NCBI RefSeq assembly: GCF_000373585.1
Contig: NZ_KB891883.1
Coordinates: 62,001-126,000 of the forward strand
Direction of reading: 5' to 3'
From: Streptomyces sp. MspMP-M5
GTDB taxonomy: Bacteria > Actinomycetota > Actinomycetes > Streptomycetales > Streptomycetaceae
Length of the DNA stretch: 64,000 nt
Shown: positions 1 through 64,000 of the stretch, one piece after another
Numbering within the stretch: the first letter of the stretch is position 1
How the letters are laid out: each line of letters opens with the position of its first letter
Program-made: the position numbers and the translations under genes
The notes under the pieces: generated by a model
Database searches by the model: none
Seen by the model: only the letters and a program-made list of their open reading frames with translations
Told to the model about the DNA's origin: nothing

Positions 1-2955
1 GTCCAGGAGGGCGTGGTGGAAGCTGAGGCCGAGGACGACGCGGTCGGGGGCGGTGACGAAGATCCGGACGCGGTAGACGGGGGCGGTGCCGGGGTCGATG
101 GGGGTGCGCTTCTCCTGTTCGGCCCAGGCGGTGACGGCGGCGGCCGGGTCCGCGGCGGTGCGCAGGTCGGTGACCTCCACCGGCAGCTCCGGGGTGTCCT
201 CGACGACCATGTGGGGCCGGTCGAACGTCTCCAGGTCGAAGCGGGCCCGCAGCACGGGGTGACGCTCCGTCAGTCGGCGCCAGGCATCCACCAGGGCGTC
301 GTCGTCGACGCGGGGGACGTCCACGTGGTAGCGGAAGATGTCGTGGTAGACGGGCACTTCGGTGTCCACGCTGCTGTGGTAGATCATGCCCTGCTGGAGC
401 GCGGAGGCCGGCCAGGAGCCGGTGTCCCCGGTGGCGGGCTCGGGCCGGGCCGCCTGCTGGGCCGGGCGCACCACGGTCGCGAGTTCGGCGAGCCGCTGGT
501 GGGCGAAGACCTCGCCGACGGTGACCTCGTAGCCGGCCTGCCGCAGGGCGGCCACCACGCGGATGCCGAGGATGGAGTCGCCGCCCAGCGCGAAGAAGCT
601 GTCCTGCGCGCCGATGCGTTCGGTGCCCAGGACGTCCGCCCACACCGCGGCGATCAGCCGCTCGGTGTCGGTGGCCGGCTCGACGTGCTGTTCTTCGGTG
701 TTCTGCTGGGCCGGGCGCGGCAGGGCGGCCAGGTCGCGCTTGCCGTTGTGGTTGGTGGGGATGGCGGGGACGGTGACGACGAACTGCGGGACCATGTAGG
801 ACGGCAGCTCGGCGGCGAGTGCGGTGCGCAGCGCCGACTCCTCGAAGCCGGACCCGGTCACGACGTAGGCGCACAGCGCCTTCTCGCCGCGGTCGCCCTC
901 GACGGCCGCGACCGCGCACTCCACGACCCCGGCGACGCCGCCGGCGAGGTGCTCGATCTCGCCCAGTTCGATGCGGTAGCCGCGGATCTTCACCTGGGTG
1001 TCGAGCCGGCCGAGGTACTCCAGGATGCCGCCGGGCAACCAGCGAGCCAGGTCGCCGGTGCGGTAGAGGCGGCCGAAGCCCTCAGGGCCGGTCACAAAGC
1101 GTTCCGCGGTCAGCTCCGGTGCGTGCAGATAGCCGCGGGCCAGGCCGACGCCGGCGATGCACAGTTCGCCGGGCACCCCGATCGGGGCGGGCGCGCCGCT
1201 GCGGGTGCGCACCAGCAGCCTGATGTTGTCGATGGGCCGGCCGATGGGCACCGAGCGGGTGGTGTCGACGGTGTCGCAGTCGAAGTAACTGACGTCCACG
1301 GCGGCCTCGGTGGGGCCGTAGAGGTTGCTCAGCCGGGCCTCCGGCAGCGCCTCGCGGAACAGTTCGACGTGGGCCGCGGCAAGTGCCTCACCGCTGGCGA
1401 AGACCTGCCGCAGTGAGCGGAGGCGGGAGGTGGTACCGGCGGCCCGGGTGAAGGTGAGGAAGGCGTGCAGCATGCTGGGCACGAAGTGCAGGGTGGTCGC
1501 GCCGCTCTCGGCGATCCGCTCGGCGATCCGCTCGGGGTCCTTCTCCGCGCCGTTGGGCAGCGTGGCGACCGAGGCGCCGGCCAGCGACCACCAGAAGATC
1601 TCCCACACCGACACGTCGAAGGTGAACGGCGTCTTGTGCAGGATGACGTCGTCGGCGCCGAGCGGGTACCGGCGCTGCATCCACCACAGGCGATTGACGA
1701 TGGCGCGGTGCTCGACGACCACGCCCTTGGGGCGGCCGGTGGAGCCGGAGGTGTAGATGACGTAGCAGGCGTCGTCCGGCCCGGTGACGGGGTCGAGGTC
1801 GCCGTCCTCGGCCGACCGGTTCGCCGGGTCGTCGAGGTCGAGAGTGGGGTGGGTGCCGACCACATGGGCGGTGTCGCCGGTGGTGAGCACCAGTTCCGTG
1901 CGGCTGTGCTCCAGCAGGTAGGCGATGCGGTTGCCGGGCAGGGTGGGGTCGATCGGCAGGTAGGCGCCGCCGGCCTTGAGCACGGCGTAGATGGCGGTGA
2001 GCATCGCGGCGGACCGGGGGATGCAGACGCCGACGATGCTGCCGGCGGTGACGCCGCGGGCGCGCAGGGTGCGGGCCAGGCGGTTGGCGTCCGCGTTGAG
2101 CTGGGCGTACGTGGTCCCGCTGCCGTCGGCGACGGCGATCCGGTCACCGTGTTCGCGGGCCCGCTCCTCCAGGAAGCTGTGCAGCAGCCGTCCGCCCGGG
2201 AACTCCGCGTGGGTGTCGTTGAACTCACCTTCCAGCAGGGCGAGTTCGGCATCCGAGGGGGCACGGAGGGCGTCGGTGGTGGTGTCCGGCGCGGTGGTGA
2301 GGGTGTGCAGCAGCGTGCGGTAGACGTCCAGGAGGCGCTCCGCGGTGGCCTCGGTGAACAGCGTCGGGTCGTACCGCAGGGCCAGGTGCGGGTCGGCACC
2401 GGTGGTCAGGGTGAACAGCAGGGGGGCACCGGCCTGGTCGGCGTCCTCCGGGCCGAGGTCGCCGTCGACCGCGATCATGAAGTCGGTCGGGCGGCTGCCG
2501 GCGCGCTCCAACAGGTGCCGTACGGGTACGTCGAGATGGGCCGCCGCGTCGAGGTATCCGGCGCGGACGGCCCCGAGGAGCTGCTTGGCCGCGGTCTGCG
2601 CCGGTATGCGCACATCGAGCGGGACGGCGCGGTTGGGGGCGTCGAAGTGCTGTGGAGGAACGGGCAGTTGGACGACGACGTCGTCACGGTCGGTGGTCCG
2701 CGCGGCGAGCAGCGCCAGCACGGTGGCGGCGACGGTGCGCAGCAGCACCGCGTCGCCCGAGGTGATCCGGGTCAGGGCGGCCGAGGTCGCCGGGTCCAAC
2801 GGGGCGCCGATGGTGCGGTGTTCGCCGGCGCCGGGGCGCAGGTGGTCGCGGATGACCTGGACCGGTTCGGTCCAGCCCTGGCTGCGGGTCTCCCAGAACT
2901 CCTGCTGGCGGGGGTGGTTGCGGAGGGCCTGCTGGACCTGGAGTGCGCTGGTCAT
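1..2955 (-). CDS. Non-ribosomal peptide synthetase, partial (half C - A[Ser] - PCP - C...)
   Basis: This gene runs off the left edge of the window. It starts at ATG 2955 after AAGGA, 9 bp behind the stop of the upstream NRPS gene, so the two form an operon. About 230 N-terminal residues look like only the C-terminal lobe of a condensation domain; no HHxxxDG is present there. A complete adenylation domain follows, with YTSGSTGRPKG near residue 400, FDVSVWE near 447 and NLYGPTE, ending in NGKRDL. The PCP site is LGGDSI near residue 788. A second condensation domain then starts, and its SFHHALLD motif lies exactly at the window edge. Residues lining the A-domain pocket, aligned by eye to EntF, read D-V-W-H-F-S-L-V-D-K, the code for serine. 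Serine activation is therefore a good inference. The final product is unknown. Confidence 0.93.
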   Translation of the reverse strand, partial: MTSALQVQQALRNHPRQQEFWETRSQGWTEPVQVIRDHLRPGAGEHRTIGAPLDPATSAALTRITSGDAVLLRTVAATVLALLAARTTDRDDVVVQLPVPPQHFDAPNRAVPLDVRIPAQTAAKQLLGAVRAGYLDAAAHLDVPVRHLLERAGSRPTDFMIAVDGDLGPEDADQAGAPLLFTLTTGADPHLALRYDPTLFTEATAERLLDVYRTLLHTLTTAPDTTTDALRAPSDAELALLEGEFNDTHAEFPGGRLLHSFLEERAREHGDRIAVADGSGTTYAQLNADANRLARTLRARGVTAGSIVGVCIPRSAAMLTAIYAVLKAGGAYLPIDPTLPGNRIAYLLEHSRTELVLTTGDTAHVVGTHPTLDLDDPANRSAEDGDLDPVTGPDDACYVIYTSGSTGRPKGVVVEHRAIVNRLWWMQRRYPLGADDVILHKTPFTFDVSVWEIFWWSLAGASVATLPNGAEKDPERIAERIAESGATTLHFVPSMLHAFLTFTRAAGTTSRLRSLRQVFASGEALAAAHVELFREALPEARLSNLYGPTEAAVDVSYFDCDTVDTTRSVPIGRPIDNIRLLVRTRSGAPAPIGVPGELCIAGVGLARGYLHAPELTAERFVTGPEGFGRLYRTGDLARWLPGGILEYLGRLDTQVKIRGYRIELGEIEHLAGGVAGVVECAVAAVEGDRGEKALCAYVVTGSGFEESALRTALAAELPSYMVPQFVVTVPAIPTNHNGKRDLAALPRPAQQNTEEQHVEPATDTERLIAAVWADVLGTERIGAQDSFFALGGDSILGIRVVAALRQAGYEVTVGEVFAHQRLAELATVVRPAQQAARPEPATGDTGSWPASALQQGMIYHSSVDTEVPVYHDIFRYHVDVPRVDDDALVDAWRRLTERHPVLRARFDLETFDRPHMVVEDTPELPVEVTDLRTAADPAAAVTAWAEQEKRTPIDPGTAPVYRVRIFVTAPDRVVLGLSFHHALLD

Positions 2956-2964
2956 GGGGTCCTT

Positions 2965-5900
2965 CTAGAAAGAGAAATCGGCGTAGGCGGGGGTGACCGC
3001 GCTCGTGGCCGCCGAGGCGTCGAACAGGGGGGTGTGCGGGGCGGCGTCGAGGTCGTCGATCAGCTCGGCCACGCGGTGGAGCAGGTATTCCGCGGAGGAC
3101 GCGGTGAACAGTGCGGTGCTGTACTCCAATTCGAGCACCGTGCCGTCGGGCCGCTGGTACGCCTGGAGGTTCAGGTCGAAGCGGCAGGAGTCCGGATGCA
3201 GCAGGGTGACGTCCACCCGCAGCCCGTCGCGGGCGAAGGTGTGGAAGTCGATGTTCTGCCAGGCGAAGAAGGCGTCGAGCAGGGGGAGCCGGGCGGTGTC
3301 CCGGGGCAGTCCCAACTGTCCGACGATCCGGTCGAAGGGGTACGCCTGGTGTTCCAGGGCTTCCTGGTGCCGCTGGTGGGCGGCGTCCAACAGGTCGGCG
3401 AGCGTGGCGGGTTCACCGACGGTGAGGCGCAGCGGGGCGGTGTTGACGAACATCCCCACCACGGACTCGAAGTCGGGGTGGATGCGCCCGCTCATCGGGC
3501 TGCCGACCACCACGTCCCGCTGGCCGGAGAGCTGCATCAGCGCCGCGGTGTAGGCGCTGAGCAGCACGGCGAACGGCGTACTGCCGGACCGTTCGGCTAT
3601 CCGCCGGACCGCCGCGTCGCGCTCGGGTGTCGGCGCCAGCCGCACCACCGCTCCGTTCTCGGCGCGCACGGGCGGCCGGGGGTGATCCGTGGGCAGCTCC
3701 AGCCGCGGCGGATCGGCCAGGACCTCCGTCCAGTACCGCTCGTCCGCCGCGAACGCCCCCTCGGCGAGCCGCTCGGCGTACCACTGCGCGGCATCGGCGT
3801 AGCCCCACTTGGGCTCCGGCAGAACGCCGCCGGACAGCAGCTCCGTCAGCTCCTCCGCGACGATCCGCAACGACACCCCGTCGAACACCGCATGGTGGAC
3901 GTCGAGGTAGAGCCGGTGGCAACTGTCGTCCAGGCGGATCAGCAGCGCCCGGAACAGCGGCCCGTTCTCCAGGTCGAACGGCCGGACGAAGGACGCCGGC
4001 AGCGACCGGTCGTCCGCACCGGCGAACGCGTCGGAGTCGGGTGGCCCCACCCACTCCACCACCGCATGCGGATCCGTCAGTTGCCGCACGCCCTCGCCGG
4101 TGACGACGAGTCGCGTACGCAACGCATCGTGCCGACGCACCAGTTCGTTCAGCGCGGCCCTGACCGCCGACGCGGTCACCCGCCCGTCGAGGTCGATACG
4201 GAGCGGAATGTGGTAGGCCGGTGACGCCGGGGCCACCTGGGCATGGGTGTGCAGTCCGTACTGCTGCGGGTGGAGTGCGGTGGGGACACCGGCCGGAGCC
4301 GGCGTGACCGGCGGCAGACCGGCCCCCGACGATGCCGGTCCGGCCCGTCGTACGGCATCCGCCATCCGCGCCAGGGTGCGGCTGTCGAACACCTCCCGGT
4401 ACGACAGGGCCACCCCGTCCCGCACGGCCAGTCGCCCGATGAGCGCCCCGGCAGCCAGGGAGTTGCCGCCCAACGCGAAGAAGTCGTCCTCCGGCCGTAC
4501 GGCGCGGCCTTTCAGCCGCAGCACCACGTCCCACACCTCGGCAAGCCGTCGCTGCTCCGGAGACAACCCGGCATACGCGTCTTCGCCAGCTGACGCCCCC
4601 TCACTCTCCTTCTCCACCACGGGAAGTGCGGCCTTGTCCACCTTGCCGTTGGCGTTCAGCGGGAGCCGGTCCAGCACCACCAGGCGGTCCGGCCGCAGGT
4701 AGTCGGGCAGCCGCCCGGCCAGTGCCGTCCGAACCTGTTCGGCGTCCGCGCCTGCGCCGAGGACCGCATAGCCGACGAGGTGCTTCCCCGCCTCGTCCGC
4801 CGCGACGATCACGCATCCGTCCAGGACACCGGGGCAGCCCAGCAGAGCCGCCTCGGCCTCCTTGATCTCCACCCGGTGCCCGCGGATCTTGACCTGGTCG
4901 TCCACCCTGCCGTGGAAGTGCAGCAGGCCGTCCGCGTCCATGGTCACGCGGTCGCCGGTGCGGTAGCAGCGCTCGCCGTCGATCATGACGAAGCGCTCCG
5001 CGGTCAGGTCCGGCCGGCCCAGATAGCCGCGGGCCAGTCCGCTCCCGCCGGTGTACAACTCGCCGGGCGTGCCGGTGGGCACCGGCCGTCGTTCCTCGTC
5101 CAGCACGCGCACGGTCGTGCCGTTCAGCGGGCGACCGATGGGCACCGCTCCCGGTTCCTCGTCACGTACCTCGTGGGTGGTGGTGAAGGTGGTGTTCTCC
5201 GTCGGGCCGTAGCCGTTGATGATCCGCAATCCCGGGTACGCGGTCCGCAGCGCGCGTGCCTGGCGGGCGGGGAGCACATCGCCGCCCACCACCACCGCAC
5301 CCAGCCGGGCGAAGACCGCGGGGTCGGCGTCCGCGGTCTGGCTGAACAGCGGGGCGGTCATCCACATCACGGTGATGGCGTGGTGGTGCAGGAAGGTTTT
5401 CAGCGCGGAGGGGACCAGCAGCGTTTCCTTGCCGGTCACATACAGCGTCGCGCCGTTGAGCAGGCACCCCCAGATCTCGAAGGTCGCCGCGTCGAACTCC
5501 AGAGCGCCGGTCAGCAGCAGCCGCTCGTCCGCGGAGAAGCGGAAGAAGCCGTTGTCCCTGACCAGTCGGACGATGCCGGCCTGCTCCACCAGCACGCCCT
5601 TGGGACGACCGGTGGACCCGGAGGTGAACATCACGTAGGCCAGCGGGGACCGCTCACCCACGCCGGGCACGGCCTCGGCCGGCGGGGAGATCCCGGCACG
5701 CTCCCCTTCGGCGATCAGGGCCCCGAGCGTCATGGCCCGGGTCGCCTGCGGTAACGCGGGGCCCAGCGCTCCCGCCAGTCCGGGCGCACAGACCAGCAGT
5801 TCGGCGCCGCTGTCGCCGAGCATGTGCGCCAGGCGCTCACCGGGGAAGTCGGGGTTGACCGGCAGATAGGCGCCGCCGGCCAGCACGATGGCCAACGTGC

Positions 5901-6138
5901 ACACGATCGCGTCGGCCGAACGCGGGAAGGCCATGGCCACCGGCGTCTCCCGGCGCACACCCAACGCGATCAGCCCGGCCGCCACCCGGCCCGCGCGGTC
6001 GTGGAGTTCGCGGTACGACAGCGTGGTCTCGCCGTCGACCACGGCAGGCGCATCGGGGTGGCGTGCGACCTGCTCCCGGAAGAGCTCTTCGAGTAACGGA
6101 TGCTGACTGGTGCCTGGCACAGGCGCCGTGTTCCTCAA
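2965..6138 (-). CDS. Non-ribosomal peptide synthetase A[Val?]-PCP-C
   Basis: A three-domain NRPS subunit of about 1,057 residues. The adenylation domain comes first (MFTSGSTGRPKG, FDAATFEIWG, NGYGPTE, NANGKVDKAAL). A PCP follows (FFALGGNSL), then a full condensation domain with HHAVFDG. The pocket residues read D-A-F-W-V-G-G-T-F-K, one residue away from the classic valine code DAFWIGGTFK, so valine or a close aliphatic analogue is likely. The frame is open back to GTG 6213. TTG 6138 is preferred because it has GGGAAAGG 8 nt upstream, while the GTG has no ribosome site and adds residues unlike an A-domain start. The protein has no loading C domain and no thioesterase. Ending on a C domain, it should pass a Val-type residue to the serine module encoded 9 bp downstream, but that module starts with an incomplete C domain. 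Confidence 0.92.
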   Translation of the reverse strand: MRNTAPVPGTSQHPLLEELFREQVARHPDAPAVVDGETTLSYRELHDRAGRVAAGLIALGVRRETPVAMAFPRSADAIVCTLAIVLAGGAYLPVNPDFPGERLAHMLGDSGAELLVCAPGLAGALGPALPQATRAMTLGALIAEGERAGISPPAEAVPGVGERSPLAYVMFTSGSTGRPKGVLVEQAGIVRLVRDNGFFRFSADERLLLTGALEFDAATFEIWGCLLNGATLYVTGKETLLVPSALKTFLHHHAITVMWMTAPLFSQTADADPAVFARLGAVVVGGDVLPARQARALRTAYPGLRIINGYGPTENTTFTTTHEVRDEEPGAVPIGRPLNGTTVRVLDEERRPVPTGTPGELYTGGSGLARGYLGRPDLTAERFVMIDGERCYRTGDRVTMDADGLLHFHGRVDDQVKIRGHRVEIKEAEAALLGCPGVLDGCVIVAADEAGKHLVGYAVLGAGADAEQVRTALAGRLPDYLRPDRLVVLDRLPLNANGKVDKAALPVVEKESEGASAGEDAYAGLSPEQRRLAEVWDVVLRLKGRAVRPEDDFFALGGNSLAAGALIGRLAVRDGVALSYREVFDSRTLARMADAVRRAGPASSGAGLPPVTPAPAGVPTALHPQQYGLHTHAQVAPASPAYHIPLRIDLDGRVTASAVRAALNELVRRHDALRTRLVVTGEGVRQLTDPHAVVEWVGPPDSDAFAGADDRSLPASFVRPFDLENGPLFRALLIRLDDSCHRLYLDVHHAVFDGVSLRIVAEELTELLSGGVLPEPKWGYADAAQWYAERLAEGAFAADERYWTEVLADPPRLELPTDHPRPPVRAENGAVVRLAPTPERDAAVRRIAERSGSTPFAVLLSAYTAALMQLSGQRDVVVGSPMSGRIHPDFESVVGMFVNTAPLRLTVGEPATLADLLDAAHQRHQEALEHQAYPFDRIVGQLGLPRDTARLPLLDAFFAWQNIDFHTFARDGLRVDVTLLHPDSCRFDLNLQAYQRPDGTVLELEYSTALFTASSAEYLLHRVAELIDDLDAAPHTPLFDASAATSAVTPAYADFSF

Positions 6139-7031
6139 CGGATGGACCTTTCCCGTCACGCGCCGGTCGGGCACGCATACGAACCGACGGGCATCGGGGG
6201 TCGCCCGAGGCACCGTCGCGGTGGAACGGTGATGAAGTGATGGGGTTGGGGTGCGGGGGTGACGTCAACTGACGTGGCACTCCTCGTCGTTGCCGCCGAC
6301 ATGCGGCCGACTCACCGGCCGGTTTTCCGGTCTCCCCGTATAGCGGATTCACCACACCGGCAGGGATCTGATTCCGCAACAATAATGACGTGGCAAATGG
6401 TCGTGCGCCCCCTCGGTCGCCCTGCAACGCTCCTCAACGTAGCAGCAGCCACACAGCCTGACGCAACGTGACCCTCTTCACACGAATTGCACACCGCACA
6501 GCACGAAAAGCCGGCCCGCAACGCTTTCTCCGCCCCACCCGCTCCCCCTCGCGGAAATTACCGCCGAGTAGTACCGCGATCCCCCGCGCCACCGCCCAAG
6601 TGGATCGTCATCAGGTTTTGATGACTCCCTGACCTGGGGCTCCGTGATCTCCGACGCCCTCACTCGCCCACTCCGCTCCCCCAGCAGCGGGCCCGGCCAT
6701 CCCCCTACAACGCAGGCAAATTAACCGAGCCGCATCGCAGGGCCACCCCAGGCACTCCCGGAAACTCCCTTCCCCGGAACCCGATTCCCGTTGCCTGAGC
6801 GTCCATATCCCGCCACGTCCCGGAAACCAGAAAAACACATACGAGAAACGGAGGCTCGCAAGAGAAGCGCACCGGGCTCACGAAAACTGATTGAGCATCA
6901 CATCTGCGCCACACCAATCGAGTTGTGAAGCCATAGCGGGACCGTCACAGATAGCTGTGTGGGCGGGGGGCAGTGGAGACAGGCGGCACCCGCGTGGCTG
7001 TGCAGCCGACGCGGGAGCCGCCCGGGGCGTG
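6139..7031. other. Intergenic region upstream of the NRPS operon
   Basis: About 0.9 kb without a credible gene; short ORFs on both strands lack codon bias and ribosome sites. Several parts are richer in A and T than the flanking genes, as expected of regulatory DNA. It presumably holds the promoter of the minus-strand NRPS operon. The only organised element seen is a TGACGT direct repeat near 6260. Confidence 0.5.
6260..6275. promoter_or_regulatory. Direct repeat TGACGT x2, 10-bp phased
   Basis: TGACGT occurs at 6260-6265 and again at 6270-6275, so both copies lie on the same helix face about 120 bp upstream of the NRPS start. The first copy is also part of the palindrome TGACGTCA. Phased direct repeats like this can be activator sites, but no matching consensus was recognised. 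Confidence 0.25.
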
Positions 7032-7205
7032 CTACGGCAGATCGCAGTTGATCAGGAATCCGCCGTTGATCCGCGCTCCACCCTCCGGCCAAGTCCGAAC
7101 ATCCCAGGACCAGTTCCGGACGCCTCCCGGACCTGCGGGTTCGGTACCGGACACGGTGTCGACGCAGGCGACCTGGGCCGCACACCGCGGATGAGGTCTC
7201 CTACG
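7032..7205 (-). pseudogene. Coding-like tail in frame after the stop of the Gly-rich protein
   Basis: Directly after the TGA at 7206-7208 the same frame stays open for 57 codons to TAG at 7032-7034. It reads as plausible protein with Streptomyces codon choice, for example AAQVACVDTVSGTEP and ARINGGFLINCDLP. It has no start codon or ribosome site of its own. It may be the C-terminal remnant of another secreted protein, or part of the upstream gene cut off by a nonsense mutation. The family was not recognised. Confidence 0.3.
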
Positions 7206-7802
7206 TCATTCCCCGCCTTGCCCACTGATCGCGTGCACCGGGCCTTCCCCGCCCATCCGTTCGTCCCCGCCTTCCTTACCCGCGTTGCCCGACTTGCCCT
7301 CGTGGCCCTCCCCACCGTCCGAGCTGCCAACCTTGTCTTCGCCCCGGCCGCTGTCTCCGCCCCGGCCGCTGCCTTCGTCCCTGCCGCTGCCCTCGCTCCC
7401 GCCGCCGCTGGCTTCGCCCCCGCCGCCGGCTTCGCCCCCACCGTGGCCTTCTCGGCCCTCCGAGCCTCCGCCCCGTTCGCCGCCGCCTCCCGTGCCTCCC
7501 GTGGCCGCCATGCCGTCGAAGGTGTTGTTGCAGCCCATGGACGAGCCCATGGTGGTGCTCTGTGCACCCGGGGAGCCCTCCCCGCCGAGCGCGTTACCCA
7601 GCACGCCGTTGAGGATTCCGACTTCGCCGAGGACATCGACGTTCATGTCGTGCGACCGACACGAGCTGCCCTGCCTGATCTCGAACCCAGTGCCGCCCCT
7701 CCCGCCCTGCTGCCCGCCGTCGGCATAGGCGGTGCGAGCGCCGAGGAAGCCGAAACTTCCGAGGACGACGGCCACGACGGTGGCCTTTTGAAGCTTGCGC
7801 AT
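7206..7802 (-). CDS. Secreted glycine-rich protein of unknown function
   Basis: A 198-residue protein. The ATG at 7802 is chosen because GGAG lies 6 nt upstream and the product then begins with a clean Sec signal peptide (MRKLQK, a hydrophobic core, cleavage after TAYA). The mature N-terminus contains FEIRQGSSCRSHD, NVDVLGEVGILNGVLGN and MGCNNT; its two cysteines could form a disulphide. This part has the look of a small secreted actinobacterial family. From about residue 105 the protein turns into a low-complexity Gly/Ser/Glu/Arg tail of about 90 residues. The tail appears to be an added, repeat-expanded segment. No function can be assigned. Confidence 0.7.
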   Translation of the reverse strand: MRKLQKATVVAVVLGSFGFLGARTAYADGGQQGGRGGTGFEIRQGSSCRSHDMNVDVLGEVGILNGVLGNALGGEGSPGAQSTTMGSSMGCNNTFDGMAATGGTGGGGERGGGSEGREGHGGGEAGGGGEASGGGSEGSGRDEGSGRGGDSGRGEDKVGSSDGGEGHEGKSGNAGKEGGDERMGGEGPVHAISGQGGE

Positions 7803-8058
7803 TTCATCTCCGGTGGTCGAGCAGTGCAATCCGTGATATAGGGACTCCGTTCAGTAACAAGAGGCTAATACGAGATAAGTCACAGGCATCCCTGACGCGC
7901 CGGACCAGGGCAGTCTGGCGAAGCCGGCACCCGGTTCGCCGACGGCGAGCGGCCGTGGCGCTGCGCCTCCCGGGGCTCCTTGGGCGCTCTTGAATGTCCT
8001 GCCTGTGTGCACGCCTGGGCCCATCCGGCCGAACGATCTCGCGCCGTTCTCCCAGCTC

Positions 8059-8315
8059 CGAGGTCCACGGAGCTTCTCCTCCCGAAGGCGTGGAGGCGCG
8101 TGGGGGCGACCTCGCCGACCTCGCTTCGCTGAAGCCCGCGCTGGAGAGCGTGCGCTCGCTGTTCCTGTACCGCACAGGGGCTCGGACGCGGAAATCCTCA
8201 ATGCCGCCCGCCGGGCAGGGGTCGAACATGTGCTGCTGGTGTCGTCCATCACCGTCCGGACACATCCGCATCTGGGCCCCGCCGGCGAGAACCTGACGGT
8301 CGAGCGGATACCGCA
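8059..8315 (+). pseudogene. NmrA-like NAD(P)-binding protein remnant, frameshifted
   Basis: Two adjacent frames together give a typical internal stretch of an NmrA-type atypical SDR. The first frame has GVEARGGDLADLASLKPALESV up to SLFLY. Near 8170 the homology moves to another frame with SDAEILNAARRAGVEHVLLVSS and GPAGENLTVER. Both ends are missing: there is no N-terminal GATGxxG nucleotide-binding motif and no C-terminal half. About 85 of the usual 280 or so residues remain. The call rests on family motifs read by eye. Confidence 0.6.
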
Positions 8316-8350
8316 GAGCAGCGGGGGCGGCCTGCCGTGTTGGGGTGGCG

Positions 8351-8872
8351 TCAGGTGGTGAGGCTGCGTTCGAGGGGGTGCGGTAGCAGGGGGTGACGCG
8401 GGTGCCGGCGAGGAAGGCGTGGGTGCGGTCGATTTCGGTTTCGAGGGCGGTGCGGGCCTCGTTGCCGGGCTCGGTCAGGAGGTGGTGGTTGAGGTGGCCG
8501 TCGGGGTGTTGGGCCCAACTGGGCTGTGGTGCTGGCGCGTTGACGAGGGATGTCGCGGACGGTGGCGGACTGGACGGCCGGGGCCAGGTGGGCGGGGACG
8601 ACGAACATGGTGCGGCGCATGCAACGGATGCGTTCCAGTCCCGGTGCCCCGTTGGGAGCGTGGTAGAGGGAGTGGTCGATGGCTGCCGCGGTCGGGGTGT
8701 GCATGCGGGCCGCGGCGGTGAGATAGACGGTGGCGGGGTCGGTGGCGTGCAGGCCGATCAGCGCTTCGGCGACCGCCTCCGCCGTCTCCTTGCGCCGGGC
8801 GGGTGCCAGGAGGTGACGGCGGACGAGGCGGGAGCGGCGCTGGGCGGGAGTGATGCGGGGCAGGGCAGTCAT
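8351..8872 (-). pseudogene. Winged-helix DNA-binding (HTH_42/YcaQ-like) protein, internally deleted and frameshifted
   Basis: The first ~88 codons from ATG 8872 match the start of HTH_42 winged-helix proteins (LPRITPAQRRSRLVRRH, ALIGLHATDPATVYL, MRRTMFVVPAHLAP). At about 8545 the sequence jumps, in another frame, to what looks like the end of the same family (SWAQHPDGHLNHHLL, EIDRTHAFLAGTRVTP). Roughly 200 central residues are therefore missing. Near the end a C run (ACCCCCTCG) appears one base short: adding one C would restore YRTPLERSLTT and the TGA at 8351. The gene lies 20 bp behind the VOC gene and was probably the last gene of that operon. Confidence 0.65.
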
Positions 8873-8892
8873 GGTCGTGGATGGAGCGGGGG

Positions 8893-9288
8893 TCAGTGGG
8901 CCGCGTGGATACAGAAGGGCTGGCCGGAGGGGTCGAGCAGGACGGTCCAGTGGTCTCCGCCAGGCTGATGGTCGGGCCTGGTGGCGCCCATTTCCAGCAG
9001 TCGCTGCTCCGCCGCCGTGACGTCGTCGAAGGCGAGGTCCATGTGGAAGGGCAGGTCTTCCTCTGGCCAGTTGGGGGCGGTGAACGAGCCTGAGGTGTAG
9101 AAGAGGTACATCGTCGCGCCGACGTAAAAGGCGCAGGCGGCCTCGTTGCCGTGCTCGTCCGGGAAGGTCTGGCGGACCTCGGTGCCCAGGGCGGCGGCGT
9201 AGAAGTCGGCCAGTTGGCGACCGTCGCTTGCCCATATGGCCTGGCAGAGGATCTTTCCGGACAGGGGGGCGGGGGCCTGGTGGGGCAT
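8893..9288 (-). CDS. VOC (glyoxalase/bleomycin-resistance fold) family protein
   Basis: A 131-residue single-domain protein starting at ATG 9288 after a strong AGGAG. The fold is indicated by QAIWASDGRQLADFYAAALG near the start, AFYVGATMYLF in the middle, and HMDLAFDD, EQRLLEMGA and VLLDPSGQPFCIH in the second half. This is the usual layout of PhnB/YdeE-like VOC proteins that act as dimers, binding or modifying small molecules. It sits between the NAD(P)-binding reductase gene and the decayed winged-helix gene on the same strand, in a probable three-gene transcript. The substrate is unknown. Confidence 0.8.
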   Translation of the reverse strand: MPHQAPAPLSGKILCQAIWASDGRQLADFYAAALGTEVRQTFPDEHGNEAACAFYVGATMYLFYTSGSFTAPNWPEEDLPFHMDLAFDDVTAAEQRLLEMGATRPDHQPGGDHWTVLLDPSGQPFCIHAAH

Positions 9289-9359
9289 GAGAAGGCTCCT
9301 GTGAGGTGCGGTGGGTGCAGTGCGGTGGGGGGTGGGGTGCAGTGCGGTCGGACGACCGC

Positions 9360-10079
9360 TCAGCGGACGACCTTGATGCCGAAGTGGCCGCCGAACTGCT
9401 GGCCCAGGCCGAAGCCGATGGCGGAGTGCATATGCGCGTACATCTCCATGCCGCGGGCACAGACCAGGGCGCCGAGGTCGAGGATGTCGGTCCAGCCGTA
9501 CTCCTTGAGCAGGTCGGTGGCCTGCCGCTTGGCTTCGGCATGGTCGCCGGCGACGAACATGGTGTGTTCCCCGCCGCCGACACTGGCCGGGTCGACGACG
9601 GTGCTCTGCTCCTGGGTGACGAAGGACTTCACGACCTTGGTCCGGGGCAGGGCGCGCTGGATCTGCTCGCCGAGGCTGTCGGTGTCCACCGGCTCCAGCT
9701 TCGGCATGATTCCCCACGGCGTGGGCCAGGGGTGCTCCGGCTGATGCCGGTAGACGAAGGGGACGGCGTAGTCGATCAGCGTCTTGCCGGCCAGCGCGTC
9801 GTCGATGGCGGACAGGGCCGCGACCGCGTTGTGGCCGTCGATGCCGTTGATGACCAGTTCGTCGGCCGCGGCAGCGGCCTCGCCGAAGGACAGCAGCGTG
9901 AGGGCCGGGTGCTCGGCGAGGAACTGCTTGAAGGGCGGGTTGCCCATCATGTCGGGTTCGGTGCGAGCCAGCGTGGCTTGCACGTCGCGGGTGCCGACCA
10001 CCACCTCGTGTCCGAGTTCCAGCAGCTTGGCGATGTGGCAGCGGGCACCGCCACCGGTACCGAGAACAGCGATCTTCAT
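9360..10079 (-). CDS. NAD(P)-binding reductase, NPF420-type fold
   Basis: A 239-residue cytosolic protein starting at ATG 10079. The N-terminus MKIAVLGTGGGARCHIAKL with GHEVVVGTRD is a Rossmann dinucleotide site of the kind found in F420:NADPH oxidoreductase-like and ketopantoate-reductase-like proteins. Other landmarks are LVINGIDGHNAVAAL, KTLIDYAVPF, VVKSFVTQEQ, TMFVAGDHAEAK and GWTDILDLG. It heads a minus-strand unit with the VOC gene and faces the WYL regulator across 94 bp. That arrangement suggests the regulator controls it. Whether it uses F420 or only NADP(H) cannot be read from the sequence. Confidence 0.8.
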   Translation of the reverse strand: MKIAVLGTGGGARCHIAKLLELGHEVVVGTRDVQATLARTEPDMMGNPPFKQFLAEHPALTLLSFGEAAAAADELVINGIDGHNAVAALSAIDDALAGKTLIDYAVPFVYRHQPEHPWPTPWGIMPKLEPVDTDSLGEQIQRALPRTKVVKSFVTQEQSTVVDPASVGGGEHTMFVAGDHAEAKRQATDLLKEYGWTDILDLGALVCARGMEMYAHMHSAIGFGLGQQFGGHFGIKVVR

Positions 10080-10133
10080 GGGGAAACCTCCCGTTTTGCT
10101 CCGTGCGGACGTGACCCACGGTAGAAGCCATTC

Positions 10134-10150
10134 AGGACAGCCTGTGTCCT
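10134..10150. promoter_or_regulatory. Perfect palindrome AGGACA-N5-TGTCCT, probable WYL-regulator operator
   Basis: AGGACA (10134-10139) and TGTCCT (10145-10150) form a perfect 6-bp inverted repeat with a 5-bp spacer. It lies in the 94-bp gap between the divergent reductase and WYL-regulator genes. Its position fits an operator for the regulator, controlling both directions. Confidence 0.5.
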
Positions 10151-10173
10151 TTGACGCGGGCATCATGGAATTC

Positions 10174-11136
10174 ATGACGAGCGACATGACCGCCCGCATG
10201 CTGCGGCTGCTGTCCCTGCTGCAGACCCGGCGGGAATGGTCCGGCGCCGACCTCGCCGAGCGACTCTCCGTGACCGTGCGCACCGTCCGCCGTGACATCG
10301 ACCGCCTGCGGGAGCTCGGCTACCCCGTCGACAGCGCCCGCGGCCACGCCGGCGGCTACCGCCTCGCCCCCGGCACCGACCTGCCGCCGCTGCTCCTCGA
10401 CGACGACGAGGCCGTCGCCATCACCATCGCCCTGCGCACCGCCGCCGGCGGCCTGACCGGTATCGAGGAAAGCGCCCTGCGCGCCCTGGCCAAGCTCGAA
10501 CAGGTCCTCCCCCGTCGCCTGCGCGGCCAGGTCACCGCCCTCCAGAGCGCCGCTTCCGGCATCGCCTGGGAGACCCGCGGTCCGCGTGCCGACCCCGCGC
10601 TGATGGCCACCCTCGCGGTCGCCTGCCGCGATCACGAGATCGTCACCTTCGACTACACCACCCGACGCGGCACCACCACGGGCCGCCGGGCCGAACCGTG
10701 CCATCTCGTCGCCTCGGGGGACCTGTGGTACCTCCTCGCCCACGACACCAGTAGGGACGACTGGCGCCTCTTCCGCCTCGACCGCATCACCGGCGCCCTC
10801 CCCACCGGCCGACGCGTCCCGCCCCGCCCGGTCCCGGGCGACGATCCCGCCGCCTTCGTCGCCGCCCGGCTCTCCACCGCCCCCACCCGCTATCGCGCCA
10901 TCGCCACCGTCCAGGCATCCGCAGAGCGGATACGTGCCCGCACTCCCGGTCTCAGCACCCGTCTCCGGCCCCTCGACGACCACACCTGCCTTCTCGACGC
11001 CTCCGACGACCGCCTGACGCACATCGCCCAGACCCTCACCGGTCTCGACGCCGACTACACCCTGGACGCCGACCCCGACGTCCTCAGCCATCTCCGCACC
11101 ACCGCCCACCGCACCCTGCACGCCCTCGACAGCTGA
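10174..11136 (+). CDS. YafY-type transcriptional regulator (HTH + WYL domain)
   Basis: A 320-residue regulator. A DeoR/HTH_11 helix-turn-helix occupies the first 60 residues (ARMLRLLSLLQTRREWSG, SVTVRTVRRDIDRLRELGYPV). It is followed by the GGYRLAPG hinge, a WYL domain (VTFDYTTRRG, LWYLLAHD, FRLDRI) and a WCX C-terminal extension. Such proteins bind a small ligand through the WYL domain and usually regulate the divergent neighbour, here the reductase/VOC unit. ATG 10165 in the same frame is an equally possible start and adds three residues. The stop faces the methyltransferase stop across 32 bp with no visible hairpin. Confidence 0.88.
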   Translation: MTSDMTARMLRLLSLLQTRREWSGADLAERLSVTVRTVRRDIDRLRELGYPVDSARGHAGGYRLAPGTDLPPLLLDDDEAVAITIALRTAAGGLTGIEESALRALAKLEQVLPRRLRGQVTALQSAASGIAWETRGPRADPALMATLAVACRDHEIVTFDYTTRRGTTTGRRAEPCHLVASGDLWYLLAHDTSRDDWRLFRLDRITGALPTGRRVPPRPVPGDDPAAFVAARLSTAPTRYRAIATVQASAERIRARTPGLSTRLRPLDDHTCLLDASDDRLTHIAQTLTGLDADYTLDADPDVLSHLRTTAHRTLHALDS

Positions 11137-11168
11137 CCCACCAAGCACCGGCACGGCCAACCAGCCGC

Positions 11169-11921
11169 CTATGTACGCCGGTACTGTCGCAGCAGCCCGT
11201 CACCGGTGGCCGCCTCGAAGGGGAAGCCGCACTCCGCCAGCAGCTGGTCGGCGCGGTCCTGCGGGTAGACGCGGAAGCGGCGGCGCTGGTGCGCCACCAC
11301 CTCGCCCGCCCGCCGGACGAAACAGTCCTTCACATACCGAGCGCCCTCCCCCTCGCCCTCCCCATCGCCGTCCGTATCTCCCTCCCTGCGGACCTCTTGC
11401 GTGTACACCAGTCCGCCGGGCAGCGGCCGTTGACAGGTCCGGTGGCCCTGTCGGACGGCGAGCAGCAGCGACCCGCCGGGCCGGACCGCGGCGGCGAGGT
11501 TCTTCAGCGCCCGGATGTCGTCGCTCTCCTCCAGGAGGTGGCTGCACAGCGCGGTGTCCGCCGCGTGCTCGACCTGGTACCAGACACCGGCGACGGAGTA
11601 GGCGGCGTCGAAGGCCGGCAGTGCGGTCAGCTCCGCGATGTCGTGCCGGATCAGCTGTACGCGGTGGCCGAGTCTGGCCCGTGCCTGGGCGATCATGCTG
11701 TCGCTTTCGTCGATCCCGGTGATCCGCAGACGGGCCCCGCTCAGCTCCAGCAGGCGTTCGCAGACCAGCCCGCTTCCCACGCCGATCTCCAGGACGTCCT
11801 TCCGGTCATCGAGCTGTGCCAGCAAGGTGCGCGCATAGGCGTCGTAGGCGCGGTAGTCGTAGTAGCCCGAGGCCACGATGAGGTCGTAGTACTGCGAGAG
11901 CGGGGTATATGAGTTGGCCAC
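11169..11921 (-). CDS. Class I SAM-dependent methyltransferase
   Basis: A 250-residue protein with the Rossmann methyltransferase fold. Motif I is VLEIGVGSGLVCERL, followed by the acidic end of beta-2 in ITGIDESDSMI, then HDIAELTALPAFDAAYSVAGV and AVRPGGSLLLAVRQG. GTG 11921 begins the product MANSYTPLSQYYDLI, a normal start for this family; another GTG lies 18 bp upstream. A short Glu/Gly/Asp-rich insert (DGDGEGEGEG) near residue 185 is probably a surface loop. The gene stands alone with a long gap upstream. The substrate is unknown. Confidence 0.82.
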   Translation of the reverse strand: MANSYTPLSQYYDLIVASGYYDYRAYDAYARTLLAQLDDRKDVLEIGVGSGLVCERLLELSGARLRITGIDESDSMIAQARARLGHRVQLIRHDIAELTALPAFDAAYSVAGVWYQVEHAADTALCSHLLEESDDIRALKNLAAAVRPGGSLLLAVRQGHRTCQRPLPGGLVYTQEVRREGDTDGDGEGEGEGARYVKDCFVRRAGEVVAHQRRRFRVYPQDRADQLLAECGFPFEAATGDGLLRQYRRT

Positions 11922-12773
11922 CCGCCGCACCGTAGCCACCGCAACCGGCCTGCAATAGGGCGCAATTGAGACCTGCGTCCGGGCTCCCCTGTCTCCGGTC
12001 CCCGGTCCCCGGCGAACGGAGTCGGGGCGGCGGCCGGGGACGTCGGATCGCACATCACGGTGTCCTCCAGCAGCGGCCAGAAGGTCGTCGGGCACTGGTT
12101 CGGCGCGAAACGGCCGCAACCTCTCCTGGTCCGACTGGCAGGCGGGCAGTGTGACCGGTGCCCTCGTCGCAACGGGGACAGGGAGTGGGGAGTGGGGAGC
12201 GCGGGCAATGCGGTCACCTTCCCCGGAGATTCGACGCGGGGAACGCGCATATCGCGAGTCCGGCGTGCGCGTCGCGTTACCGCAGAATTCCGCTGCACAC
12301 GCCCGGCCGCGTGCAGGGCACACGACGGCGAATAGCGGCGGCGCCTGGTCGGGCTTCCCGCTTGCGATCCGCAGGGAATTAGTACCGCATCTTCACCGGC
12401 TGTTCAAATGCCCTGCCATCAACTCGGCCACGGCTACTGGTGGGTTCGGTGAAATGCACAGGGGCATATGCGACGCGCAGAACCCTTGCTGGACCAGCAA
12501 ATTGGCTCCCCCTGGGCGCGTTTGCGTAATTCGTGACGTCGCACTGGGTAGAGCGGATCGGCACCGAGAGTCAAACTGTTGATTTTTCTGCTCTGCGCCC
12601 TCACGTGCATGGCATGGCTCAAGAATGGGGAGCCCAGCCGGGCCAACTGTGCGGTAATGAGAACTCTCCGTACAGGAAAGGCACTTGGGCGGACCACGGC
12701 GAATTACCTATTACGATGAGCGCCAACCGATCGCCGGTCAGGTGGCGTTCGTCATCGGGGAGAGGAGCTGCCC
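11922..12773. other. Intergenic region, no gene recognised
   Basis: About 850 bp. The stretch 12360-12720 is visibly less GC-rich and has no codon periodicity on either strand. A 22-codon ORF (12468-12536) has no convincing ribosome site. The region probably contains the promoters of the methyltransferase (minus) and the secreted hydrolase (plus). Nothing else was recognised. Confidence 0.5.
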
Positions 12774-13997
12774 ATGGGGAAACACGCACGCAGGCGCCAG
12801 AAGCGTTTGCGCGCCCGGGTCGTTGGCACCACCGGGACCTTGGCCGTCGTCCTGGGAGCCGGTATCGGCCCTGCTACCGCCGCGGAGAAGACCGCCGGTG
12901 CGCCCATGGCCGCGGCCGTGGATCCGGCGCCGGTCCCGGGCCAGTTGACCCTCCCCGCGCCGACCGGGCGCTATCGCGTCGGCACGGTCGACCTCCACCT
13001 GCGCGACGCGACCCGCGCGGATCCGTGGGTGCCCGGAAACCAGCCGCGCGAACTGATGGTCTCGCTGTGGTATCCGGCCACGCACACCAGTCACTATCCC
13101 GCCGCGCGCCTCCCGAGCAGTCAGCAGGTGCTGCCGGGCGGGGTGACCCTGCCCACCACCGCCGGTCACACCGGCGCCCCGGTCGACCGCCGGGCCGGCA
13201 AACTGCCGGTGCTGCTCTACTCGCCCGGGCTGCACGGCAGCCGGGCATCGGGGACCGCGCTGGTCCAGGACCTGGCCAGCCGCGGGTATCTGGTCGTCAC
13301 CATCGACCACACCCACGACGCCTCCGAGGTGCTGTTCCCGGGCGGGCGGCGTGAGGTGAACACCATGCCGCCGGGAACGCATGCGTCCCACACGATCGCC
13401 GTCCGGGCGGCGGACACCCACTTCGTCATCAACCAGTTGGCCGCGCTCGCCCACGGCCACAACCCGGACGTGGAGCACGCCCCCCTCCCGCACGGCCTGA
13501 CCCACGCCGTGAACATGGACCGCATAGGGATGTTCGGCGCCTCCCTCGGTGGCGGATCGGTGCCGGCCGCCATGCACGCGGACTCCAGGATCCGCGCCGG
13601 CGCGGACCTGGACGGCCAGCTCTTCGGGCCGGAGGTTCACCAGACACTCAACCGCCCCTTCCTGCTGTTCAGTTCCCAACACCACAACCGCAACACCGAC
13701 GGGAGCTGGGCGCGGTTCTGGAAACACCTGCACGGAGAGCGGCTCGACCTGAAGCTGCTCGGCGCCGAGCACAACTCCTTCACCGACGCCGAGGCCCTGT
13801 TCCCCCAGGCACCGGGCGCATACGGGTTGACCCCGCCTCAACTGGTGCCGATCCTCGGCACGCTCGACCCCAACCGCGCCATCGACATCCAACGCACCTA
13901 TCTCGCGGCCTTCTTCGACCAGCACCTGCGGCACCGGCACAGTCACCTGCTCGACGACCCCTCGCACCGCTACCCAGAGGTCGCGTTCGTGCGCTGA
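12774..13997 (+). CDS. Secreted PAF-acetylhydrolase-like alpha/beta hydrolase
   Basis: A 407-residue hydrolase starting at ATG 12774 after GGAG. The first ~37 residues form an export signal with a basic n-region (RRRQKRLRAR), a hydrophobic core and an ATAAE-type cleavage site. The mature enzyme shows LMVSLWYPA, LPVLLYSPGLHGSR as the oxyanion-hole region, and the nucleophile elbow GMFGASLGGG (Ser near residue 260). A plausible acid is in RAGADLDGQ and the catalytic His is in LGAEHNSFTD. This layout matches actinobacterial lipases of the platelet-activating-factor acetylhydrolase family, which release short or oxidised acyl chains. The natural substrate is unknown. It precedes the pgs operon by 145 bp and is probably transcribed separately. 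Confidence 0.85.
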   Translation: MGKHARRRQKRLRARVVGTTGTLAVVLGAGIGPATAAEKTAGAPMAAAVDPAPVPGQLTLPAPTGRYRVGTVDLHLRDATRADPWVPGNQPRELMVSLWYPATHTSHYPAARLPSSQQVLPGGVTLPTTAGHTGAPVDRRAGKLPVLLYSPGLHGSRASGTALVQDLASRGYLVVTIDHTHDASEVLFPGGRREVNTMPPGTHASHTIAVRAADTHFVINQLAALAHGHNPDVEHAPLPHGLTHAVNMDRIGMFGASLGGGSVPAAMHADSRIRAGADLDGQLFGPEVHQTLNRPFLLFSSQHHNRNTDGSWARFWKHLHGERLDLKLLGAEHNSFTDAEALFPQAPGAYGLTPPQLVPILGTLDPNRAIDIQRTYLAAFFDQHLRHRHSHLLDDPSHRYPEVAFVR

Positions 13998-14142
13998 ACC
14001 AGCCGAAGGCCGTCCCCGACGACCGCACGGCGCGACGGCATGTCACGGCCATCCGCCCGCATCCCCCACGTGCCGAGAGGACTTCGCCCTGCCCCCGGTA
14101 GCTCACGCGCCCCGTCCCCACCGTGCGCGGCGCCGTGCCGAC

Positions 14143-16485
14143 ATGCCTCTGCTCGGAGGTGTCCGCCCACCGATCGCTGCTCTGCTCTGCGCACTGCTGG
14201 CAGTCGCCGTGTTCCCCACGCTCGCGCTCGGCACCGTCCATGACCAGGAAGTCCCGCAGGCGGTGCGCGTTGCGGAGCGACGCATCGCCGAGGACGCGGC
14301 GGCCTCGGTCCGGGCCGCCATCGACGCCGGAGCCAGGGCAGTGCGCCGTTCCGCGGCGTCCGCCACGCTTGCCGACGGCAGTACTCCGGCGGCCGCACTG
14401 AGGGCTCTCGCCCCTACCGGCCCCGCGGTGCTGGGCGGTGCGCTGCTCGACCCGCACACGGGCCGGCCCCTCGCGACCAGCGGCGCAGCGGTGCCGCCGG
14501 CCGGTGTGGATGCCGCGGCTCTGATGCGGCCAGGCACCGCGGACCCCGCACCCCGGCTGGTCTCGTCAGGGGGTGCCGGGCCGCGGCTGTTGCTCTTCGC
14601 CCGGGTGACCGTTCCCCACGCGAGGCATGAACTCCTGCTGGTCGTAGCGGAGAAGCTCCCCGCTCCTGTGGTGTACGGAGGTGGGCGCACCGGTCAGCTG
14701 GTGGACGGGGACGGAAAGGTGCTCGCCACGACCGGTGCTGCCGGCGCTGCCCAGGCACCGGCCCCCGACACCGATGACCGCACCCGCCCCGCCGCCGTGG
14801 TGCGGACGGCCGACGCCGGACGATCCGCCGGCGACACCTCCGGCAGCGTGCTCGGCGACGAGCACGACGGGTTGCGCCGGGTCGCGGGGTGGGCATCGGT
14901 CGCGGCGGCGAACGGCAAGGACAACAGGAACGACGACGGCGAAGGCGGCGGGAAAGACGGCGGCCAAGACGACAGCTCCCGGCTGGGGTTGACGATGCTC
15001 ACGTTCAGGGAGGTGGCATCGGCGAAGGGCGGCGCCGGCCATATGCCGTTCGCCCTCGCTGCCGCCGGCGCGTTGGTGGTGATCACCGTGCTGGTGACCC
15101 TGGTGCTGTGGGGCACCGTGCAGCGTCCGCTGCTGCGGCTGCATCTGTCCGCCGCCCGGCTGGCCGAGGGTGTCTGCGACATCTCCGCGGCACGGGGCGA
15201 GAGAGCCGCGGCCCGGGGCGAGCTGGCGCGGCCGGTGCCGGTCGCGGCGTTCGGTGAGCCCGGGAGAGTGGGCCGGGCGCTGGAGTCGATACGTCGTCAA
15301 CTCGTCGGCGGGGCAGGGACGGAACCCGTGCCACCGGTGCGATGCCGCCTCGGGGTGCGGTCCGTTCTTGTCGTCTGTGCACTGGTGATCGCGGGGTGGG
15401 CGATGCCGCTGCTGTTCCTGTTCAACCGGGTACCGGCCGCCCAGGCAGTGCCGGCGACCAGCGTCGCCGACCAGCAGGCACGGACCGCGGCCGCCGCCGA
15501 CCGGGTCCGGCAATCCCTCGACCGGACCCGCGCCGACCTCGCGGCGGTGGCATCGGCCCTCTCCGGCGCGCCACCGGAAAGGGCGGAGGAGATCCTGCGG
15601 CGGGAACGCGCCGACCATCCCGCGTACCGGTCGCTGTACGTGCTGAACCGCGCCGGCGGGATCGTGCTGCGGACCGGGAAGCGGCCGCTGCGCGCGCTCG
15701 CCCAGGCGCCGGCCGGCGAGGGCCTCACCCAGGTCAGCACGTCCGGCAGGAACCCCACGATCGCCGCCCACGCCCGGATTCCGGCGGCCGGGCACGCCGA
15801 GGGGGGCGCCGCGCCGGTCGCGGTGGTCGCCGAGATCGGCGTCAGCGCGTTGAACGACGTGGTCGCACGGCCGGGGCTGGGCCGGGTGTGGGTGACCGAC
15901 GAGCGTCACCGGGTGCTCACGGCGAACATCGACTTCCGTGGCTTCCAGCCGCTTCCCACCCGGGGCCTCACCCGTCTCGTGGCCAGGACCGAGGCGGCGC
16001 CCGGCGGCGCGGGCGGCCCGGCATCGGCCGTCCTGGACGCGGCGAGCGCGCCGGGCGAGGGCCCCTCGGTCGCGGCCGCCGCGCCACTGGCGCGGACCGG
16101 TCCGGTGGCCGCGCTCGGCTGGCGGGTGGTCTCCGCCGAGGCCGCCGCCGACCTTGAGCTGACGGGTTATCAGCTCCAGGCACGCACCATGCTGGCCGGA
16201 CTGCTCGCCCTGTCCCTGGGCGTCGCCGGTCTGATCTGGCTGCACATCGTCGTGGCCAGGCCGCTGCGCGCCCTCACCAGGTGCGCGGAGCGGCTGGCCG
16301 GTGGTGACCGTCGCACGGTGCTGTACCCGGTCCACCACGACGAGTGCGGCTCGGTCACCCGCAACCTGGAACTGCTCCGGCAGGCACTGGTGGAACGGGA
16401 CCGGGGCGCCGGATCCGACGTGGCCCCCACCTCCGCCCTCTCGTCCCAGCGCCGCAGCGCGCCCTGGCAGCAAAGGACCGACTGA
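14143..16485 (+). CDS. Large membrane protein with two extracytoplasmic sensor-like regions and HAMP
   Basis: A 780-residue protein. Four membrane segments are visible, near residues 10-30, 303-325, 410-430 and 680-705. Between segments 1-2 and 3-4 lie two large, Ala/Gly-rich outer domains resembling Cache-type ligand sensors (LLDPHTGRPLATSG in the first, YVLNRAGGIVLRTGK in the second). HAMP-like helices follow the second and fourth segments (RPLLRLHLSAARLAEG; RPLRALTRCAERLAGG). There is no kinase, cyclase or methyl-accepting output domain. The gene is coupled to pgsB (the stop at 16485 is 1 bp before its start), so it probably serves the polymer machinery, possibly replacing the missing PgsA. 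The ATG at 14143 has no clear ribosome site, so the start is uncertain. Confidence 0.75.
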   Translation: MPLLGGVRPPIAALLCALLAVAVFPTLALGTVHDQEVPQAVRVAERRIAEDAAASVRAAIDAGARAVRRSAASATLADGSTPAAALRALAPTGPAVLGGALLDPHTGRPLATSGAAVPPAGVDAAALMRPGTADPAPRLVSSGGAGPRLLLFARVTVPHARHELLLVVAEKLPAPVVYGGGRTGQLVDGDGKVLATTGAAGAAQAPAPDTDDRTRPAAVVRTADAGRSAGDTSGSVLGDEHDGLRRVAGWASVAAANGKDNRNDDGEGGGKDGGQDDSSRLGLTMLTFREVASAKGGAGHMPFALAAAGALVVITVLVTLVLWGTVQRPLLRLHLSAARLAEGVCDISAARGERAAARGELARPVPVAAFGEPGRVGRALESIRRQLVGGAGTEPVPPVRCRLGVRSVLVVCALVIAGWAMPLLFLFNRVPAAQAVPATSVADQQARTAAAADRVRQSLDRTRADLAAVASALSGAPPERAEEILRRERADHPAYRSLYVLNRAGGIVLRTGKRPLRALAQAPAGEGLTQVSTSGRNPTIAAHARIPAAGHAEGGAAPVAVVAEIGVSALNDVVARPGLGRVWVTDERHRVLTANIDFRGFQPLPTRGLTRLVARTEAAPGGAGGPASAVLDAASAPGEGPSVAAAAPLARTGPVAALGWRVVSAEAAADLELTGYQLQARTMLAGLLALSLGVAGLIWLHIVVARPLRALTRCAERLAGGDRRTVLYPVHHDECGSVTRNLELLRQALVERDRGAGSDVAPTSALSSQRRSAPWQQRTD

Positions 16486-16486
16486 C

Positions 16487-17824
16487 GTGCTTTTCCTCTA
16501 CGTTGTGCTGCTGCTGACCTGTGCCGTGCTGGTGGTCGCCGGCGTACTGGAACAGCGGCGCCACTATGCCGCGCTGGCGCAGATTCCCGCTCGGGTGCTG
16601 GTCAACGGCATCCGCGGCAAGAGCTCGATCACCCGGCTGTGCGCGGGGGCGCTGCGCGGCGGTGGTCTGGTCACCGTGGCCAAGACCACCGGTACCGCCG
16701 CCCGGTTCATCCACCCGGACGCCACCGAGGAGCCCGTGTACCGGAAGTTGGGCATCGCCAATGTCGTCGAGCAGATCGGCATCGTGCGGCGCGCGGCGGC
16801 GTACCGGCCGGATGCGCTGGTGATCGAGTGCATGGCGGTGATGCCGGCACTGCAGGAGATCAACCAGGAGAAACTGATCCGCTCCACCATCGGCGTGCTG
16901 TGCAATGTGCGCGAGGACCATCTCGACGAAATGGGCCCGACGTTGGACGACGTGGCGCGCTCGTTGTCCCGTTCGATGCCGGTCGGTGGGATCTGTGTCA
17001 CCGCCGAGCGGGAACGGCTGCCGATCCTCAAGGAGGAGGCGGACAAACGGAGGTGCCGGCTGATCACGGTCGATCCGGAGTCGGTCACCGACGAGGAACT
17101 GCGCGGGTTCAGCTGGTTCACCTTCAAGGAGAACGTCGCCATCGCGCTGGCGGTGGCCGAGTTGCTCGGTGTGGACCGGGCCACCGCACTGCGCGGTATG
17201 TGGGACGCGCCGCCGGACCCCGGCGTGCTCTCCGTCGAGCGCTACCGCACCCCCGACGGGAGAAGGCTGCGTTTCGCCAACGTCTTCGCCGCCAACGACC
17301 CCGAGTCGACGCTGATGAACGTCCGGCAGCTGGAGCAGCTCGGGGCGATCCGCCGCCCGCTGAACGTGGTCGTCAATTGCCGTCCGGACCGGGTGGAACG
17401 CAACGGGCAGATGGGCGCGATCGTGCCCGACCTGGCCCCGGAGACGGTCTTTCTCATCGGGCATCCGACCAAGAGCGCCCGCGACGGCATCCCGCCGGAC
17501 TGGTCGTCGGGGCGGGTGGTGGACCTGGGCGGCGAGCGGCGCGGCGCGGCGGAGCTGACCCGCGCGATCCTCGCCGAAGTCGGCCCGGATTCCTCGCTGG
17601 TGGCCATCGGCAACATCCACGGCCAGGGAGAGCTGTTCCTGGAGTGCCTGGCCGAGCTGCCCCCGGACGACGTCGGCGAGCCGCTTCCGGTGGCGCATCC
17701 GCCCGAGCCGGAGCCGTACAGCTGGGTGGCGTCGCTGAACGCCCCGGCACCCGGCCTGCCTGTCCCGATCCCGTCCTCCGCCCCGGCCGAAGCCCGGCAC
17801 CAGCCCGCAAGGAAACAGCCGTGA
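16487..17824 (+). CDS. pgsB: Poly-gamma-glutamate synthase subunit PgsB/CapB
   Basis: A 445-residue Mur-ligase-like amide ligase with an N-terminal membrane anchor (residues 2-22). The ATP-binding P-loop reads VNGIRGKSSITRL, and further family landmarks are TVAKTTGTAARFI, VIECMAVMPALQEINQEKLI, CNVREDHLDEMG, VFAANDPEST and VNCRPDRVERNGQM. PgsB activates glutamate carboxylates with ATP and extends the gamma-linked chain at the inner membrane face together with PgsC. GTG 16487 is used, with AAAGGA upstream. The stop overlaps the pgsC start as GTGA. The C-terminal ~45 residues are a Pro/Ala-rich tail not typical of Bacillus PgsB. Confidence 0.93.
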   Translation: MLFLYVVLLLTCAVLVVAGVLEQRRHYAALAQIPARVLVNGIRGKSSITRLCAGALRGGGLVTVAKTTGTAARFIHPDATEEPVYRKLGIANVVEQIGIVRRAAAYRPDALVIECMAVMPALQEINQEKLIRSTIGVLCNVREDHLDEMGPTLDDVARSLSRSMPVGGICVTAERERLPILKEEADKRRCRLITVDPESVTDEELRGFSWFTFKENVAIALAVAELLGVDRATALRGMWDAPPDPGVLSVERYRTPDGRRLRFANVFAANDPESTLMNVRQLEQLGAIRRPLNVVVNCRPDRVERNGQMGAIVPDLAPETVFLIGHPTKSARDGIPPDWSSGRVVDLGGERRGAAELTRAILAEVGPDSSLVAIGNIHGQGELFLECLAELPPDDVGEPLPVAHPPEPEPYSWVASLNAPAPGLPVPIPSSAPAEARHQPARKQP

Positions 17825-18303
17825 TCCCCGTCGACGTCACTCCGCAGACCGCCGCACTGGGGATCGCCCTCGGGCTGGTCTTCTCCCTGATCTGCTACCT
17901 GACCACCAACCTCTCTCCGGGCGGCATGATCACCCCCGGCTGGCTGGCGCTGACCCTCGTCACCGATCTGGCCCGGGCCGCGATGGTGATCGGCGTCACC
18001 GCGCTCACCCTCCTCGCGACCAAGGTCCTTCAGCGCCATGTGATCCTTTACGGGAAGCGGCTGTTCGCCGCCGTGGTGCTCGCCGCCGTGCTGCTGCAGA
18101 CGACGGTGGCGCTCACGCTGCAGCACGAGTTCCCGCTGCTCTACACCGCCCAGACCCTGGGGTTCATCGTGCCCGGCCTGATCGCCTATCAGCTGGTGCG
18201 GCAACCGCTGGCGGCCACCGTGATCTCCACCACCGCGGTCACCCTGGGCACGTATGTGGTGCTGGTGGCCGGGTTGCTGCTGGGGGCGCTGCCCGTCGGC
18301 TGA
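17821..18303 (+). CDS. pgsC: Poly-gamma-glutamate synthesis membrane protein PgsC/CapC
   Basis: A 160-residue integral membrane protein, close in size to Bacillus PgsC (149). It begins GTG ATC CCC, overlapping the pgsB stop by 4 bp, which implies translational coupling. About five hydrophobic helices are visible. LTTNLSPGGMITPGWLAL near residue 35 and FVPG-like IVPGLIAYQLVRQPLAAT near residue 125 are characteristic of the family. PgsC forms the membrane channel and partner of PgsB in polymer synthesis and export. Confidence 0.92.
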   Translation: MIPVDVTPQTAALGIALGLVFSLICYLTTNLSPGGMITPGWLALTLVTDLARAAMVIGVTALTLLATKVLQRHVILYGKRLFAAVVLAAVLLQTTVALTLQHEFPLLYTAQTLGFIVPGLIAYQLVRQPLAATVISTTAVTLGTYVVLVAGLLLGALPVG

Positions 18304-18351
18304 CCGGCCGCCCCCGCCCACCCCACCCGTCCGCACGTCGAGGAGGTCTCC

Positions 18352-19392
18352 ATGGGCACCGCGCCCACTCCGCCCCGCAGGCCCAGTCGCCGTCAGATCC
18401 TCGGCTCCGCCGTCGGCCTGGCCGCCGCGGGAGCGGTCGGCGGATATGCCTGGCACCGTTCCCACAGCGGCGCACCGGACGACGACTTCCCGGTACCGAC
18501 CGGCGGCTACCACTTCGAGCGATGCGACACGCCCGCCCGCACGGTGGCGCGCGCCGCCGACGGCCGGGTGCTGGCCACCTTCACCGACGGCGCACGCACC
18601 GCCGTGCTGGCCGGCCCGGCCCGCACCTGGAGCGAGCCGCGCACCACCGGCGCCGTGGTGCGCGGCGATGCCTGGGTACGGCTGCTGCCGGGCGTGTGGC
18701 ACCAGGGCAAGGAGGAAACCCGCTGGTTCCGGGAGTGGTTTCCCAAGGCCCTGGCCGACCGCCGTCCGGACGTCCTCGCGGTGGCCTTCCAGTACGGCGA
18801 CGGGGCCCCCGACCGGCGTACCGCGTCGGGCCTGCGCTACGCCGGCAGGGCCCACTTCGGGCCGGACGTTCCCGGGCAACCGCCGGGGTCGTTCCACCAG
18901 CGCGACGAGAAGTCCGACTTCTACGACTACCTCGGCGTGCCCTGGATCTTCCCGGACGGCACCCGCAAGCACCCGGAGCAGGAGCGCTACGGGGATGTGG
19001 ACTGCTCCGGCTTCATGCGCCTGATCTGGGGCTACCGCATGGGCTACCCGCTGCACGCCACCAACGGCACGGGGATCGGCCTGCCCCGCCGGGCCTACGC
19101 CATCGCCGCCCGGGCACCCGGCGTACTGCTGATCCCGAACACCGGCCGGCAGCCCACCGACCTCGGCTCCCTGCTCCCCGGCGACCTGGTCTTCTTCTCC
19201 ATCGACATCGGCAGACCGCACGGCATCGACCACTGCGGCATGTACCTGGGGCCGGACGACGACGGGCATCCGCGCTTCTACTCCAGCCGCTCCCAGGCGA
19301 ACGGCCCCACCATGGGCGACCTGGCCGGCCGCGCCACGCTCGACGGCCACGGCTTCTACGCCCGGGGGCTGCGCCTGGCCCGCCGCCTGTGA
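18352..19392 (+). CDS. Tat-exported NlpC/P60-type cysteine hydrolase
   Basis: A 346-residue protein starting at ATG 18352 after GAGGAGG. The N-terminus PSRRQILGSAVGLAAAGAV is a twin-arginine signal. The C-terminal half is an NlpC/P60 domain: the Cys nucleophile is in DVDCSGFMRLIWGY near residue 223, LLPGDLVFFS follows, and the His is in GIDHCGMYLG near 300. NlpC/P60 enzymes cleave gamma-glutamyl or D-amino-acid peptide bonds, and Bacillus PgdS uses this domain to cut poly-gamma-glutamate. Position directly behind pgsBC makes trimming or release of the polymer the best guess; a peptidoglycan target cannot be excluded. The N-terminal ~200 residues are a separate domain not recognised. Confidence 0.83.
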   Translation: MGTAPTPPRRPSRRQILGSAVGLAAAGAVGGYAWHRSHSGAPDDDFPVPTGGYHFERCDTPARTVARAADGRVLATFTDGARTAVLAGPARTWSEPRTTGAVVRGDAWVRLLPGVWHQGKEETRWFREWFPKALADRRPDVLAVAFQYGDGAPDRRTASGLRYAGRAHFGPDVPGQPPGSFHQRDEKSDFYDYLGVPWIFPDGTRKHPEQERYGDVDCSGFMRLIWGYRMGYPLHATNGTGIGLPRRAYAIAARAPGVLLIPNTGRQPTDLGSLLPGDLVFFSIDIGRPHGIDHCGMYLGPDDDGHPRFYSSRSQANGPTMGDLAGRATLDGHGFYARGLRLARRL

Positions 19393-19445
19393 AGCCGACG
19401 CCCTCCTCCCGCACCCCAGCCCGCCGCCCCCGGAGAGACCCCACC

Positions 19446-21356
19446 GTGGCCACCACCTCCCCCGCCCACGACCCCACCGACCGCCGCCGCCCCACGCGGG
19501 CCGTCCACGCCAGGCACTGCCGACGGGCCGCCCTCAGCCGGGAGTCGACCGCCCTGCTGTTGATCCTGGCAACCGCCACGGTGCTCTACGCCTGGGGCAT
19601 CGACCGTGCCGGGGTGCACCCGTACTACAGCGCGGCCGTGCGGTCGATGGCCGCGGACTGGCATGCCTTCGTCTTCGGCGGGCTGGACCCGAGCGGCTCG
19701 ATCACCGTGGACAAGATCCCCGGTGCGCTCTGGCCGCAGGCCCTTTCCGTCCGGCTGCTCGGACCGCACAACTGGGCGGCGGTGCTGCCACAGGTCCTGG
19801 AGGGCGTGCTCGCCGTCCAGGCACTGCACCGGATCGTCCGTGCCTGGGCCGGCCCCACGGCAGGACTGCTCGCCGCGCTGGCCCTCGCCCTGACCCCGAT
19901 CACCGTCGCCCTCAACCGGCACACCATCCCCGACACCCTCCTCGTCCTGCTGCTGGTGCTCGCGGCGGGGGCGTTGCAGAAGGCCGTCGCCACCGGGAGG
20001 GTGGCGCCGCTGCTCCTCTGCGGGACATGGGTGGGACTGGCCTTCCAGGCAAAGATGCTCCAGGCATGGCTCGTCCTGCCGGTCTTCGCCGCCGTCTACC
20101 AACTGGCGGCTCCCGGCTCCCGCCTGGACCGGGCCCGGCGGCTGCTGCTCGCCGGAACCACCGCCCTCGTCGTCTCCTGCTCCTGGCTCCTGCTGGTCTG
20201 GGCGACCCCGGCCGCAGACCGTCCGTACCTCGACGGCACCACCAACAACAACCCCTTCACCCTGGTCTTCGGCTACAACGGGCTGAGCCGCTTCGGCCAC
20301 GACCCGCATGCACTGGGCGCCGTCGCCGGCACCGCCGCCAGCCGCACCACCGGCAACACCGGTTGGACCATGCTGGTCAACCAGAGCGTGGGCCCGCAGA
20401 TCGCCTGGCTCCTGCCGCTGGCCGCACTGGCGTTGGCGCTGGGCGTGTGGTGGCGCACCGGACACCCGCGCACCGACGGGGCACGGGCGGGTTTTCTGCT
20501 CTGGGGCGGATGGCTGCTGACGCACATCGTGGTCTTCAGCAACTCCAACGGCAATCACGGCTACTACACGGCCGTACTGGCGCCGGCCCTGGCCGCACTG
20601 TCCGGTGCCGGAGCCGCCGTCTTCTGGGCCGAGTACCGTGCCGGCGGCCGGCGTCGGGCGGCGCTGCCCCTCGCGGTCGGCGTCACGGCACTGTGGGCCG
20701 CGGTGATCGACGGCCCGCACAGTCGCTTCGCACCCTGGCTGCTGCCGATGGTCCTGATGCTCGGCCTGTGCGGGACCGTCGGTCTGTGGACCAGTGGTCC
20801 GCAGACCGCGCGCCGGGCGGTCCCCAGCGCCCTCGCGGCCTGCCTGGCATCGGCCCTGCTCGCCCCGGCCGTCTGGGCCGCCTCCTGTCTGAACCCGCGG
20901 TACCCCGGCTCGCCGGTCGAGCCGCTGGCCGGGCCGGTCGGCCCCGGCTACCACGATGCGCTCCATCGCCGGCCCAAGATCCTGCGAAACCCCCTGGGCG
21001 AACCTTCCGCCCGCGACGCCGCGCTCCTGCACTACCTCTCCGGACACCGCTCCGGAGAGAAGTACCTGCTGGCCACCCAGGCCGCCTACGGCGCCGAGCC
21101 CCTGCTGCGTGCGGCCTCCCACCCCATGCTGGTGATGGGCGGCTTCACCGGCCTGACCCCGTACCCGGCCCCGCGCGGACTCCGTGACCTGGTCTCCACC
21201 CACCAGTTGCGCTACGTCCTGCTGACCACACGCCGCCCGTCCACACCGGCCACGGCCTGGGTGAAGAGCCACTGCACCGGCGTCCCGCCGACCGCCTACG
21301 ACCGCGCCTCGGACGGAAGTTTCACCCTCTACGACTGCGCTCGACGAGGCGGCTGA
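19446..21356 (+). CDS. Polytopic GT39/PMT-like glycosyltransferase
   Basis: A 636-residue membrane protein starting at GTG 19446 after GGAGAG. The N-terminal cytoplasmic stretch is followed by about eleven membrane helices. The first outer loop carries HPYYSAAVRSMA, then LDPSGSITVDKIPGALWPQALSVRLLG, the acidic D-containing loop expected of polyprenyl-phosphate-sugar transferases of the PMT/ArnT/YkcB type. Further landmarks are NRHTIPDTLLVLLLVLAA, GLAFQAKMLQAW and SNGNHGYYTAVLAPALAAL. Such enzymes move a sugar from a lipid carrier to an acceptor outside the membrane. As the last gene of the pgs operon it may glycosylate the polymer, an exported protein or a wall component. The donor sugar is unknown. 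Confidence 0.85.
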   Translation: MATTSPAHDPTDRRRPTRAVHARHCRRAALSRESTALLLILATATVLYAWGIDRAGVHPYYSAAVRSMAADWHAFVFGGLDPSGSITVDKIPGALWPQALSVRLLGPHNWAAVLPQVLEGVLAVQALHRIVRAWAGPTAGLLAALALALTPITVALNRHTIPDTLLVLLLVLAAGALQKAVATGRVAPLLLCGTWVGLAFQAKMLQAWLVLPVFAAVYQLAAPGSRLDRARRLLLAGTTALVVSCSWLLLVWATPAADRPYLDGTTNNNPFTLVFGYNGLSRFGHDPHALGAVAGTAASRTTGNTGWTMLVNQSVGPQIAWLLPLAALALALGVWWRTGHPRTDGARAGFLLWGGWLLTHIVVFSNSNGNHGYYTAVLAPALAALSGAGAAVFWAEYRAGGRRRAALPLAVGVTALWAAVIDGPHSRFAPWLLPMVLMLGLCGTVGLWTSGPQTARRAVPSALAACLASALLAPAVWAASCLNPRYPGSPVEPLAGPVGPGYHDALHRRPKILRNPLGEPSARDAALLHYLSGHRSGEKYLLATQAAYGAEPLLRAASHPMLVMGGFTGLTPYPAPRGLRDLVSTHQLRYVLLTTRRPSTPATAWVKSHCTGVPPTAYDRASDGSFTLYDCARRGG

Positions 21357-21452
21357 GCGCCCTCAGCGGCTCGGCGGACGGTCAAGAGTCGGCCAAACGA
21401 TTGCACATCTGCGCAAGTATTGGTCTACACTCTGAGAGGTTTGAAGAAGAGG

Positions 21453-21617
21453 CACCTCGTTCGGTGAGGCGTCTGCACGGACACAGGCCACTGACCCCAC
21501 GACGTCGAGAGACGCCCAGGGTCAGGACAGGTCTCCCCGGCCTAAGGGGTGACCCCAAGTGGCTTCCCCCACAGTGGATTACGCCGTGCAGTGCCAAAGC
21601 TCTGACGAGTTGGGGTG
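21453..21617 (+). promoter_or_regulatory. M-box (ykoK leader) Mg2+ riboswitch
   Basis: The region matches the conserved skeleton of the Bacillus mgtE M-box read by eye. The 5' part is CTCGTTCGGTGAGGC, the middle has AGAGACGCCCAGGGTCA and AAGGGGTGACC, and the 3' part is CAGTGCCAAAGCTCT followed by GACGAG, which pairs with the 5' CTCGT to close the element. M-boxes sense intracellular Mg2+ and switch off Mg2+ importers. The NRAMP-related transporter gene starts 319 bp downstream, after a small ORF and a hairpin over its ribosome site. Confidence 0.85.
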
Positions 21618-21706
21618 AACCGGCCGCAAGTCGTGCGGGCCGGTCCGCTCCTTGCCGAGTCGACGACGACGCGCGTACGCGTCCCGACCGGAAGGAGGCG
21701 AGTGAC

Positions 21707-21784
21707 ATGGACTGCAGTTGCAGTAGTCCGGGCCACAGTCGGCCCCTTACCCGCTTGTCCTCGCACTCTTCCGGCACGCGGTAA
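21707..21784 (+). CDS. 25-codon leader ORF between M-box and transporter
   Basis: ATG 21707 follows GGAAGGAGG with near-ideal spacing, the strongest ribosome site in this leader, and the ORF ends at TAA 21784. The predicted peptide is rich in Ser and has two Cys (MDCSCSSPGHSR...), with no signal or membrane segment. Its place between a riboswitch and the gene it controls suggests a regulatory leader peptide, comparable in idea to MgtL, or an ORF whose translation changes folding of the downstream RNA. It is too short for homology by eye. Confidence 0.5.
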   Translation: MDCSCSSPGHSRPLTRLSSHSSGTR

Positions 21785-21898
21785 CCACCCCCCTGCGCGC
21801 ATTCACCTCCGCGCCCTGCGCCCCGTACGGCCCTGCGCCGTGACGGGCCGCCGTCCTGCGCGCCCGCGCAGGGGGGATGGCCGCCGCGTGCCCCCAAC

Positions 21899-21927
21899 AC
21901 CTCCCCTGCTGGGGGGATTTGGGAGGT
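21899..21927 (+). promoter_or_regulatory. Hairpin that can mask the transporter ribosome site
   Basis: ACCTCCC (21899-21905) is the exact complement of GGGAGGT (21921-21927), the ribosome site 8 nt before the transporter ATG. The same C-rich strand can instead pair with the GGGG run at 21911-21916. Two exclusive pairings allow on/off control of translation. A further hairpin, CCTGCG(CGCCCG)CGCAGG, lies just upstream, around 21855-21872. Confidence 0.5.
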
Positions 21928-21935
21928 ACGTCAGC

Positions 21936-23612
21936 ATGACGGAAACGACCATCGACCACACCGCCGTCGGCCACACCGCCCTCGACGACACCGCCGTCCG
22001 CACGCCCCCCGCGGCGGTCCTGGACGACGCCCACGTCGGCGACATCCAGGGCGCCCTGGGCACCATCAGGCTCGACGACACCGCACCCCGCACCGGTTTG
22101 TCGGCCAGGCTCAAGACCCTGCTGGCCATCGTCGGTCCCGGTCTGATCGTGATGGTCGGCGACAACGATGCCGGTGCGTTCGCGACCTACGGCCAGGCCG
22201 GCCAGAACTACGGCACACACCTGCTGTGGACCCTGCTGCTGCTCATACCGGTCCTGTACGTCAACCAGGAGATGGTGCTGCGCCTGGGCGCCGTCACCGG
22301 CGTCGGGCACGCCCGGCTCATCCTGGAGCGGTTCGGGAAGTTCTGGGGCGCGTTCTCGGTCATCGACCTGTTCCTGCTCAACGCGCTGACGCTGGTGACC
22401 GAGTTCATCGGCATCACCCTGGCCACCGGCTACCTGGGCCTGCCGAGGGAAGCGTCGGTGGTACTGGCCGCCGCGATCATCGTCGCGTCCGCGTTCACCG
22501 GTTCCTTCCGGCGCTTCGAGCGGATCGCCATCGCGCTGTGCGCCGCCTCGCTGCTGCTGGTGCCGATCTACTTCATGATCCACCCCGCCGCGTCACAGAT
22601 GGCCCGGGACTTCGTCATCCCGAACATGCCCGGCGGTACGGGTGAGTTGTCGACCGTCATGCTGCTGATCATCGGCATCGTGGGCACCACCGTCGCCCCC
22701 TGGCAGCTGTTCTTCCAGCAGTCCTACGTGATCGACAAGCGGATCACCCCGCGCTTCATGAAGTACGAGAAGGTGGACCTGGTCATCGGCATCGCGGTGG
22801 TGGTCATCGGTGCCGCGGCCATGATGGGCTTCACCGCCGCCGCCTTCGCCGGGACGCACCAGGCCGGCAACTTCACCGACACCGCGGGCATCGCCCACGG
22901 CCTGGCCGCGCACGCCGGCAAGCTCGCCGGAGTCCTGTTCGCCATCGCCCTGCTGGACGCCTCGATCATCGGCGCCTTCGCCGTCTCCCTGTCCACCGCC
23001 TACGCCATCGGCGACGTCTTCGGCATCCGGCACTCCCTGCACCGCGGCGTCAAGGGCGCCAAGGGCTTCTACGCCGTCTACGCCGGCCTGGTCGCGGCCG
23101 CCGCCACGATCGTGCTGATCCCCGGCTCCCCGCTGGGCCTGCTCACCGAAGGCGTCCAGACCCTGGCCGGGGTGCTGCTGCCCTCCGCCTCCGTCTTCCT
23201 GCTCCTCCTCTGCAACGACAAGGCCGTCCTCGGCCCCTGGGTCAACGGTCCCAAGACCAACGCGTTCACCTCGGCCGTCGTGGGTGTCCTGGTCGCCCTG
23301 TCGATCGTCCTGACCGCCTCGGTCCTCTTCCCGGACATCTCCGCGGGCGCGATCCTGGACATCATGGCCGCCTGCGGCATCGTCGGAGTGCTGGCCGCCG
23401 GGTACGCCTTCACCCGCCGCCGCACGGGCACCAAGGAGGACCCGATCGACCGCACCGGCCGGGACACCTGGCGCATGCCCGCGCTCGCCACCCTGACCAG
23501 GCCGACCATGTCCACCGCGCGCAAGATCGGCATGGGCGCGCTGCGCACCTATCTCCTCATCGCGATGGTCCTGGTCGTCATCAAGATCGCTCAGGTCGCC
23601 TTCGGGAGCTGA
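21936..23612 (+). CDS. NRAMP-related divalent metal (probably Mg2+) transporter
   Basis: A 558-residue membrane protein starting at ATG 21936 after GGGAGG, with an ~60-residue cytoplasmic head and about eleven membrane helices in the NRAMP/LeuT arrangement. The helix-1 site, DPGN in classical Mn2+/Fe2+ NRAMPs, reads GDNDAGAFATYGQAG near residue 75. The helix-6 MPH site reads TVAPWQLFFQQS near residue 253, so the soft-metal-binding methionine is absent. Loss of these motifs marks the NRAMP-related Mg2+ transporter branch, which can take hydrated, harder cations. The M-box upstream independently points to Mg2+. The substrate assignment is therefore an inference from two agreeing lines. Confidence 0.88.
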   Translation: MTETTIDHTAVGHTALDDTAVRTPPAAVLDDAHVGDIQGALGTIRLDDTAPRTGLSARLKTLLAIVGPGLIVMVGDNDAGAFATYGQAGQNYGTHLLWTLLLLIPVLYVNQEMVLRLGAVTGVGHARLILERFGKFWGAFSVIDLFLLNALTLVTEFIGITLATGYLGLPREASVVLAAAIIVASAFTGSFRRFERIAIALCAASLLLVPIYFMIHPAASQMARDFVIPNMPGGTGELSTVMLLIIGIVGTTVAPWQLFFQQSYVIDKRITPRFMKYEKVDLVIGIAVVVIGAAAMMGFTAAAFAGTHQAGNFTDTAGIAHGLAAHAGKLAGVLFAIALLDASIIGAFAVSLSTAYAIGDVFGIRHSLHRGVKGAKGFYAVYAGLVAAAATIVLIPGSPLGLLTEGVQTLAGVLLPSASVFLLLLCNDKAVLGPWVNGPKTNAFTSAVVGVLVALSIVLTASVLFPDISAGAILDIMAACGIVGVLAAGYAFTRRRTGTKEDPIDRTGRDTWRMPALATLTRPTMSTARKIGMGALRTYLLIAMVLVVIKIAQVAFGS

Positions 23613-23633
23613 GGCAGCCGAACACCCCACGGT

Positions 23634-23658
23634 CCGGGGCGCGTCGACTGCGCCCCGG
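23634..23658 (+). terminator. Hairpin terminator after the transporter gene
   Basis: CCGGGGCGC (23634-23642) and GCGCCCCGG (23650-23658) form a perfect 9-bp GC stem with a 7-nt loop, 21 bp after the transporter stop. There is no U-tract, as is common in Streptomyces. Confidence 0.6.
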
Positions 23659-23692
23659 CCCCCTCTCCTCACCGAACGGAGGCCCGTTCGCC

Positions 23693-24082
23693 ATGCTCAC
23701 CGCACTCGCCCACGTCCAGCTCGCCGCCCCGGCCGGTTCCGAGGACGTGCTGCGCCGCTTCTACCTCAGCACGCTGCAGATGACGGAAATCCCCAGGCCG
23801 CCGGGGGTCGCCCGGCGGGGCGGCTGCTGGTTCGCCGCGGCGGACGGCGGACGGCTGGAGATCCACATCGGGATCGAGGACGGCTACCGCCCGCCCCGCA
23901 AGGCACACCCCGCGATCAAGGTCACCGGCCTCGACGCGCTCGCCGCCCGCCTGGAGACCCACGGCGCACCGGTCGTCTGGAACGTCAGCGTGCGCGGCCA
24001 CCGCCGCTTCCACACCACGGACCCGGTCGGCAACCGCCTGGAGTTCCTCGAACCCCTCACCGCCGGCCCTGCTCCCGCCTGA
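23693..24082 (+). CDS. VOC (glyoxalase) family protein
   Basis: A 129-residue protein starting at ATG 23693 behind ACGGAGG. One VOC unit is visible: LAHVQLAAPAGSEDVLRRFYLSTLQM at the start, RGGCWFAAADGGRLEIHIG with a likely metal His/Glu pair, and FHTTDPVGNRLEFLEPL at the end, whose DPxGNRLE is the family signature. It may be a dioxygenase-like or lyase-like metalloenzyme or a ligand-binding protein. It stands between the transporter terminator and the DJ-1 regulator, with no clear partner. Confidence 0.82.
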   Translation: MLTALAHVQLAAPAGSEDVLRRFYLSTLQMTEIPRPPGVARRGGCWFAAADGGRLEIHIGIEDGYRPPRKAHPAIKVTGLDALAARLETHGAPVVWNVSVRGHRRFHTTDPVGNRLEFLEPLTAGPAPA

Positions 24083-24203
24083 CCCTGCCGCCGGCACGTC
24101 GTAGTCGGCAACGGCCAGGGCCTGCAAGCGCTTTCGGGCGATGGCGCGAATCGTGGGATGCGTGTCGTTGACGCCCTCACGCCGGAGCCAGCAGGCTGAA
24201 GAC

Positions 24204-25181
24204 GTGCAACAACGCCGCATTGTCTTCGTGGTCTTCGACGGCTTCCAGGCCCTGGATCTGGTCGGCCCGCGGGAGGTGTTCCAGTACGCGGGAAAGCTCG
24301 CAGGCGGTTACGACTGCCAGATCCTGGCGCCCACCGCCGGACCGGTCCAGTCGTCCAGCGGCCTGTCCGTACACGCCGGACACGGCGTGGCCGACCTGGG
24401 ACCGGACGGAATCGACACCCTGGTGGTCGTGGGCGGCAACGGCGTCGACCACGCCGCAGAGGTCGGCACGCTGACCGGGTGGATCGCCGCGGCCGGGAAG
24501 TCCGCCCGCCGCGTCACGTCCGTGTGCAGCGGAGTGTTCCTGCTGGCGGCCGCCGGGCTCGTCGACGGCCGCCGGGTCACCACCCATTGGTCCCGGGCCG
24601 GGCAGCTGGTCCGGCAGCATCCTGAACTGCGGGTGGACTGCGACCCGATCTTCATCAGGGACGGCCGGGTGTGGACCTCGGCCGGAGTGACCGCCGGTAT
24701 GGACCTCGCGCTCGCCCTGGTGGAGGACGACCTCGGCCAGGACATCGCCCGCGCCGTCGCCCAGGAACTGGTGCTCTTCCTGCGCCGGCCGGGCAGCCAG
24801 TCGCAGTTCAGCGTGCCACTGTGGTCGCGCCAGCCGTCCACCGACCCGATCCGGGCCGCGGTCTCCGCGATCCACGCGAACCCCCGGGCCCGGCACGGCA
24901 TATCCGACCTGGCCACACACGCCGGCCTGAGCACCCGTCACCTCCAGCGCCGGTTCACCGCCGAACTCGGCACACCTCCGGCCGCCTACGTGGAGCGGGT
25001 GCGCGTCGAGGCGGCACGCCGGGCCCTGGTCGAAGGCGACGACCCCGTCGAGACCATCGCCCACCACTGCGGCTTCGGCACCGCGGAGACACTGCGCCGC
25101 TCCTTCCACCGGCACGTCGGCGTCGCGCCGTCCGAGTACCGAAACCGTTTCCGATCCATGAACCTGAAAGAGGATGCATGA
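24204..25181 (+). CDS. GlxA-type regulator: DJ-1/PfpI domain + AraC HTH
   Basis: A 325-residue transcriptional regulator. Residues 1-180 are a DJ-1/PfpI (glutaminase-like) domain (IVFVVFDGFQALDLVGPREVF, VVVGGNG, and the elbow VTSVCSGVFLLAAAG with its Cys). Residues 215-325 hold two AraC helix-turn-helix units (GISDLATHAGLSTRHLQRRF; ETIAHHCGFGTAETLRRSF). This fusion usually senses a small metabolite and activates neighbouring catabolic genes. The following DJ-1 enzyme overlaps by ATGA, so the two are co-translated. GTG 24204 starts just before the conserved core; an in-frame ATG at 24141 is possible but adds non-family sequence. Confidence 0.88.
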   Translation: MQQRRIVFVVFDGFQALDLVGPREVFQYAGKLAGGYDCQILAPTAGPVQSSSGLSVHAGHGVADLGPDGIDTLVVVGGNGVDHAAEVGTLTGWIAAAGKSARRVTSVCSGVFLLAAAGLVDGRRVTTHWSRAGQLVRQHPELRVDCDPIFIRDGRVWTSAGVTAGMDLALALVEDDLGQDIARAVAQELVLFLRRPGSQSQFSVPLWSRQPSTDPIRAAVSAIHANPRARHGISDLATHAGLSTRHLQRRFTAELGTPPAAYVERVRVEAARRALVEGDDPVETIAHHCGFGTAETLRRSFHRHVGVAPSEYRNRFRSMNLKEDA

Positions 25182-25804
25182 CGACCTATGGACTGCTGCT
25201 GTTCGAGGCAGCCGAAGAACTGGACTTCGTCGGGCCCTGGGAGGTGTTCACCTCCTCCGCCATGATCCGCGAGCAACAGGACACCACCGAGCAGCAGGAC
25301 ACCACCGTCCTGATCGCCGAACGGCCGGGCATCATCCGCTGCAACAAAGGCATGCGGGTCCTGCCCGACCACACCTTCGACGATCACCCGCCGCTCGACG
25401 TGCTGCTCGTGCCCGGCGGGAACGGCACCCGGACTCAGGTGTCCAACCCCGCACTCATCGAGTGGATCAGCAAGACCTCCGCCCAGGCCACCTGGACCAC
25501 CAGCGTCTGCACCGGAGCCCTGCTGCTGCACGAGGCCGGTCCGGCCCGCGGCCGCCGCGTGGCCACCCACCATGCCTTCGAAGACACCCTTCAGGCACGC
25601 GAGGACATCACCGTCGTCCGCGACGCACGCTATGTGGTCGACGGCCGACTGGTCACCAGCCAGGGCGTGTCCGCCGGCATCGACATGGCCCTGTGGCTGA
25701 TCGGCCGGCTGCACGGCCGCGACCACGCCCGCGCGGTACGCCGCTACATCCAGTACGAGCCCGCACCTCCCTACCTCGCCGACGAACCGCCGGCCCGCTG
25801 CTGA
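25178..25804 (+). CDS. DJ-1/PfpI family protein (isonitrile hydratase-like)
   Basis: A 208-residue single-domain DJ-1/PfpI protein, co-translated with the regulator through an ATGA overlap. It contains LLFEAAEELDFVGPWEVF, VLLVPGGNGTRTQ, the nucleophile elbow TTSVCTGALLLHEAG with Cys near residue 113, and RVATHHAFEDTLQ. The elbow and the acidic residue in FVGPWE resemble cyclohexyl-isocyanide hydratase (InhA) and ThiJ-like enzymes, so hydration of an isonitrile or detoxification of a reactive carbonyl is possible. No direct evidence fixes the substrate. A duplicated EQQDTT segment near residue 33 (EQQDTTEQQDTT) is a small tandem repeat. Confidence 0.82.
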   Translation: MTTYGLLLFEAAEELDFVGPWEVFTSSAMIREQQDTTEQQDTTVLIAERPGIIRCNKGMRVLPDHTFDDHPPLDVLLVPGGNGTRTQVSNPALIEWISKTSAQATWTTSVCTGALLLHEAGPARGRRVATHHAFEDTLQAREDITVVRDARYVVDGRLVTSQGVSAGIDMALWLIGRLHGRDHARAVRRYIQYEPAPPYLADEPPARC

Positions 25805-26008
25805 ACGCCGGCCCCGGCCCGGTTCCTACGGACGGGCTTCGGTTTCTTGGCTTGGTGCTGTCCGTCCCCTCTCCCTTTGCTGGCGGAGTGTTCACCTGCC
25901 GCTGCGTAGCGTTGTCAACACGTGAAGAGCCGAGGCGGAGCGGAGCTCGCAGCGGCTCTTGGCGCGGATGGCTCATGCCCGAGATCACCCGGCTCGAAGG
26001 GACACGTG

Positions 26009-27673
26009 ATGCGCGACCTCCAAGACCTCCGCCCGTCCCCGTCCATGGAGCACGACGACCCGCTCCTGGTAGCGGCTGATGAAGTACGAGCGTCCCGGCC
26101 CGAGTTGGCGGGGCCCTTCTTACGTTCCCTGCCCGGGGCGCAGGCCACGGTGCTGGGGCGTCTGTGGGGGGCCTTCGCCCGGGAGCCACTGCCGGGAATC
26201 ACCGGCCGGCGCCGCACCGGGGGTGATCTGACCGTCTCCCTGGAGGGCGGCGGATGCCTGTCGGGCGATGCGGCCGCCGCGGAGCGGTTCGCTCGGACGC
26301 CGCCCGGCTTCACCGTGGGAACACCCGCGGGAGCGGTGTCGGACCCGGTGCGGCTCCTCGCCGCGCTGGGCCTGCGCACGCCGGCGGCCCGCACGCTGAG
26401 TGCCGAGTTGGCCAACAGCGTGGCCAACCTTGCCTTGGCCCGGGCCGCCGCCGGGACCGGCCGGCCCGTGGTGCGCGACAGTGTGGACGCCGAGCAGGCC
26501 GTGGTCGACGGCCACCCCCAGCACCCGTGCTGCCGGACCCGCACCGGCCTGTCGGTAGCCGAGGTGCTGGCCTACGCACCCGAGTACCGGCCCGTGATCG
26601 AGATGTCCCTGCTGGCCGTGCCCGCCGGCCGGTGGCAGCAGGCCGGCACCTGGCCGGCGGAGCTGCGCGACGGCGACACGGTGCTGATGCCGCTGCATCC
26701 CTGGCAGCGCGACCATGTCCTCCCGCGGTTCGCCGGCCTGTCGCTGTCCGGGAGGTCGGTCACGGCGCGTCCGCTGATGTCCCTGCGGACCCTCGCTCCG
26801 CTGGACGCCCTGCCTGGCTGCCACGTCAAGACATCGCTGGACGTGCAGCTGACGAACTACCGACGCACCATCGCTCCGGCGGAGGTCGCCGACGGTCCCG
26901 TGCTGTCCGACCTGGTGGCGGCGGTCGTCGAGAAGTCCGGTCACGCGGACCGGCTGAGCGTGCTGCGGGAGCTGGGCGGCGGAGCCGTGCGCGTGGACGG
27001 ACAGCCGTGCTCGTCCTTGGGCTCGATGGTGCGGGAGTCGGCCGACCGGTACACGGGCCCGGACGAGATCGCGGCTCCCCTGACCGCCGTCTACGCCACC
27101 GAAGCCGCCCTGATCTCCGGTGAAGCGGTGGACTGGCTCGGCGAGTTCGCGGAGTTGGTGTTGCCGCCCGCGCTGACGCTGCTGTCCATGGGGGTCGCGC
27201 TGGAGGCGCACGGGCAGAACACGCTGGTGGTGCTGCGGCAGGGCCGCCCGGTACGCGTGCTGTACCGGGATCTGGACGGCGTGCGGGTGAGCGGCCGGCG
27301 CCTGGCCGCCTGCGGCTTCGAACTGCCGCGCCTGGCCGGGAGCCGTGCGGGAGAGGACCCGTTCGCGCTGCGGGCCAAGCTGTTCGGCGGGCTGCTGAGC
27401 GGCGTGTTCGGCGAGCTGGTGGCAGTGCTGTCCCGGGCGCGCGGAGCCGATCCCGGCGACCTGTGGGCCGTGATCGCCGGCGTCGCCCGGAGGGTCTTCG
27501 CCGCGCTGCGGGCCGAGGACGGTGACGAGGAAGCGTTCTTCGCCACCGCCTGGCCGTTGAAGGCCACCACCGCGATGCGGCTGGCCGGCACCCCCGGCAA
27601 GGCCCAGTGGGTGGAGGTGCCCAACCCGGTGGCCGCCCACCGCGGCAGTACCCGACGGGAGGTCCGGCGATGA
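26009..27673 (+). CDS. NRPS-independent siderophore synthetase (IucA/IucC family), first
   Basis: A 554-residue ATP-dependent carboxylate-amine ligase. The central IucA/IucC signatures are LMPLHPWQRDHVLPRF, VKTSLDVQLTNYRRTI and SMVRESADRYTG. The C-terminal FhuF-like part carries MGVALEAHGQNTLVVL and VLYRDLDGVRV. The enzyme couples citrate or a related carboxylate to an amine through an acyl-adenylate in siderophore assembly. Its N-terminal part is shorter and more divergent than in the second synthetase, so the two are probably different NIS types acting in sequence. ATG 26009 (AAGG upstream) is chosen; the frame is open to 25922 but adds non-family residues. It begins a four-gene overlapping operon. 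Confidence 0.9.
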   Translation: MRDLQDLRPSPSMEHDDPLLVAADEVRASRPELAGPFLRSLPGAQATVLGRLWGAFAREPLPGITGRRRTGGDLTVSLEGGGCLSGDAAAAERFARTPPGFTVGTPAGAVSDPVRLLAALGLRTPAARTLSAELANSVANLALARAAAGTGRPVVRDSVDAEQAVVDGHPQHPCCRTRTGLSVAEVLAYAPEYRPVIEMSLLAVPAGRWQQAGTWPAELRDGDTVLMPLHPWQRDHVLPRFAGLSLSGRSVTARPLMSLRTLAPLDALPGCHVKTSLDVQLTNYRRTIAPAEVADGPVLSDLVAAVVEKSGHADRLSVLRELGGGAVRVDGQPCSSLGSMVRESADRYTGPDEIAAPLTAVYATEAALISGEAVDWLGEFAELVLPPALTLLSMGVALEAHGQNTLVVLRQGRPVRVLYRDLDGVRVSGRRLAACGFELPRLAGSRAGEDPFALRAKLFGGLLSGVFGELVAVLSRARGADPGDLWAVIAGVARRVFAALRAEDGDEEAFFATAWPLKATTAMRLAGTPGKAQWVEVPNPVAAHRGSTRREVRR

Positions 27674-29367
27674 CCTCTCCGACGCTCGGCACGCCGGCCC
27701 CCGGCACCGCCGCCTCCGACGTCGACGGCGCCACCGCGGACGTGGTGACCGCACACACCCTGCTCAACTGCCTGGTTCGTGAGGTCTCCGGGCCCGAGCG
27801 CCAAGTCATCGTCGCCGACGGGCACCTGCTGGTGCGTCTGCCGCGCCGCGGAGTGCTGCTGCGGGTGGCGCTGCGTCGTCAGTCGCTGATCGGCGCCCAC
27901 CGCTTCAGCGGGCCGCCCGAGCGCTGCGAGGGCGCCGCCTGGTCCCCGCTCGGCTCGGCCGCGCTCGCGGACCTGATCCGCGCGGAACTCACCTCGTGCA
28001 CCGGCGCCGACAACGGGGAGTTCACCGCCCAGGTCGCCGCCAGCCGTGCCACCATCCGCACCGTGCTGACGGCCCGGCGCGCGCACCGGCCCTCGCCCGA
28101 CGCCTATCTCGCCTCCGAGCAGTCCCTCGTCTACGGGCACCGCTTCCACCCCACCCCCAAGTCCCGTAGCGGCGACCCGCACGAGTGGCTGGAGTACGGG
28201 CCGGAGACCGGCAGCCGGTTCGCCCTGCGCCATCTCGCCGTACGACCCGAACTGCTCTACGGAGAAGGCGACTCCAGCGCCCTGGACGCCCTGGGGCCGG
28301 CCCGGCCGGGCCACCTCGTCCTGCCCGCCCACCCGTGGCAGTACCGGATGCTGTCCGGCCACCGTGCCCTGCGTGCGGCGCTCGCCCGCGGCGACGTGCA
28401 CGATCTGGGCAGCTGCGGTCCCCTGGTGGCGCCCACGGCATCGGTGCGCACCGTGTACGAGCCGGCCGCCGACGTGTTCCTGAAGTTCAGTCTGAATGTG
28501 CGCCTGACCAACTGCGTACGAAAGAACTCCGCCTACGAGCTGGCCGGTGCCGTCGTCCTGCACGAGGTCGTCCAGCCGGTGTTCGCGGCGTTGCGCGCGC
28601 GGTACCCGGGGTGCGGCATGTTGGGCGAGCCGGGCTACCGCAGTCTCGACCTCGACGGCAGCCGCGACCTCCACGAGGGTTTCGGGGTGATCGTGCGCGA
28701 GGGCTTCGGCCGGCATCTGCCGCCCGCCGTCACGCCCCTGCTGGCCGCCGCCGTCGCCGACGAGTATCCCAACAGCCCGGCGCACGTCTCCCGGCTCCTG
28801 GCCCGCCGGGGCTCCGATCCGCTGGCTTGGTGGGACGCCTATCTCGGACTGCTGCTGCCGCCGGTCCTGGCCGCGTACTTCGAGCACGGCCTGGTCCTGG
28901 AACCGCATCTGCAGAACGTGGTCGTCGGCGTGCGCGCGGACGGCATGCCCGCACACGTCCTCTTCCGCGACCTGGAAGGCACCAAGCTCGTCCCCGAACG
29001 CCACCACCGGACGCTGGCCGCGCTGGACGAGGAGACCAGAGGACCGCTCACCTACAGCGCCGCCCGCGGCTGGGACCGCGTCGCATACTGCCTGCTGGTC
29101 AACCATGTCGCGGAAATGGTCAGCGCACTGGCCGACACCGCGCCCGCGCTGGAGGCGTCCTTGTGGGGGCTGGTCCACGACCACATCGCGGCCTACGCGG
29201 CCGACACGGGCAACCCACCCAGGCTGCGGGCGCTGCTGTCCGGGGTGCCACTGCCCGCCAAGGCCAACCTCCTGCTGCGCTGGGCCCGCCAGGCCGACCG
29301 GCACGCCACCTACGTGCCACTGCCCAGTCCGCTGTCCGACGACTTCCCCCGGCAGGTGACCCCGTGA
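27670..29367 (+). CDS. NRPS-independent siderophore synthetase (IucA/IucC family), second
   Basis: A 565-residue synthetase whose ATG overlaps the previous stop (ATGA). It shows the full NIS signature: YGHRFHPTPKSRSG in the ATP-binding region, LVLPAHPWQYRML, FLKFSLNVRLTNCVRKNS, and the C-terminal EHGLVLEPHLQNVVVG and LFRDLEGTKLV. Together with the first synthetase it should make two amide or ester bonds of a carboxylate siderophore. The pairing with a PLP decarboxylase and an MFS exporter resembles staphyloferrin-type loci, but the product here is not known. Confidence 0.92.
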   Translation: MTSPTLGTPAPGTAASDVDGATADVVTAHTLLNCLVREVSGPERQVIVADGHLLVRLPRRGVLLRVALRRQSLIGAHRFSGPPERCEGAAWSPLGSAALADLIRAELTSCTGADNGEFTAQVAASRATIRTVLTARRAHRPSPDAYLASEQSLVYGHRFHPTPKSRSGDPHEWLEYGPETGSRFALRHLAVRPELLYGEGDSSALDALGPARPGHLVLPAHPWQYRMLSGHRALRAALARGDVHDLGSCGPLVAPTASVRTVYEPAADVFLKFSLNVRLTNCVRKNSAYELAGAVVLHEVVQPVFAALRARYPGCGMLGEPGYRSLDLDGSRDLHEGFGVIVREGFGRHLPPAVTPLLAAAVADEYPNSPAHVSRLLARRGSDPLAWWDAYLGLLLPPVLAAYFEHGLVLEPHLQNVVVGVRADGMPAHVLFRDLEGTKLVPERHHRTLAALDEETRGPLTYSAARGWDRVAYCLLVNHVAEMVSALADTAPALEASLWGLVHDHIAAYAADTGNPPRLRALLSGVPLPAKANLLLRWARQADRHATYVPLPSPLSDDFPRQVTP

Positions 29368-30659
29368 TGCCACACCTGGAAGACCGACTGCGGCACCTGG
29401 CCGACGACGAACTCCCCGCATACGTCTACGATTTGGCCGGACTGCGCAGACATGTCCGCGCCATCCGGGAAGCGCTGCCCGAACGGGTGGAGGTGTTCTA
29501 CGCGGCCAAGGCGAACCCGGATCCCCGGCTGCTGCAGGCCCTGCGGGAGGTCGTCGACGGCTTCGAGGTCGCCTCCGGCGGCGAACTCCGGCATACCCGC
29601 CAGGAGTTGCCCCGGGCCCGCCTCGCCTTCGGTGGACCGGGAAAGTCGGCGCCCGAAGTGGCACAGGCCCTGGACCTCGGGGTGGAGCGACTGCACGTCG
29701 AGAGCGAGCACGAACTGCGAATGCTCGGCGAGCTTGCCGCGGGCCGCCCCGTAGAGGTGCTCCTGCGGGTCAATCTGCCCGTCGGTCTGGGCGAGGTGTC
29801 GCTGGCGATGGGAGGGCGGCCCAGTCCCTTCGGCATCGATCCCACCCGTCTGGATGCCTGTCTGCGGATCCTGGCCGCCCACCCCGGCATCCGGCTGCGG
29901 GGTGTGCACGCTCACCTGGCCTCCGGCCTGGATGCCGGGGAACAGCTGCGGGTCGCCGAGCACGTCATCTCCTGGGCCGTGGGGTGGGCCCGCTCCCGGG
30001 ACATCCGGCTGCGCGAAGTCAACATCGGCGGCGGAATGAGCGTCGACTACGCCGACCCGGGGCGCCACTTCGACTGGCAGGTCTTCGGGCGTGGCCTGCG
30101 CCGCGTCCTGGACGAGCGCCCCGGGCTGACGGTGCGCATCGAACCAGGCCGGTCGGTGAGCGCGTACTGCGGCTGGTACGTGACCCGGGTCCTCGACGTC
30201 AAGCACAGTCAGGGCGAGGCGTTCGCCGTGCTGGCCGGGGGCACCCACCATCTGCGCACTCCGGCCGCCAAGGGCCACAACCAGCCCTTCGAGGTCGTGG
30301 CCCGTGAGGACTGGCCCTGGTCGTGGGCGCGACCGGCCGTCGCCGGCGAACCGGTGACGCTGGCCGGACAGTTGTGCACGCCCAAGGACGTCCTGGCCCG
30401 ACGCGTGCCCGTCGGGCGGCTGCGGGCGGGCGACCGCGTGGCGTTCGCGATGGCCGGGGCGTACGCGTGGAACATCTCCCACCACGACTTCCTCATGCAC
30501 CCGGCACCCGGATTCCACTACCTGGACACCGCGTTCCCGGATACCGCGCCCCCGGATTCCGGGCCCCCGGATTCCGCTCGCCCTGGTTTCGGGGCGCCGC
30601 GACCCGCCCTGCACGCCCAGCCGTCCGGGGGAGGCCGCGTTGTCCGGCGCCGCGGCTGA
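29367..30659 (+). CDS. Type III PLP-dependent amino acid decarboxylase
   Basis: A 430-residue alanine-racemase-fold decarboxylase of the DAP/ornithine decarboxylase family. The PLP lysine lies in VFYAAKANPD (near residue 50). The phosphate-binding GGG is in NIGGGMSVDYAD, EPGRSVSAYCGWYV follows, and the catalytic Cys is in AGQLCTPKDVL. In siderophore loci such enzymes (SbnH is the known case) decarboxylate an amino acid or a citrate-amino-acid conjugate to give the diamine building block. The gene overlaps both neighbours. The last ~35 residues are a Pro-rich tail with short DNA repeats (GCCCCCGGATTCCG twice) and overlap the exporter start, so the tail is probably non-essential. Confidence 0.88.
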   Translation: MPHLEDRLRHLADDELPAYVYDLAGLRRHVRAIREALPERVEVFYAAKANPDPRLLQALREVVDGFEVASGGELRHTRQELPRARLAFGGPGKSAPEVAQALDLGVERLHVESEHELRMLGELAAGRPVEVLLRVNLPVGLGEVSLAMGGRPSPFGIDPTRLDACLRILAAHPGIRLRGVHAHLASGLDAGEQLRVAEHVISWAVGWARSRDIRLREVNIGGGMSVDYADPGRHFDWQVFGRGLRRVLDERPGLTVRIEPGRSVSAYCGWYVTRVLDVKHSQGEAFAVLAGGTHHLRTPAAKGHNQPFEVVAREDWPWSWARPAVAGEPVTLAGQLCTPKDVLARRVPVGRLRAGDRVAFAMAGAYAWNISHHDFLMHPAPGFHYLDTAFPDTAPPDSGPPDSARPGFGAPRPALHAQPSGGGRVVRRRG

Positions 30660-31941
30660 GGCCACGGAGGCGGCGACCGCACCGCCCGAGCGCGCCGCGC
30701 CGCATGCACTCCACGTCCGTGCCTTCCGCCGTTACCTGCTCGGGCAGTTGGTGTCCAACACCGGAACGTGGATGCACCGGGCCGCGCAGGACTGGCTGGT
30801 CCTCCAGCTCACCGGGCACAGCGGCACCGCCGTCGGCATCGTGACGGCGCTTCAGTTCCTCCCCCAGAGCCTGCTCGGCCTGTGGGGAGGCGTCATCGCC
30901 GACCGCTACCCCAAACGCACCCTGTTGCTCCTCACCCAGAGCCTCATGGCCGGTCAGGCCCTGCTCCTGGGAACGCTGACGCTCGGCGGCACGGTGCGTG
31001 TCTGGCACGTCTACGTCCTGGCCACCGCCCTTGGGACGGCGACCGCGCTGGACGGGCCGGCGCGCAACGCCTTCATCGGCGAGCTGGTCGGCCGCGCACG
31101 GCTGCCCAGCGCGGTCAGCGTGAACGCGGCGCAGTTCAACGCCGCCCGCATCCTCGGACCCGCCGTGGCCGGGCTGGTCATCGCGGCCCTCGGCAGCGGC
31201 TGGGTCTTCCTGCTGAACGCCGTCTCCTACGCGGCGGTCCTCGCCGGGCTGGCCACCATGCGCCCGCACGGTCGCGCCCCCGCCCACCGCCGGGCGGCGA
31301 ACGCCGTGCGGCTGACCGACGCCCTGCGGCACATCCGCACCACTCCCCCACTGCGCCGGACGATCGCCCTGACCGCCGTCATCGGTACGTTCTGCCTGAA
31401 CTTCCAGGTGACGATCTCCCTCATGGCCACCACCGAATTCCACACCGGTGCGGCGGCGTTCGGCGCGCTGTCCGCCGCCTATGCCGCGGGCAGTCTGCTC
31501 GGGGCGCTGCGGGCCGCGGGCCGCAGCCGACCGCCCTCGCTGCGGCTGCTCGTGGGATGGGCCGCGGCATTCGGTCTGCTCGAAGCCGCGACCGGCGTCA
31601 TGCCCACGCCCGTCGCCTGTGCCGTGATGCTCGTTCCGACCGGAGTCGCCGCCGTCCTGGTCACCACCATGGCGAACACCCTCGTCCAGCTCAGCACCGA
31701 TCCGGACATGCGCGGCCGGGTGCTGTCCGTCTACTTCCTCGTCCTCCTCGGGGGCACCCCCCTCGGCGCCCCCCTGATCGGCTGGATCGCCCAGACCTTC
31801 GGCGCCCGGTACGGGCTCGTCCTCGGCGGGTCGGCCGGCCTGCTGGCCGCCGGGGCCGTGGCCGCGACCTGCCAGGCTTCCGCTCACCCGAAAGGGGAAG
31901 CCTCCCGTGATCCAGCCACCGCCGGTCTCCGAGATGTGTGA
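30640..31941 (+). CDS. MFS transporter, probable siderophore exporter
   Basis: A 433-residue major-facilitator protein with about twelve membrane helices, of the enterobactin-exporter-like (MFS_3) type. It contains RRYLLGQLVSNTGTWMHRAAQDWLVL in helix 1, the loop GVIADRYPKRTLLLL as motif A, and MRGRVLSVYFLVLLGGTPLGAP in the second half. It starts at TTG 30640 with GGGGGAGG upstream, overlapping the decarboxylase gene by 20 bp, so it is co-translated with the siderophore genes. Export of the assembled siderophore is the natural role. No uptake genes lie in this operon. Confidence 0.88.
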   Translation: MSGAAAEATEAATAPPERAAPHALHVRAFRRYLLGQLVSNTGTWMHRAAQDWLVLQLTGHSGTAVGIVTALQFLPQSLLGLWGGVIADRYPKRTLLLLTQSLMAGQALLLGTLTLGGTVRVWHVYVLATALGTATALDGPARNAFIGELVGRARLPSAVSVNAAQFNAARILGPAVAGLVIAALGSGWVFLLNAVSYAAVLAGLATMRPHGRAPAHRRAANAVRLTDALRHIRTTPPLRRTIALTAVIGTFCLNFQVTISLMATTEFHTGAAAFGALSAAYAAGSLLGALRAAGRSRPPSLRLLVGWAAAFGLLEAATGVMPTPVACAVMLVPTGVAAVLVTTMANTLVQLSTDPDMRGRVLSVYFLVLLGGTPLGAPLIGWIAQTFGARYGLVLGGSAGLLAAGAVAATCQASAHPKGEASRDPATAGLRDV

Positions 31942-31951
31942 CGCTGCGGCC

Positions 31952-32674
31952 ATGCGGGTGCTGCTCATCGAGGACGACAACGCCATCGCCGAACCCCTGG
32001 CCGTGGGCCTGGGCCGCTATGGCTTCACGATCGACCGGGTCGGCACCGGAGCGGCCGCCCTCGCCGCTCCGGTGCCCGACATGGTCCTGCTCGACCTCGG
32101 GCTGCCCGACATGGACGGCATCGATGTCTGCCGTACGCTGCGCAGTCGCTCCCGCGTGCCGATCATCATGATCACCGCGCGGGGTGACGAGACCGACCGC
32201 GTCGTCGGCCTCGAACTGGGCGCCGACGACTACCTCTCCAAGCCCTTCGGAATCAGGGAACTCGTCGCCCGCATGCGCGCCGTCACCCGCCGCGCCCACC
32301 TCACCGACCCGATGGCCCACGACATGGCCCCCGGTGACGGGATGCGGCCCGCCAACGGCACACCGCAGCGCGTCGGAGACCTCGTCATCGACCGGCGGAC
32401 CAGGAAAGTACACGTCGCGGGGGAGCATGTCGCGCTGGCTCCAAAGGAGTTCGGCCTCCTCGCCCTCCTCTGCGAGGATCCCGGCGCCGTCTACTCACGG
32501 CAGCACATTCTCGACACCGTCTGGGACCCCAACTACTTCGGCCCGACCAAGACCCTCGACGTCCACATCGCCGCCCTGCGCCGCAAACTCGGCAACCCCG
32601 CCTGGATCGAGACCGTCCGGGGAGTCGGCTTCCGGCTGACCGCGCCCGCCGACGGAGGCGAGGACCACCGGTGA
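31952..32674 (+). CDS. OmpR/PhoB-family response regulator
   Basis: A 240-residue DNA-binding response regulator. The receiver domain has LLIEDDNAIAEPLA, the phospho-acceptor Asp in MVLLDLGLPDMDGIDVC (near residue 48), the Thr in IIMITARGDE and the Lys in YLSKPFG. The C-terminal winged helix has VALAPKEFGLLALL, YFGPTKTLDVHIAALRRKLG and VRGVGFRL. ATG 31952 is preferred because it begins directly at the receiver fold; the frame is open to 31907. It follows the exporter by 10 bp and overlaps the kinase by GTGA, so it may be transcribed with the siderophore operon. Confidence 0.9.
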   Translation: MRVLLIEDDNAIAEPLAVGLGRYGFTIDRVGTGAAALAAPVPDMVLLDLGLPDMDGIDVCRTLRSRSRVPIIMITARGDETDRVVGLELGADDYLSKPFGIRELVARMRAVTRRAHLTDPMAHDMAPGDGMRPANGTPQRVGDLVIDRRTRKVHVAGEHVALAPKEFGLLALLCEDPGAVYSRQHILDTVWDPNYFGPTKTLDVHIAALRRKLGNPAWIETVRGVGFRLTAPADGGEDHR

Positions 32675-34089
32675 TCCACCGCGTCCTGCTCAGCTACCTC
32701 ACCCTCACCGTGCTCGTCCTGCTCACCCTGGAGATCCCCTTCGGGATCCTCTACGCCCGCAGCCGGACCTCCGCGCTCACCACCACCCTCGAACGCGACG
32801 CCGTGGTCCTGGCCGAACTCGCCGAGGAGGACATCGAGAACGCCGACACCCGTGCGCTGCCCCACCTGCTGAACGGCGCCATCCGACGCGACCACACCCA
32901 GGCCGTCGTCGTCGACCGGCACGGAACCATTCTCACCACCGCCCCGGCGGACCCGCCCCCACCGGCACGGAACCTCGCCGGGGCACCGGACATCATCGCC
33001 GCACTGCACAACCACCGCACCAGTGGCACCACCCGCGACCCCCTCTCCGGCGGCGAGGCCCGCTACGTCACCGTGCCCGCCGCCTCCGGGCCCCTCGTCC
33101 GCGGAGCCGTCCGGATCACCGCCCCCACCCGCGACACCACGGCACGCATCCACACCGCCTGGGCCTTGCTGGCCGGCGCCGGGCTCGCCGTCCTCGCCGC
33201 CATGACCGCGATAGGGCTCACCCTCGCCCGCTGGACCACCCGGCCGGTACGCAAGCTCGAACGCGCCACCGCCCAGCTCGCCGGCGGCACCCTGACCGAG
33301 CCACCCGCGGCCGACGTCGGGCCACGCGAACTCCGCCGCCTCGCCGCCACCTTCAACCACACCGCGACCCGCCTGCAGCACCTCCTCCGCGCCCAGCACC
33401 GGTTCGCCGCCGACGCCTCCCACCAGCTCAAGACCCCCCTGACCGCGCTCCGCCTGCGCCTGGAGAACCTCGAACCCGACATCAACGCCGACGCCCGTCA
33501 CCACCTCGACCAGGCCATCGCCGAAACCGACCGTCTCGTGCGCATGATCCACGGGCTGCTCGCCCTGGCCCGCCTGGAGGAGGACCACACCGCCCCCACC
33601 CCCGTGAACGCCGACGCCGTCGTGCACGACCGGGTCGAGACGTGGTCGGCCTTCGCCACCGACCACAACGTCACCCTCCGCCTCACCGGCGCAACCACCG
33701 GCCACGTCCAGGCCATCCCCGGAGCGCTGGAACAGATCCTCGACAACCTTCTGGCCAACGCGCTGCGCGCCACACCCCCCGGCAGCACCATCACCCTCCA
33801 CCGCACCCCGGCTCCCACCCCACACCACCGGACCGCCCCACCCGTCCATCTCCACATCATCGACCAAGGCCCCGGCATGACCACCACCGAATGCGAGCGT
33901 GCCTTCGACCGCTTCTGGCGCGCGCCCAACACCTCCCCCGGCGGCACCGGACTCGGCCTGACCATCGCCCGCCAACTCGCCCAGGCCAGCGGCGGCTCCA
34001 TCGAACTCCACCCCCATCCCACCGGCGGCCTGGACGCAGTGATCCACCTGCGCCCAGCCGCACAGCCGCACGGCAACCGAGCCGGGTGA
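32671..34089 (+). CDS. Sensor histidine kinase
   Basis: A 472-residue membrane kinase that starts at GTG 32671, overlapping the regulator stop. The first helix (residues 5-27) and second helix (170-192) flank an outer sensor domain of about 140 residues. A HAMP domain (TTRPVRKLERATAQLAGG) follows. The phospho-acceptor His is in DASHQLKTPLTALRLRLENLE near residue 251. The ATPase domain has N-box DNLLANALRATPPG, G1 DQGPGM and G2 GGTGLGL. It is the partner of the preceding response regulator. The stimulus is unknown; adjacency to siderophore genes suggests iron or envelope sensing, but this is only context. Confidence 0.9.
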   Translation: MIHRVLLSYLTLTVLVLLTLEIPFGILYARSRTSALTTTLERDAVVLAELAEEDIENADTRALPHLLNGAIRRDHTQAVVVDRHGTILTTAPADPPPPARNLAGAPDIIAALHNHRTSGTTRDPLSGGEARYVTVPAASGPLVRGAVRITAPTRDTTARIHTAWALLAGAGLAVLAAMTAIGLTLARWTTRPVRKLERATAQLAGGTLTEPPAADVGPRELRRLAATFNHTATRLQHLLRAQHRFAADASHQLKTPLTALRLRLENLEPDINADARHHLDQAIAETDRLVRMIHGLLALARLEEDHTAPTPVNADAVVHDRVETWSAFATDHNVTLRLTGATTGHVQAIPGALEQILDNLLANALRATPPGSTITLHRTPAPTPHHRTAPPVHLHIIDQGPGMTTTECERAFDRFWRAPNTSPGGTGLGLTIARQLAQASGGSIELHPHPTGGLDAVIHLRPAAQPHGNRAG

Positions 34090-34104
34090 GCCCGCGGCGG
34101 GTCG

Positions 34105-35193
34105 CTAGGGCATCCCCGAGGGCAGCGGGGCGGTGAGTTCTTTGAGTTGCGGGAGTACTTCGGCCGCGAACAGGCGCTGGCTGGCTTCGATCTCGCCGTA
34201 GCCGAGGCCGCCATGGGAGAACACGACGTTGGCCTGCACCGGTCCCGTCACCTCAAGTCGCCTCCTGTATTTCTCGACGATCTGGTCGGGCGTGCCCCAG
34301 ATCTGCGAGTCCACAAAGGCGCGGGCGGCGTTCTCCATTCCGGCCTCGCGGATCGCCGCCGCGCCCGCCGCGTAATCCGTGTAGCCCTTGATCCCGGCGA
34401 AGTGCTCACCGGCGAAGTCGTAATGCTGGACCACGGATACGAAGTAGTTGCCGATCGCTTCTCTGGCACGTCGTTCGGCTTCGGCCGGGTCGGCGTGGCA
34501 GTAGGTGAAGTCGGTCATTACGGGTGGTCCGGGAGGACGGCCGTGCCACTCGACAAACAGGGCACGATATCGGGCGATCGCTGCGGCGTGTACTTCGGCG
34601 GGGTATTGGACGAAGGTCATCATCGTCGCCCCGAGTTCGGCGGCGATGAGCTGAGAGTCCGGCGACATCGCCACGCAGAAGAGCCGGTCGGCGAACGATC
34701 TGGTGGGGCGCGGTCGGACCTCGACCCGGGGCTGGGGGTAATAGGGGCCGTCGTTTTCCACAACACCGCTCTCCAGGCCGCGCAGCACCATACGAGCCGC
34801 CTCGTCGAACCGCTCCCGGGCCTCCTTCATATCCACCCGGAATCCGTCGAACTCCCGCTTCGCCAGCCCGCGGCCGAGGCCGACCAGCAGCCTGCCCTCA
34901 CTGAGGTGATCCAGCATGATCAGCTTCTCCACCACCCGCAGCGGGTCGTTCCACGGCAGAATCACCGCCCCCGTACCCAGGGCGATGGTGCTGGTGCGGG
35001 CGGCCAGATACGACAGCACCTGCGTCGCGTCCGGGCACATCGCGAAGTCGTCGAAGTGGTGCTCCACCGACCAGATCGAATCAAACCCCTGCTCCTCGAC
35101 CTGGTCGAGCAGTTTCAGTTCCGCGCGGTACATCCCTTCGTCGGTGAGGTTCTGTCGCCAGTTCTGCCACCCCAGGTGGTATCCGACGTGCAT
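34105..35193 (-). CDS. LLM-class (luciferase-like) flavin-dependent oxidoreductase
   Basis: A 362-residue protein of the bacterial-luciferase-like family. Landmarks are FDSIWSVEHHFDDFAM, LSYLAARTSTIALGTGAVILPWNDPLRVVEKLIMLDHLSEGRLLVGLGRGLAKREFDGF (the long conserved block, residues 62-120), and YGEIEASQRLFAAEVLPQL at the end. Such enzymes use reduced FMN or F420 to oxygenate or oxidise substrates. It is the last gene of the minus-strand PKS operon, 43 bp after the SDR, so tailoring of the polyketide is likely. ATG 35193 is chosen over GTG 35199 because GGAG lies 6 nt upstream. Its stop faces the kinase stop across 15 bp. Confidence 0.87.
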   Translation of the reverse strand: MHVGYHLGWQNWRQNLTDEGMYRAELKLLDQVEEQGFDSIWSVEHHFDDFAMCPDATQVLSYLAARTSTIALGTGAVILPWNDPLRVVEKLIMLDHLSEGRLLVGLGRGLAKREFDGFRVDMKEARERFDEAARMVLRGLESGVVENDGPYYPQPRVEVRPRPTRSFADRLFCVAMSPDSQLIAAELGATMMTFVQYPAEVHAAAIARYRALFVEWHGRPPGPPVMTDFTYCHADPAEAERRAREAIGNYFVSVVQHYDFAGEHFAGIKGYTDYAAGAAAIREAGMENAARAFVDSQIWGTPDQIVEKYRRRLEVTGPVQANVVFSHGGLGYGEIEASQRLFAAEVLPQLKELTAPLPSGMP

Positions 35194-35236
35194 GGCCACT
35201 CCGCTTTCTCTCGATACAGAGCCCGAGTTCGGAACA

Positions 35237-35998
35237 TCAGGTGTCTAGCGACGGCGGTGTGGGGCCCGCGGTGAATCCGCCGTCCGTGCTGATCTCGGCG
35301 CCGTTGATGTAGGAGGCGGCGTCGGATACCAGGAAGGCCACGAGCGAGGCGACTTCGTGGGCCTGCCCGATACGGCGCAGCGGGACTCCGGGATGGTTTC
35401 CGGGGCCGGCCGGCGGCGCGACGCCCTTGACCATGGGCGTGTCGATGATCCCGGGGTGAACGCTGTTGACGCGGATTCCGTATTCGCCCAGTTCCAGGGC
35501 GGCCACCTTCGTCAGACCTCGGAGCGCCCATTTCGACGCCGAGTAGGCGCCGCTGTAGGCAATGCCCATCAGTCCGGCGGCCGAGGAGACATTGACGATG
35601 GTGCCTTGGCGAGCGGAACGCATCGTCGGAAGCACCGCCTGGATTCCGAGGAAGGCACCGAGCAGGTTGGTCTGCAGCACCCGTTCGAAGGACTCCAGGG
35701 ATTCGTTCTCCAGAGACCTCATGTGAAAGATCCCCGCATTGTTCACCAGGGCGTCCACCCGTCCGAACTCATGGGTCGCCTCGCTCAGGGCGTGCTGCCA
35801 GTCGGATTCCCGGGTGACGTCCAGATGCACATAGCGTGCGGTGTCTCCCAGTGAGGCGGCGACTTCCTGCCCTTCCTTGTCCAGCACATCCCCGAGGACC
35901 ACCTGGCCACCCAGACCGGCGAAGAGCCTGGCTGCCGCCTCGCCCTGACCGCGCGCGGCTCCGGTGATCAGAGCGACTTTCCCCTGCAGCGTCAGCAT
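35237..35998 (-). CDS. SDR-family oxidoreductase (3-alpha/20-beta-HSD or BDH-like)
   Basis: A 253-residue classical short-chain dehydrogenase. The cofactor site is ALITGAARGQGEAAARLF, with an Asp after beta-2 (LGDVLD) indicating NAD(H). NNAG is in VDALVNNAGIFHMRS. The catalytic Ser is in NVSSAAGLMG and the Tyr/Lys pair in YSGAYSASKWALRG, followed by VHPGIIDTPM. The ATG overlaps the stop of the upstream KS gene (ATGCTGA), so translation is coupled to the PKS proteins. It probably oxidises or reduces a hydroxyl/keto group of the polyketide product. Confidence 0.9.
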   Translation of the reverse strand: MLTLQGKVALITGAARGQGEAAARLFAGLGGQVVLGDVLDKEGQEVAASLGDTARYVHLDVTRESDWQHALSEATHEFGRVDALVNNAGIFHMRSLENESLESFERVLQTNLLGAFLGIQAVLPTMRSARQGTIVNVSSAAGLMGIAYSGAYSASKWALRGLTKVAALELGEYGIRVNSVHPGIIDTPMVKGVAPPAGPGNHPGVPLRRIGQAHEVASLVAFLVSDAASYINGAEISTDGGFTAGPTPPSLDT

Positions 35999-37905
35999 GC
36001 CTCGACCACCCCGCTCGCTTCGTCGTACGAGGGATGTGGGGCTGGGGCAGGCGGCCAGTAGGGCTGCCGCTGAAACGCATACGTGGGCAGGTCCACCGCA
36101 CGAGCACCGGTTCCCTCGAAGAGGGTTTTCCAGTCCGCCTGAGCTCCCTCGGCGAAGGAACGGCACAGCTCCGCCAGCGCGGATCCCACCGGTGCGGGAA
36201 GGAGCCGCGAAGAGGGCCGGGCATCACCCGGGTAGATCACAACGCAGGGGTGCGGGGTGTTGTCGGCGAGGGCGCGGGTGGCGTCGAGGAGTTCGTCCCG
36301 ATCGGGAGCCAGCAGAAGGGCACGGTGGGGGAAATGACTGCGGGTGGTGGCCAGCGAGTAGGCGATGTCCAGGGCGCTGAGGTGGCGGTGGCGTTCGGCG
36401 TGTGCGGCGAGACTGCGGGCCTGTGCGCGCAGGGCGCCGGGGGTCCTGGCGGTGATGACCCAGGGTATGAGGGGCAGTGGTGCGGTGGTGGTCGCCACGT
36501 GTTCCGGTGTCGGTGACGCTTCTTCGAGGATGACGTGGGCGTTGGTGCCCCCGATGCCGATGCCTGACACGGCACAGCGGCGTGGTCGGTCCGGTTGGTG
36601 GGGCCAGTCACGCGGCTCGGTCAGAAGCCGGACGGTGCCTGAACTCCAGTCCACGTGGGGTGTGGGTTCGTCGGCGTGGAGAGTGGGCGGAAGCATGCCG
36701 TGTTGCAGAGCCAGGACCATTTTGATGATCCCGGCGGCGCCGCCGGCGGCTTGCGCATGGCCCAGGTTGGACTTGACCGACCCGAGCCACAGGGGGCGCT
36801 CCGGCGTGTGGTGCTGCCCGTAGGTGTCCAGGAGTGCCTTGACCTCCAGGGGATCCACCACCGGGGTTCCGCTGCCGTGTCCTTCCACGGCGTCGATGTC
36901 GGCGGGCCCGAGTTCCGCTCGCGAGAGCGCCTGGTGGATGAGCCTGCGACAGGCTTCTTCGCCGGGGACGACCATGGCGTTCCGGGGGCCTTCCTGCTGG
37001 ACGGCCGAGCCCCGGATCACCGCCAGCACGCGGTGCCCGTGACGGTGTGCGTCCGCCAGCCGTTCCAGCACCAACACGCCTGCGCCTTCGCCGAAGGCCA
37101 CCCCGTCGGCCCCTGCGGCGAAGGACTTGCTGCGGCCGTCCCGGGCAAGACCGGCGATGTGTCCGAGGGAACTGAACAGCATCGGTGTCGCCATGACCGT
37201 GGTGCCGCCGGCCAACGCCAGGGTGCACTCCCCGTCGCGCAGTGCCTGGCAGGCCAGATGAAGGGCCACCAGCGAGGAGGAGCACGCGGTGTCCAAGGTG
37301 ATGCCCGGTCCTTCCAGGCCGAGTGCGTAGGCGACGCGACCGGCGAGGAGGCTGCCCAGATTGCCTGTGAAGAGGTACTCGACGGCCTCCTTCTCCCGGT
37401 CGGGCAGGGACGTCAGGAGAGTGAGATAGTCGTGGTACATGGCGCCGAAGTAGACGCCCGTAGCGGTGCCCCGGAGGCTTGCCGGATCAAGTCGCGCATG
37501 TTCCAGTGCCTGCCATGCCACCTCCAGAAGAAGGCGCTGTTGAGGATCGGTGACGAGGGCTTCCGTCGCCGTCATACCGAAGAACGGAGCGTCGAAGTCA
37601 GCCGCGTTGTCGAGGAAGCAGCCGGCCTCGACCTGCAGTGGGTCGGCCTGGCCCGTGGGATCCGGCCTCCAGGTCTCCCAGTGCCGTCCGCGCGGCAGCG
37701 GGCCTGCGGCGTCCCTACCGGCCGAGACGAAGTCCCACATGGCCTCCGGTGAGTTGACGTTTCCAGGGAACCGGCAGCCCATCCCCACGATGGCGATGGG
37801 ATCGTGGTGGGAGGAGTACCGGGCGGCCTGTTCCTTGAGTCGTTGATTCTCGGTGAGAGCCGCCCGCAGCGCTTCCACGAGCCGCTCTGACGCAACGGTG
37901 GACAC
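35992..37905 (-). CDS. PKS protein with ketosynthase only; AT removed in frame
   Basis: A 637-residue type I PKS subunit. It opens with a coiled-coil N-terminal docking domain (SERLVEALRAALTENQRLKEQ). A complete ketosynthase follows: Cys in [14 protein letters not shown] near residue 207, first His in EGHGSGTPVVDP (Ser replacing the usual Thr), second His in SNLGHAQAAGG. The KS-to-AT linker is present as far as HRALLLAPDRDEL, but the whole acyltransferase (about 300 residues, GHSxGE included) is missing. The protein resumes at the post-AT linker AVDLPTYAFQRQPYW and ends 30 residues later without KR, ACP or TE. GTG 37905 follows GGAGA, 18 bp behind the first PKS gene. It can accept a chain from the PKS1 ACP but cannot extend it alone. 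Confidence 0.88.
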   Translation of the reverse strand: MSTVASERLVEALRAALTENQRLKEQAARYSSHHDPIAIVGMGCRFPGNVNSPEAMWDFVSAGRDAAGPLPRGRHWETWRPDPTGQADPLQVEAGCFLDNAADFDAPFFGMTATEALVTDPQQRLLLEVAWQALEHARLDPASLRGTATGVYFGAMYHDYLTLLTSLPDREKEAVEYLFTGNLGSLLAGRVAYALGLEGPGITLDTACSSSLVALHLACQALRDGECTLALAGGTTVMATPMLFSSLGHIAGLARDGRSKSFAAGADGVAFGEGAGVLVLERLADAHRHGHRVLAVIRGSAVQQEGPRNAMVVPGEEACRRLIHQALSRAELGPADIDAVEGHGSGTPVVDPLEVKALLDTYGQHHTPERPLWLGSVKSNLGHAQAAGGAAGIIKMVLALQHGMLPPTLHADEPTPHVDWSSGTVRLLTEPRDWPHQPDRPRRCAVSGIGIGGTNAHVILEEASPTPEHVATTTAPLPLIPWVITARTPGALRAQARSLAAHAERHRHLSALDIAYSLATTRSHFPHRALLLAPDRDELLDATRALADNTPHPCVVIYPGDARPSSRLLPAPVGSALAELCRSFAEGAQADWKTLFEGTGARAVDLPTYAFQRQPYWPPAPAPHPSYDEASGVVEAC

Positions 37906-37923
37906 AGGTTTCTCCGATCGTGT

Positions 37924-40900
37924 TCAGGACGGAGTGTCGGGCAGCGCCAGGCGGATGAGTTCCTCCGCGCTCATGGCTTGGATGGTCTCCACTTCGCTCT
38001 GCGGGGTGGCCTGACCTTTGTCGGCCGGTCGGGACGGGCGGGCGGGGAGCTTTTGGAGGATCAGGTGGCTGACCGCTCGGATGTCCGGGTGCTCGAAGAC
38101 CAGCGTGGCGGGCAGCTCCAGGCCGCTGGACTTGTTGATCCGGTTGCGGAACTGAATCGCGATCAGGGAATCGAAGCCCAGCGAGGTGAAGGGGGCGTCG
38201 ACGTCAAGGCTCGTGGGCCGGGAGTGCGCCAGTACCGCTGCCGCATGCTCGCGGACGAAGGCCAGCACGGCCGCTCCCTGCTCGCTCTGGGGCAGGCCGC
38301 GGATGGTCTCCATCTGGTCGGCCGTCTGCGTCTCCTCCCGGGACGCATCCTGCTGGGAAGAGCCCTGCTGCGAAGTCCTGTCCGAAGGCGTCCTGCCTGT
38401 CCTTGCCAGCCCTTGGAAGAGCGCGGGCCGGCTCAGTGCCGTTCCTCCGGTCGACAGCGGCTGTTCGTCCAGTTCGTCCAGACGCATGGGGAGGAGCAGG
38501 GGCTCTCCCAGGCCCACGGCAGCGTCGAAGAGAGCCAGGCCGTCGCGCCCCGGCAGTGCGGTCATTCCGAGATGTGCCAGGCGAGCACGGTTCGCCTCGC
38601 TCAGCCCCGCGCCCATGCCGTGTTCGGGTTCCCACAGGCCCCAGGCGAGCGCTGTCGCGGGCAGACCCAGGCTGGCCCGATGACAGGCCAGCGCGTCCAG
38701 ACAGGCGTTGGCCGCCGCGTAGTTGGCCTGCCCGGCGTTGCCCAGCAGCCCACTTGCCGACGAGAACAGTACGAACATCGACAGGTCGAGGTGCTCGGTG
38801 AGTTCGTGCAGGAGCACGGCCGCGTCCGCCTTGGGCCGCAGCACCGTGTCCATCCTCTCCGCCGTCATGGCACCCACCACACCGTCGTCGACGATTCCCG
38901 CGGCATGGACCACCGCGGTGAGCGGGTGCGCGGCAGGGATGTCGGCCAGCACCTGTGCCAGCGCTCGCCGCTCACCGGCGTCGGCCGCGACGATGCTCAC
39001 CTGCGCTCCCGCTTCGCGCAGGTGGTCGGCCAGTTCGGCGGCGCCAGGAGCTTGTGCGCCGCGTCGGCTGAGCAGCAGGAGGTGGCGGGCGCCATGCCGG
39101 GTGACGAGGTGGCGGGCGAGCAGACCGCCCAGGGCACCGGTTCCCCCGGTGATCAGTACGGTGCCCTCAGGGTCGAGCAGTGGCTCCGTGTGGGCGGCGG
39201 CCACGCGTGCCCGGGAGAGCCGGGGGACGAACACCCGGCTGCCTCGCACCGCTGTCGACGGCTCCCGTAGGGACAGGGCGCGTGCGAAGGCGGCAGGGGT
39301 GGCATCAGCGTCGACGTCGATCACGGCGAACCGTCCGGGGTGTTCGGACTCCGCTGCCCGGACCAGTCCCGCACAGGCCGCACCCGCGAGGTCGGCCGCA
39401 TCCTGGCCGGCGGCCAGCGCCACGGCCTCCCGTGTCACCAGCACCAGGCGGGAGGACCGGAACCGTTCGTCGTCCAGCCACTCCTGAACTCTGCGCAGAG
39501 TGCGATGCGTTGCGGCATGCACGTCTCCGCCGCCGACGGTGCAGCACACCGTTTCGGGCAGGCCATCACCTTCTTTCGCTGCCGCGCGGATGGCCGTCCA
39601 GTCCGGGTGGGCAGTGCTATCGATATCCGTGCCGGTGGCCCGCAGCCACTCCATACCGTCCCCCACAACCGCCAACCGAGCCGCTGCGGGACGGTCGGCG
39701 GCGGGAGGAGCGTCCGCCCACGTCAGGCGGTACAGGTCTGCGCGCCATCGTCCGGTGGCGAACTCCAATTGGTCGGCTGTCACGGACCGGCCCACGAGAG
39801 TGTCCACGTGCAGCACGGACCGACCTGCCTGGTCGAAGACGGCGAACCGCATCCTGCTGCGGTCCCCAGGCGCGGGGGCGATCATGACGCGCAACGCGGT
39901 CGCACCCCGTTGGTGCAGAGAGACCCCACTCCAGGCAAAGGGCACCAGGGGGCTCGCCGCGCCCTCGGGAGTCCCGGACAGGTGAGCGGCCGTCAGCGTC
40001 TGCAGGGCTGAGTCGAGAAGTGCCGGATGTACCCCGTACCGACCGCAGTCATTCCCTGCCTCCTGCGCTGCGACCACTTCGGCATACAGCACGTCGCCGT
40101 CGCGCCAGACCCGTCGCACTCCCTGGAAGGCCGGCCCGTAATCGTAGCCCCGGGCACGGAGGCGTTCATACAGCGCGCTGAGGTCGACCGCGTGCGCCCG
40201 GGGTGGCGGCCACGCTTCGGGACCGGAGTGCGCCACCGCTTCCCGGGCCGACACCCTTCCCTCGGCATGGCAGGTCCAGGCGGCCCGAGTGCCGGCCGCG
40301 CCACCCGCGGCCGGTATGCCCTGGTCCTTGCACGCGAACACACTGATGCGGCACCGGCCCTCCTCCGGTGGCGCCACCGCGATCTGGAGCCGTACCGCTC
40401 CGTGTTCGGGGAGCACCAGCGGGGTCTGCACGGTCAATTCGTCCAGAGTGGGAAATCCGCAGACCGCCCCCGCGTGCAGGGCCATCTCCACCAGTGCGGT
40501 GCTGGGCACCACCGCTCTTCCCATGAGCATGTGGTCGGCGAGCCAGGCAGGTGCATCCCGCGAGATCACACCGGAGAACAGCGTCTGGCCCGTCTCCGCG
40601 TTCTCCACGGCTGTGTCCAGAAGCGGATGATCCGCGGCGGGGGAAGTCGTTCGCGGACCGAGGTCGGGCAGCGGCAACCAGTAGCGCCGACGCTGGAACG
40701 GATAGGTGGGGAGATCCACTGCCTGGGCGCGGGTGCCGGCGAACACGGAAGTCCAGTTCACCTCTGCCCCGCAGACATGCGCTTCGCCGATCGCCCGCAG
40801 CATCTGTGTCCGGTCACCGTGGCCGCGCCGCAACGTGCCGTGCGCCATGATCTCGGTGTTCTGGTCCTCGGCGATCTCTTCGAGCGCGGCGATGAGTACC

Positions 40901-43350
40901 GGATGCGCACTGCACTGGATGAAGTGCCGGAATCCGTGCCGCAGCATGGTCCGGGTGGCGGCTTCGAAGTAGACGGGTGCCCTGGTGTTGCGGTACCAGA
41001 ATCCGGCACTCATCTCCGAGCCGTCCGCCCGTCCCCCGGTCACCGTGGAGTAGAGCGGAATCCGCGCGGAGTGGGGAGTGATGCCCGCCAGGCCGTTGAG
41101 GATCTCGTCCCGGATCTGCTCCACCTGGGCCGAGTGCACGGCAACGTCGGTATCCAGGCGACGGGTTCGCACGCCGACGGCGGTGAGTTCCCGTTCCATC
41201 GCGTCCAGGGCGTCGTCGCTCCCGCACACCACCGTGCTGTGCGGGCTGTTGACCGCGCACAGCGACAGGCTGCCCCCCGCGCTCTCGATCCGCGGCTGCA
41301 GCGACGGTAGCGGCATCGCTGTCGCCAACATGCCGCCGGCACCGGCGAGTTTCGACAGAGCGTTACCGCGGATCCCCACGACCCTGGCGGCATCCTCCAA
41401 GGAGAGCACCCCTGCGATATACGCGGCCGCTATCTCCCCTTGCGAATGCCCTACCACGGCCGCCGGCTCCACCCCGTAGTGGCGCCACAGCTCGGCCAGC
41501 GAGGTCAGCACAGCGAACATGGTGTGGCTCAGTACGTCGATCCGGTCGACCGGCGGAGCCCCCGGCCGCTCGCGCACCACATCGATCAGGGAGAAGTCCG
41601 CGAAAGGAGCGAGCGCCTCGGTGCAACGCTCCATGTGGTCGGCGAACGGAACGCAGCTGTCCAACAGCTCCGCCGCCATGCCCGGCCACTGAGCGCCCTG
41701 CCCCGGGAAGATCATCACCGGCCCGGCGGAAGGCAGCGAGGTGGCGGCGGAGAAGGTGTCGGGCGTCGGGGTGTCCTCGGTGAGGGCGCGAACTGCGCTG
41801 ATGAGTTCGTCGCGCTCACGGGCCAGGAACAGTGCGCGATGGTTGAAGTGGCTGCGCGTGGTGGCCAGCGCATACCCGATGTCGAGAGCGCTGAGCTCAG
41901 GGTGCTCTTCGGCGTGTGCCGCCAGAGCGCGTGCCTGGGCACGCAGCGCCGTACGGGACTTCGCGGAGACGGCCCAAGGAATGAGGGGCAGTGGTGTGGC
42001 GGGGGCGCCTGTGGTGGACGGAAGCTCGGGTGGCGCCTCTTCCAGCACGACATGGGCGTTGGTGCCGCTGATTCCGAAGCCCGACACGGCGCAGCGGCGC
42101 GGCCGCCCAGGATGGTGGGGCCATTCCCTCGGCTCGGTCAGGAGCCGGACGGTGCCCTTGCCCCAGTCCACCCGCGAGGTGGGCGCATCCACATGCAGAG
42201 TGCGTGGCAGCAGTTCGTGTTGGAGCGCCAAGACCATCTTGATGACCCCAGCAGCACCGGCAGCCGACATCGTGTGACTGATGTTGGATTTCACCGAACC
42301 CAACCACAAGGGCCGTTCGGGCGGGCGTCGCTGTCCGTAGGTGTCCAACACCGCCTGCAGCTCATGCTGGTCCCCCAGCAGGGTGGCCGTGCCGTGCCCC
42401 TCCAGTGCGTCGATGTCGGTCGGTGCCATGGCCGCGTCCGCCAGCGCACTGCGGATCACGCCTGCCTGGGCCGACCCGCTGGGGGCGGTCAACTGAGCGC
42501 TGGCACCGTCCTGGTTGACGGCAGTGCCCCGTATGACCGCCAGAACGCGGTGCCCGTTTCGCCGGGCGTCCGGTAATCGTTCCAGGACCAGCACGCCGGC
42601 CCCCTCGCCGAAGGCCGTACCGTCGGCGGACGCCGCGAAGGACTTCACCCGGCCGTCGGCGGAGAATCCGCGTTGACGGCTGAAATCCTGCAGAACTCCG
42701 GGCGTGGCCTGCAAAGTGACGCCGCCCGCGAGTGCCAGCGTGCACTCCTGGCGCCGCAACGACTGGCAGGCCAGGTGCAGGGTCACCAGGGACGACGAGC
42801 ACGCCGTGTCCACCGTCAGTGCGGGCCCTGCCAGGTCGAGCAGGTACGACACCCGGCCCGAGGCGACCGCGTTGGTGCTGCCGACCAGCAGATGCCCCTG
42901 ATATTCCTCGAGCCCGCGGCCGCCGGTCATCCACCGCATACCGTAATCCGTATTCGTCAACCCCGCGAAGACGCCAGTCCGGCTGCCGCGCAGAGAGTGC
43001 GGATCCAGCCGGGCGTGTTCCAGTGCCTCCCAGCAGATCTCCAGCCACAGTCGTTGCTGCGGGTCCGTTGCCGCGGCTTCGCGCGGGGACAACCCGAAGA
43101 ACTCGGCATCGAATTCGGCCGCATCGTGCAGGAATCCGCTCTTCGGCAGCGAGACCTTGCCGGATGCCTCCGGATCAGGGTCATAGAGACCACGTTCCCA
43201 GCCCCGGTCCGTGGGAAAGGGCGAGAGCACGTCCCGGCCTTCGTCGAGAATTGTCCAAAAAGCCTGAGGTGAGATCGCGCCACCGGGGAATCGGCAGGCC
43301 ATACCCACGATGGCTATCGCCTCGCACCCGACGACCGAACCTCTGACCAT
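37924..43350 (-). CDS. Type I polyketide synthase, single module KS-AT-DH-KR-ACP
   Basis: A 1,808-residue PKS. Domains: KS (Cys in [13 protein letters not shown] near residue 182, EGHGTAT, SNISH); AT ([11 protein letters not shown] near 634, specificity site [10 protein letters not shown] near 735, neither the methylmalonyl YASH nor the malonyl HAFH); DH ([14 protein letters not shown] near 939 and [10 protein letters not shown] near 1112, both catalytic residues present); KR ([10 protein letters not shown] near 1398, [10 protein letters not shown] suggesting B-type, YAAAN); ACP ([11 protein letters not shown] near 1726). The C-terminus [14 protein letters not shown] resembles a docking tail matching the N-terminal coil of the next PKS. 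ATG 43350 (GGAAAGG upstream) gives no loading domain and no N-terminal docking coil, so this is probably the first subunit. No ER or thioesterase is seen. Confidence 0.92.
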
Positions 43351-43817
43351 GGGGATCCCTTTCCTGTGTGAGGCCCGCCCTACGCTTCCAGGTCCCAAGC
43401 TTCGGGTCCTTGCCTCGGTGTCCATCAACCTCGCGGAGACTGCATCTGTCTACGGGGAACGTGGAGTGGCCACCTTCGACAACCCGTTGCGCAGAATCAC
43501 CGGTACCCATCCCAAGCCACGGAATTCGCTATGACCTCTCCGCACCAGAGCAAATACCGGTATTACACGGCGCATTGCAGCATGGCGGGGGCGCACAGAG
43601 ATACGCCAAGACATATCGCTTCTCGGTGCTGGGCAGTGGCGCCGGCCCCGATCACTACTGCTGGGCGTTCCCAACTCCTGGGCAGGTGAGGCAAGGGCAA
43701 TCCACCTGCCCGAGGTGGAGGCCGACAAGGAGCCGATAGGGTCGGGCACCGCGAGACGGCTCAGGAAACACCCACCTGATCCGGCCCGGACGACCCAACC
43801 CGAACCGAGGAGGACCG
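43351..43817. other. Divergent intergenic region between PKS operon and ferric reductase
   Basis: About 470 bp with no supported gene; short ORFs on both strands lack ribosome sites. It should contain the promoters for the PKS operon (minus) and the FhuF-like gene (plus). No iron-box palindrome resembling TTAGGTTAGGCTAACCTAA was found by eye. Confidence 0.5.
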
Positions 43818-44561
43818 TTGCCACCGGAATCGATGACGGAAACCCTCTGCCGCACCGCCACCGTGGGGGCGTTCTTCTCCGTACGGACCAACACCGGAGC
43901 ACCACGGGAACAGGGCTTTCTCCCCCTGCCCGAGCTGTACCGACAGGACTCGGACTCCGCACCGGCGCTGCACAAGCGGGTGGAAGTCGTGGCCACGCGG
44001 CTCGGCACAGCGGAGCGTCGGGTCGCCGCGTCCCTCGTTCACCAGGGACTCGCCGGACGCCTGTGGTCGATCGCCCTCGCACCGGCGGTACTGGCGGGAC
44101 GCGTCCCGGACCTCGGCAGCGACACACTGTGGTGGCATCCGGCCCGGAGCGTACCGGACGAACTCTGGCTCCCCTCCTCGACCGCACTACCGGCGACCTC
44201 AGAGCAAGACCTGACGGGCCAACTGCAGACAACGGTTCTGCAGGGTCATCTGGTGCCGCTGCACCGGGCCATCGGCACCGTGTGCCCGATCTCTTCCCGG
44301 CTGCTCTGGGGCAACGCGGCCTCGGCGCTGGTCGGAGCCCTCCGTGTGCTGGATGGTTGGTGTCGCCGGACGGGCCGCAGGAAGGCGGCGGAGCGAGCCG
44401 TGGCACTGACCGCCTCCGTGCTCGACGACCCACTTCTGCGCGACTCGGGCACGCTGGATCCTGCCGTTCCGGAGTTCTCCCGACGCAGTTGCTGCCTGTA
44501 CTACCGCGTTCCAGGCGGAGGACTGTGCGGTGACTGCGTGCTTCGGCGGGCCGGGCATTAG
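43818..44561 (+). CDS. FhuF-like (2Fe-2S) ferric-siderophore reductase
   Basis: A 247-residue cytosolic protein ending in the FhuF C-terminal iron-sulphur motif, SCCLYYRVPGGGLCGDCVL. Its four cysteines, spaced C-C-x10-C-x2-C, ligate one [2Fe-2S] cluster. FhuF-type proteins reduce ferric siderophores in the cytoplasm so that iron is released. GHLVPLHRAIG, SSRLLWGNAASAL and LLRDSGTL are typical internal segments. TTG 43818 has AGGAGG close upstream; ATG 43833 is an alternative. It is about 12 kb from the NIS siderophore operon with the PKS operon between them, and is the only iron-release candidate in the window. Confidence 0.85.
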   Translation: MPPESMTETLCRTATVGAFFSVRTNTGAPREQGFLPLPELYRQDSDSAPALHKRVEVVATRLGTAERRVAASLVHQGLAGRLWSIALAPAVLAGRVPDLGSDTLWWHPARSVPDELWLPSSTALPATSEQDLTGQLQTTVLQGHLVPLHRAIGTVCPISSRLLWGNAASALVGALRVLDGWCRRTGRRKAAERAVALTASVLDDPLLRDSGTLDPAVPEFSRRSCCLYYRVPGGGLCGDCVLRRAGH

Positions 44562-45143
44562 GGGCTGTGCGCTGTGCGAGATGCGCATCCCGGCGGCGTC
44601 GTGGTGAGCGTACGGACCGTACTCACCCATCGGCGGATACGGCTCGATCAACTACCGCTGGTCATCGATGAAAGCACCTGATGCCGGCACAGTCGAGCCC
44701 GAACGGAGAACGCCGACGTCCCGCGCAACGACCAACGTGCGCGGGCAACTCCACCCCGCGTCGCCGGGCTTCGCGGCGGAACATGACTGGGGCGTGGAGC
44801 GCGACCTGGTGGCCCTGTTCGAGGGCCGGGCAGATGACGTAGTCCAGCGCGGACCCATGCGAAGGTATCGGCTCAGCGGTAATCGCTCTGCGTAAGGCCA
44901 TTTTTTGGGACACACTCCAAGGTTTTCAGCAATGTAGGACGTGGTGATCTGATCACGTCGCAACCAATTGCTCCCACTCGACCGGAAGTTGTCGCCCTGG
45001 ACGGCTGTGGAGGAGCCGTGGGGCGGGATAGGGCCAGGCGCTGTGCTGTCCTGAGCTGAGAGCCGCGTACGTCTTCACGGCGACGACCCGGCCGGCTCCC
45101 GATACGAAAACCCGGTAGCGATCTCGGACCGTCGCACACCAGC
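44562..45143. other. Intergenic region with a possible gene remnant
   Basis: About 580 bp between the ferric reductase and the DinB gene. Apart from the glycosyltransferase-like fragment described separately, no gene is supported. The stretch 44880-44960 is AT-richer and may carry a promoter. Confidence 0.45.
44662..44913 (-). pseudogene. Possible GT1 glycosyltransferase N-terminal remnant
   Basis: The minus frame reads IPSHGSALDYVICPALEQGH, then QVALHAPVMFRREARRRGVEL. This has the spacing of the N-terminal Rossmann start of macrolide/UGT-type glycosyltransferases (xSHGxxxPxLxLAxxLxxRGHxVxxxxxxxFxxxxxxxGxE). There is no proper start and no remaining enzyme. The evidence is a single motif, so the call is tentative. 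Confidence 0.3.
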
Positions 45144-45713
45144 ATGCAACGCATGAGTGAACAACCCGCGCGATGGACCACGGCAACCGTCTACCCCGAC
45201 ATGTGGGTCGATCCGGACGACGACCCCCGCAACAACGATGGACACAGTCCGGACGGCGAGCTGGCGACGGTACAAGACGTCCTGACGGACTACCGCCTGA
45301 CCTTGCGGATGAAGTGCGAGGGCCTGGATGCGGAGCAACTGGCGCGTCGGTCGGTACCACCGTCGACGATGTCACTGCTCGGCCTGGTTCGACACCTCGC
45401 CGAAGTGGAACGGAACTGGCGCAACTGGATCAGCGACGGCGCCCCACTGCCGAAGCTGTACGGCGAGAGGGACTCGGACTTCCACGGAGCGGTTGCCGAA
45501 CCGGCCGTGGTCGAGGCGGCGTTCCGCGACTTGGAGCGCGAACAGGCCGCGACCGACGCCGCGCTGGCCGAGCATCCGGACCTGGGCGAGCGCGTGGGGA
45601 GGGACGGCATCGCGGTTCGGGAGCTGTTGGTGCACAGGGTCGACGAGTACGCCCGCCACTGCGGGCACGCCGACCTGTTGCGCGAGTGCATCGACGGAAG
45701 GGTGGGCCAGTAA
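45144..45713 (+). CDS. DinB-family (DUF664) protein
   Basis: A 189-residue four-helix-bundle protein of the DinB/mycothiol-dependent-enzyme superfamily. Visible are LTDYRLTLRMKCEGLDAEQLA, MSLLGLVRHLAEVERNWRNW with the first metal-site His, and VRELLVHRVDEYARHCGHADLLRECIDG with the two His of the C-terminal site. Such proteins bind a metal and often transfer or use a low-molecular-weight thiol such as mycothiol in detoxification. An in-frame ATG at 45153 is an alternative start. A perfect 15-bp hairpin terminator lies 158 bp downstream. Confidence 0.85.
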   Translation: MQRMSEQPARWTTATVYPDMWVDPDDDPRNNDGHSPDGELATVQDVLTDYRLTLRMKCEGLDAEQLARRSVPPSTMSLLGLVRHLAEVERNWRNWISDGAPLPKLYGERDSDFHGAVAEPAVVEAAFRDLEREQAATDAALAEHPDLGERVGRDGIAVRELLVHRVDEYARHCGHADLLRECIDGRVGQ

Positions 45714-45870
45714 GCAGCGCGGCGGACGACGGTGGAGGAGTTGCTTCCCGGGACCTGGATACGTACGAGGACGCGGGCCTCCACGACCTGCCGGCCGTGG
45801 CCAACAACATCCGCGGGTCCCGATCCGCCATGGCGGAACTGAAGGCTCTCGGCGCTCGCATGCCCGGCAG

Positions 45871-45905
45871 CACAGGCCCGCACGGGATCTCCGTGCGGGC
45901 CTGTG
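45871..45905. terminator. Perfect 15-bp hairpin, bidirectional terminator
   Basis: CACAGGCCCGCACGG (45871-45885) and CCGTGCGGGCCTGTG (45891-45905) are exact complements around a 5-nt loop. The hairpin lies between the converging DinB and papain-like protease genes and can terminate both. Confidence 0.8.
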
Positions 45906-46014
45906 CGGGCCTTGCCTGCTGGCCACTATCGATCAGGGGTTGGACGATGCGATACGGCGTGGTGGAGGAGGAACGGTGTGCGACCCGCAGGCACCACCGA
46001 TCGTCCAGCCGACG

Positions 46015-46938
46015 CTACTGGACGAGTTTGCCGATGGCGTTGGCCTCCTGGACCTGACTGGCCAGGAAGTCCCAGGACAGGTTGATGTAGCCGCCGTCGC
46101 CCCAGTTGCCGCCCCAGGAGTTCTCGACGCGGACGCCCTGGTTGTTGTAGCCGACGATGGTGATCTCGTGACCGCCGAGCACCGGGTCCTCGGCGCCGCC
46201 GGGTTGATAGGAGTAGTCCGCCGCCTGCTGCTTGTTGATGTCCTGGAAGCTCTGGTGGACCGGGAGGGAGATGGCGACCGGTTCGCCGTCGGCGAGGGCC
46301 TGCTTCACGTCGGCCTGGATCTGGTTGCCGGTGTGCAGTTGGGTGTGGCCCGACAGCTTCCAGTGCGCGGCGTTCTGGCGCTCGGCGTCGGTCGGCTGCG
46401 TGGTGAAGTCGAAGTCGCCCTGGGTGTAGTCCGCCTTCGAGTCGACGCCCTGCGACTCCGCGATGCTGAACGTCGCGTCCGGGGTGCTGCCCTGGTCGTT
46501 GCCCTTGGCTATCTGGGCGTAGGTGTACATGGGCGCCTGCGGGCCGGTGGTGATGCCCTGTTGCTTCTCCTGGATGCTGTAGCCGGAGTAGTCGATGGCC
46601 CACGACACGCAGGAACCTACCTGCCCCTGGTTGCCCGGGTCGATCGCGTACTTGCTCAGGTCCACGCTGTCCGGAACGTTCGCGGGCGCGCCGTCCTTGT
46701 GCGGCGAGAGGGCCGCGAGGCGGGAGGCGACTGAGGTGTGCGTGGCGAATGTGCTCACCTTGCCGCCGGCCGGCAGCTTGGCACCGAGTGCGTAGTGCTG
46801 GTGTGCGGTGGTGGGGTTGTCGGGCGCGCCCGAGGCCAGGGCAATGCTGCCGGACACGGCGACGATGGCACCGCCGGCGGCCACGGCGATGACGGCGCGC
46901 GCTCTCTTGTTCGTCGTCTTCTTGTGCGAGGGGTTCAT
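46015..46938 (-). CDS. Secreted papain-like (C1) cysteine protease
   Basis: A 307-residue exported protease starting at ATG 46938 after GAGGAGA. The signal peptide has a Lys/Arg-rich start, a hydrophobic core (AVIAVAAGGAIVAVSGSIALA) and cleavage near residue 36. A propeptide of about 55 residues precedes the catalytic domain. The triad is clear: Cys in NQGQVGSCVSWAIDYSGYS near residue 109, His in VLGGHEITIVGYN near 256, Asn in VENSWGGNWGDGGYINL near 272. The oxyanion Gln is in NQGQVGSC. The enzyme should cut proteins outside the cell. C1 proteases are uncommon in Streptomyces compared with subtilisins. Confidence 0.9.
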   Translation of the reverse strand: MNPSHKKTTNKRARAVIAVAAGGAIVAVSGSIALASGAPDNPTTAHQHYALGAKLPAGGKVSTFATHTSVASRLAALSPHKDGAPANVPDSVDLSKYAIDPGNQGQVGSCVSWAIDYSGYSIQEKQQGITTGPQAPMYTYAQIAKGNDQGSTPDATFSIAESQGVDSKADYTQGDFDFTTQPTDAERQNAAHWKLSGHTQLHTGNQIQADVKQALADGEPVAISLPVHQSFQDINKQQAADYSYQPGGAEDPVLGGHEITIVGYNNQGVRVENSWGGNWGDGGYINLSWDFLASQVQEANAIGKLVQ

Positions 46939-48055
46939 GTGGGGGGTCTCCTCAGGGGGACGATGTTTCTGTTGACCCGATGCGGGTCAGGGCCGCCGAC
47001 CGGGGCCGGCCGGCGGAGCTTGAACGGCGACGGGGTAGGCGTGCCTGGCATCCGGTGGTGCGTGACTGGGGTGGGGAACGGAGTCACGTAGGCCGGTACC
47101 GGTACGGAACCGTTGCGAGGTCTGCCCTACCGTGGTGACTGAGGCGGACGGGCCCGCACTGGGCCTGACCCGCTGACATCCACTTACACCTGTCGACCTG
47201 CGGCAAGTGGGCGTCTCAACGACCTTGGACGACAGGCGAGTTAAGTGGGACAACCCCGCCAGTGAAGCGGAGCGGCGGCGAGTACGCCGGAGCGGCGCGT
47301 TCGGGATCCAGGCGAGGTCCGCAACGGAGTCTCCTTGCATAGGGAAGCAGCCTGTGCGCGTCGGCCGTCAGGAAATGACCGCGGTGCTCGGGCGGCTCCC
47401 ATGGGTGGGGGGTAAGGAGCCTGCAACGCCGGACTGCCGATGCCGGACGTTCCATCGGTGAATTCCGGTGGAACTTCTGTTCGGCGGGCCGACTTGGGGT
47501 GGGAAGTTATGCGGCCCCGGCACCGCACGTCAATCTCGCCGAAACCCCTTGTGCGGCGGCCAGTTGAGGCGTGTGTGGCATGAATACCCCAAAGATCTCA
47601 AGCATGTTGGTGTGTGGTGATGAGGGAGGGATATCCGTTGTTGCTGCACGTGGTACTGGTGGTGCTTGCGGGGTGGCGCCGGCCGTGGGTTCACATGCGT
47701 GGCCAGGGGAGATGCGGTTGAGGAGAAGCAGTTGGATGGGGTTGGCGCAACCGTCGAGAGGGGCGACATCGAATGACGGGGCCTGCCCGGTGGACGATGA
47801 ACCCACCACCCATCACACCCCCCTTCTTTTCCTTCTCTTTCCTCTCTCATGGGCTTGGGCGGGCACACGATGGACACCGACAGGGAACTCGCCGCCACAT
47901 CCCGCGCCGTGAAGCCACGTCACATCCGGCGAATAGGCATGCACATGCCAAATCTCGGACGATGGGCCGATGGTCGGCATCCGGGGGAAAGCGGAGTAGG
48001 GCTGCGTCGGCGGGGAAAATATCGGCCGTCACTCCACGCGACGGGAGCTCTCGGC
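46939..48055. other. 1.1-kb intergenic region, no gene recognised
   Basis: Upstream region shared by the protease (minus) and the alpha/beta hydrolase (plus). ORFs up to about 120 codons occur on both strands but none has a ribosome site together with codon bias or a recognisable motif. The hydrolase frame stays open back to 47849, but that extension is not family-like. Nothing repetitive or tRNA-like was seen. Confidence 0.5.
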
Positions 48056-48811
48056 ATGACGATTAGTCACCGCACTATGGGAAACGGCGCGCACAAGGTC
48101 CTGGTCCTGCATGACTGGTTCGGCACCAGTGCGACCTGGGGGCAGTTCCTCGACCACCTGGATCCGGAGGAATTCGGCTACGCCTTCCTTGACTACCGCG
48201 GCTACGGCGACCGGCAGGACGTGGCCGGCGAGTTCACGCTTGCCGAGATCGCCTCGGACGCGCACGCCCTGGCCGACCAGCTGGGCTGGGACACCTTTTC
48301 CGTGGTCGGGCACTCGATGGGCGGCAAGGCGGCGCAGCGCGTACTGGCCCAGTCACCGCGGCGGGTGCGCAAGCTGGTGGGAGTCGCACCGGTCCCCGCC
48401 AGCACCTACGCGCTGGAGGGCGACGCCTACGAGCTGTTCCACGGCGCGGCGCAGAACCCGGCCAATCGGCGGGCCATTCTCGACCTGGTCACCGGCCACC
48501 GGGCATGCGACCGGTGGCTGGATGCGATGACGTCCCGCTCGGTCGCAGTCTCCCGGCCGGATGCCTTCGCCGCCTACCTGACCGAGTGGACCACCCAGGA
48601 CTTCGCCGCCAAAGTGGCCGGCAGCCCCCACCCCGTGAAGGTCTTCGTCGGCGAACACGACCTCGCCCTGACCCCGGAGGCGATGCGTAGCACCTGGCTC
48701 ACCCACTACCCACAGGCTGAACTGGAGATCCTCGCCAACTCCGGCCACTACCCCATGTACGAAGTCCCAGTGGCCTTCGCCACCGCCCTGGAGAGCTTCC
48801 TCCGCAGCTGA
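48056..48811 (+). CDS. Alpha/beta-fold hydrolase
   Basis: A 251-residue cytosolic hydrolase. ATG 48056 (GGGAG upstream) is chosen because the product then begins with the first strand of the fold (KVLVLHDWFGTSATW, where HDWFG supplies the oxyanion hole). The nucleophile elbow is SVVGHSMGGKAAQRV with Ser near residue 89. The acid is probably in KVFVGEHDLALTP and the His in LANSGHYPMYEVP. This is the standard esterase/peroxidase-like alpha/beta hydrolase layout. The substrate is unknown. It ends just before a 19-bp perfect terminator hairpin. Confidence 0.88.
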   Translation: MTISHRTMGNGAHKVLVLHDWFGTSATWGQFLDHLDPEEFGYAFLDYRGYGDRQDVAGEFTLAEIASDAHALADQLGWDTFSVVGHSMGGKAAQRVLAQSPRRVRKLVGVAPVPASTYALEGDAYELFHGAAQNPANRRAILDLVTGHRACDRWLDAMTSRSVAVSRPDAFAAYLTEWTTQDFAAKVAGSPHPVKVFVGEHDLALTPEAMRSTWLTHYPQAELEILANSGHYPMYEVPVAFATALESFLRS

Positions 48812-48892
48812 CCCAGCCGACACAGCCGGCGGAACTGACCCAACTGCCCGCTGGCTCAACGGGCTCACCCCCGGCGGGACTGGCAGCACCGG

Positions 48893-48939
48893 CAGCACTG
48901 ACCCCGCAGCAGGTGTTCACTGCTGCGGGGTCAGTGCTG
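48893..48939. terminator. Perfect 19-bp hairpin, bidirectional terminator
   Basis: CAGCACTGACCCCGCAGCA (48893-48911) is exactly complementary to TGCTGCGGGGTCAGTGCTG (48921-48939), with a 9-nt loop. It lies between the converging alpha/beta hydrolase and HdeD genes. Confidence 0.85.
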
Positions 48940-48956
48940 GGGGAATGCGGGGTGGG

Positions 48957-49652
48957 TCAGTGCTGCGGGTGCGGGTGCGGGTGGAACAGCGACCGCAGGG
49001 ACTTGCGGTGCCTGCCGGCGGTTCCAGGAGTGAGGCGACCGGCTTCGACGCGTAGCCGGATGGCGTGGAACACCTCGACCGCGCCCAGGACGATGGCCAT
49101 GATTCCGGCCACCAAGGTGAGCACGGCGATCGACGAGAACGGCGACACGACCAACACGATGCCCGCGAGGAGGGTGATGATCCCCAGGAACATTTGCCAC
49201 CCGCGCGCGGGCATGGCGGGTGCAGACCCGGCCGCTGCAGTCATCATGATGCCGCGCAGCAACCAGCCGAAGCCGATCCAGAGGGCGAGCAGGAAGATCG
49301 ACTGCAGGGTGCCCCGGAAGCAGATGAGCCCGAGCAACACGCTGACCGCGCCCGTGATGAAGTGCAGCGCCCGCAGATGCCCGGGGACGTGCGCGCCGAA
49401 GGCCGCGGCGAGTTGGAAGACACCGCTGACCAACAGGTAGCTGCCGAAGACCACTCCGACGACGCGCAGTGTCTCGCCCGGCCAGGCCAGAACGACCACA
49501 CCCAACGCGATCGATGCCAGGCCGATGGTGATCAGGGCTTGCCAGCCGAGGTTCGCCATGGCGCCCAGGGCTTCGTCGGCCGGTGCGGTCGTCGCCTCCG
49601 GCCGGGGCTCACGTGGCGGGCCGCCGCCCGCGGGATCGGAGGGGAATGTCAT
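48957..49652 (-). CDS. HdeD-family (DUF308) membrane protein
   Basis: A 231-residue integral membrane protein with six helices arranged as three repeated two-helix units, the HdeD/DUF308 pattern. Characteristic segments are GWQALITIGLASIALGVVVLAWP, GVVFGSYLLVSGVFQLAAAFG, ALHFITGAVSVLLGLICF and LALWIGFGWLLRGI. The N-terminal 35 residues are Pro-rich and cytoplasmic; the C-terminus ends in a His/Pro tail (FHPHPHPQH). HdeD proteins are linked to acid or general stress resistance, though the mechanism is not known. ATG 49652 follows GGGAGG. Confidence 0.88.
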   Translation of the reverse strand: MTFPSDPAGGGPPREPRPEATTAPADEALGAMANLGWQALITIGLASIALGVVVLAWPGETLRVVGVVFGSYLLVSGVFQLAAAFGAHVPGHLRALHFITGAVSVLLGLICFRGTLQSIFLLALWIGFGWLLRGIMMTAAAGSAPAMPARGWQMFLGIITLLAGIVLVVSPFSSIAVLTLVAGIMAIVLGAVEVFHAIRLRVEAGRLTPGTAGRHRKSLRSLFHPHPHPQH

Positions 49653-49848
49653 GCTGCCTCCCTCTCTCAGGGCCCAGCTTGATCAGGCAGGGCATTCCGG
49701 TTCCGTTCCATCGTCACTCGTTCGGCCCCGTCCCGCTCGGGGAGAGGCGGCGCCCACGCGGCAACGTTCGGGAGTCGTCGCGTCACAGTGGGTGGCTTTG
49801 ATGCAAATCCCTGCCCGACCCCGCCCGTTCGCCTCACCGCATGCATGG

Positions 49849-50673
49849 TCACTCGGCGATGCCCCGTGTGAGCAGGACGGCGGTGACGAACCTGCGGTAG
49901 AGGCGGATCGGGTCCTCGTCGGTCAGGCGGACGGTGACGGCGTCGGCGCGTTCGATGCCGTTGATCCAGGTGGCCATCTCCGCAAGATCGGGGTTGCGGA
50001 AACGTACGGTGAGCGTGGCCGGCAGCGCGATGCTCGGCGGGGTGGCCTGGGGCAGGGCGCGCACCGCTTCGTGGGCGACCTGGCGTATCAGTGCGCGGGC
50101 CTCGGTGGGGTGCAGACTGTCGGCGGCGAACCGGGACACCGACGACTTGACCACGGCGCTGTGGATGCCCGGGCAGAACGGCTCGATCTCGGCGGCCGTC
50201 GTGTCGTCCCCGGTGATCAGCACCACGGGTACGCCGTGCCCGCGCGCCACCAGTGCGTTGATCCCGCTCTCCCCCGCGGTGACTCCGTTGAGCAGCACCT
50301 CGCTGATCGCCAGCGGGTTGTAGGTGTGCGAGAGGGTGGCCGGCCCGCCCGCCATCGAGCCGTGGTACGAGACGAAGAAGACGCCGTCGAACGACGAGTC
50401 GAGGCCCTGCATCATGTACAGGGGTTTGTGCCGGCCGGAGAGGTAACGCGCCCGGCCGGCCAGGGCGTCGGGGCGCAGGTTCGCCATCTTCCCGTGCGAG
50501 TCGTTGACCAGGAACCCGGTCGCGCCGCCGGCCATGGCCCCCTCGATGGCGGCGTTGACCTCCTGTTGTAACAGGCCCCGGTAGTGGGCGTATTCGGGCT
50601 CCGGCGGCCGGCACTGCGTCCAGTCGACGACGCCTGCGGTGCCTTCCATGTCGGACGACACAAAGATCCTCAC
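49849..50673 (-). CDS. M55-family metallopeptidase (DppA-like D-aminopeptidase)
   Basis: A 274-residue cytosolic zinc peptidase. The N-terminal signature is IFVSSDMEGTAGVVDW, whose D-x-E binds metal. Other landmarks are VNDSHGKMANL, YHGSMAGGPATLSHTYNPLAI (His residues of the metal site) and LITGDDTTAAEI. M55 enzymes release N-terminal D-amino acids from short peptides, often in peptidoglycan recycling. GTG 50673 with GGAG upstream is chosen; the frame is open to 50745 but the extra residues are not family-like. It stands alone, without the dipeptide ABC transporter genes that accompany it in Bacillus. Confidence 0.88.
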   Translation of the reverse strand: MRIFVSSDMEGTAGVVDWTQCRPPEPEYAHYRGLLQQEVNAAIEGAMAGGATGFLVNDSHGKMANLRPDALAGRARYLSGRHKPLYMMQGLDSSFDGVFFVSYHGSMAGGPATLSHTYNPLAISEVLLNGVTAGESGINALVARGHGVPVVLITGDDTTAAEIEPFCPGIHSAVVKSSVSRFAADSLHPTEARALIRQVAHEAVRALPQATPPSIALPATLTVRFRNPDLAEMATWINGIERADAVTVRLTDEDPIRLYRRFVTAVLLTRGIAE

Positions 50674-50803
50674 AAGCAGCTCCACGTGTGCGGCGGGGTG
50701 GTGCGGTGCTGTGCCGTGCTGTCGTTTCGACCTACCCCGTTGCACGTCCGGTGCACCCTGGAGATGGCTTGCGGCGTGGACTGCCTTCCTTTTGGCCGGA
50801 GGG

Positions 50804-51223
50804 TCAGGCGGCGGCGAGGGAGACCTCGGTCGACTTGATCAGCGCGACGACGGAGGTCCCGGAGGCCAGGCCGAGGGCCTCGACGGCGTCCTTGGTGATG
50901 GCGGCGGTCAGTTCGCCGCCCTCCACGGTGACCTTCACCGAGCCCATGGCCTCGCCGGTCGTGACGTCGGCGACGGTGCCGGGAATCTGGTTGCGGATCG
51001 AGACGCCTTCGACCGGACCGGTTGCGAGGGCGACCTCGGTTGACTTCACCAGGGCCCTGACGGCGGAGCCCTCGGCCAGCCCCAGGTCCTTGACGGCATC
51101 GGCGGTGATGGCGGCGGTGATGTCCTGACCGCCCGCCAGGCGCACCTTCACGGAAGCCATGGCCGCACCGATGGTGACAGCGGTGACGGTACCGGGAATC
51201 TGGTTGCGAATGGACATACCCAT
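50804..51223 (-). CDS. Double-Mop/TOBE molybdate-binding protein
   Basis: A 139-residue protein made of two near-identical Mop units. Each begins with SIRNQIPGTV (residues 3 and 74) followed by VTxGxAMxSVKV, the ITAAIT/LTAAIT strand, and ALxKSTEVxLA. Mop proteins assemble into small oligomers that store or buffer molybdate or tungstate. ATG 51223 has GAGAGGGG upstream. The fused nitrate reductase 6 kb away needs a molybdenum cofactor, which gives a possible local user of stored molybdate, but no operon link exists. Confidence 0.9.
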   Translation of the reverse strand: MGMSIRNQIPGTVTAVTIGAAMASVKVRLAGGQDITAAITADAVKDLGLAEGSAVRALVKSTEVALATGPVEGVSIRNQIPGTVADVTTGEAMGSVKVTVEGGELTAAITKDAVEALGLASGTSVVALIKSTEVSLAAA

Positions 51224-51920
51224 AGCTTGAACCCCTCTCGAATCCGGAATCGGAATAGCGGGCACTTTATGGCCGCCATCGCGACCGACAGTATCGGATG
51301 GAAAACCCGGCCATCGTGATCGTGTCACATCCGCCAACCGAATGCGCGGAGCTGCCTGGCACATTCCGCACAAGGTCACCCACCGGGTCAGACGTAGGGC
51401 CGTTCCTGGCGAGGAACTCGACGCTGACCTGGACCTATCGATACGTCCAGGCCGTCGGGTCCCCCTCCAACTCCCTCTCCGCAGCGGGACAATGCCCGTC
51501 GCATGGCAAAAGAGACCCTGCGGGCCTTTTCGTGGCGGCAGCTGCGGTACCAAATCCTCGACTGGCTCGGAATTTGCCAATCCGCGGGAAATTCCGAAAG
51601 GGAGACAGGTAGGAAGTCAGGAAGCGGGGCGAGTTCACTGGACGGTGGTTTGCGCCTTCGGGGGTCAGACGGCGCCAGTTGATCGAGGGTGCCGACCACC
51701 GAACGCTCGCTGTGGCTCCTCGGCGTCCCCCACGGGGCAGACTGATCTCAGGGCGTCCGGTACACGCCGGGGCCCGGTGACGCACCGGGATCATCCGTCC
51801 GGCGGAGTTCCCGGCCGGGGCGCGGCTCGTTGCTCAACGCACGAGCACCGTAAGCGCCTTGTCTTCGCTCGTTGCTGTCTCCCCGGCGCTGGGTTCGGTG
51901 TGGCGCCAGATGGAGGACGC
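51224..51920. other. Intergenic region, start of a zone of gene remnants
   Basis: About 700 bp without a supported gene. It includes the mop promoter (minus). A 59-codon ORF from ATG 51500 lacks a clear ribosome site and homology. Codon bias is weak on both strands. Confidence 0.45.
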
Positions 51921-52046
51921 ATGTCACAGCTGCTGCGGGTGCAGTGCTTCAACGTGTCCCGGGACGGTTTCGGTCTCGACCGTTTCCCTCTGGAGTCGGT
52001 GCCCAGCGCCAGCGGGGTCACGCACCCGCTGTTCTGGAGGCGTTGA
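51921..52046 (+). pseudogene. DHFR/RibD-like N-terminal remnant
   Basis: A 41-codon ORF starting at ATG 51921 behind TGGAGGA. It begins MSQLLRVQCFNVSRDGFG, the standard first strand and loop of dihydrofolate-reductase-family (RibD C-terminal domain) proteins of actinobacteria. After about 25 residues the homology is lost and a stop follows at 52044. The rest of the ~190-residue protein is absent downstream. Confidence 0.45.
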
Positions 52047-52258
52047 GCACCCACATACGGTCACCCGCGCAGGGCGCATGCCGAGATCGGCGGGTGACGT
52101 CATGCCGGCCTTGTCGCCCGCATCGCGCATGGGGTCAGGTGCGCAGCGGCCGTCCCGCGGGTTCCGCGGGGCGGGCGCCGCACGTGGTCGGCGAGGTTGG
52201 GGCCGGGCCGCGGCCGCGGTGAGCGGTGGCCGCGGCCCGGTGGTGTGCCGGTCCCCGC

Positions 52259-52417
52259 TCAGGCGGCGAAGGGGGCCAGGTGGTGGAAGCCCCCCCGGTA
52301 GAAGTTCAGCGCGTCGCCGCCCGGTGCGCGAAGGCGGCCGCCGGGGACGTGCGGTTCCGGGCCGTGGTGACCTGCTGACCGGCCGCCGGCACTGCTCGTG
52401 GCGGGAATCGCCGCCGG
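52259..52417 (-). pseudogene. Coding-like C-terminal fragment, family unknown
   Basis: A minus-strand frame open for 52 codons to TGA 52259-52261 reads GPEPHVPGGRLRAPGGDALN followed by FYRGGFHHLAPFAA, with good Streptomyces codon use. There is no start or ribosome site. It looks like the last third of a small protein whose front has been lost. No family was recognised. Confidence 0.3.
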
Positions 52418-52473
52418 TCAGAGCCGGTGCGTTGTCGGATGGTCGAGGGCGGGAAAGAATCTTCGGCGCCGAT

Positions 52474-52806
52474 GTGGAGAACGGCGCATCGGCACCGATC
52501 GTGATCCTCTACCGCCTTCTGGAGCAGGTCTCGCCCAATCCGATGGTTTCGCTCAACCACGCCGTGGCCGCGGCCATGGCACACGGTCCGCGGGCGGGCC
52601 TGGAACTGCTGCGGCCGCTGGAGGAGGACGACCGGGTGGCCGACCACCACCGGCTGCGCGCCGTGCGCGGTCATCTGCTGGAGATGGCCGGTGACCGCGA
52701 CGCGGCCCGCGAGAGCTACCGGGAGGCGGCGCGCCGTACCGCCAGCCTCCCCGAGCGGCGGTTCCTGGAGTCCCGGGCGGACGGCCTGAGCGACCCCGCC
52801 GGCTGA
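52474..52806 (+). pseudogene. C-terminal remnant of an ECF42-type sigma factor
   Basis: From about 52474 the frame reads IVILYRLLEQVSPNPMVSLN, HAVAAAMAHGPRAGLELL, HHRLRAVRGHLLEMAGD and SYREAARRTASLPERRFL. This is the TPR-like C-terminal extension of ECF42 (DUF6596) sigma factors. Sigma regions 2 and 4, needed for promoter and polymerase binding, are missing. Only about 110 of the usual ~400 residues remain. GTG 52474 is the first in-frame start, but the ORF is not expected to give a functional sigma factor. Confidence 0.6.
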
Positions 52807-52906
52807 TCCGCGACTACACCACCGTCAGCGGAAACCCGGCGGGTCCGTGAGCAGATGGCTCCTCGTACCGCGTCCCCGACCTCCTGCTCGGCGTGGGAGA
52901 CTCCGG

Positions 52907-53770
52907 TCAGACGCGGTCGGCGGCGATGAGGAGGTAGTGGAAGCTGCCCTCGCGGTATGCGGTCAGGAAGGGGTCCTCGACCCCGGTGGCGAGGGAGGAC
53001 TGGGCGCGCAGCTCCCAGTACGGAATGGTGGCCGCCGTGAGGTCGACGACGTTCATGGGCACCAGGCCGTTGGCGGCGAGCGCCTTGAAGTAGGCGCTGC
53101 GGGGGTGGATGTTGCAGGTGTAGTGCTCGTCGATCCGGCTGACCGCCTTGGAACGGCCGCCGGTCACGTCGTTGTAGCAGCCCGTGATGACGACATAGCG
53201 GCCGCCGAAGGCCAGTTGGCGCGCGTGCTCGGCGAAGAGCGCGAACAGGTCGACGTACATGGTGGACTCGTTGTTCCAGATGCCCTGGAAGGCTCCGCTC
53301 GGGAAGCCGGTGTCCAGCATGTTGCGGAAGTGGTAGCGCACCTTGTCGTCCACCCCGCGCTTACGTGCCTGGCCGTTGGCGAAGTCGACCTGTGCCTGGG
53401 AGATGGACACCCCGTCGACCTGGCAGCCGAAGCGCGCGTTGGCCATGATGCTGCTGCCGCCGCGGCCGCAGCCGGCGTCGAGGAGGCGGTGCTCGGGCGC
53501 GATGGGGCCGAGGTGGTCGAGGAGGGTGTCGGCCTGTGCCGACTCCAGTCGGTGCAGCTCCTCGATGATGCGGGCGTCGCGGGTCTCCTCAGGCCCTTCC
53601 AGGACCGAGGGGTCGTAGTCGCCGAGCCCGTAGTGGTGGTGGTACAGGCCGTCGACATCGCCCAGGCTCAGGTTGACCGGGTCCTTCTCGTTGTTCCAGT
53701 ACTCAGCGACGGACTTCTGGTAGGCCGTGCGCAGCACCGGCGCCGCGGAGGAGAGGGGGGTGGTGGTCAT
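52907..53770 (-). CDS. Geranyl diphosphate 2-C-methyltransferase (2-MIB pathway)
   Basis: A 287-residue SAM-dependent methyltransferase starting at ATG 53770 after AAGGAG. The SAM site is RLLDAGCGRGGSSIMA near residue 92. Family features are YWNNEKDPVNLSLGDVDGLYHHHYGLGD at the start, GIWNNESTMYVDLFALF and RIDEHYTCNIHPRSAYF. GPP methyltransferase adds a methyl group to C-2 of geranyl diphosphate, giving 2-methyl-GPP, the substrate of 2-MIB synthase encoded just upstream. Together they make the earthy odorant 2-methylisoborneol. Confidence 0.95.
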   Translation of the reverse strand: MTTTPLSSAAPVLRTAYQKSVAEYWNNEKDPVNLSLGDVDGLYHHHYGLGDYDPSVLEGPEETRDARIIEELHRLESAQADTLLDHLGPIAPEHRLLDAGCGRGGSSIMANARFGCQVDGVSISQAQVDFANGQARKRGVDDKVRYHFRNMLDTGFPSGAFQGIWNNESTMYVDLFALFAEHARQLAFGGRYVVITGCYNDVTGGRSKAVSRIDEHYTCNIHPRSAYFKALAANGLVPMNVVDLTAATIPYWELRAQSSLATGVEDPFLTAYREGSFHYLLIAADRV

Positions 53771-53787
53771 GCGGGTGCTCCTTGACT

Positions 53788-53845
53788 GCATGCGGAGGGA
53801 GGGAGGGGAGGTGAAGGAAAGGGAAGTGAAGGGAGGGGAAGACCG
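53788..53845. repeat. Polypurine tract (GGGA/GGAAG-rich)
   Basis: Between the synthase stop and the methyltransferase start the plus strand is an almost uninterrupted run of G and A, with about six runs of three or more G (GGAGGGAGGGAGGGGAGG, then GGGAAGTGAAGGGAGGGG). On the operon mRNA it is C/U-rich. The tract could form a G-quadruplex in the template-complementary DNA or a triplex, and separates the two genes by 116 bp. Confidence 0.6.
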
Positions 53846-53886
53846 CGTGGGGGGGCGGTAAGGCCAACGAAAGGGGAAGGGCGGGC

Positions 53887-55089
53887 TCAGGCGTTGTGGT
53901 AGCGGAGGCTGCCGCTGTGCCATTCGCGGTTGCCGCCGAGCCAGGCCCAGACGCCCGCGAGGAAGTGGCGCAGCTGCGGCGAGCCGGTGACGGCGAGGGC
54001 CGCGGCCTCCGTCTCGAAGGTGTGCACCAGCTCGTCGTGGATCTCCACGCTGCGTTCGACCGCCTCGTGCGGTGTGCACCCCTCCTCCGCTGCGATCACG
54101 GTGGGCAGGTTGAACTCCACGCCCGAGGAATGGTGTTCCTTGGTCATCGAGTACAGGTCGTTGACGAGGGTGCTGGCCGTGGCGGCCATGGTCACGGCGC
54201 GACGGACCGGCGGCGCGGAGTACTCGGCGGCCGCCAGCGGGTTGCCGCTGACCACGTCGACGAGGGCGATGCAGGGCAGGAAGCTGTTGATCTGACGGTG
54301 CGCCAAGTACTCGCGGACGGTGGGCATATGGCCGCGGGAGCGCCAGGAGCCCTCCTGTCCGTAGCCCACGAAGAGGACGGCGACCTCGTGGCGGAGCCGG
54401 GCCAGCTGGGAGGGGTCCGCGTAGCCGGCCAGGTCCCGCAGTCCGGCGCGCAGCGCGACCCGTACGGGATCGCCGGCCATGTCCTGTTCCCAGGCGGGTG
54501 CGTATCCGGCCGGGAGGTGGGCGGGATCGAGGGCCGCGTAGGCGAGGCCGAGCTGCGAGCCGAGGAGTTCGGTCCTCGATCCCATGGTCTCGTCGTCGCA
54601 GTAGTAGTCGTCCGTGGCCCACTCGGCCAGTGCGCACTTGGCCGCGGCCAGCAGCCGGTCCGGGTCGTCGCTGTCGGGGTGGGCCAGCATCATCAGGCGC
54701 CCGAAGTCGGCCGCACGCACGCGTTCGAGGCGTCCGGCGTAGAGGCCGACCTGCTCGGCCCAGTCCACCAGTCGGTCGTTGACCTCCTGGCCGAGTGCCT
54801 GGTCGTCCCGGACCGCGGGCGGGCAGTACAGCTCGGGGACACCGCTGCCGGGCCCGTCCGCCGTGCCGGAAGTGCCGCCGGCCGGTTTCCCGGCCGCGAT
54901 ACGGGCGGCCGAAGTGCCGAGCCCCGTCGGCCCGGTGGGCACGGCGGTGCGCACCTGCCGGAGCGTGGTGCCCGGCAGGGCCTTGGGGGCGGGAGGGCGG
55001 ATTCCCCGGCCGTGGGTGAGGAGCCTGGCGGCGAGTCGCGCCACCTGGTGGTGGGCCCTGGGCGCGGCCATCCGGGACAGCTGTGACAC
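53887..55089 (-). CDS. 2-methylisoborneol synthase (terpene cyclase, encapsulin cargo)
   Basis: A 400-residue class I terpene cyclase. The first metal motif is the variant DDYYCDDE near residue 162. The second is the NSE-type NDLYSMTKE near residue 303. EHHSSGVEFNLPTVIA and WLGGNREWHSGSLRYH close the domain. The enzyme cyclises 2-methyl-GPP to 2-methylisoborneol. The first ~115 residues are a disordered Pro/Gly/Ala-rich leader with a GPTGLGTSAARIA motif, also seen in the S. coelicolor enzyme; by analogy with other family 2 encapsulin cargo it is probably the shell-targeting segment. GTG 55089 lies 30 bp behind the encapsulin stop. Confidence 0.95.
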   Translation of the reverse strand: MSQLSRMAAPRAHHQVARLAARLLTHGRGIRPPAPKALPGTTLRQVRTAVPTGPTGLGTSAARIAAGKPAGGTSGTADGPGSGVPELYCPPAVRDDQALGQEVNDRLVDWAEQVGLYAGRLERVRAADFGRLMMLAHPDSDDPDRLLAAAKCALAEWATDDYYCDDETMGSRTELLGSQLGLAYAALDPAHLPAGYAPAWEQDMAGDPVRVALRAGLRDLAGYADPSQLARLRHEVAVLFVGYGQEGSWRSRGHMPTVREYLAHRQINSFLPCIALVDVVSGNPLAAAEYSAPPVRRAVTMAATASTLVNDLYSMTKEHHSSGVEFNLPTVIAAEEGCTPHEAVERSVEIHDELVHTFETEAAALAVTGSPQLRHFLAGVWAWLGGNREWHSGSLRYHNA

Positions 55090-55119
55090 CGGTTCTTCTC
55101 TCCGTTCGCGCCGTCGACG

Positions 55120-56538
55120 TCAGGACGGGGTGTGGAAGACCTCGACGTTCTCCAGGACACCCAGCGCGTCGGGCACGAGCACGGCCGCCGAGTAGTAGGT
55201 GCTGACCAGGTAGGAGATCAGGGCCTGGTCGTTGATGCCCATGAACCGCACGTTGAGGCCCGGCTCGTACTCGTCGGGGATGCCTGTCTGGCGCAGGCCG
55301 ACCACCCCTTCGTCGTCCTCGCCCAGGCGCATCGCGAGGATGGCGGACGTGCCCTCCTCCGAGACCGGGATCTTGCCGCAGGGCAGGATCGGCACGCCCC
55401 GCCAGGCAGGTACCGGGTGTCCGGCCACCTCGGCGGTGTCGAAGGACAGGCCGCGCTTGTTGCATTCGCGGCCGAAGGCGGAGATGGCACGCGGGTGCGC
55501 GAAGAACGCCTTGGTTCCGCGCCGCATGCTCAACAGCTCGTCCATGTCGTCCGGTGTGGGCGGGCCGGAGTGGGTGGAGATGCGCTGGCTGTGGTCGGCG
55601 TTGTGCAGCAGACCGAACTCCGGGTTGTTGACCAGCTCGGACTCCTGGCGTTCGCGCAGGGCCTCGATGGTCAGCCGCAGCTGCTGCTCGACCTGGTCCA
55701 TCGGCTCGTTGTAGAGGTCGGCGACCCGGGTGTGCACCCGCAGAACCGTCTGGGCCACGCTCAACTCGTACTCGCGGGGCTCCAGTTCGTAGTCGACGAA
55801 GGTGCCCGGGATCACCGGCTCACCGGTGTGGCCGGAGGCCAGGGCGATCTCGGCCTCGCCCTTCTTGTTCTGCGGCCGTGCCTTCTCCGCCTGGCGCCGC
55901 CGGACATGCGCGCGCAACCCGTCGTTGCGGTCCGCCACTTCCTCGTACGCGGCCCGGGGCAGGGCCAGCACCGTGCACGCCGTCAGCGCACGCGCGGTGA
56001 AGTCCCACTCCCCCGGCTCCTCGGCCACTGCCTGCCCGCCGAAGAAACCGCCGTCGGACAGCACACCGCGACGGGTCTCCTCGCTGTACCTGCCGGGGCC
56101 GACCTTCTCGACCTTGCCGCGCACGATCAGATAGACGTGGTCGACGGCCGCACCGCGTTCGGCGATCAGCTGGCCGGGCCCGTATTGCTGCTGACGGCAC
56201 CGGTCGGCGAGCGCCCGCAGCGCCTTGTCGTCCTCGAACCCGCGCAGCAGCGGAAGTTCACCGAGCTCGGCCGGGACGACCCGGACCGTGCTCCCTTCCT
56301 GGACGAAGGTGACCCGGCCGTCGCCGACCTCGTACACCAGGCGCCGGTTGACCCGGTACGTGCCGCCCTTCACCTCCACCCAGGGCAGGGTGCGCAGCAG
56401 CCAGCGCGAGCTGGTGCCCTGCATCTGCGGGGCGGTCTTGGTGGTGGTCGCCAGGTTCCGCGCAGCGGCGATCCCGAGGCTGAGCTGTGCCCGGCCGGTC
56501 GGCTGCTCGGGCTGCTGCCGATACGCTGCGGTCGACAT
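55120..56538 (-). CDS. Family 2 encapsulin shell protein with cyclic-nucleotide-binding domain
   Basis: A 472-residue protein of the EshA/EshB group. Residues ~75-200 are a CRP-type cNMP-binding domain ([46 protein letters not shown]). This domain is inserted in an HK97-fold shell protein, recognised by the N-terminal [20 protein letters not shown], then [52 protein letters not shown] and the C-terminal [28 protein letters not shown]. Such proteins build family 2B encapsulin compartments that enclose 2-MIB synthase, encoded 30 bp downstream. The usual Arg of cAMP-binding pockets is not obvious, so true cAMP binding is uncertain. GTG/ATG start 56538; first gene of the three-gene operon. Confidence 0.92.
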
Positions 56539-56909
56539 CCTGGTCCTTCCGTGGGGGCACCTGCATCAAGAAGGAGCCCTCGGAATCACCCGGGTGGGTG
56601 ACGAGAGAGGCTCCTGTTGCGTAAGTGAACCAGCGGGTAGCGATGTTGGTCGAGGCGGCCGATGGCTCAATGATCGTTTTGCGCCAGGCGCCTGATGGGC
56701 GGGAGTTCGCCAACCTCGGCGGATCATGAGCGATACGGCAGCCTCAGATGCCCGCTATGCCACGTTAAGCCGCCCTTTGGTCAAGTCGACGCGGGCGACG
56801 GTCGAACGCACCGGACGCCCTGGGCGCCGCCGACGAGGTGGCTGATAATGCACGACCAAGCTCCGGCCCACCCCTGCCTCCTACCGCCCTGCCCGCCCCC
56901 GCATGACTG
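56539..56909. other. Intergenic region upstream of the 2-MIB operon
   Basis: About 370 bp between the encapsulin start and the nitrate-reductase stop, both on the minus strand. It should contain the 2-MIB operon promoter. No gene, clear palindrome or strong terminator was recognised. Confidence 0.45.
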
Positions 56910-59900
56910 TCAGTAGACGTCGCGGACATAGCGCTTGTCCGCAGACAGGCGTCGGACGTAGGCGGCGGCTTCGCCGGCGTCCATACCACCGTGCGTGGCG
57001 GCGATGTCCTTGAGTGCCTGGTCGACGTCCTTGGCCATGCGGCCGGCGTCGCCGCAGACATAGAAGTGGGCGCCGTCGTGGAGCCACCGCCACAGGCGGG
57101 CACCGTTCTCGCGCATCCGGTCCTGGACATAGACCTTGTTGCGCTGGTCGCGCGAGAAGGCCAGGTCCAGGCGGTCGAGGTGGCCGGATGCCTGGTATTC
57201 CTCCAGTTCGTCGCGGTAGTAGAAGTCGGTTGCCTGGCGCTGTTCGCCGAAGAAGAGCCAGTTGGGGCCGGTGTGGCCGCGGGCCCGGCGGTCTTCGAGG
57301 AAGCCGACGAACGGCGCCACGCCGGTTCCGGGACCGACCATGATCATGGGGGTGGTGGGGTCGGCGGGCGGGCGGAAGTGCGGTGAGCGCTGCACGAAGA
57401 CCTGTACGGGTCCGTCGTTGGCGCAGTCGGCGAGATAGGTCGAGCAGGTGCCCTTGCGGTCGCGGCCGAGGTCGTTGGTGTAGCGGACGACCGAGACGGT
57501 GAGGCGGACCTCGCCGGGGTGGGCGAGCGGGCTGGAGGAGATGGAGTACAGCCGGGGCTGGAGGCGCTTGAGGACGGCAGTCCACTCCGCAGCGGACGCA
57601 CGGACCGGGAACTCAGCGAGGACGTCGGCTGCCTGGCGGCCCCAACTCCACTGCGCCAGCGCGTCCTTGTTGTCGGGGCGCAGGAGTCGCCTCAGGTCCT
57701 GGCTGCCGGTGCGGTCCGCCACGAAGGCCAGCAGGTCGGCGGTGAGGCGGGTGATGTCCAGGCGGGTGCGCAGCGCTTCTTCGAAGGGCAGGCGGGTGCC
57801 GTCGGCGAGTTCGACGGGTTCGTCGGGATCCAGTCCGGTGAGGGCCAGCCATTCGGTGACGAGGCCGGCGCCGTTGACCGGCCATACGCCGAGGGCGTCG
57901 CCGGCGTCGTAGGCGAGTTCGCCGTCGCGGGTGTCGAAGGCGAACTGCCGTACCTCCTTCTGGGAGCCGGGCAGGCTCAGCAGCCGGTTGCCGACGAGGA
58001 GGGTGGCGAAGGGGGCTGTCTTGGTGAAGCGGGTGGGAGTGGAGGCGGGGGCAGGAGTGGGGGTGGGTGACTGGGAGGCGGTGGGTTGCGCGGCGGGCGT
58101 CCCGGCCGTGCGCGCGGCCGCCGGATGCCGGTCGTCAGGGGTGGCCAGGGCGGTGGTGACCTGGCCGAGCCACTGTGCGGCGGCCTCCTCGTAGTCGGGC
58201 TCGCAGTCGGTGCGGGCGAGAAGCCGGGTGGCGCCGAGCGCGTGGAACCGTTCGTCGAGGCGGCGGCCGTGGCCGCAGAAGTCGCCGTAGGAGGAGTCAC
58301 CGAACGCCAGCACCGCGTAGCGGATGCCCTCCAGCGGTCCGGTGTCCGGGGCGGCGAGGGCCTGCCAGAAGTCGGCGCCGTTGTCGGGCGCGTCGCCGTC
58401 GCCGAAGGTGCTGGTGACGATCAGCAGGTCGGTGCCCGGGGCGAGCCGGGCCGGCGTGAAGTCCGCCATGGGCAGCAGTTCGGGGTCGCGGCCCGTTTCG
58501 GCGAGCCGGGCGGCGACGGTGGCCGCGAACTCCTCGGCGTTGCCGGTCTGCGAGGCCCACAGGACGACCAGGCGACGGGACGGGGCGTTGGTGCCGGTGG
58601 TCCGGGTGGCGGTCCGCGCGGGCTCGGGTGCCGGGGCGGTGGGTGCGGCGGCGCGGGAGAACATGCCGGCGAGGACGCCGTCGACCCACAGTGCGGAGTC
58701 CGGGGCGAAGGGTGCGTCGGGCGGCAGTGTGGGGATGCGCCCGTCGTGCGGGGCCACGGCGAGGCCGGAGAGATAGCCGGCGAGGTAGCGGCGTTCCGGT
58801 TCGGCCAGGGGTACGGGGGCGAGGTCGGTGAGGCCGAACAGCGTGGCGAGCGCGGGCACGGCGGCGTCCGGCGAAGTGGTGGTGACGGCCGGGTCGGGGG
58901 CGGGGTCCACGGGCGGCTCCTGGTGCGCGGCGGTCGCCGGGGCGGACTCGGGCCGGCCGCCGGGGCGGGCCGCGGGGACGGGGGCGGCCGTCTTGGCGAG
59001 GGCGACGGCGCAGACCTTGAACTCGGGTTGGAAGGAGATCGGGTCGACGGCGTCGTTGGTGACGGCGTTGACGCTGAGGTACTCGCCGAACAGGTCGTTC
59101 CAGTGGAAGGGCGCGAAGCAGGTGCCCGGCCGGACCCGGTCGGTGACGGTGGCGGGGAGTACGGCCCGGCCGCGGCGGGAGGCGACCTCGACGTGGTCGC
59201 CCTCCGCGATTCCCATGGCGTCGGCGTCCTCGGGATGGACTTCCAGGAACGGGCCGGGGTTGAGTTTCGCGAGTTTGGCGACCTTGCCGGTCTTGGTCAT
59301 CGTGTGCCACTGGTGCTGGAGACGGCCGGTGTTCAGGACGAACGGGTAGTCGTCGTCGGGGAGTTCGGCCGGTGGCAGGTGCGGACGGGCGAAGAAGCGG
59401 GCGCGTCCGCTGCCGGTCGGGAAGGCCAGGCGGGGGCGGGTGCCGTCCGCGCGTTCCCGCAGGGTTTGGCTGACGCCGTCGTTGCGGTAGCGGATCGGGT
59501 TGCGGTCCGGGCCGTCGACGGTCGGGGCCGGCCACTGCACCGGTGTGCTGCGCAGCCGCTCGTAGGTCACGCCGCGCAGGTCCCAGCCGGTCCGGGGGTT
59601 CCATGCCTGTTTGAGTTCCTCGAACACCTCCTCGGCGGAGGTGTAGGTGAAGGCATCGGCGAAGCCCATCGCGCAGGCCACCCGGGCGATCAACTGCCAG
59701 TCGGGCAGTGCCTGTCCGGGTGGGTCGACGGCCCCTTGCACCAGGGTGAGGTTCCGCTCGGAGTTGACCATGACGCCGTCGGACTCCGCCCACAGCGTCG
59801 CCGGCAGCACGACATCGGCGTAGGCGTTGGTCTCGGTCTCGGCGAACACGTCCTGGGTGACGACGAGTTCGGCGGCTTCCAGGCCGGCGATGACAGTCCT

Positions 59901-61169
59901 GCGGTTGGCGACCGAGGCGACCGGGTTGGTGCAGATGATCCAGCACGCCTTGATGTCTCCGGCGGCCAGCTGCTCGAACATCTCGATGGTGCCGCGCCCG
60001 GTCCCGGTGGGCAGGGAGCCCTCGGGGATCTGCCACAGGTCCTCGACGAAGGCGCGATCGGCGTCGTCCAGCACCGAACGCTGTCCGGGCAGACCGGGCC
60101 CCAGGTAGCCCATCTCGCGGCCGCCCATGGCGTTGGGCTGGCCGGTCAGCGAGAACGGTCCGGACCCCGGGCGGCAGAGGGCGCCGGTGGCCAGGTGCAG
60201 GTTGATCAGGGCGTTGGTGTTCCAGGTGCCGTGGGTGGACTGGTTCAGGCCCATGGTCCAGCAGCTCGTCCACTCACCGGCCGTACCGATCCACTGCGCG
60301 GCCTGCCGGATGTCGTCCTCGGCCAGGCCGGTGAGCTCCGCGACCCGGTCGGGCGGGTAGTCCGCGAGGAAGTCGGGTATCTCCTCCCAGCCCTCGGTGA
60401 ACTCGGCGATGAACTCCTCGTCGGTGTGGCCGTCGGCGACCAGCAGATGCAACAGCCCGTTCAGCAGGGCGAGGTCGGTGCCCGGCCTGATCTGCAGGAA
60501 GAGGTCGGCCTTGGCGGCGGTGGCGGTGCGGCGCGGATCGACGACGATCAGTTTGGCGCCTGCCTTGACCCGGTCCATCATGCGCAGGAAGAGGATCGGG
60601 TGGCAGTCGGCCATGTTGGCGCCGATGACGAGGAAGACATCGGCGTGGTCGAGGTCCTGGTAGGAGCCGGGCGGGCCGTCCGCGCCGAGCGACAGCTTGT
60701 AGCCGGACCCGGCGGACGCCATGCACAGCCGTGAGTTCGACTCGATGCGGTGGGTGCGCACATAGCCCTTGGCCAGCTTGTTCGCCAGGTACTGCGCCTC
60801 CAGCGACATCTGCCCGGACACATAGAAGGCCAGCGCGTCCGGCCCGTGTTCGTCGACGATCGTCCGCAGTCGGCCGGCGACCGACGCGATGGCCTCGTCC
60901 ACCGCCGTCTCGACCGGCTGGGCGCCGCGCTCGGCCCGCACCAGTGCCTGTTCCAGCCGTCCCGGCGCCGCCATCATGTCCGCACTGGTCGCGCCCTTGG
61001 TGCACAGGCGGCCGCGGTTGGTCGGGTGTGCCTGGTCGCCGGACGCCTTCACCACCCGGCGGCGGCCGTCGGCCGGGTCGCGCGCCACATCCAGCACGAT
61101 CCCGCAGCCGACGCCGCAGTACGAGCAGACGGTGCGGACCGTACCGCCGTCCGACGAACCAGATGCCAC
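56910..61169 (-). CDS. Fused assimilatory nitrate reductase / CysJ-like flavoprotein reductase
   Basis: A 1,419-residue fusion. Residues 1-~720 are a molybdopterin bis-MGD oxidoreductase of the NasC type: an N-terminal [4Fe-4S] site ([14 protein letters not shown], then GRLCTKG) and catalytic-domain landmarks such as [18 protein letters not shown] and [31 protein letters not shown]. Residues ~865-1010 are a flavodoxin domain ([12 protein letters not shown]). The remainder is a FAD/NADPH ferredoxin-reductase module ([14 protein letters not shown] near 1206, [13 protein letters not shown] near 1277, C-terminal YVRDVY). Electrons should pass NADPH to FAD to FMN to Fe-S to Mo, so one chain can reduce nitrate to nitrite. 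GTG 61167-61169 is the start. No nitrite reductase gene lies next to it. Confidence 0.93.
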
Positions 61170-61634
61170 CGAATCCCACCCCGCGGTGCGTGTGCCTGTC
61201 CGAGCCGGGGCCGTCCCACCAAGGTGGGCAACCCATGGCCAGCACCGTACGAGGAACGAATTTCCGGCCCGTCACGCGCCGGGAGTGCCTGGGGTTACGC
61301 CTCGCGCACAGGTCACCGGAGTGCCGTGTGAGGTGCCTGGGCCGGTGCGGCCGCCGTCTCGTCCGTCACGAGGCGTCCCCTCCCCGGCCGTTTCCTCACC
61401 CGGCTCGACACCCACACCGCAGACACCACAGACACCAGAAGATACGCCCCTGGCTGTCGCTATCTCCAATATCCGACGCTCACCTGCGAAGCAATTTGGG
61501 GGAATTGCCAAGCAATTGGCAGATCGTTGTTGATTCCCGGCCGCAGATGCAGGATGGGGTTGCGCACCGGCCGGCGCACGAGAGCACACCGGCTCTCGTT
61601 CCCTGTTCCTGCTCACGAGGCGAGGCGAGGTTCG
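61170..61634. other. Divergent intergenic region (nitrate reductase / methyltransferase)
   Basis: About 465 bp holding the promoters of the nitrate-reductase fusion (minus) and the methyltransferase (plus). A GlnR-like half box lies at 61260-61275. The stretch 61440-61530 is AT-richer and suits the plus-strand promoter. No small gene is supported. Confidence 0.5.
61260..61275 (-). promoter_or_regulatory. Candidate GlnR site GTGAC-N6-GAAAT
   Basis: On the minus strand GTGAC (61275-61271), six bases and GAAAT (61264-61260) match the actinobacterial GlnR half-box gTnAC-N6-GAAAc with one mismatch. It lies about 91 bp upstream of the nitrate-reductase start, a plausible activator position for a nitrogen-assimilation gene. 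A second half-box 22 bp away was not found, so the site is weaker than classical GlnR boxes. Confidence 0.35.
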
Positions 61635-62411
61635 ATGACCACACGCTCCCAGGACGGCAGCGCCGGCGACGTCGACTACGGCACGATCGGCTCCGGATAC
61701 TCCTCCTTCCGTCGGCCGGACCCGCGGATCGCCCAGTTCATCGCGGAGACCCTGGGCGAGTGCCGGACGGTCCTCAACGTCGGTGCCGGCGCCGGGTCGT
61801 ACGAGACCGCCGCCCGGGAGGTGACCGCGGTCGAACCCTCGGAGTCGATGCGTGCCCAGCGGCCGGCGCGACTCGCCCAGGCGATCGACGCCGTCGCCGA
61901 GGATCTGCCGTTCGCCGACGGGGAGTTCGACGGTGCGATGACGCTGTTCAGTGTGCACCAGTGGTCCGATGTCGCGGCCGGACTGCGTGAGATGCGGCGG
62001 GTGACCCGCGGGCCGGTCCTCCTGCTCACCTGCGACCCCGCCCTGGTACGGGACTTCTGGCTGTACCGCTACGCCCCCGAGGTCCTCGACACCGAGGCCG
62101 GCCGCTACCCGGCCATCGACACGCTGGCCGCCGCGCTCGGCGGCACCACCACGGTCCGGTCCGTCCCCATCCCCCTGGACTGCACGGACGGCTTCAACGA
62201 GGCGTACTACGGCCGCCCCGAGATGCTGCTCGATCCGGCGGCCCGCCAGGCGTGTTCGGCCTGGAGCTTCGTCGACGACCGGGTCCGCGAACACTTCGAC
62301 ACCAGTCTGCGCCGCGATCTGGACTCCGGTGCCTGGGACGCGGAGTTCGGCGGGCTGCGCCGTCAGCCGACGTACGACGGGTCGCTGGTCATCGTCCGCG
62401 CGATGCCGTGA
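61635..62411 (+). CDS. Class I SAM-dependent methyltransferase
   Basis: A 258-residue protein starting at ATG 61635 after GAGGCGAGG. Motif I is VLNVGAGAGSYE near residue 48. VTAVEPSESMRAQRP follows, then DLPFADGEFDGAMTLFSVHQW and LREMRRVTRGPVLLLTCDP. The arrangement is that of the UbiE/Methyltransf_11 group. It is divergent from the nitrate-reductase gene and followed by the converging stress-protein gene. The substrate is unknown. Confidence 0.85.
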   Translation: MTTRSQDGSAGDVDYGTIGSGYSSFRRPDPRIAQFIAETLGECRTVLNVGAGAGSYETAAREVTAVEPSESMRAQRPARLAQAIDAVAEDLPFADGEFDGAMTLFSVHQWSDVAAGLREMRRVTRGPVLLLTCDPALVRDFWLYRYAPEVLDTEAGRYPAIDTLAAALGGTTTVRSVPIPLDCTDGFNEAYYGRPEMLLDPAARQACSAWSFVDDRVREHFDTSLRRDLDSGAWDAEFGGLRRQPTYDGSLVIVRAMP

Positions 62412-62439
62412 GCAGCGCCGACCGTGATATGACCCTTCG

Positions 62440-62970
62440 TCAGCTCTGTCCGGTCAACTCCTGGGTGCTGAACGGGAGTTTCCACGTGTTGCGGCGCTGC
62501 ACGGTATGGAGTGTGCGGTGCAGCGGAGAGTGCGGTACGGCCAGCACCGGGCAGCAGGCGCGCGCCAGGCAGTAGCGGGAGACAGAGGGCCACAGCGCCC
62601 GGCGCAGCGGTCCGCGCGCCCCGGCTCCGATCACCAGCAGGTCGTCGGGGTGATCGGCGACCGCGAGCAGGGCCGTGCCCGGCGTGCCGAGCACGACGCG
62701 TGGCTCAAGCGGCACCCCGGGCCCGGTGGTGCCGAACGCGGTCTCCAGCGCCTCGATGAGGCGTTCGGCCGCCATGTTGCGCCAGGCGGCCATGGGCTCG
62801 GGGCAGGGCCCACCACGATGGACGATGTTGCCGCCGGGGGGTTCCCAGGCCAGTACGGCCCAGAGCGCGGCGCCGGTGACGCGGGCCTCCGACGCGGCCC
62901 GGTGCAGAGCGGTCAGACTGCCCAGTGAACCGCTCACTCCCGCCACGACGCGGTTGCCAAGTCTGGTCAT
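62440..62970 (-). CDS. Universal stress protein (UspA) family
   Basis: A 176-residue single Usp domain. It starts at ATG 62970 with AAGGAG upstream. The N-terminal strand is RVVAGVSGSLGSLTALHRAA, and the ATP-binding C-terminal signature GAGARGPLRRALWPSVSRYCLARACCPVLAVP has the G-x2-G-x9-G-x-S/T pattern in slightly altered form. DDLLVIGAG precedes it. Usp proteins bind ATP or AMP and help survival under dormancy or stress. The upstream region contains two sets of short tandem repeats. Confidence 0.87.
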   Translation of the reverse strand: MTRLGNRVVAGVSGSLGSLTALHRAASEARVTGAALWAVLAWEPPGGNIVHRGGPCPEPMAAWRNMAAERLIEALETAFGTTGPGVPLEPRVVLGTPGTALLAVADHPDDLLVIGAGARGPLRRALWPSVSRYCLARACCPVLAVPHSPLHRTLHTVQRRNTWKLPFSTQELTGQS

Positions 62971-62990
62971 GGGTTCAGCTCCTTGCCCGG

Positions 62991-63084
62991 TGCTCTTTGC
63001 TCTTTGCTCTGTTCCCTGAGCTCTGTGCTTTGCGCCCTGTCCACATCGCTCCGTATCGCTCCATGTCGCTCTACGTCGCTCCCA
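62991..63084. repeat. Tandem repeats in the divergent usp/methyltransferase promoter region
   Basis: TGCTCTT/G occurs three times in tandem at 62991-63011 (7-bp period). From 63045 to 63084 four copies of a 10-bp unit close to rTCGCTCyry follow one another exactly in helical phase. Both arrays lie between the divergent usp and methyltransferase genes, within about 115 bp of the usp start. They may bind an oligomeric regulator or be simple-sequence slippage products. Confidence 0.55.
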
Positions 63085-63208
63085 TCGAAGCGGCAGGGGC
63101 ACGGCTCTCGCGAGGTGTTGGCACGTCCCTTGCGCGGGAGAGCGGGACCCTGACGCTTCCCTGACACGGGTCGGGCCGGTGCGCCGGCCGCCCTGTTATT
63201 TTCGGGCG

Positions 63209-64000
63209 GTGACGGACTATGAAGGCGGCGCGGAGCGCGCCAAGGGGTACCTCCTCGACAACCGGCAGGCCGAGGCAGGGGAGCGGTTCACGGCGCTGGC
63301 GGAGTTGTTCGATCCGGTGACGTTCCGGCGGCTGCGGGCGCTGGGGGTCGCGGACGGGTGGAGCTGCTGGGAGGTCGGGGCGGGCGGCCCGAGCGTGCCC
63401 GCGTGGCTGGCGGAGCGGGTCGGCGCGAAGGGCCGTGTGCTGGCCACCGACCTCGACACGTCATGGATGCCGCAGGCCGGGGCGCCCTACGAGGTGGTGC
63501 GGCACGACGTGGGGTCCGACGAGGCACCGGAGGGACCGTTCGACCTGGTGCACGCGCGGCTCGTCCTGGTGCATGTGCCGCAGCGCGAGGCCGCCCTACG
63601 GGCCATGGTGGGGGCGCTGCGGCCCGGCGGGTGGCTGCTGCTGGAGGACGCCGATCCGGCGCTGCAGCCGCTGGCCTGCCCCGATGAGTACGGCCCGGAG
63701 CAGGAGCTCGCCAACCGCATCCGGCGCGGCTTTCGCGCACTGCTCGCGGAGCGCGGCGCACAGCTTTCCTTCGGGCGGACACTCCCCCGGCTGCTGCGTA
63801 CGGCCGGACTGGCCGAGGTCGCGGCCGAGGCGTACTTCCCGATCACCTCTCCGGCCGGGAGCGCGCTGGAGGCCGCGACCGTGCGGCAGATCCGTGAGCG
63901 CTTGATCGAGGCCGGCCTGGCCACCGCCGAGGAGATCGAACGACACCTGGCCAACATCGCCGCCGGACACCTCGACACCACAACCGCCCCACTGATCTCC
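63209..64000 (+). CDS. SAM-dependent methyltransferase, partial at window end
   Basis: At least 264 residues, cut by the right edge. It starts at GTG 63209. Motif I is CWEVGAGGPSVPAWLAERVG near residue 53. VLATDLDTSWM supplies the ribose-binding acid. DLVHARLVLVHVPQREAALRAMVGALRPGGWLLLEDAD is the motif III block typical of the Methyltransf_25/UbiE-like group. FRRLRALGVADGWSC precedes motif I and is common in actinobacterial natural-product and resistance methyltransferases. Substrate unknown. Confidence 0.85.
   Translation, partial: MTDYEGGAERAKGYLLDNRQAEAGERFTALAELFDPVTFRRLRALGVADGWSCWEVGAGGPSVPAWLAERVGAKGRVLATDLDTSWMPQAGAPYEVVRHDVGSDEAPEGPFDLVHARLVLVHVPQREAALRAMVGALRPGGWLLLEDADPALQPLACPDEYGPEQELANRIRRGFRALLAERGAQLSFGRTLPRLLRTAGLAEVAAEAYFPITSPAGSALEAATVRQIRERLIEAGLATAEEIERHLANIAAGHLDTTTAPLIS

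Follow-up and report, generated by a model that had tools for sequence, protein, structure and literature searches.

Leader ORFs occur in the mRNAs of Mg2+ transporters of E. coli and Salmonella, with mgtL and corL as examples, and Rho has been implicated in their action. The locus described here is similar in that the mRNA of a putative Mg2+ transporter again carries a leader ORF but differs in that the mgtL and corL leaders have no M-box. M-box control of NRAMP-related Mg2+ transporters (NRMTs) was shown in 2014 (PMC4072509), and Mg2+ transport by the clade that includes EleNRMT was shown in 2022, with EleNRMT also carrying Mn2+ (PMC8806188). In M. tuberculosis, the M-box of pe20 (rv1806) works via an SD/anti-SD platform, uORF2 and Rho, and this ORF, uORF2/Rv1805A, was called mycobacteria-specific in the same 2026 paper (PMC12810186). 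In the 64,000-nucleotide stretch of DNA analyzed here (the window), the same order of M-box, SD/anti-SD platform and short conserved ORF is present but, in contrast to pe20, it precedes an NRMT gene in a member of the Streptomycetaceae, and a long-range stem extends to the RBS of the target gene. As the M-box/NRMT pairing and Mg2+ transport by this clade have already been published, the transporter is a new member rather than a discovery. Of greater interest at this locus is the module built around the leader ORF, a variant of a known arrangement.

All features described below are on the + strand and are given as window positions. The preliminary description had claimed an M-box in the leader, and the Rfam search that it proposed (cmscan) gave a strong match to RF00380, the M-box (ykoK leader) model, with 141.4 bits, an E-value of 6.5e-32 and coverage of model positions 1-169, relative to a gathering threshold of 44 bits. 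The aptamer (21449..21621) is full-length, as in ykoK leaders, and would be expected to respond to Mg2+. What follows it differs from the ykoK arrangement, with a SD/anti-SD stem and a leader ORF, and a search of the + strand of the leader revealed no intrinsic terminator. The source genome carries three M-boxes, along with two Nramp-family genes that are each preceded by one. The second and third M-boxes (G000:C54:67725-67898 and G000:C110:34128-34298) each have a leader ORF, followed by a second NRMT gene (76% identical) and an mgtC-like gene, respectively. M-boxes are patchily distributed; within the family 55 of 150 genomes have one, and within the class 26 of 395. Among the same-genus genomes listed, only the source genome has one and many sister-genus genomes carry one, a distribution that possibly results from transfer or loss.

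The transporter gene (21936..23612) encodes P0002, a protein of 558 aa that matches Pfam Nramp (PF01566) with an E-value of 1.4e-78 and has EleNRMT (7QIA/7QIC) as its closest relative of solved structure (E 3e-49). When aligned to EleNRMT, the helix 1 tetrad of P0002 is D78-A-G-A81 opposite D55-A-G-G58, helix 6 has T251-T-V-A254-P-W opposite T224-T-I-A227-P-W, and the counterparts of E133 and Q379 are retained. The site thus reads DAGA plus TTVAPW, with TxxA in helix 6, no Met and W in place of His, as in C. acetobutylicum NrmT (PMC4072509) and EleNRMT (PMC8806188), members of the same clade; the 2014 NrmT set is likewise under M-box control. The absence of DPGN and MPH had been predicted correctly from the sequence, but in a register that was one residue off, so that the tetrad was given as NDAG rather than DAGA. 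The DxxG of NRMT helix 1 is not present in P0002, as the D is retained but A replaces G, a difference from NrmT and EleNRMT seen also in nearly all of the close relatives sampled. DAGA is common to 82 of the rows compared, whereas DAGG occurs in six mycobacterial M-box proteins, and DPGN with MPH in the classical proteins. Judged from this alignment, A for G in helix 1 is a subfamily difference, and NRMT membership is assigned from clade placement and from the remaining residues of the site. The N- and C-terminal ends of P0002 are longer than those of NrmT and EleNRMT.

In a maximum likelihood tree of 65 proteins (IQ-TREE), P0002 joins EleNRMT (100/98) and is separated from the DPGN clade (100/99), in a topology in which the fork uniting the NRMT clade with that of the DPGN proteins is weakly supported (86/53) and for which the program warned about long branches. 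By sequence, then, P0002 is an NRMT of the EleNRMT clade, outside the DPGN/MPH clade, and neither outcome named in the preliminary description as refuting its reading, lack of an M-box match or a place inside the DPGN/MPH clade, was obtained. Together with the M-box match, this placement supports the earlier reading of Mg2+ rather than Mn2+/Fe2+, and Mg2+ is the probable cargo. The accompanying view that a 'Mn transporter' label would probably be wrong needs qualifying; such a label would not be entirely wrong but incomplete, because the characterized NRMT transports Mn2+ as well as Mg2+. P0002 lacks the DPGN and MPH of a classical MntH and scores 91.8 with the NCBIfam MntH model (cut-off 430) and 49.6 with the Nramp_1 model (cut-off 50), and an automatic label is therefore more likely to be generic Nramp than MntH. 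The six mycobacterial M-box transporters sampled carry the signature DAGG-TTVAPW, not DPGN/MPH, and therefore look like Mg2+ transporters. A mycobacterial M-box class has been labelled 'Mn2+-type' (PMC12810186), and these six NRMTs would be the same genes.

Within the 314 nt that separate the M-box from the transporter gene are several conserved RNA helices and a small ORF preceded by a strong SD. The first ORF 3′ of the M-box is this leader ORF (21707..21784; 25 codons, MDCSCSSPGHSRPLTRLSSHSSGTR, then a stop codon), with AAGGAGG as its SD, and the transporter is probably not the first ORF under M-box control. A set of 149 actinobacterial M-box leaders was collected by nhmmer from Streptomycetaceae, from Mycobacterium-like genomes, recognized by PE/PPE genes, and from others; it was drawn by closeness to the window and from Rfam hits and so is an uneven census. 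A comparable ORF is present in 134 (90%) of these leaders but in only 3% of shuffled leaders, and starts on average 113 nt past the GCCAAA core. The gene that follows may encode an NRMT or an MgtC, CorA-like, MgtE-like or PE/PPE protein, with those other than NRMT assigned by eye from sequence motifs. The N-terminal motif SPG(H/D)S is repeated across families. The comparable ORFs were picked by a rule that, where several candidates existed, preferred the one with the motif. In the mycobacterial leaders sampled, the ORF is ~110-125 nt past the GCCAAA core and has the SPGxS motif. The shared SPGxS core and position suggest that the actinobacterial leader ORFs and uORF2/Rv1805A are one family, and the presence of the ORF in these leaders argues that it is not mycobacteria-specific. 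The arrangement reported for mycobacteria in 2026 is thereby extended to Streptomycetaceae and other actinobacteria. A literature search returned no earlier report of an M-box or Mbox leader ORF for Streptomyces, within a scope that excluded most subscription papers and preprints. A protein search with the 25-aa peptide gave weak matches outside M-box loci and, of six inspected, one had a SPGH string and no M-box context. In two mycobacterial-type leaders (L202 and L208), ATT AGT CCN occupies the place of the start codon; ATT could be the start, or the ORF may have been lost.

The leader of the window folds at -177 kcal/mol (z -5.3) into a structure that contains the SD stem, hairpins H1 and H2, the long-range stem and a hairpin at the transporter RBS. 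The post-aptamer hairpin ACCGG...CCGGU (21619..21644) covaries well, with double-sided changes at 4 of its 5 pairs. It is followed by the anti-SD arm CUCCUU-CCG-GUCG (21648..21662), which in the minimum-energy fold pairs with 21685-21697 of the SD arm CGAC-CGG-AAGGAGG (21685..21698) of the leader ORF. Compared over 75 leaders, this SD stem is paired in 90% of cells, with one covarying pair. H1 (GGACU/AGUCC, 21709..21729), which overlaps the start of the leader ORF, is paired in 96% of cells, and H2 (GGGCC/GGCCC, 21730..21745) in 91%, with five double-sided changes at one pair. Further downstream, arm A1 (21773..21799), which holds the last codons and stop codon of the leader ORF, forms a long-range stem in the window fold with arm A2 (21865..21892), next to the transporter RBS hairpin. 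Over 57 NRMT leaders, the A1:A2 stem is 91.5% paired, with double-sided changes at 10 of 18 pairs, and RNAalifold recovered much of the helix unaided. There are 34 compensated cells, versus 7.6 in shuffled and 3-15 in slid controls, although the number of independent events is below 34 because many of these cells are common to related sequences. A1 and A2 pair more strongly with each other than with the arms of other leaders in 44 of the 57.

The reading frame of the leader ORF is maintained across these structures. In Streptomycetales, H1 loop lengths are congruent modulo 3 in 78/78 leaders, and distances from the start of H2 to the stop codon are congruent modulo 3 in 55/55. The C-terminal half nevertheless shows no amino-acid constraint; in frame, its pN/pS is 1.43 and third positions vary least, with the caveat that GC-rich codon bias also reduces third-position change. 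Conservation of the whole peptide, considered as an explanation for the ORF, is therefore unsupported in Streptomycetales. These values also make it improbable, in our view, that the leader ORF functions primarily by encoding a small protein of the Mg2+ response, with regulation of the transporter secondary, a possibility left open for Rv1805A in mycobacteria (PMC12810186). That possibility draws on the recurrence of SPG(H/D)S across families and on a copy of the ORF outside an M-box context in M. tuberculosis, although no Rv1805A phenotype was found (PMC12810186). Selection for the residue itself is also suggested by the Pro that follows Ser in mycobacterial and other leaders, which were partly chosen for the motif, as CCG, CCC, CCT and CCA are all used. 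The conserved residues, however, fall on helix arms, MD..SP with H1, PGHSRP with H2 and GTR-stop with A1, and the Ser codons point to constraint at the nucleotide level. AGT accounts for 244 of 313 Ser codons within the first 13 codons but for only 3 of 263 in later codons, and the Ser of [DHGSRE]S[PRCS] near the ORF start is AGT in 70/82 and 34/36 cases, against the usual codon bias. For Streptomycetales, the AGT codons can be accounted for by H1; this does not hold for every mycobacterial leader, and the Ser before Pro is AGT in nearly all of those as well.

With moderate confidence, we propose that the M-box controls the leader ORF and, through it, the NRMT transporter, with the Mg2+-closed aptamer blocking translation of the ORF and Rho then stopping transcription. 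At high Mg2+, the aptamer would close P1, and the anti-SD arm CUCCUU, left free, would mask the leader ORF SD. With the ORF untranslated, its C-rich second half would be naked, and Rho would terminate the transcript ahead of the transporter gene. When Mg2+ is low, the 3′ strand of P1 would instead pair with the anti-SD arm, the leader ORF would be translated, and ribosomes covering the rut-like stretch would allow the polymerase to reach the transporter gene. The stop codon region would afterwards pair with A2, and the resulting long stem would close off the C-rich spacer and lie next to the transporter RBS. The presence of the leader ORF whatever gene follows the M-box is consistent with this mechanism.

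Sequestration of the SD by the anti-SD stem is predicted both by folding and by conservation, and 86% of the leaders in the Streptomycetales set have a buried SD (unpaired < 0.3) when P1 is kept closed. The candidate for the alternative partner is GGGGUG (21612..21617), within the 3′ strand of P1, which could act as an anti-anti-SD by pairing with CGCUCC (21646-21651). Together with the intervening hairpin at 21619-21644, this makes a helix that is 93.9% paired over 75 leaders, with covariation only in the inner part. The P1 3′ strand is complementary to the anti-SD in 94% of cells, with very little variation in either GGGGUG or the anti-SD. When the P1 strand was freed in the mycobacterial and other set, SD opening was 0.147 versus 0.046 with a shuffled strand (p 0.001), whereas the values for the Streptomycetales set were 0.085 and 0.066 (p 0.53). 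Folding after P1 release was therefore rejected as proof of a switch, as the shuffled-strand control failed in the Streptomycetales set. As that control is unspecific and the strands are nearly invariant, a partner switch in the window is suggested only by their complementarity and by the mycobacterial precedent.

A rut-like stretch with C in excess over G (21743..21820) underlies the second half of the leader ORF and continues past its stop codon; its C/G ratio is 2.67, where the 99th percentile of 78-nt windows in the window is 2.5. More C than G is likewise present in the second half of 99% of 93 leader ORFs and 95% of 40, and in 94-99% of Streptomycetales leaders C predominates over G in the second half plus the next 40 nt. 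Given this stretch and the lack of an intrinsic terminator, termination by Rho would fit, by composition only, rut likeness being weak evidence. Against the model, the 3′ ends mapped in M. tuberculosis are a short distance past the aptamer and upstream of the conserved ORF, not inside it (PMC12810186).

The transporter RBS (GGGAGG, 21921-21926) is itself partly buried in the hairpin at 21893..21923 in the window fold, and its mean unpaired probability is 0.19 over 55 leaders. This hairpin could be taken as a sign of direct M-box control of the transporter gene, with the leader ORF incidental; the well-known B. subtilis ykoK M-box exerts such direct control, through an intrinsic terminator before its gene (PMC12810186). 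We regard direct action as very improbable here, as the hairpin is ~270 nt beyond the aptamer, the leader has no such terminator that could be found, and the leader ORF and its conserved frame are also present before unrelated target genes. The covarying long-range stem could alternatively be a translational coupler, looping out much of the ~150-nt spacer so that ribosomes pass from the leader stop codon to the transporter start. The stop codon has a fixed place in A1 and A2 ends beside the RBS hairpin, as such a coupler would need, but a terminating ribosome must melt the very arm that holds its stop codon. The stem, moreover, is clear at NRMT loci, present at some mgtC loci and weak or absent for several other targets. 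Masking A1, as by a ribosome, left the modelled transporter RBS access essentially unchanged (0.19 to 0.22, p 0.21). Coupling of this kind is rather unlikely. The same unchanged access led us to reject, as modelled, a simple translational attenuator whose transporter RBS would be freed by a ribosome positioned at the stop codon of the leader ORF.

The proposed control of the transporter through its leader ORF may be part of something more general. Tentatively, the actinobacterial M-boxes could constitute an ancient two-step module, placed before many Mg2+ genes, in which the riboswitch gates the leader ORF and translation, rather than the peptide, decides the outcome by covering the rut site and setting the stop-to-RBS stem. 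This would provide a testable answer to what the mycobacterial ORF does, as the conserved residues in Streptomycetales track RNA helices and ribosome occupancy may be the action.

Elsewhere in the window, two adjacent long ORFs (25922-29367) resemble, by eye, siderophore synthetase (IucA/IucC) genes and are putatively so designated. Rfam also reports matches to ASpks at 36772-36846 and 42289-42363 and to Sernc350 at 55991-56497, which may be conserved coding sequence.
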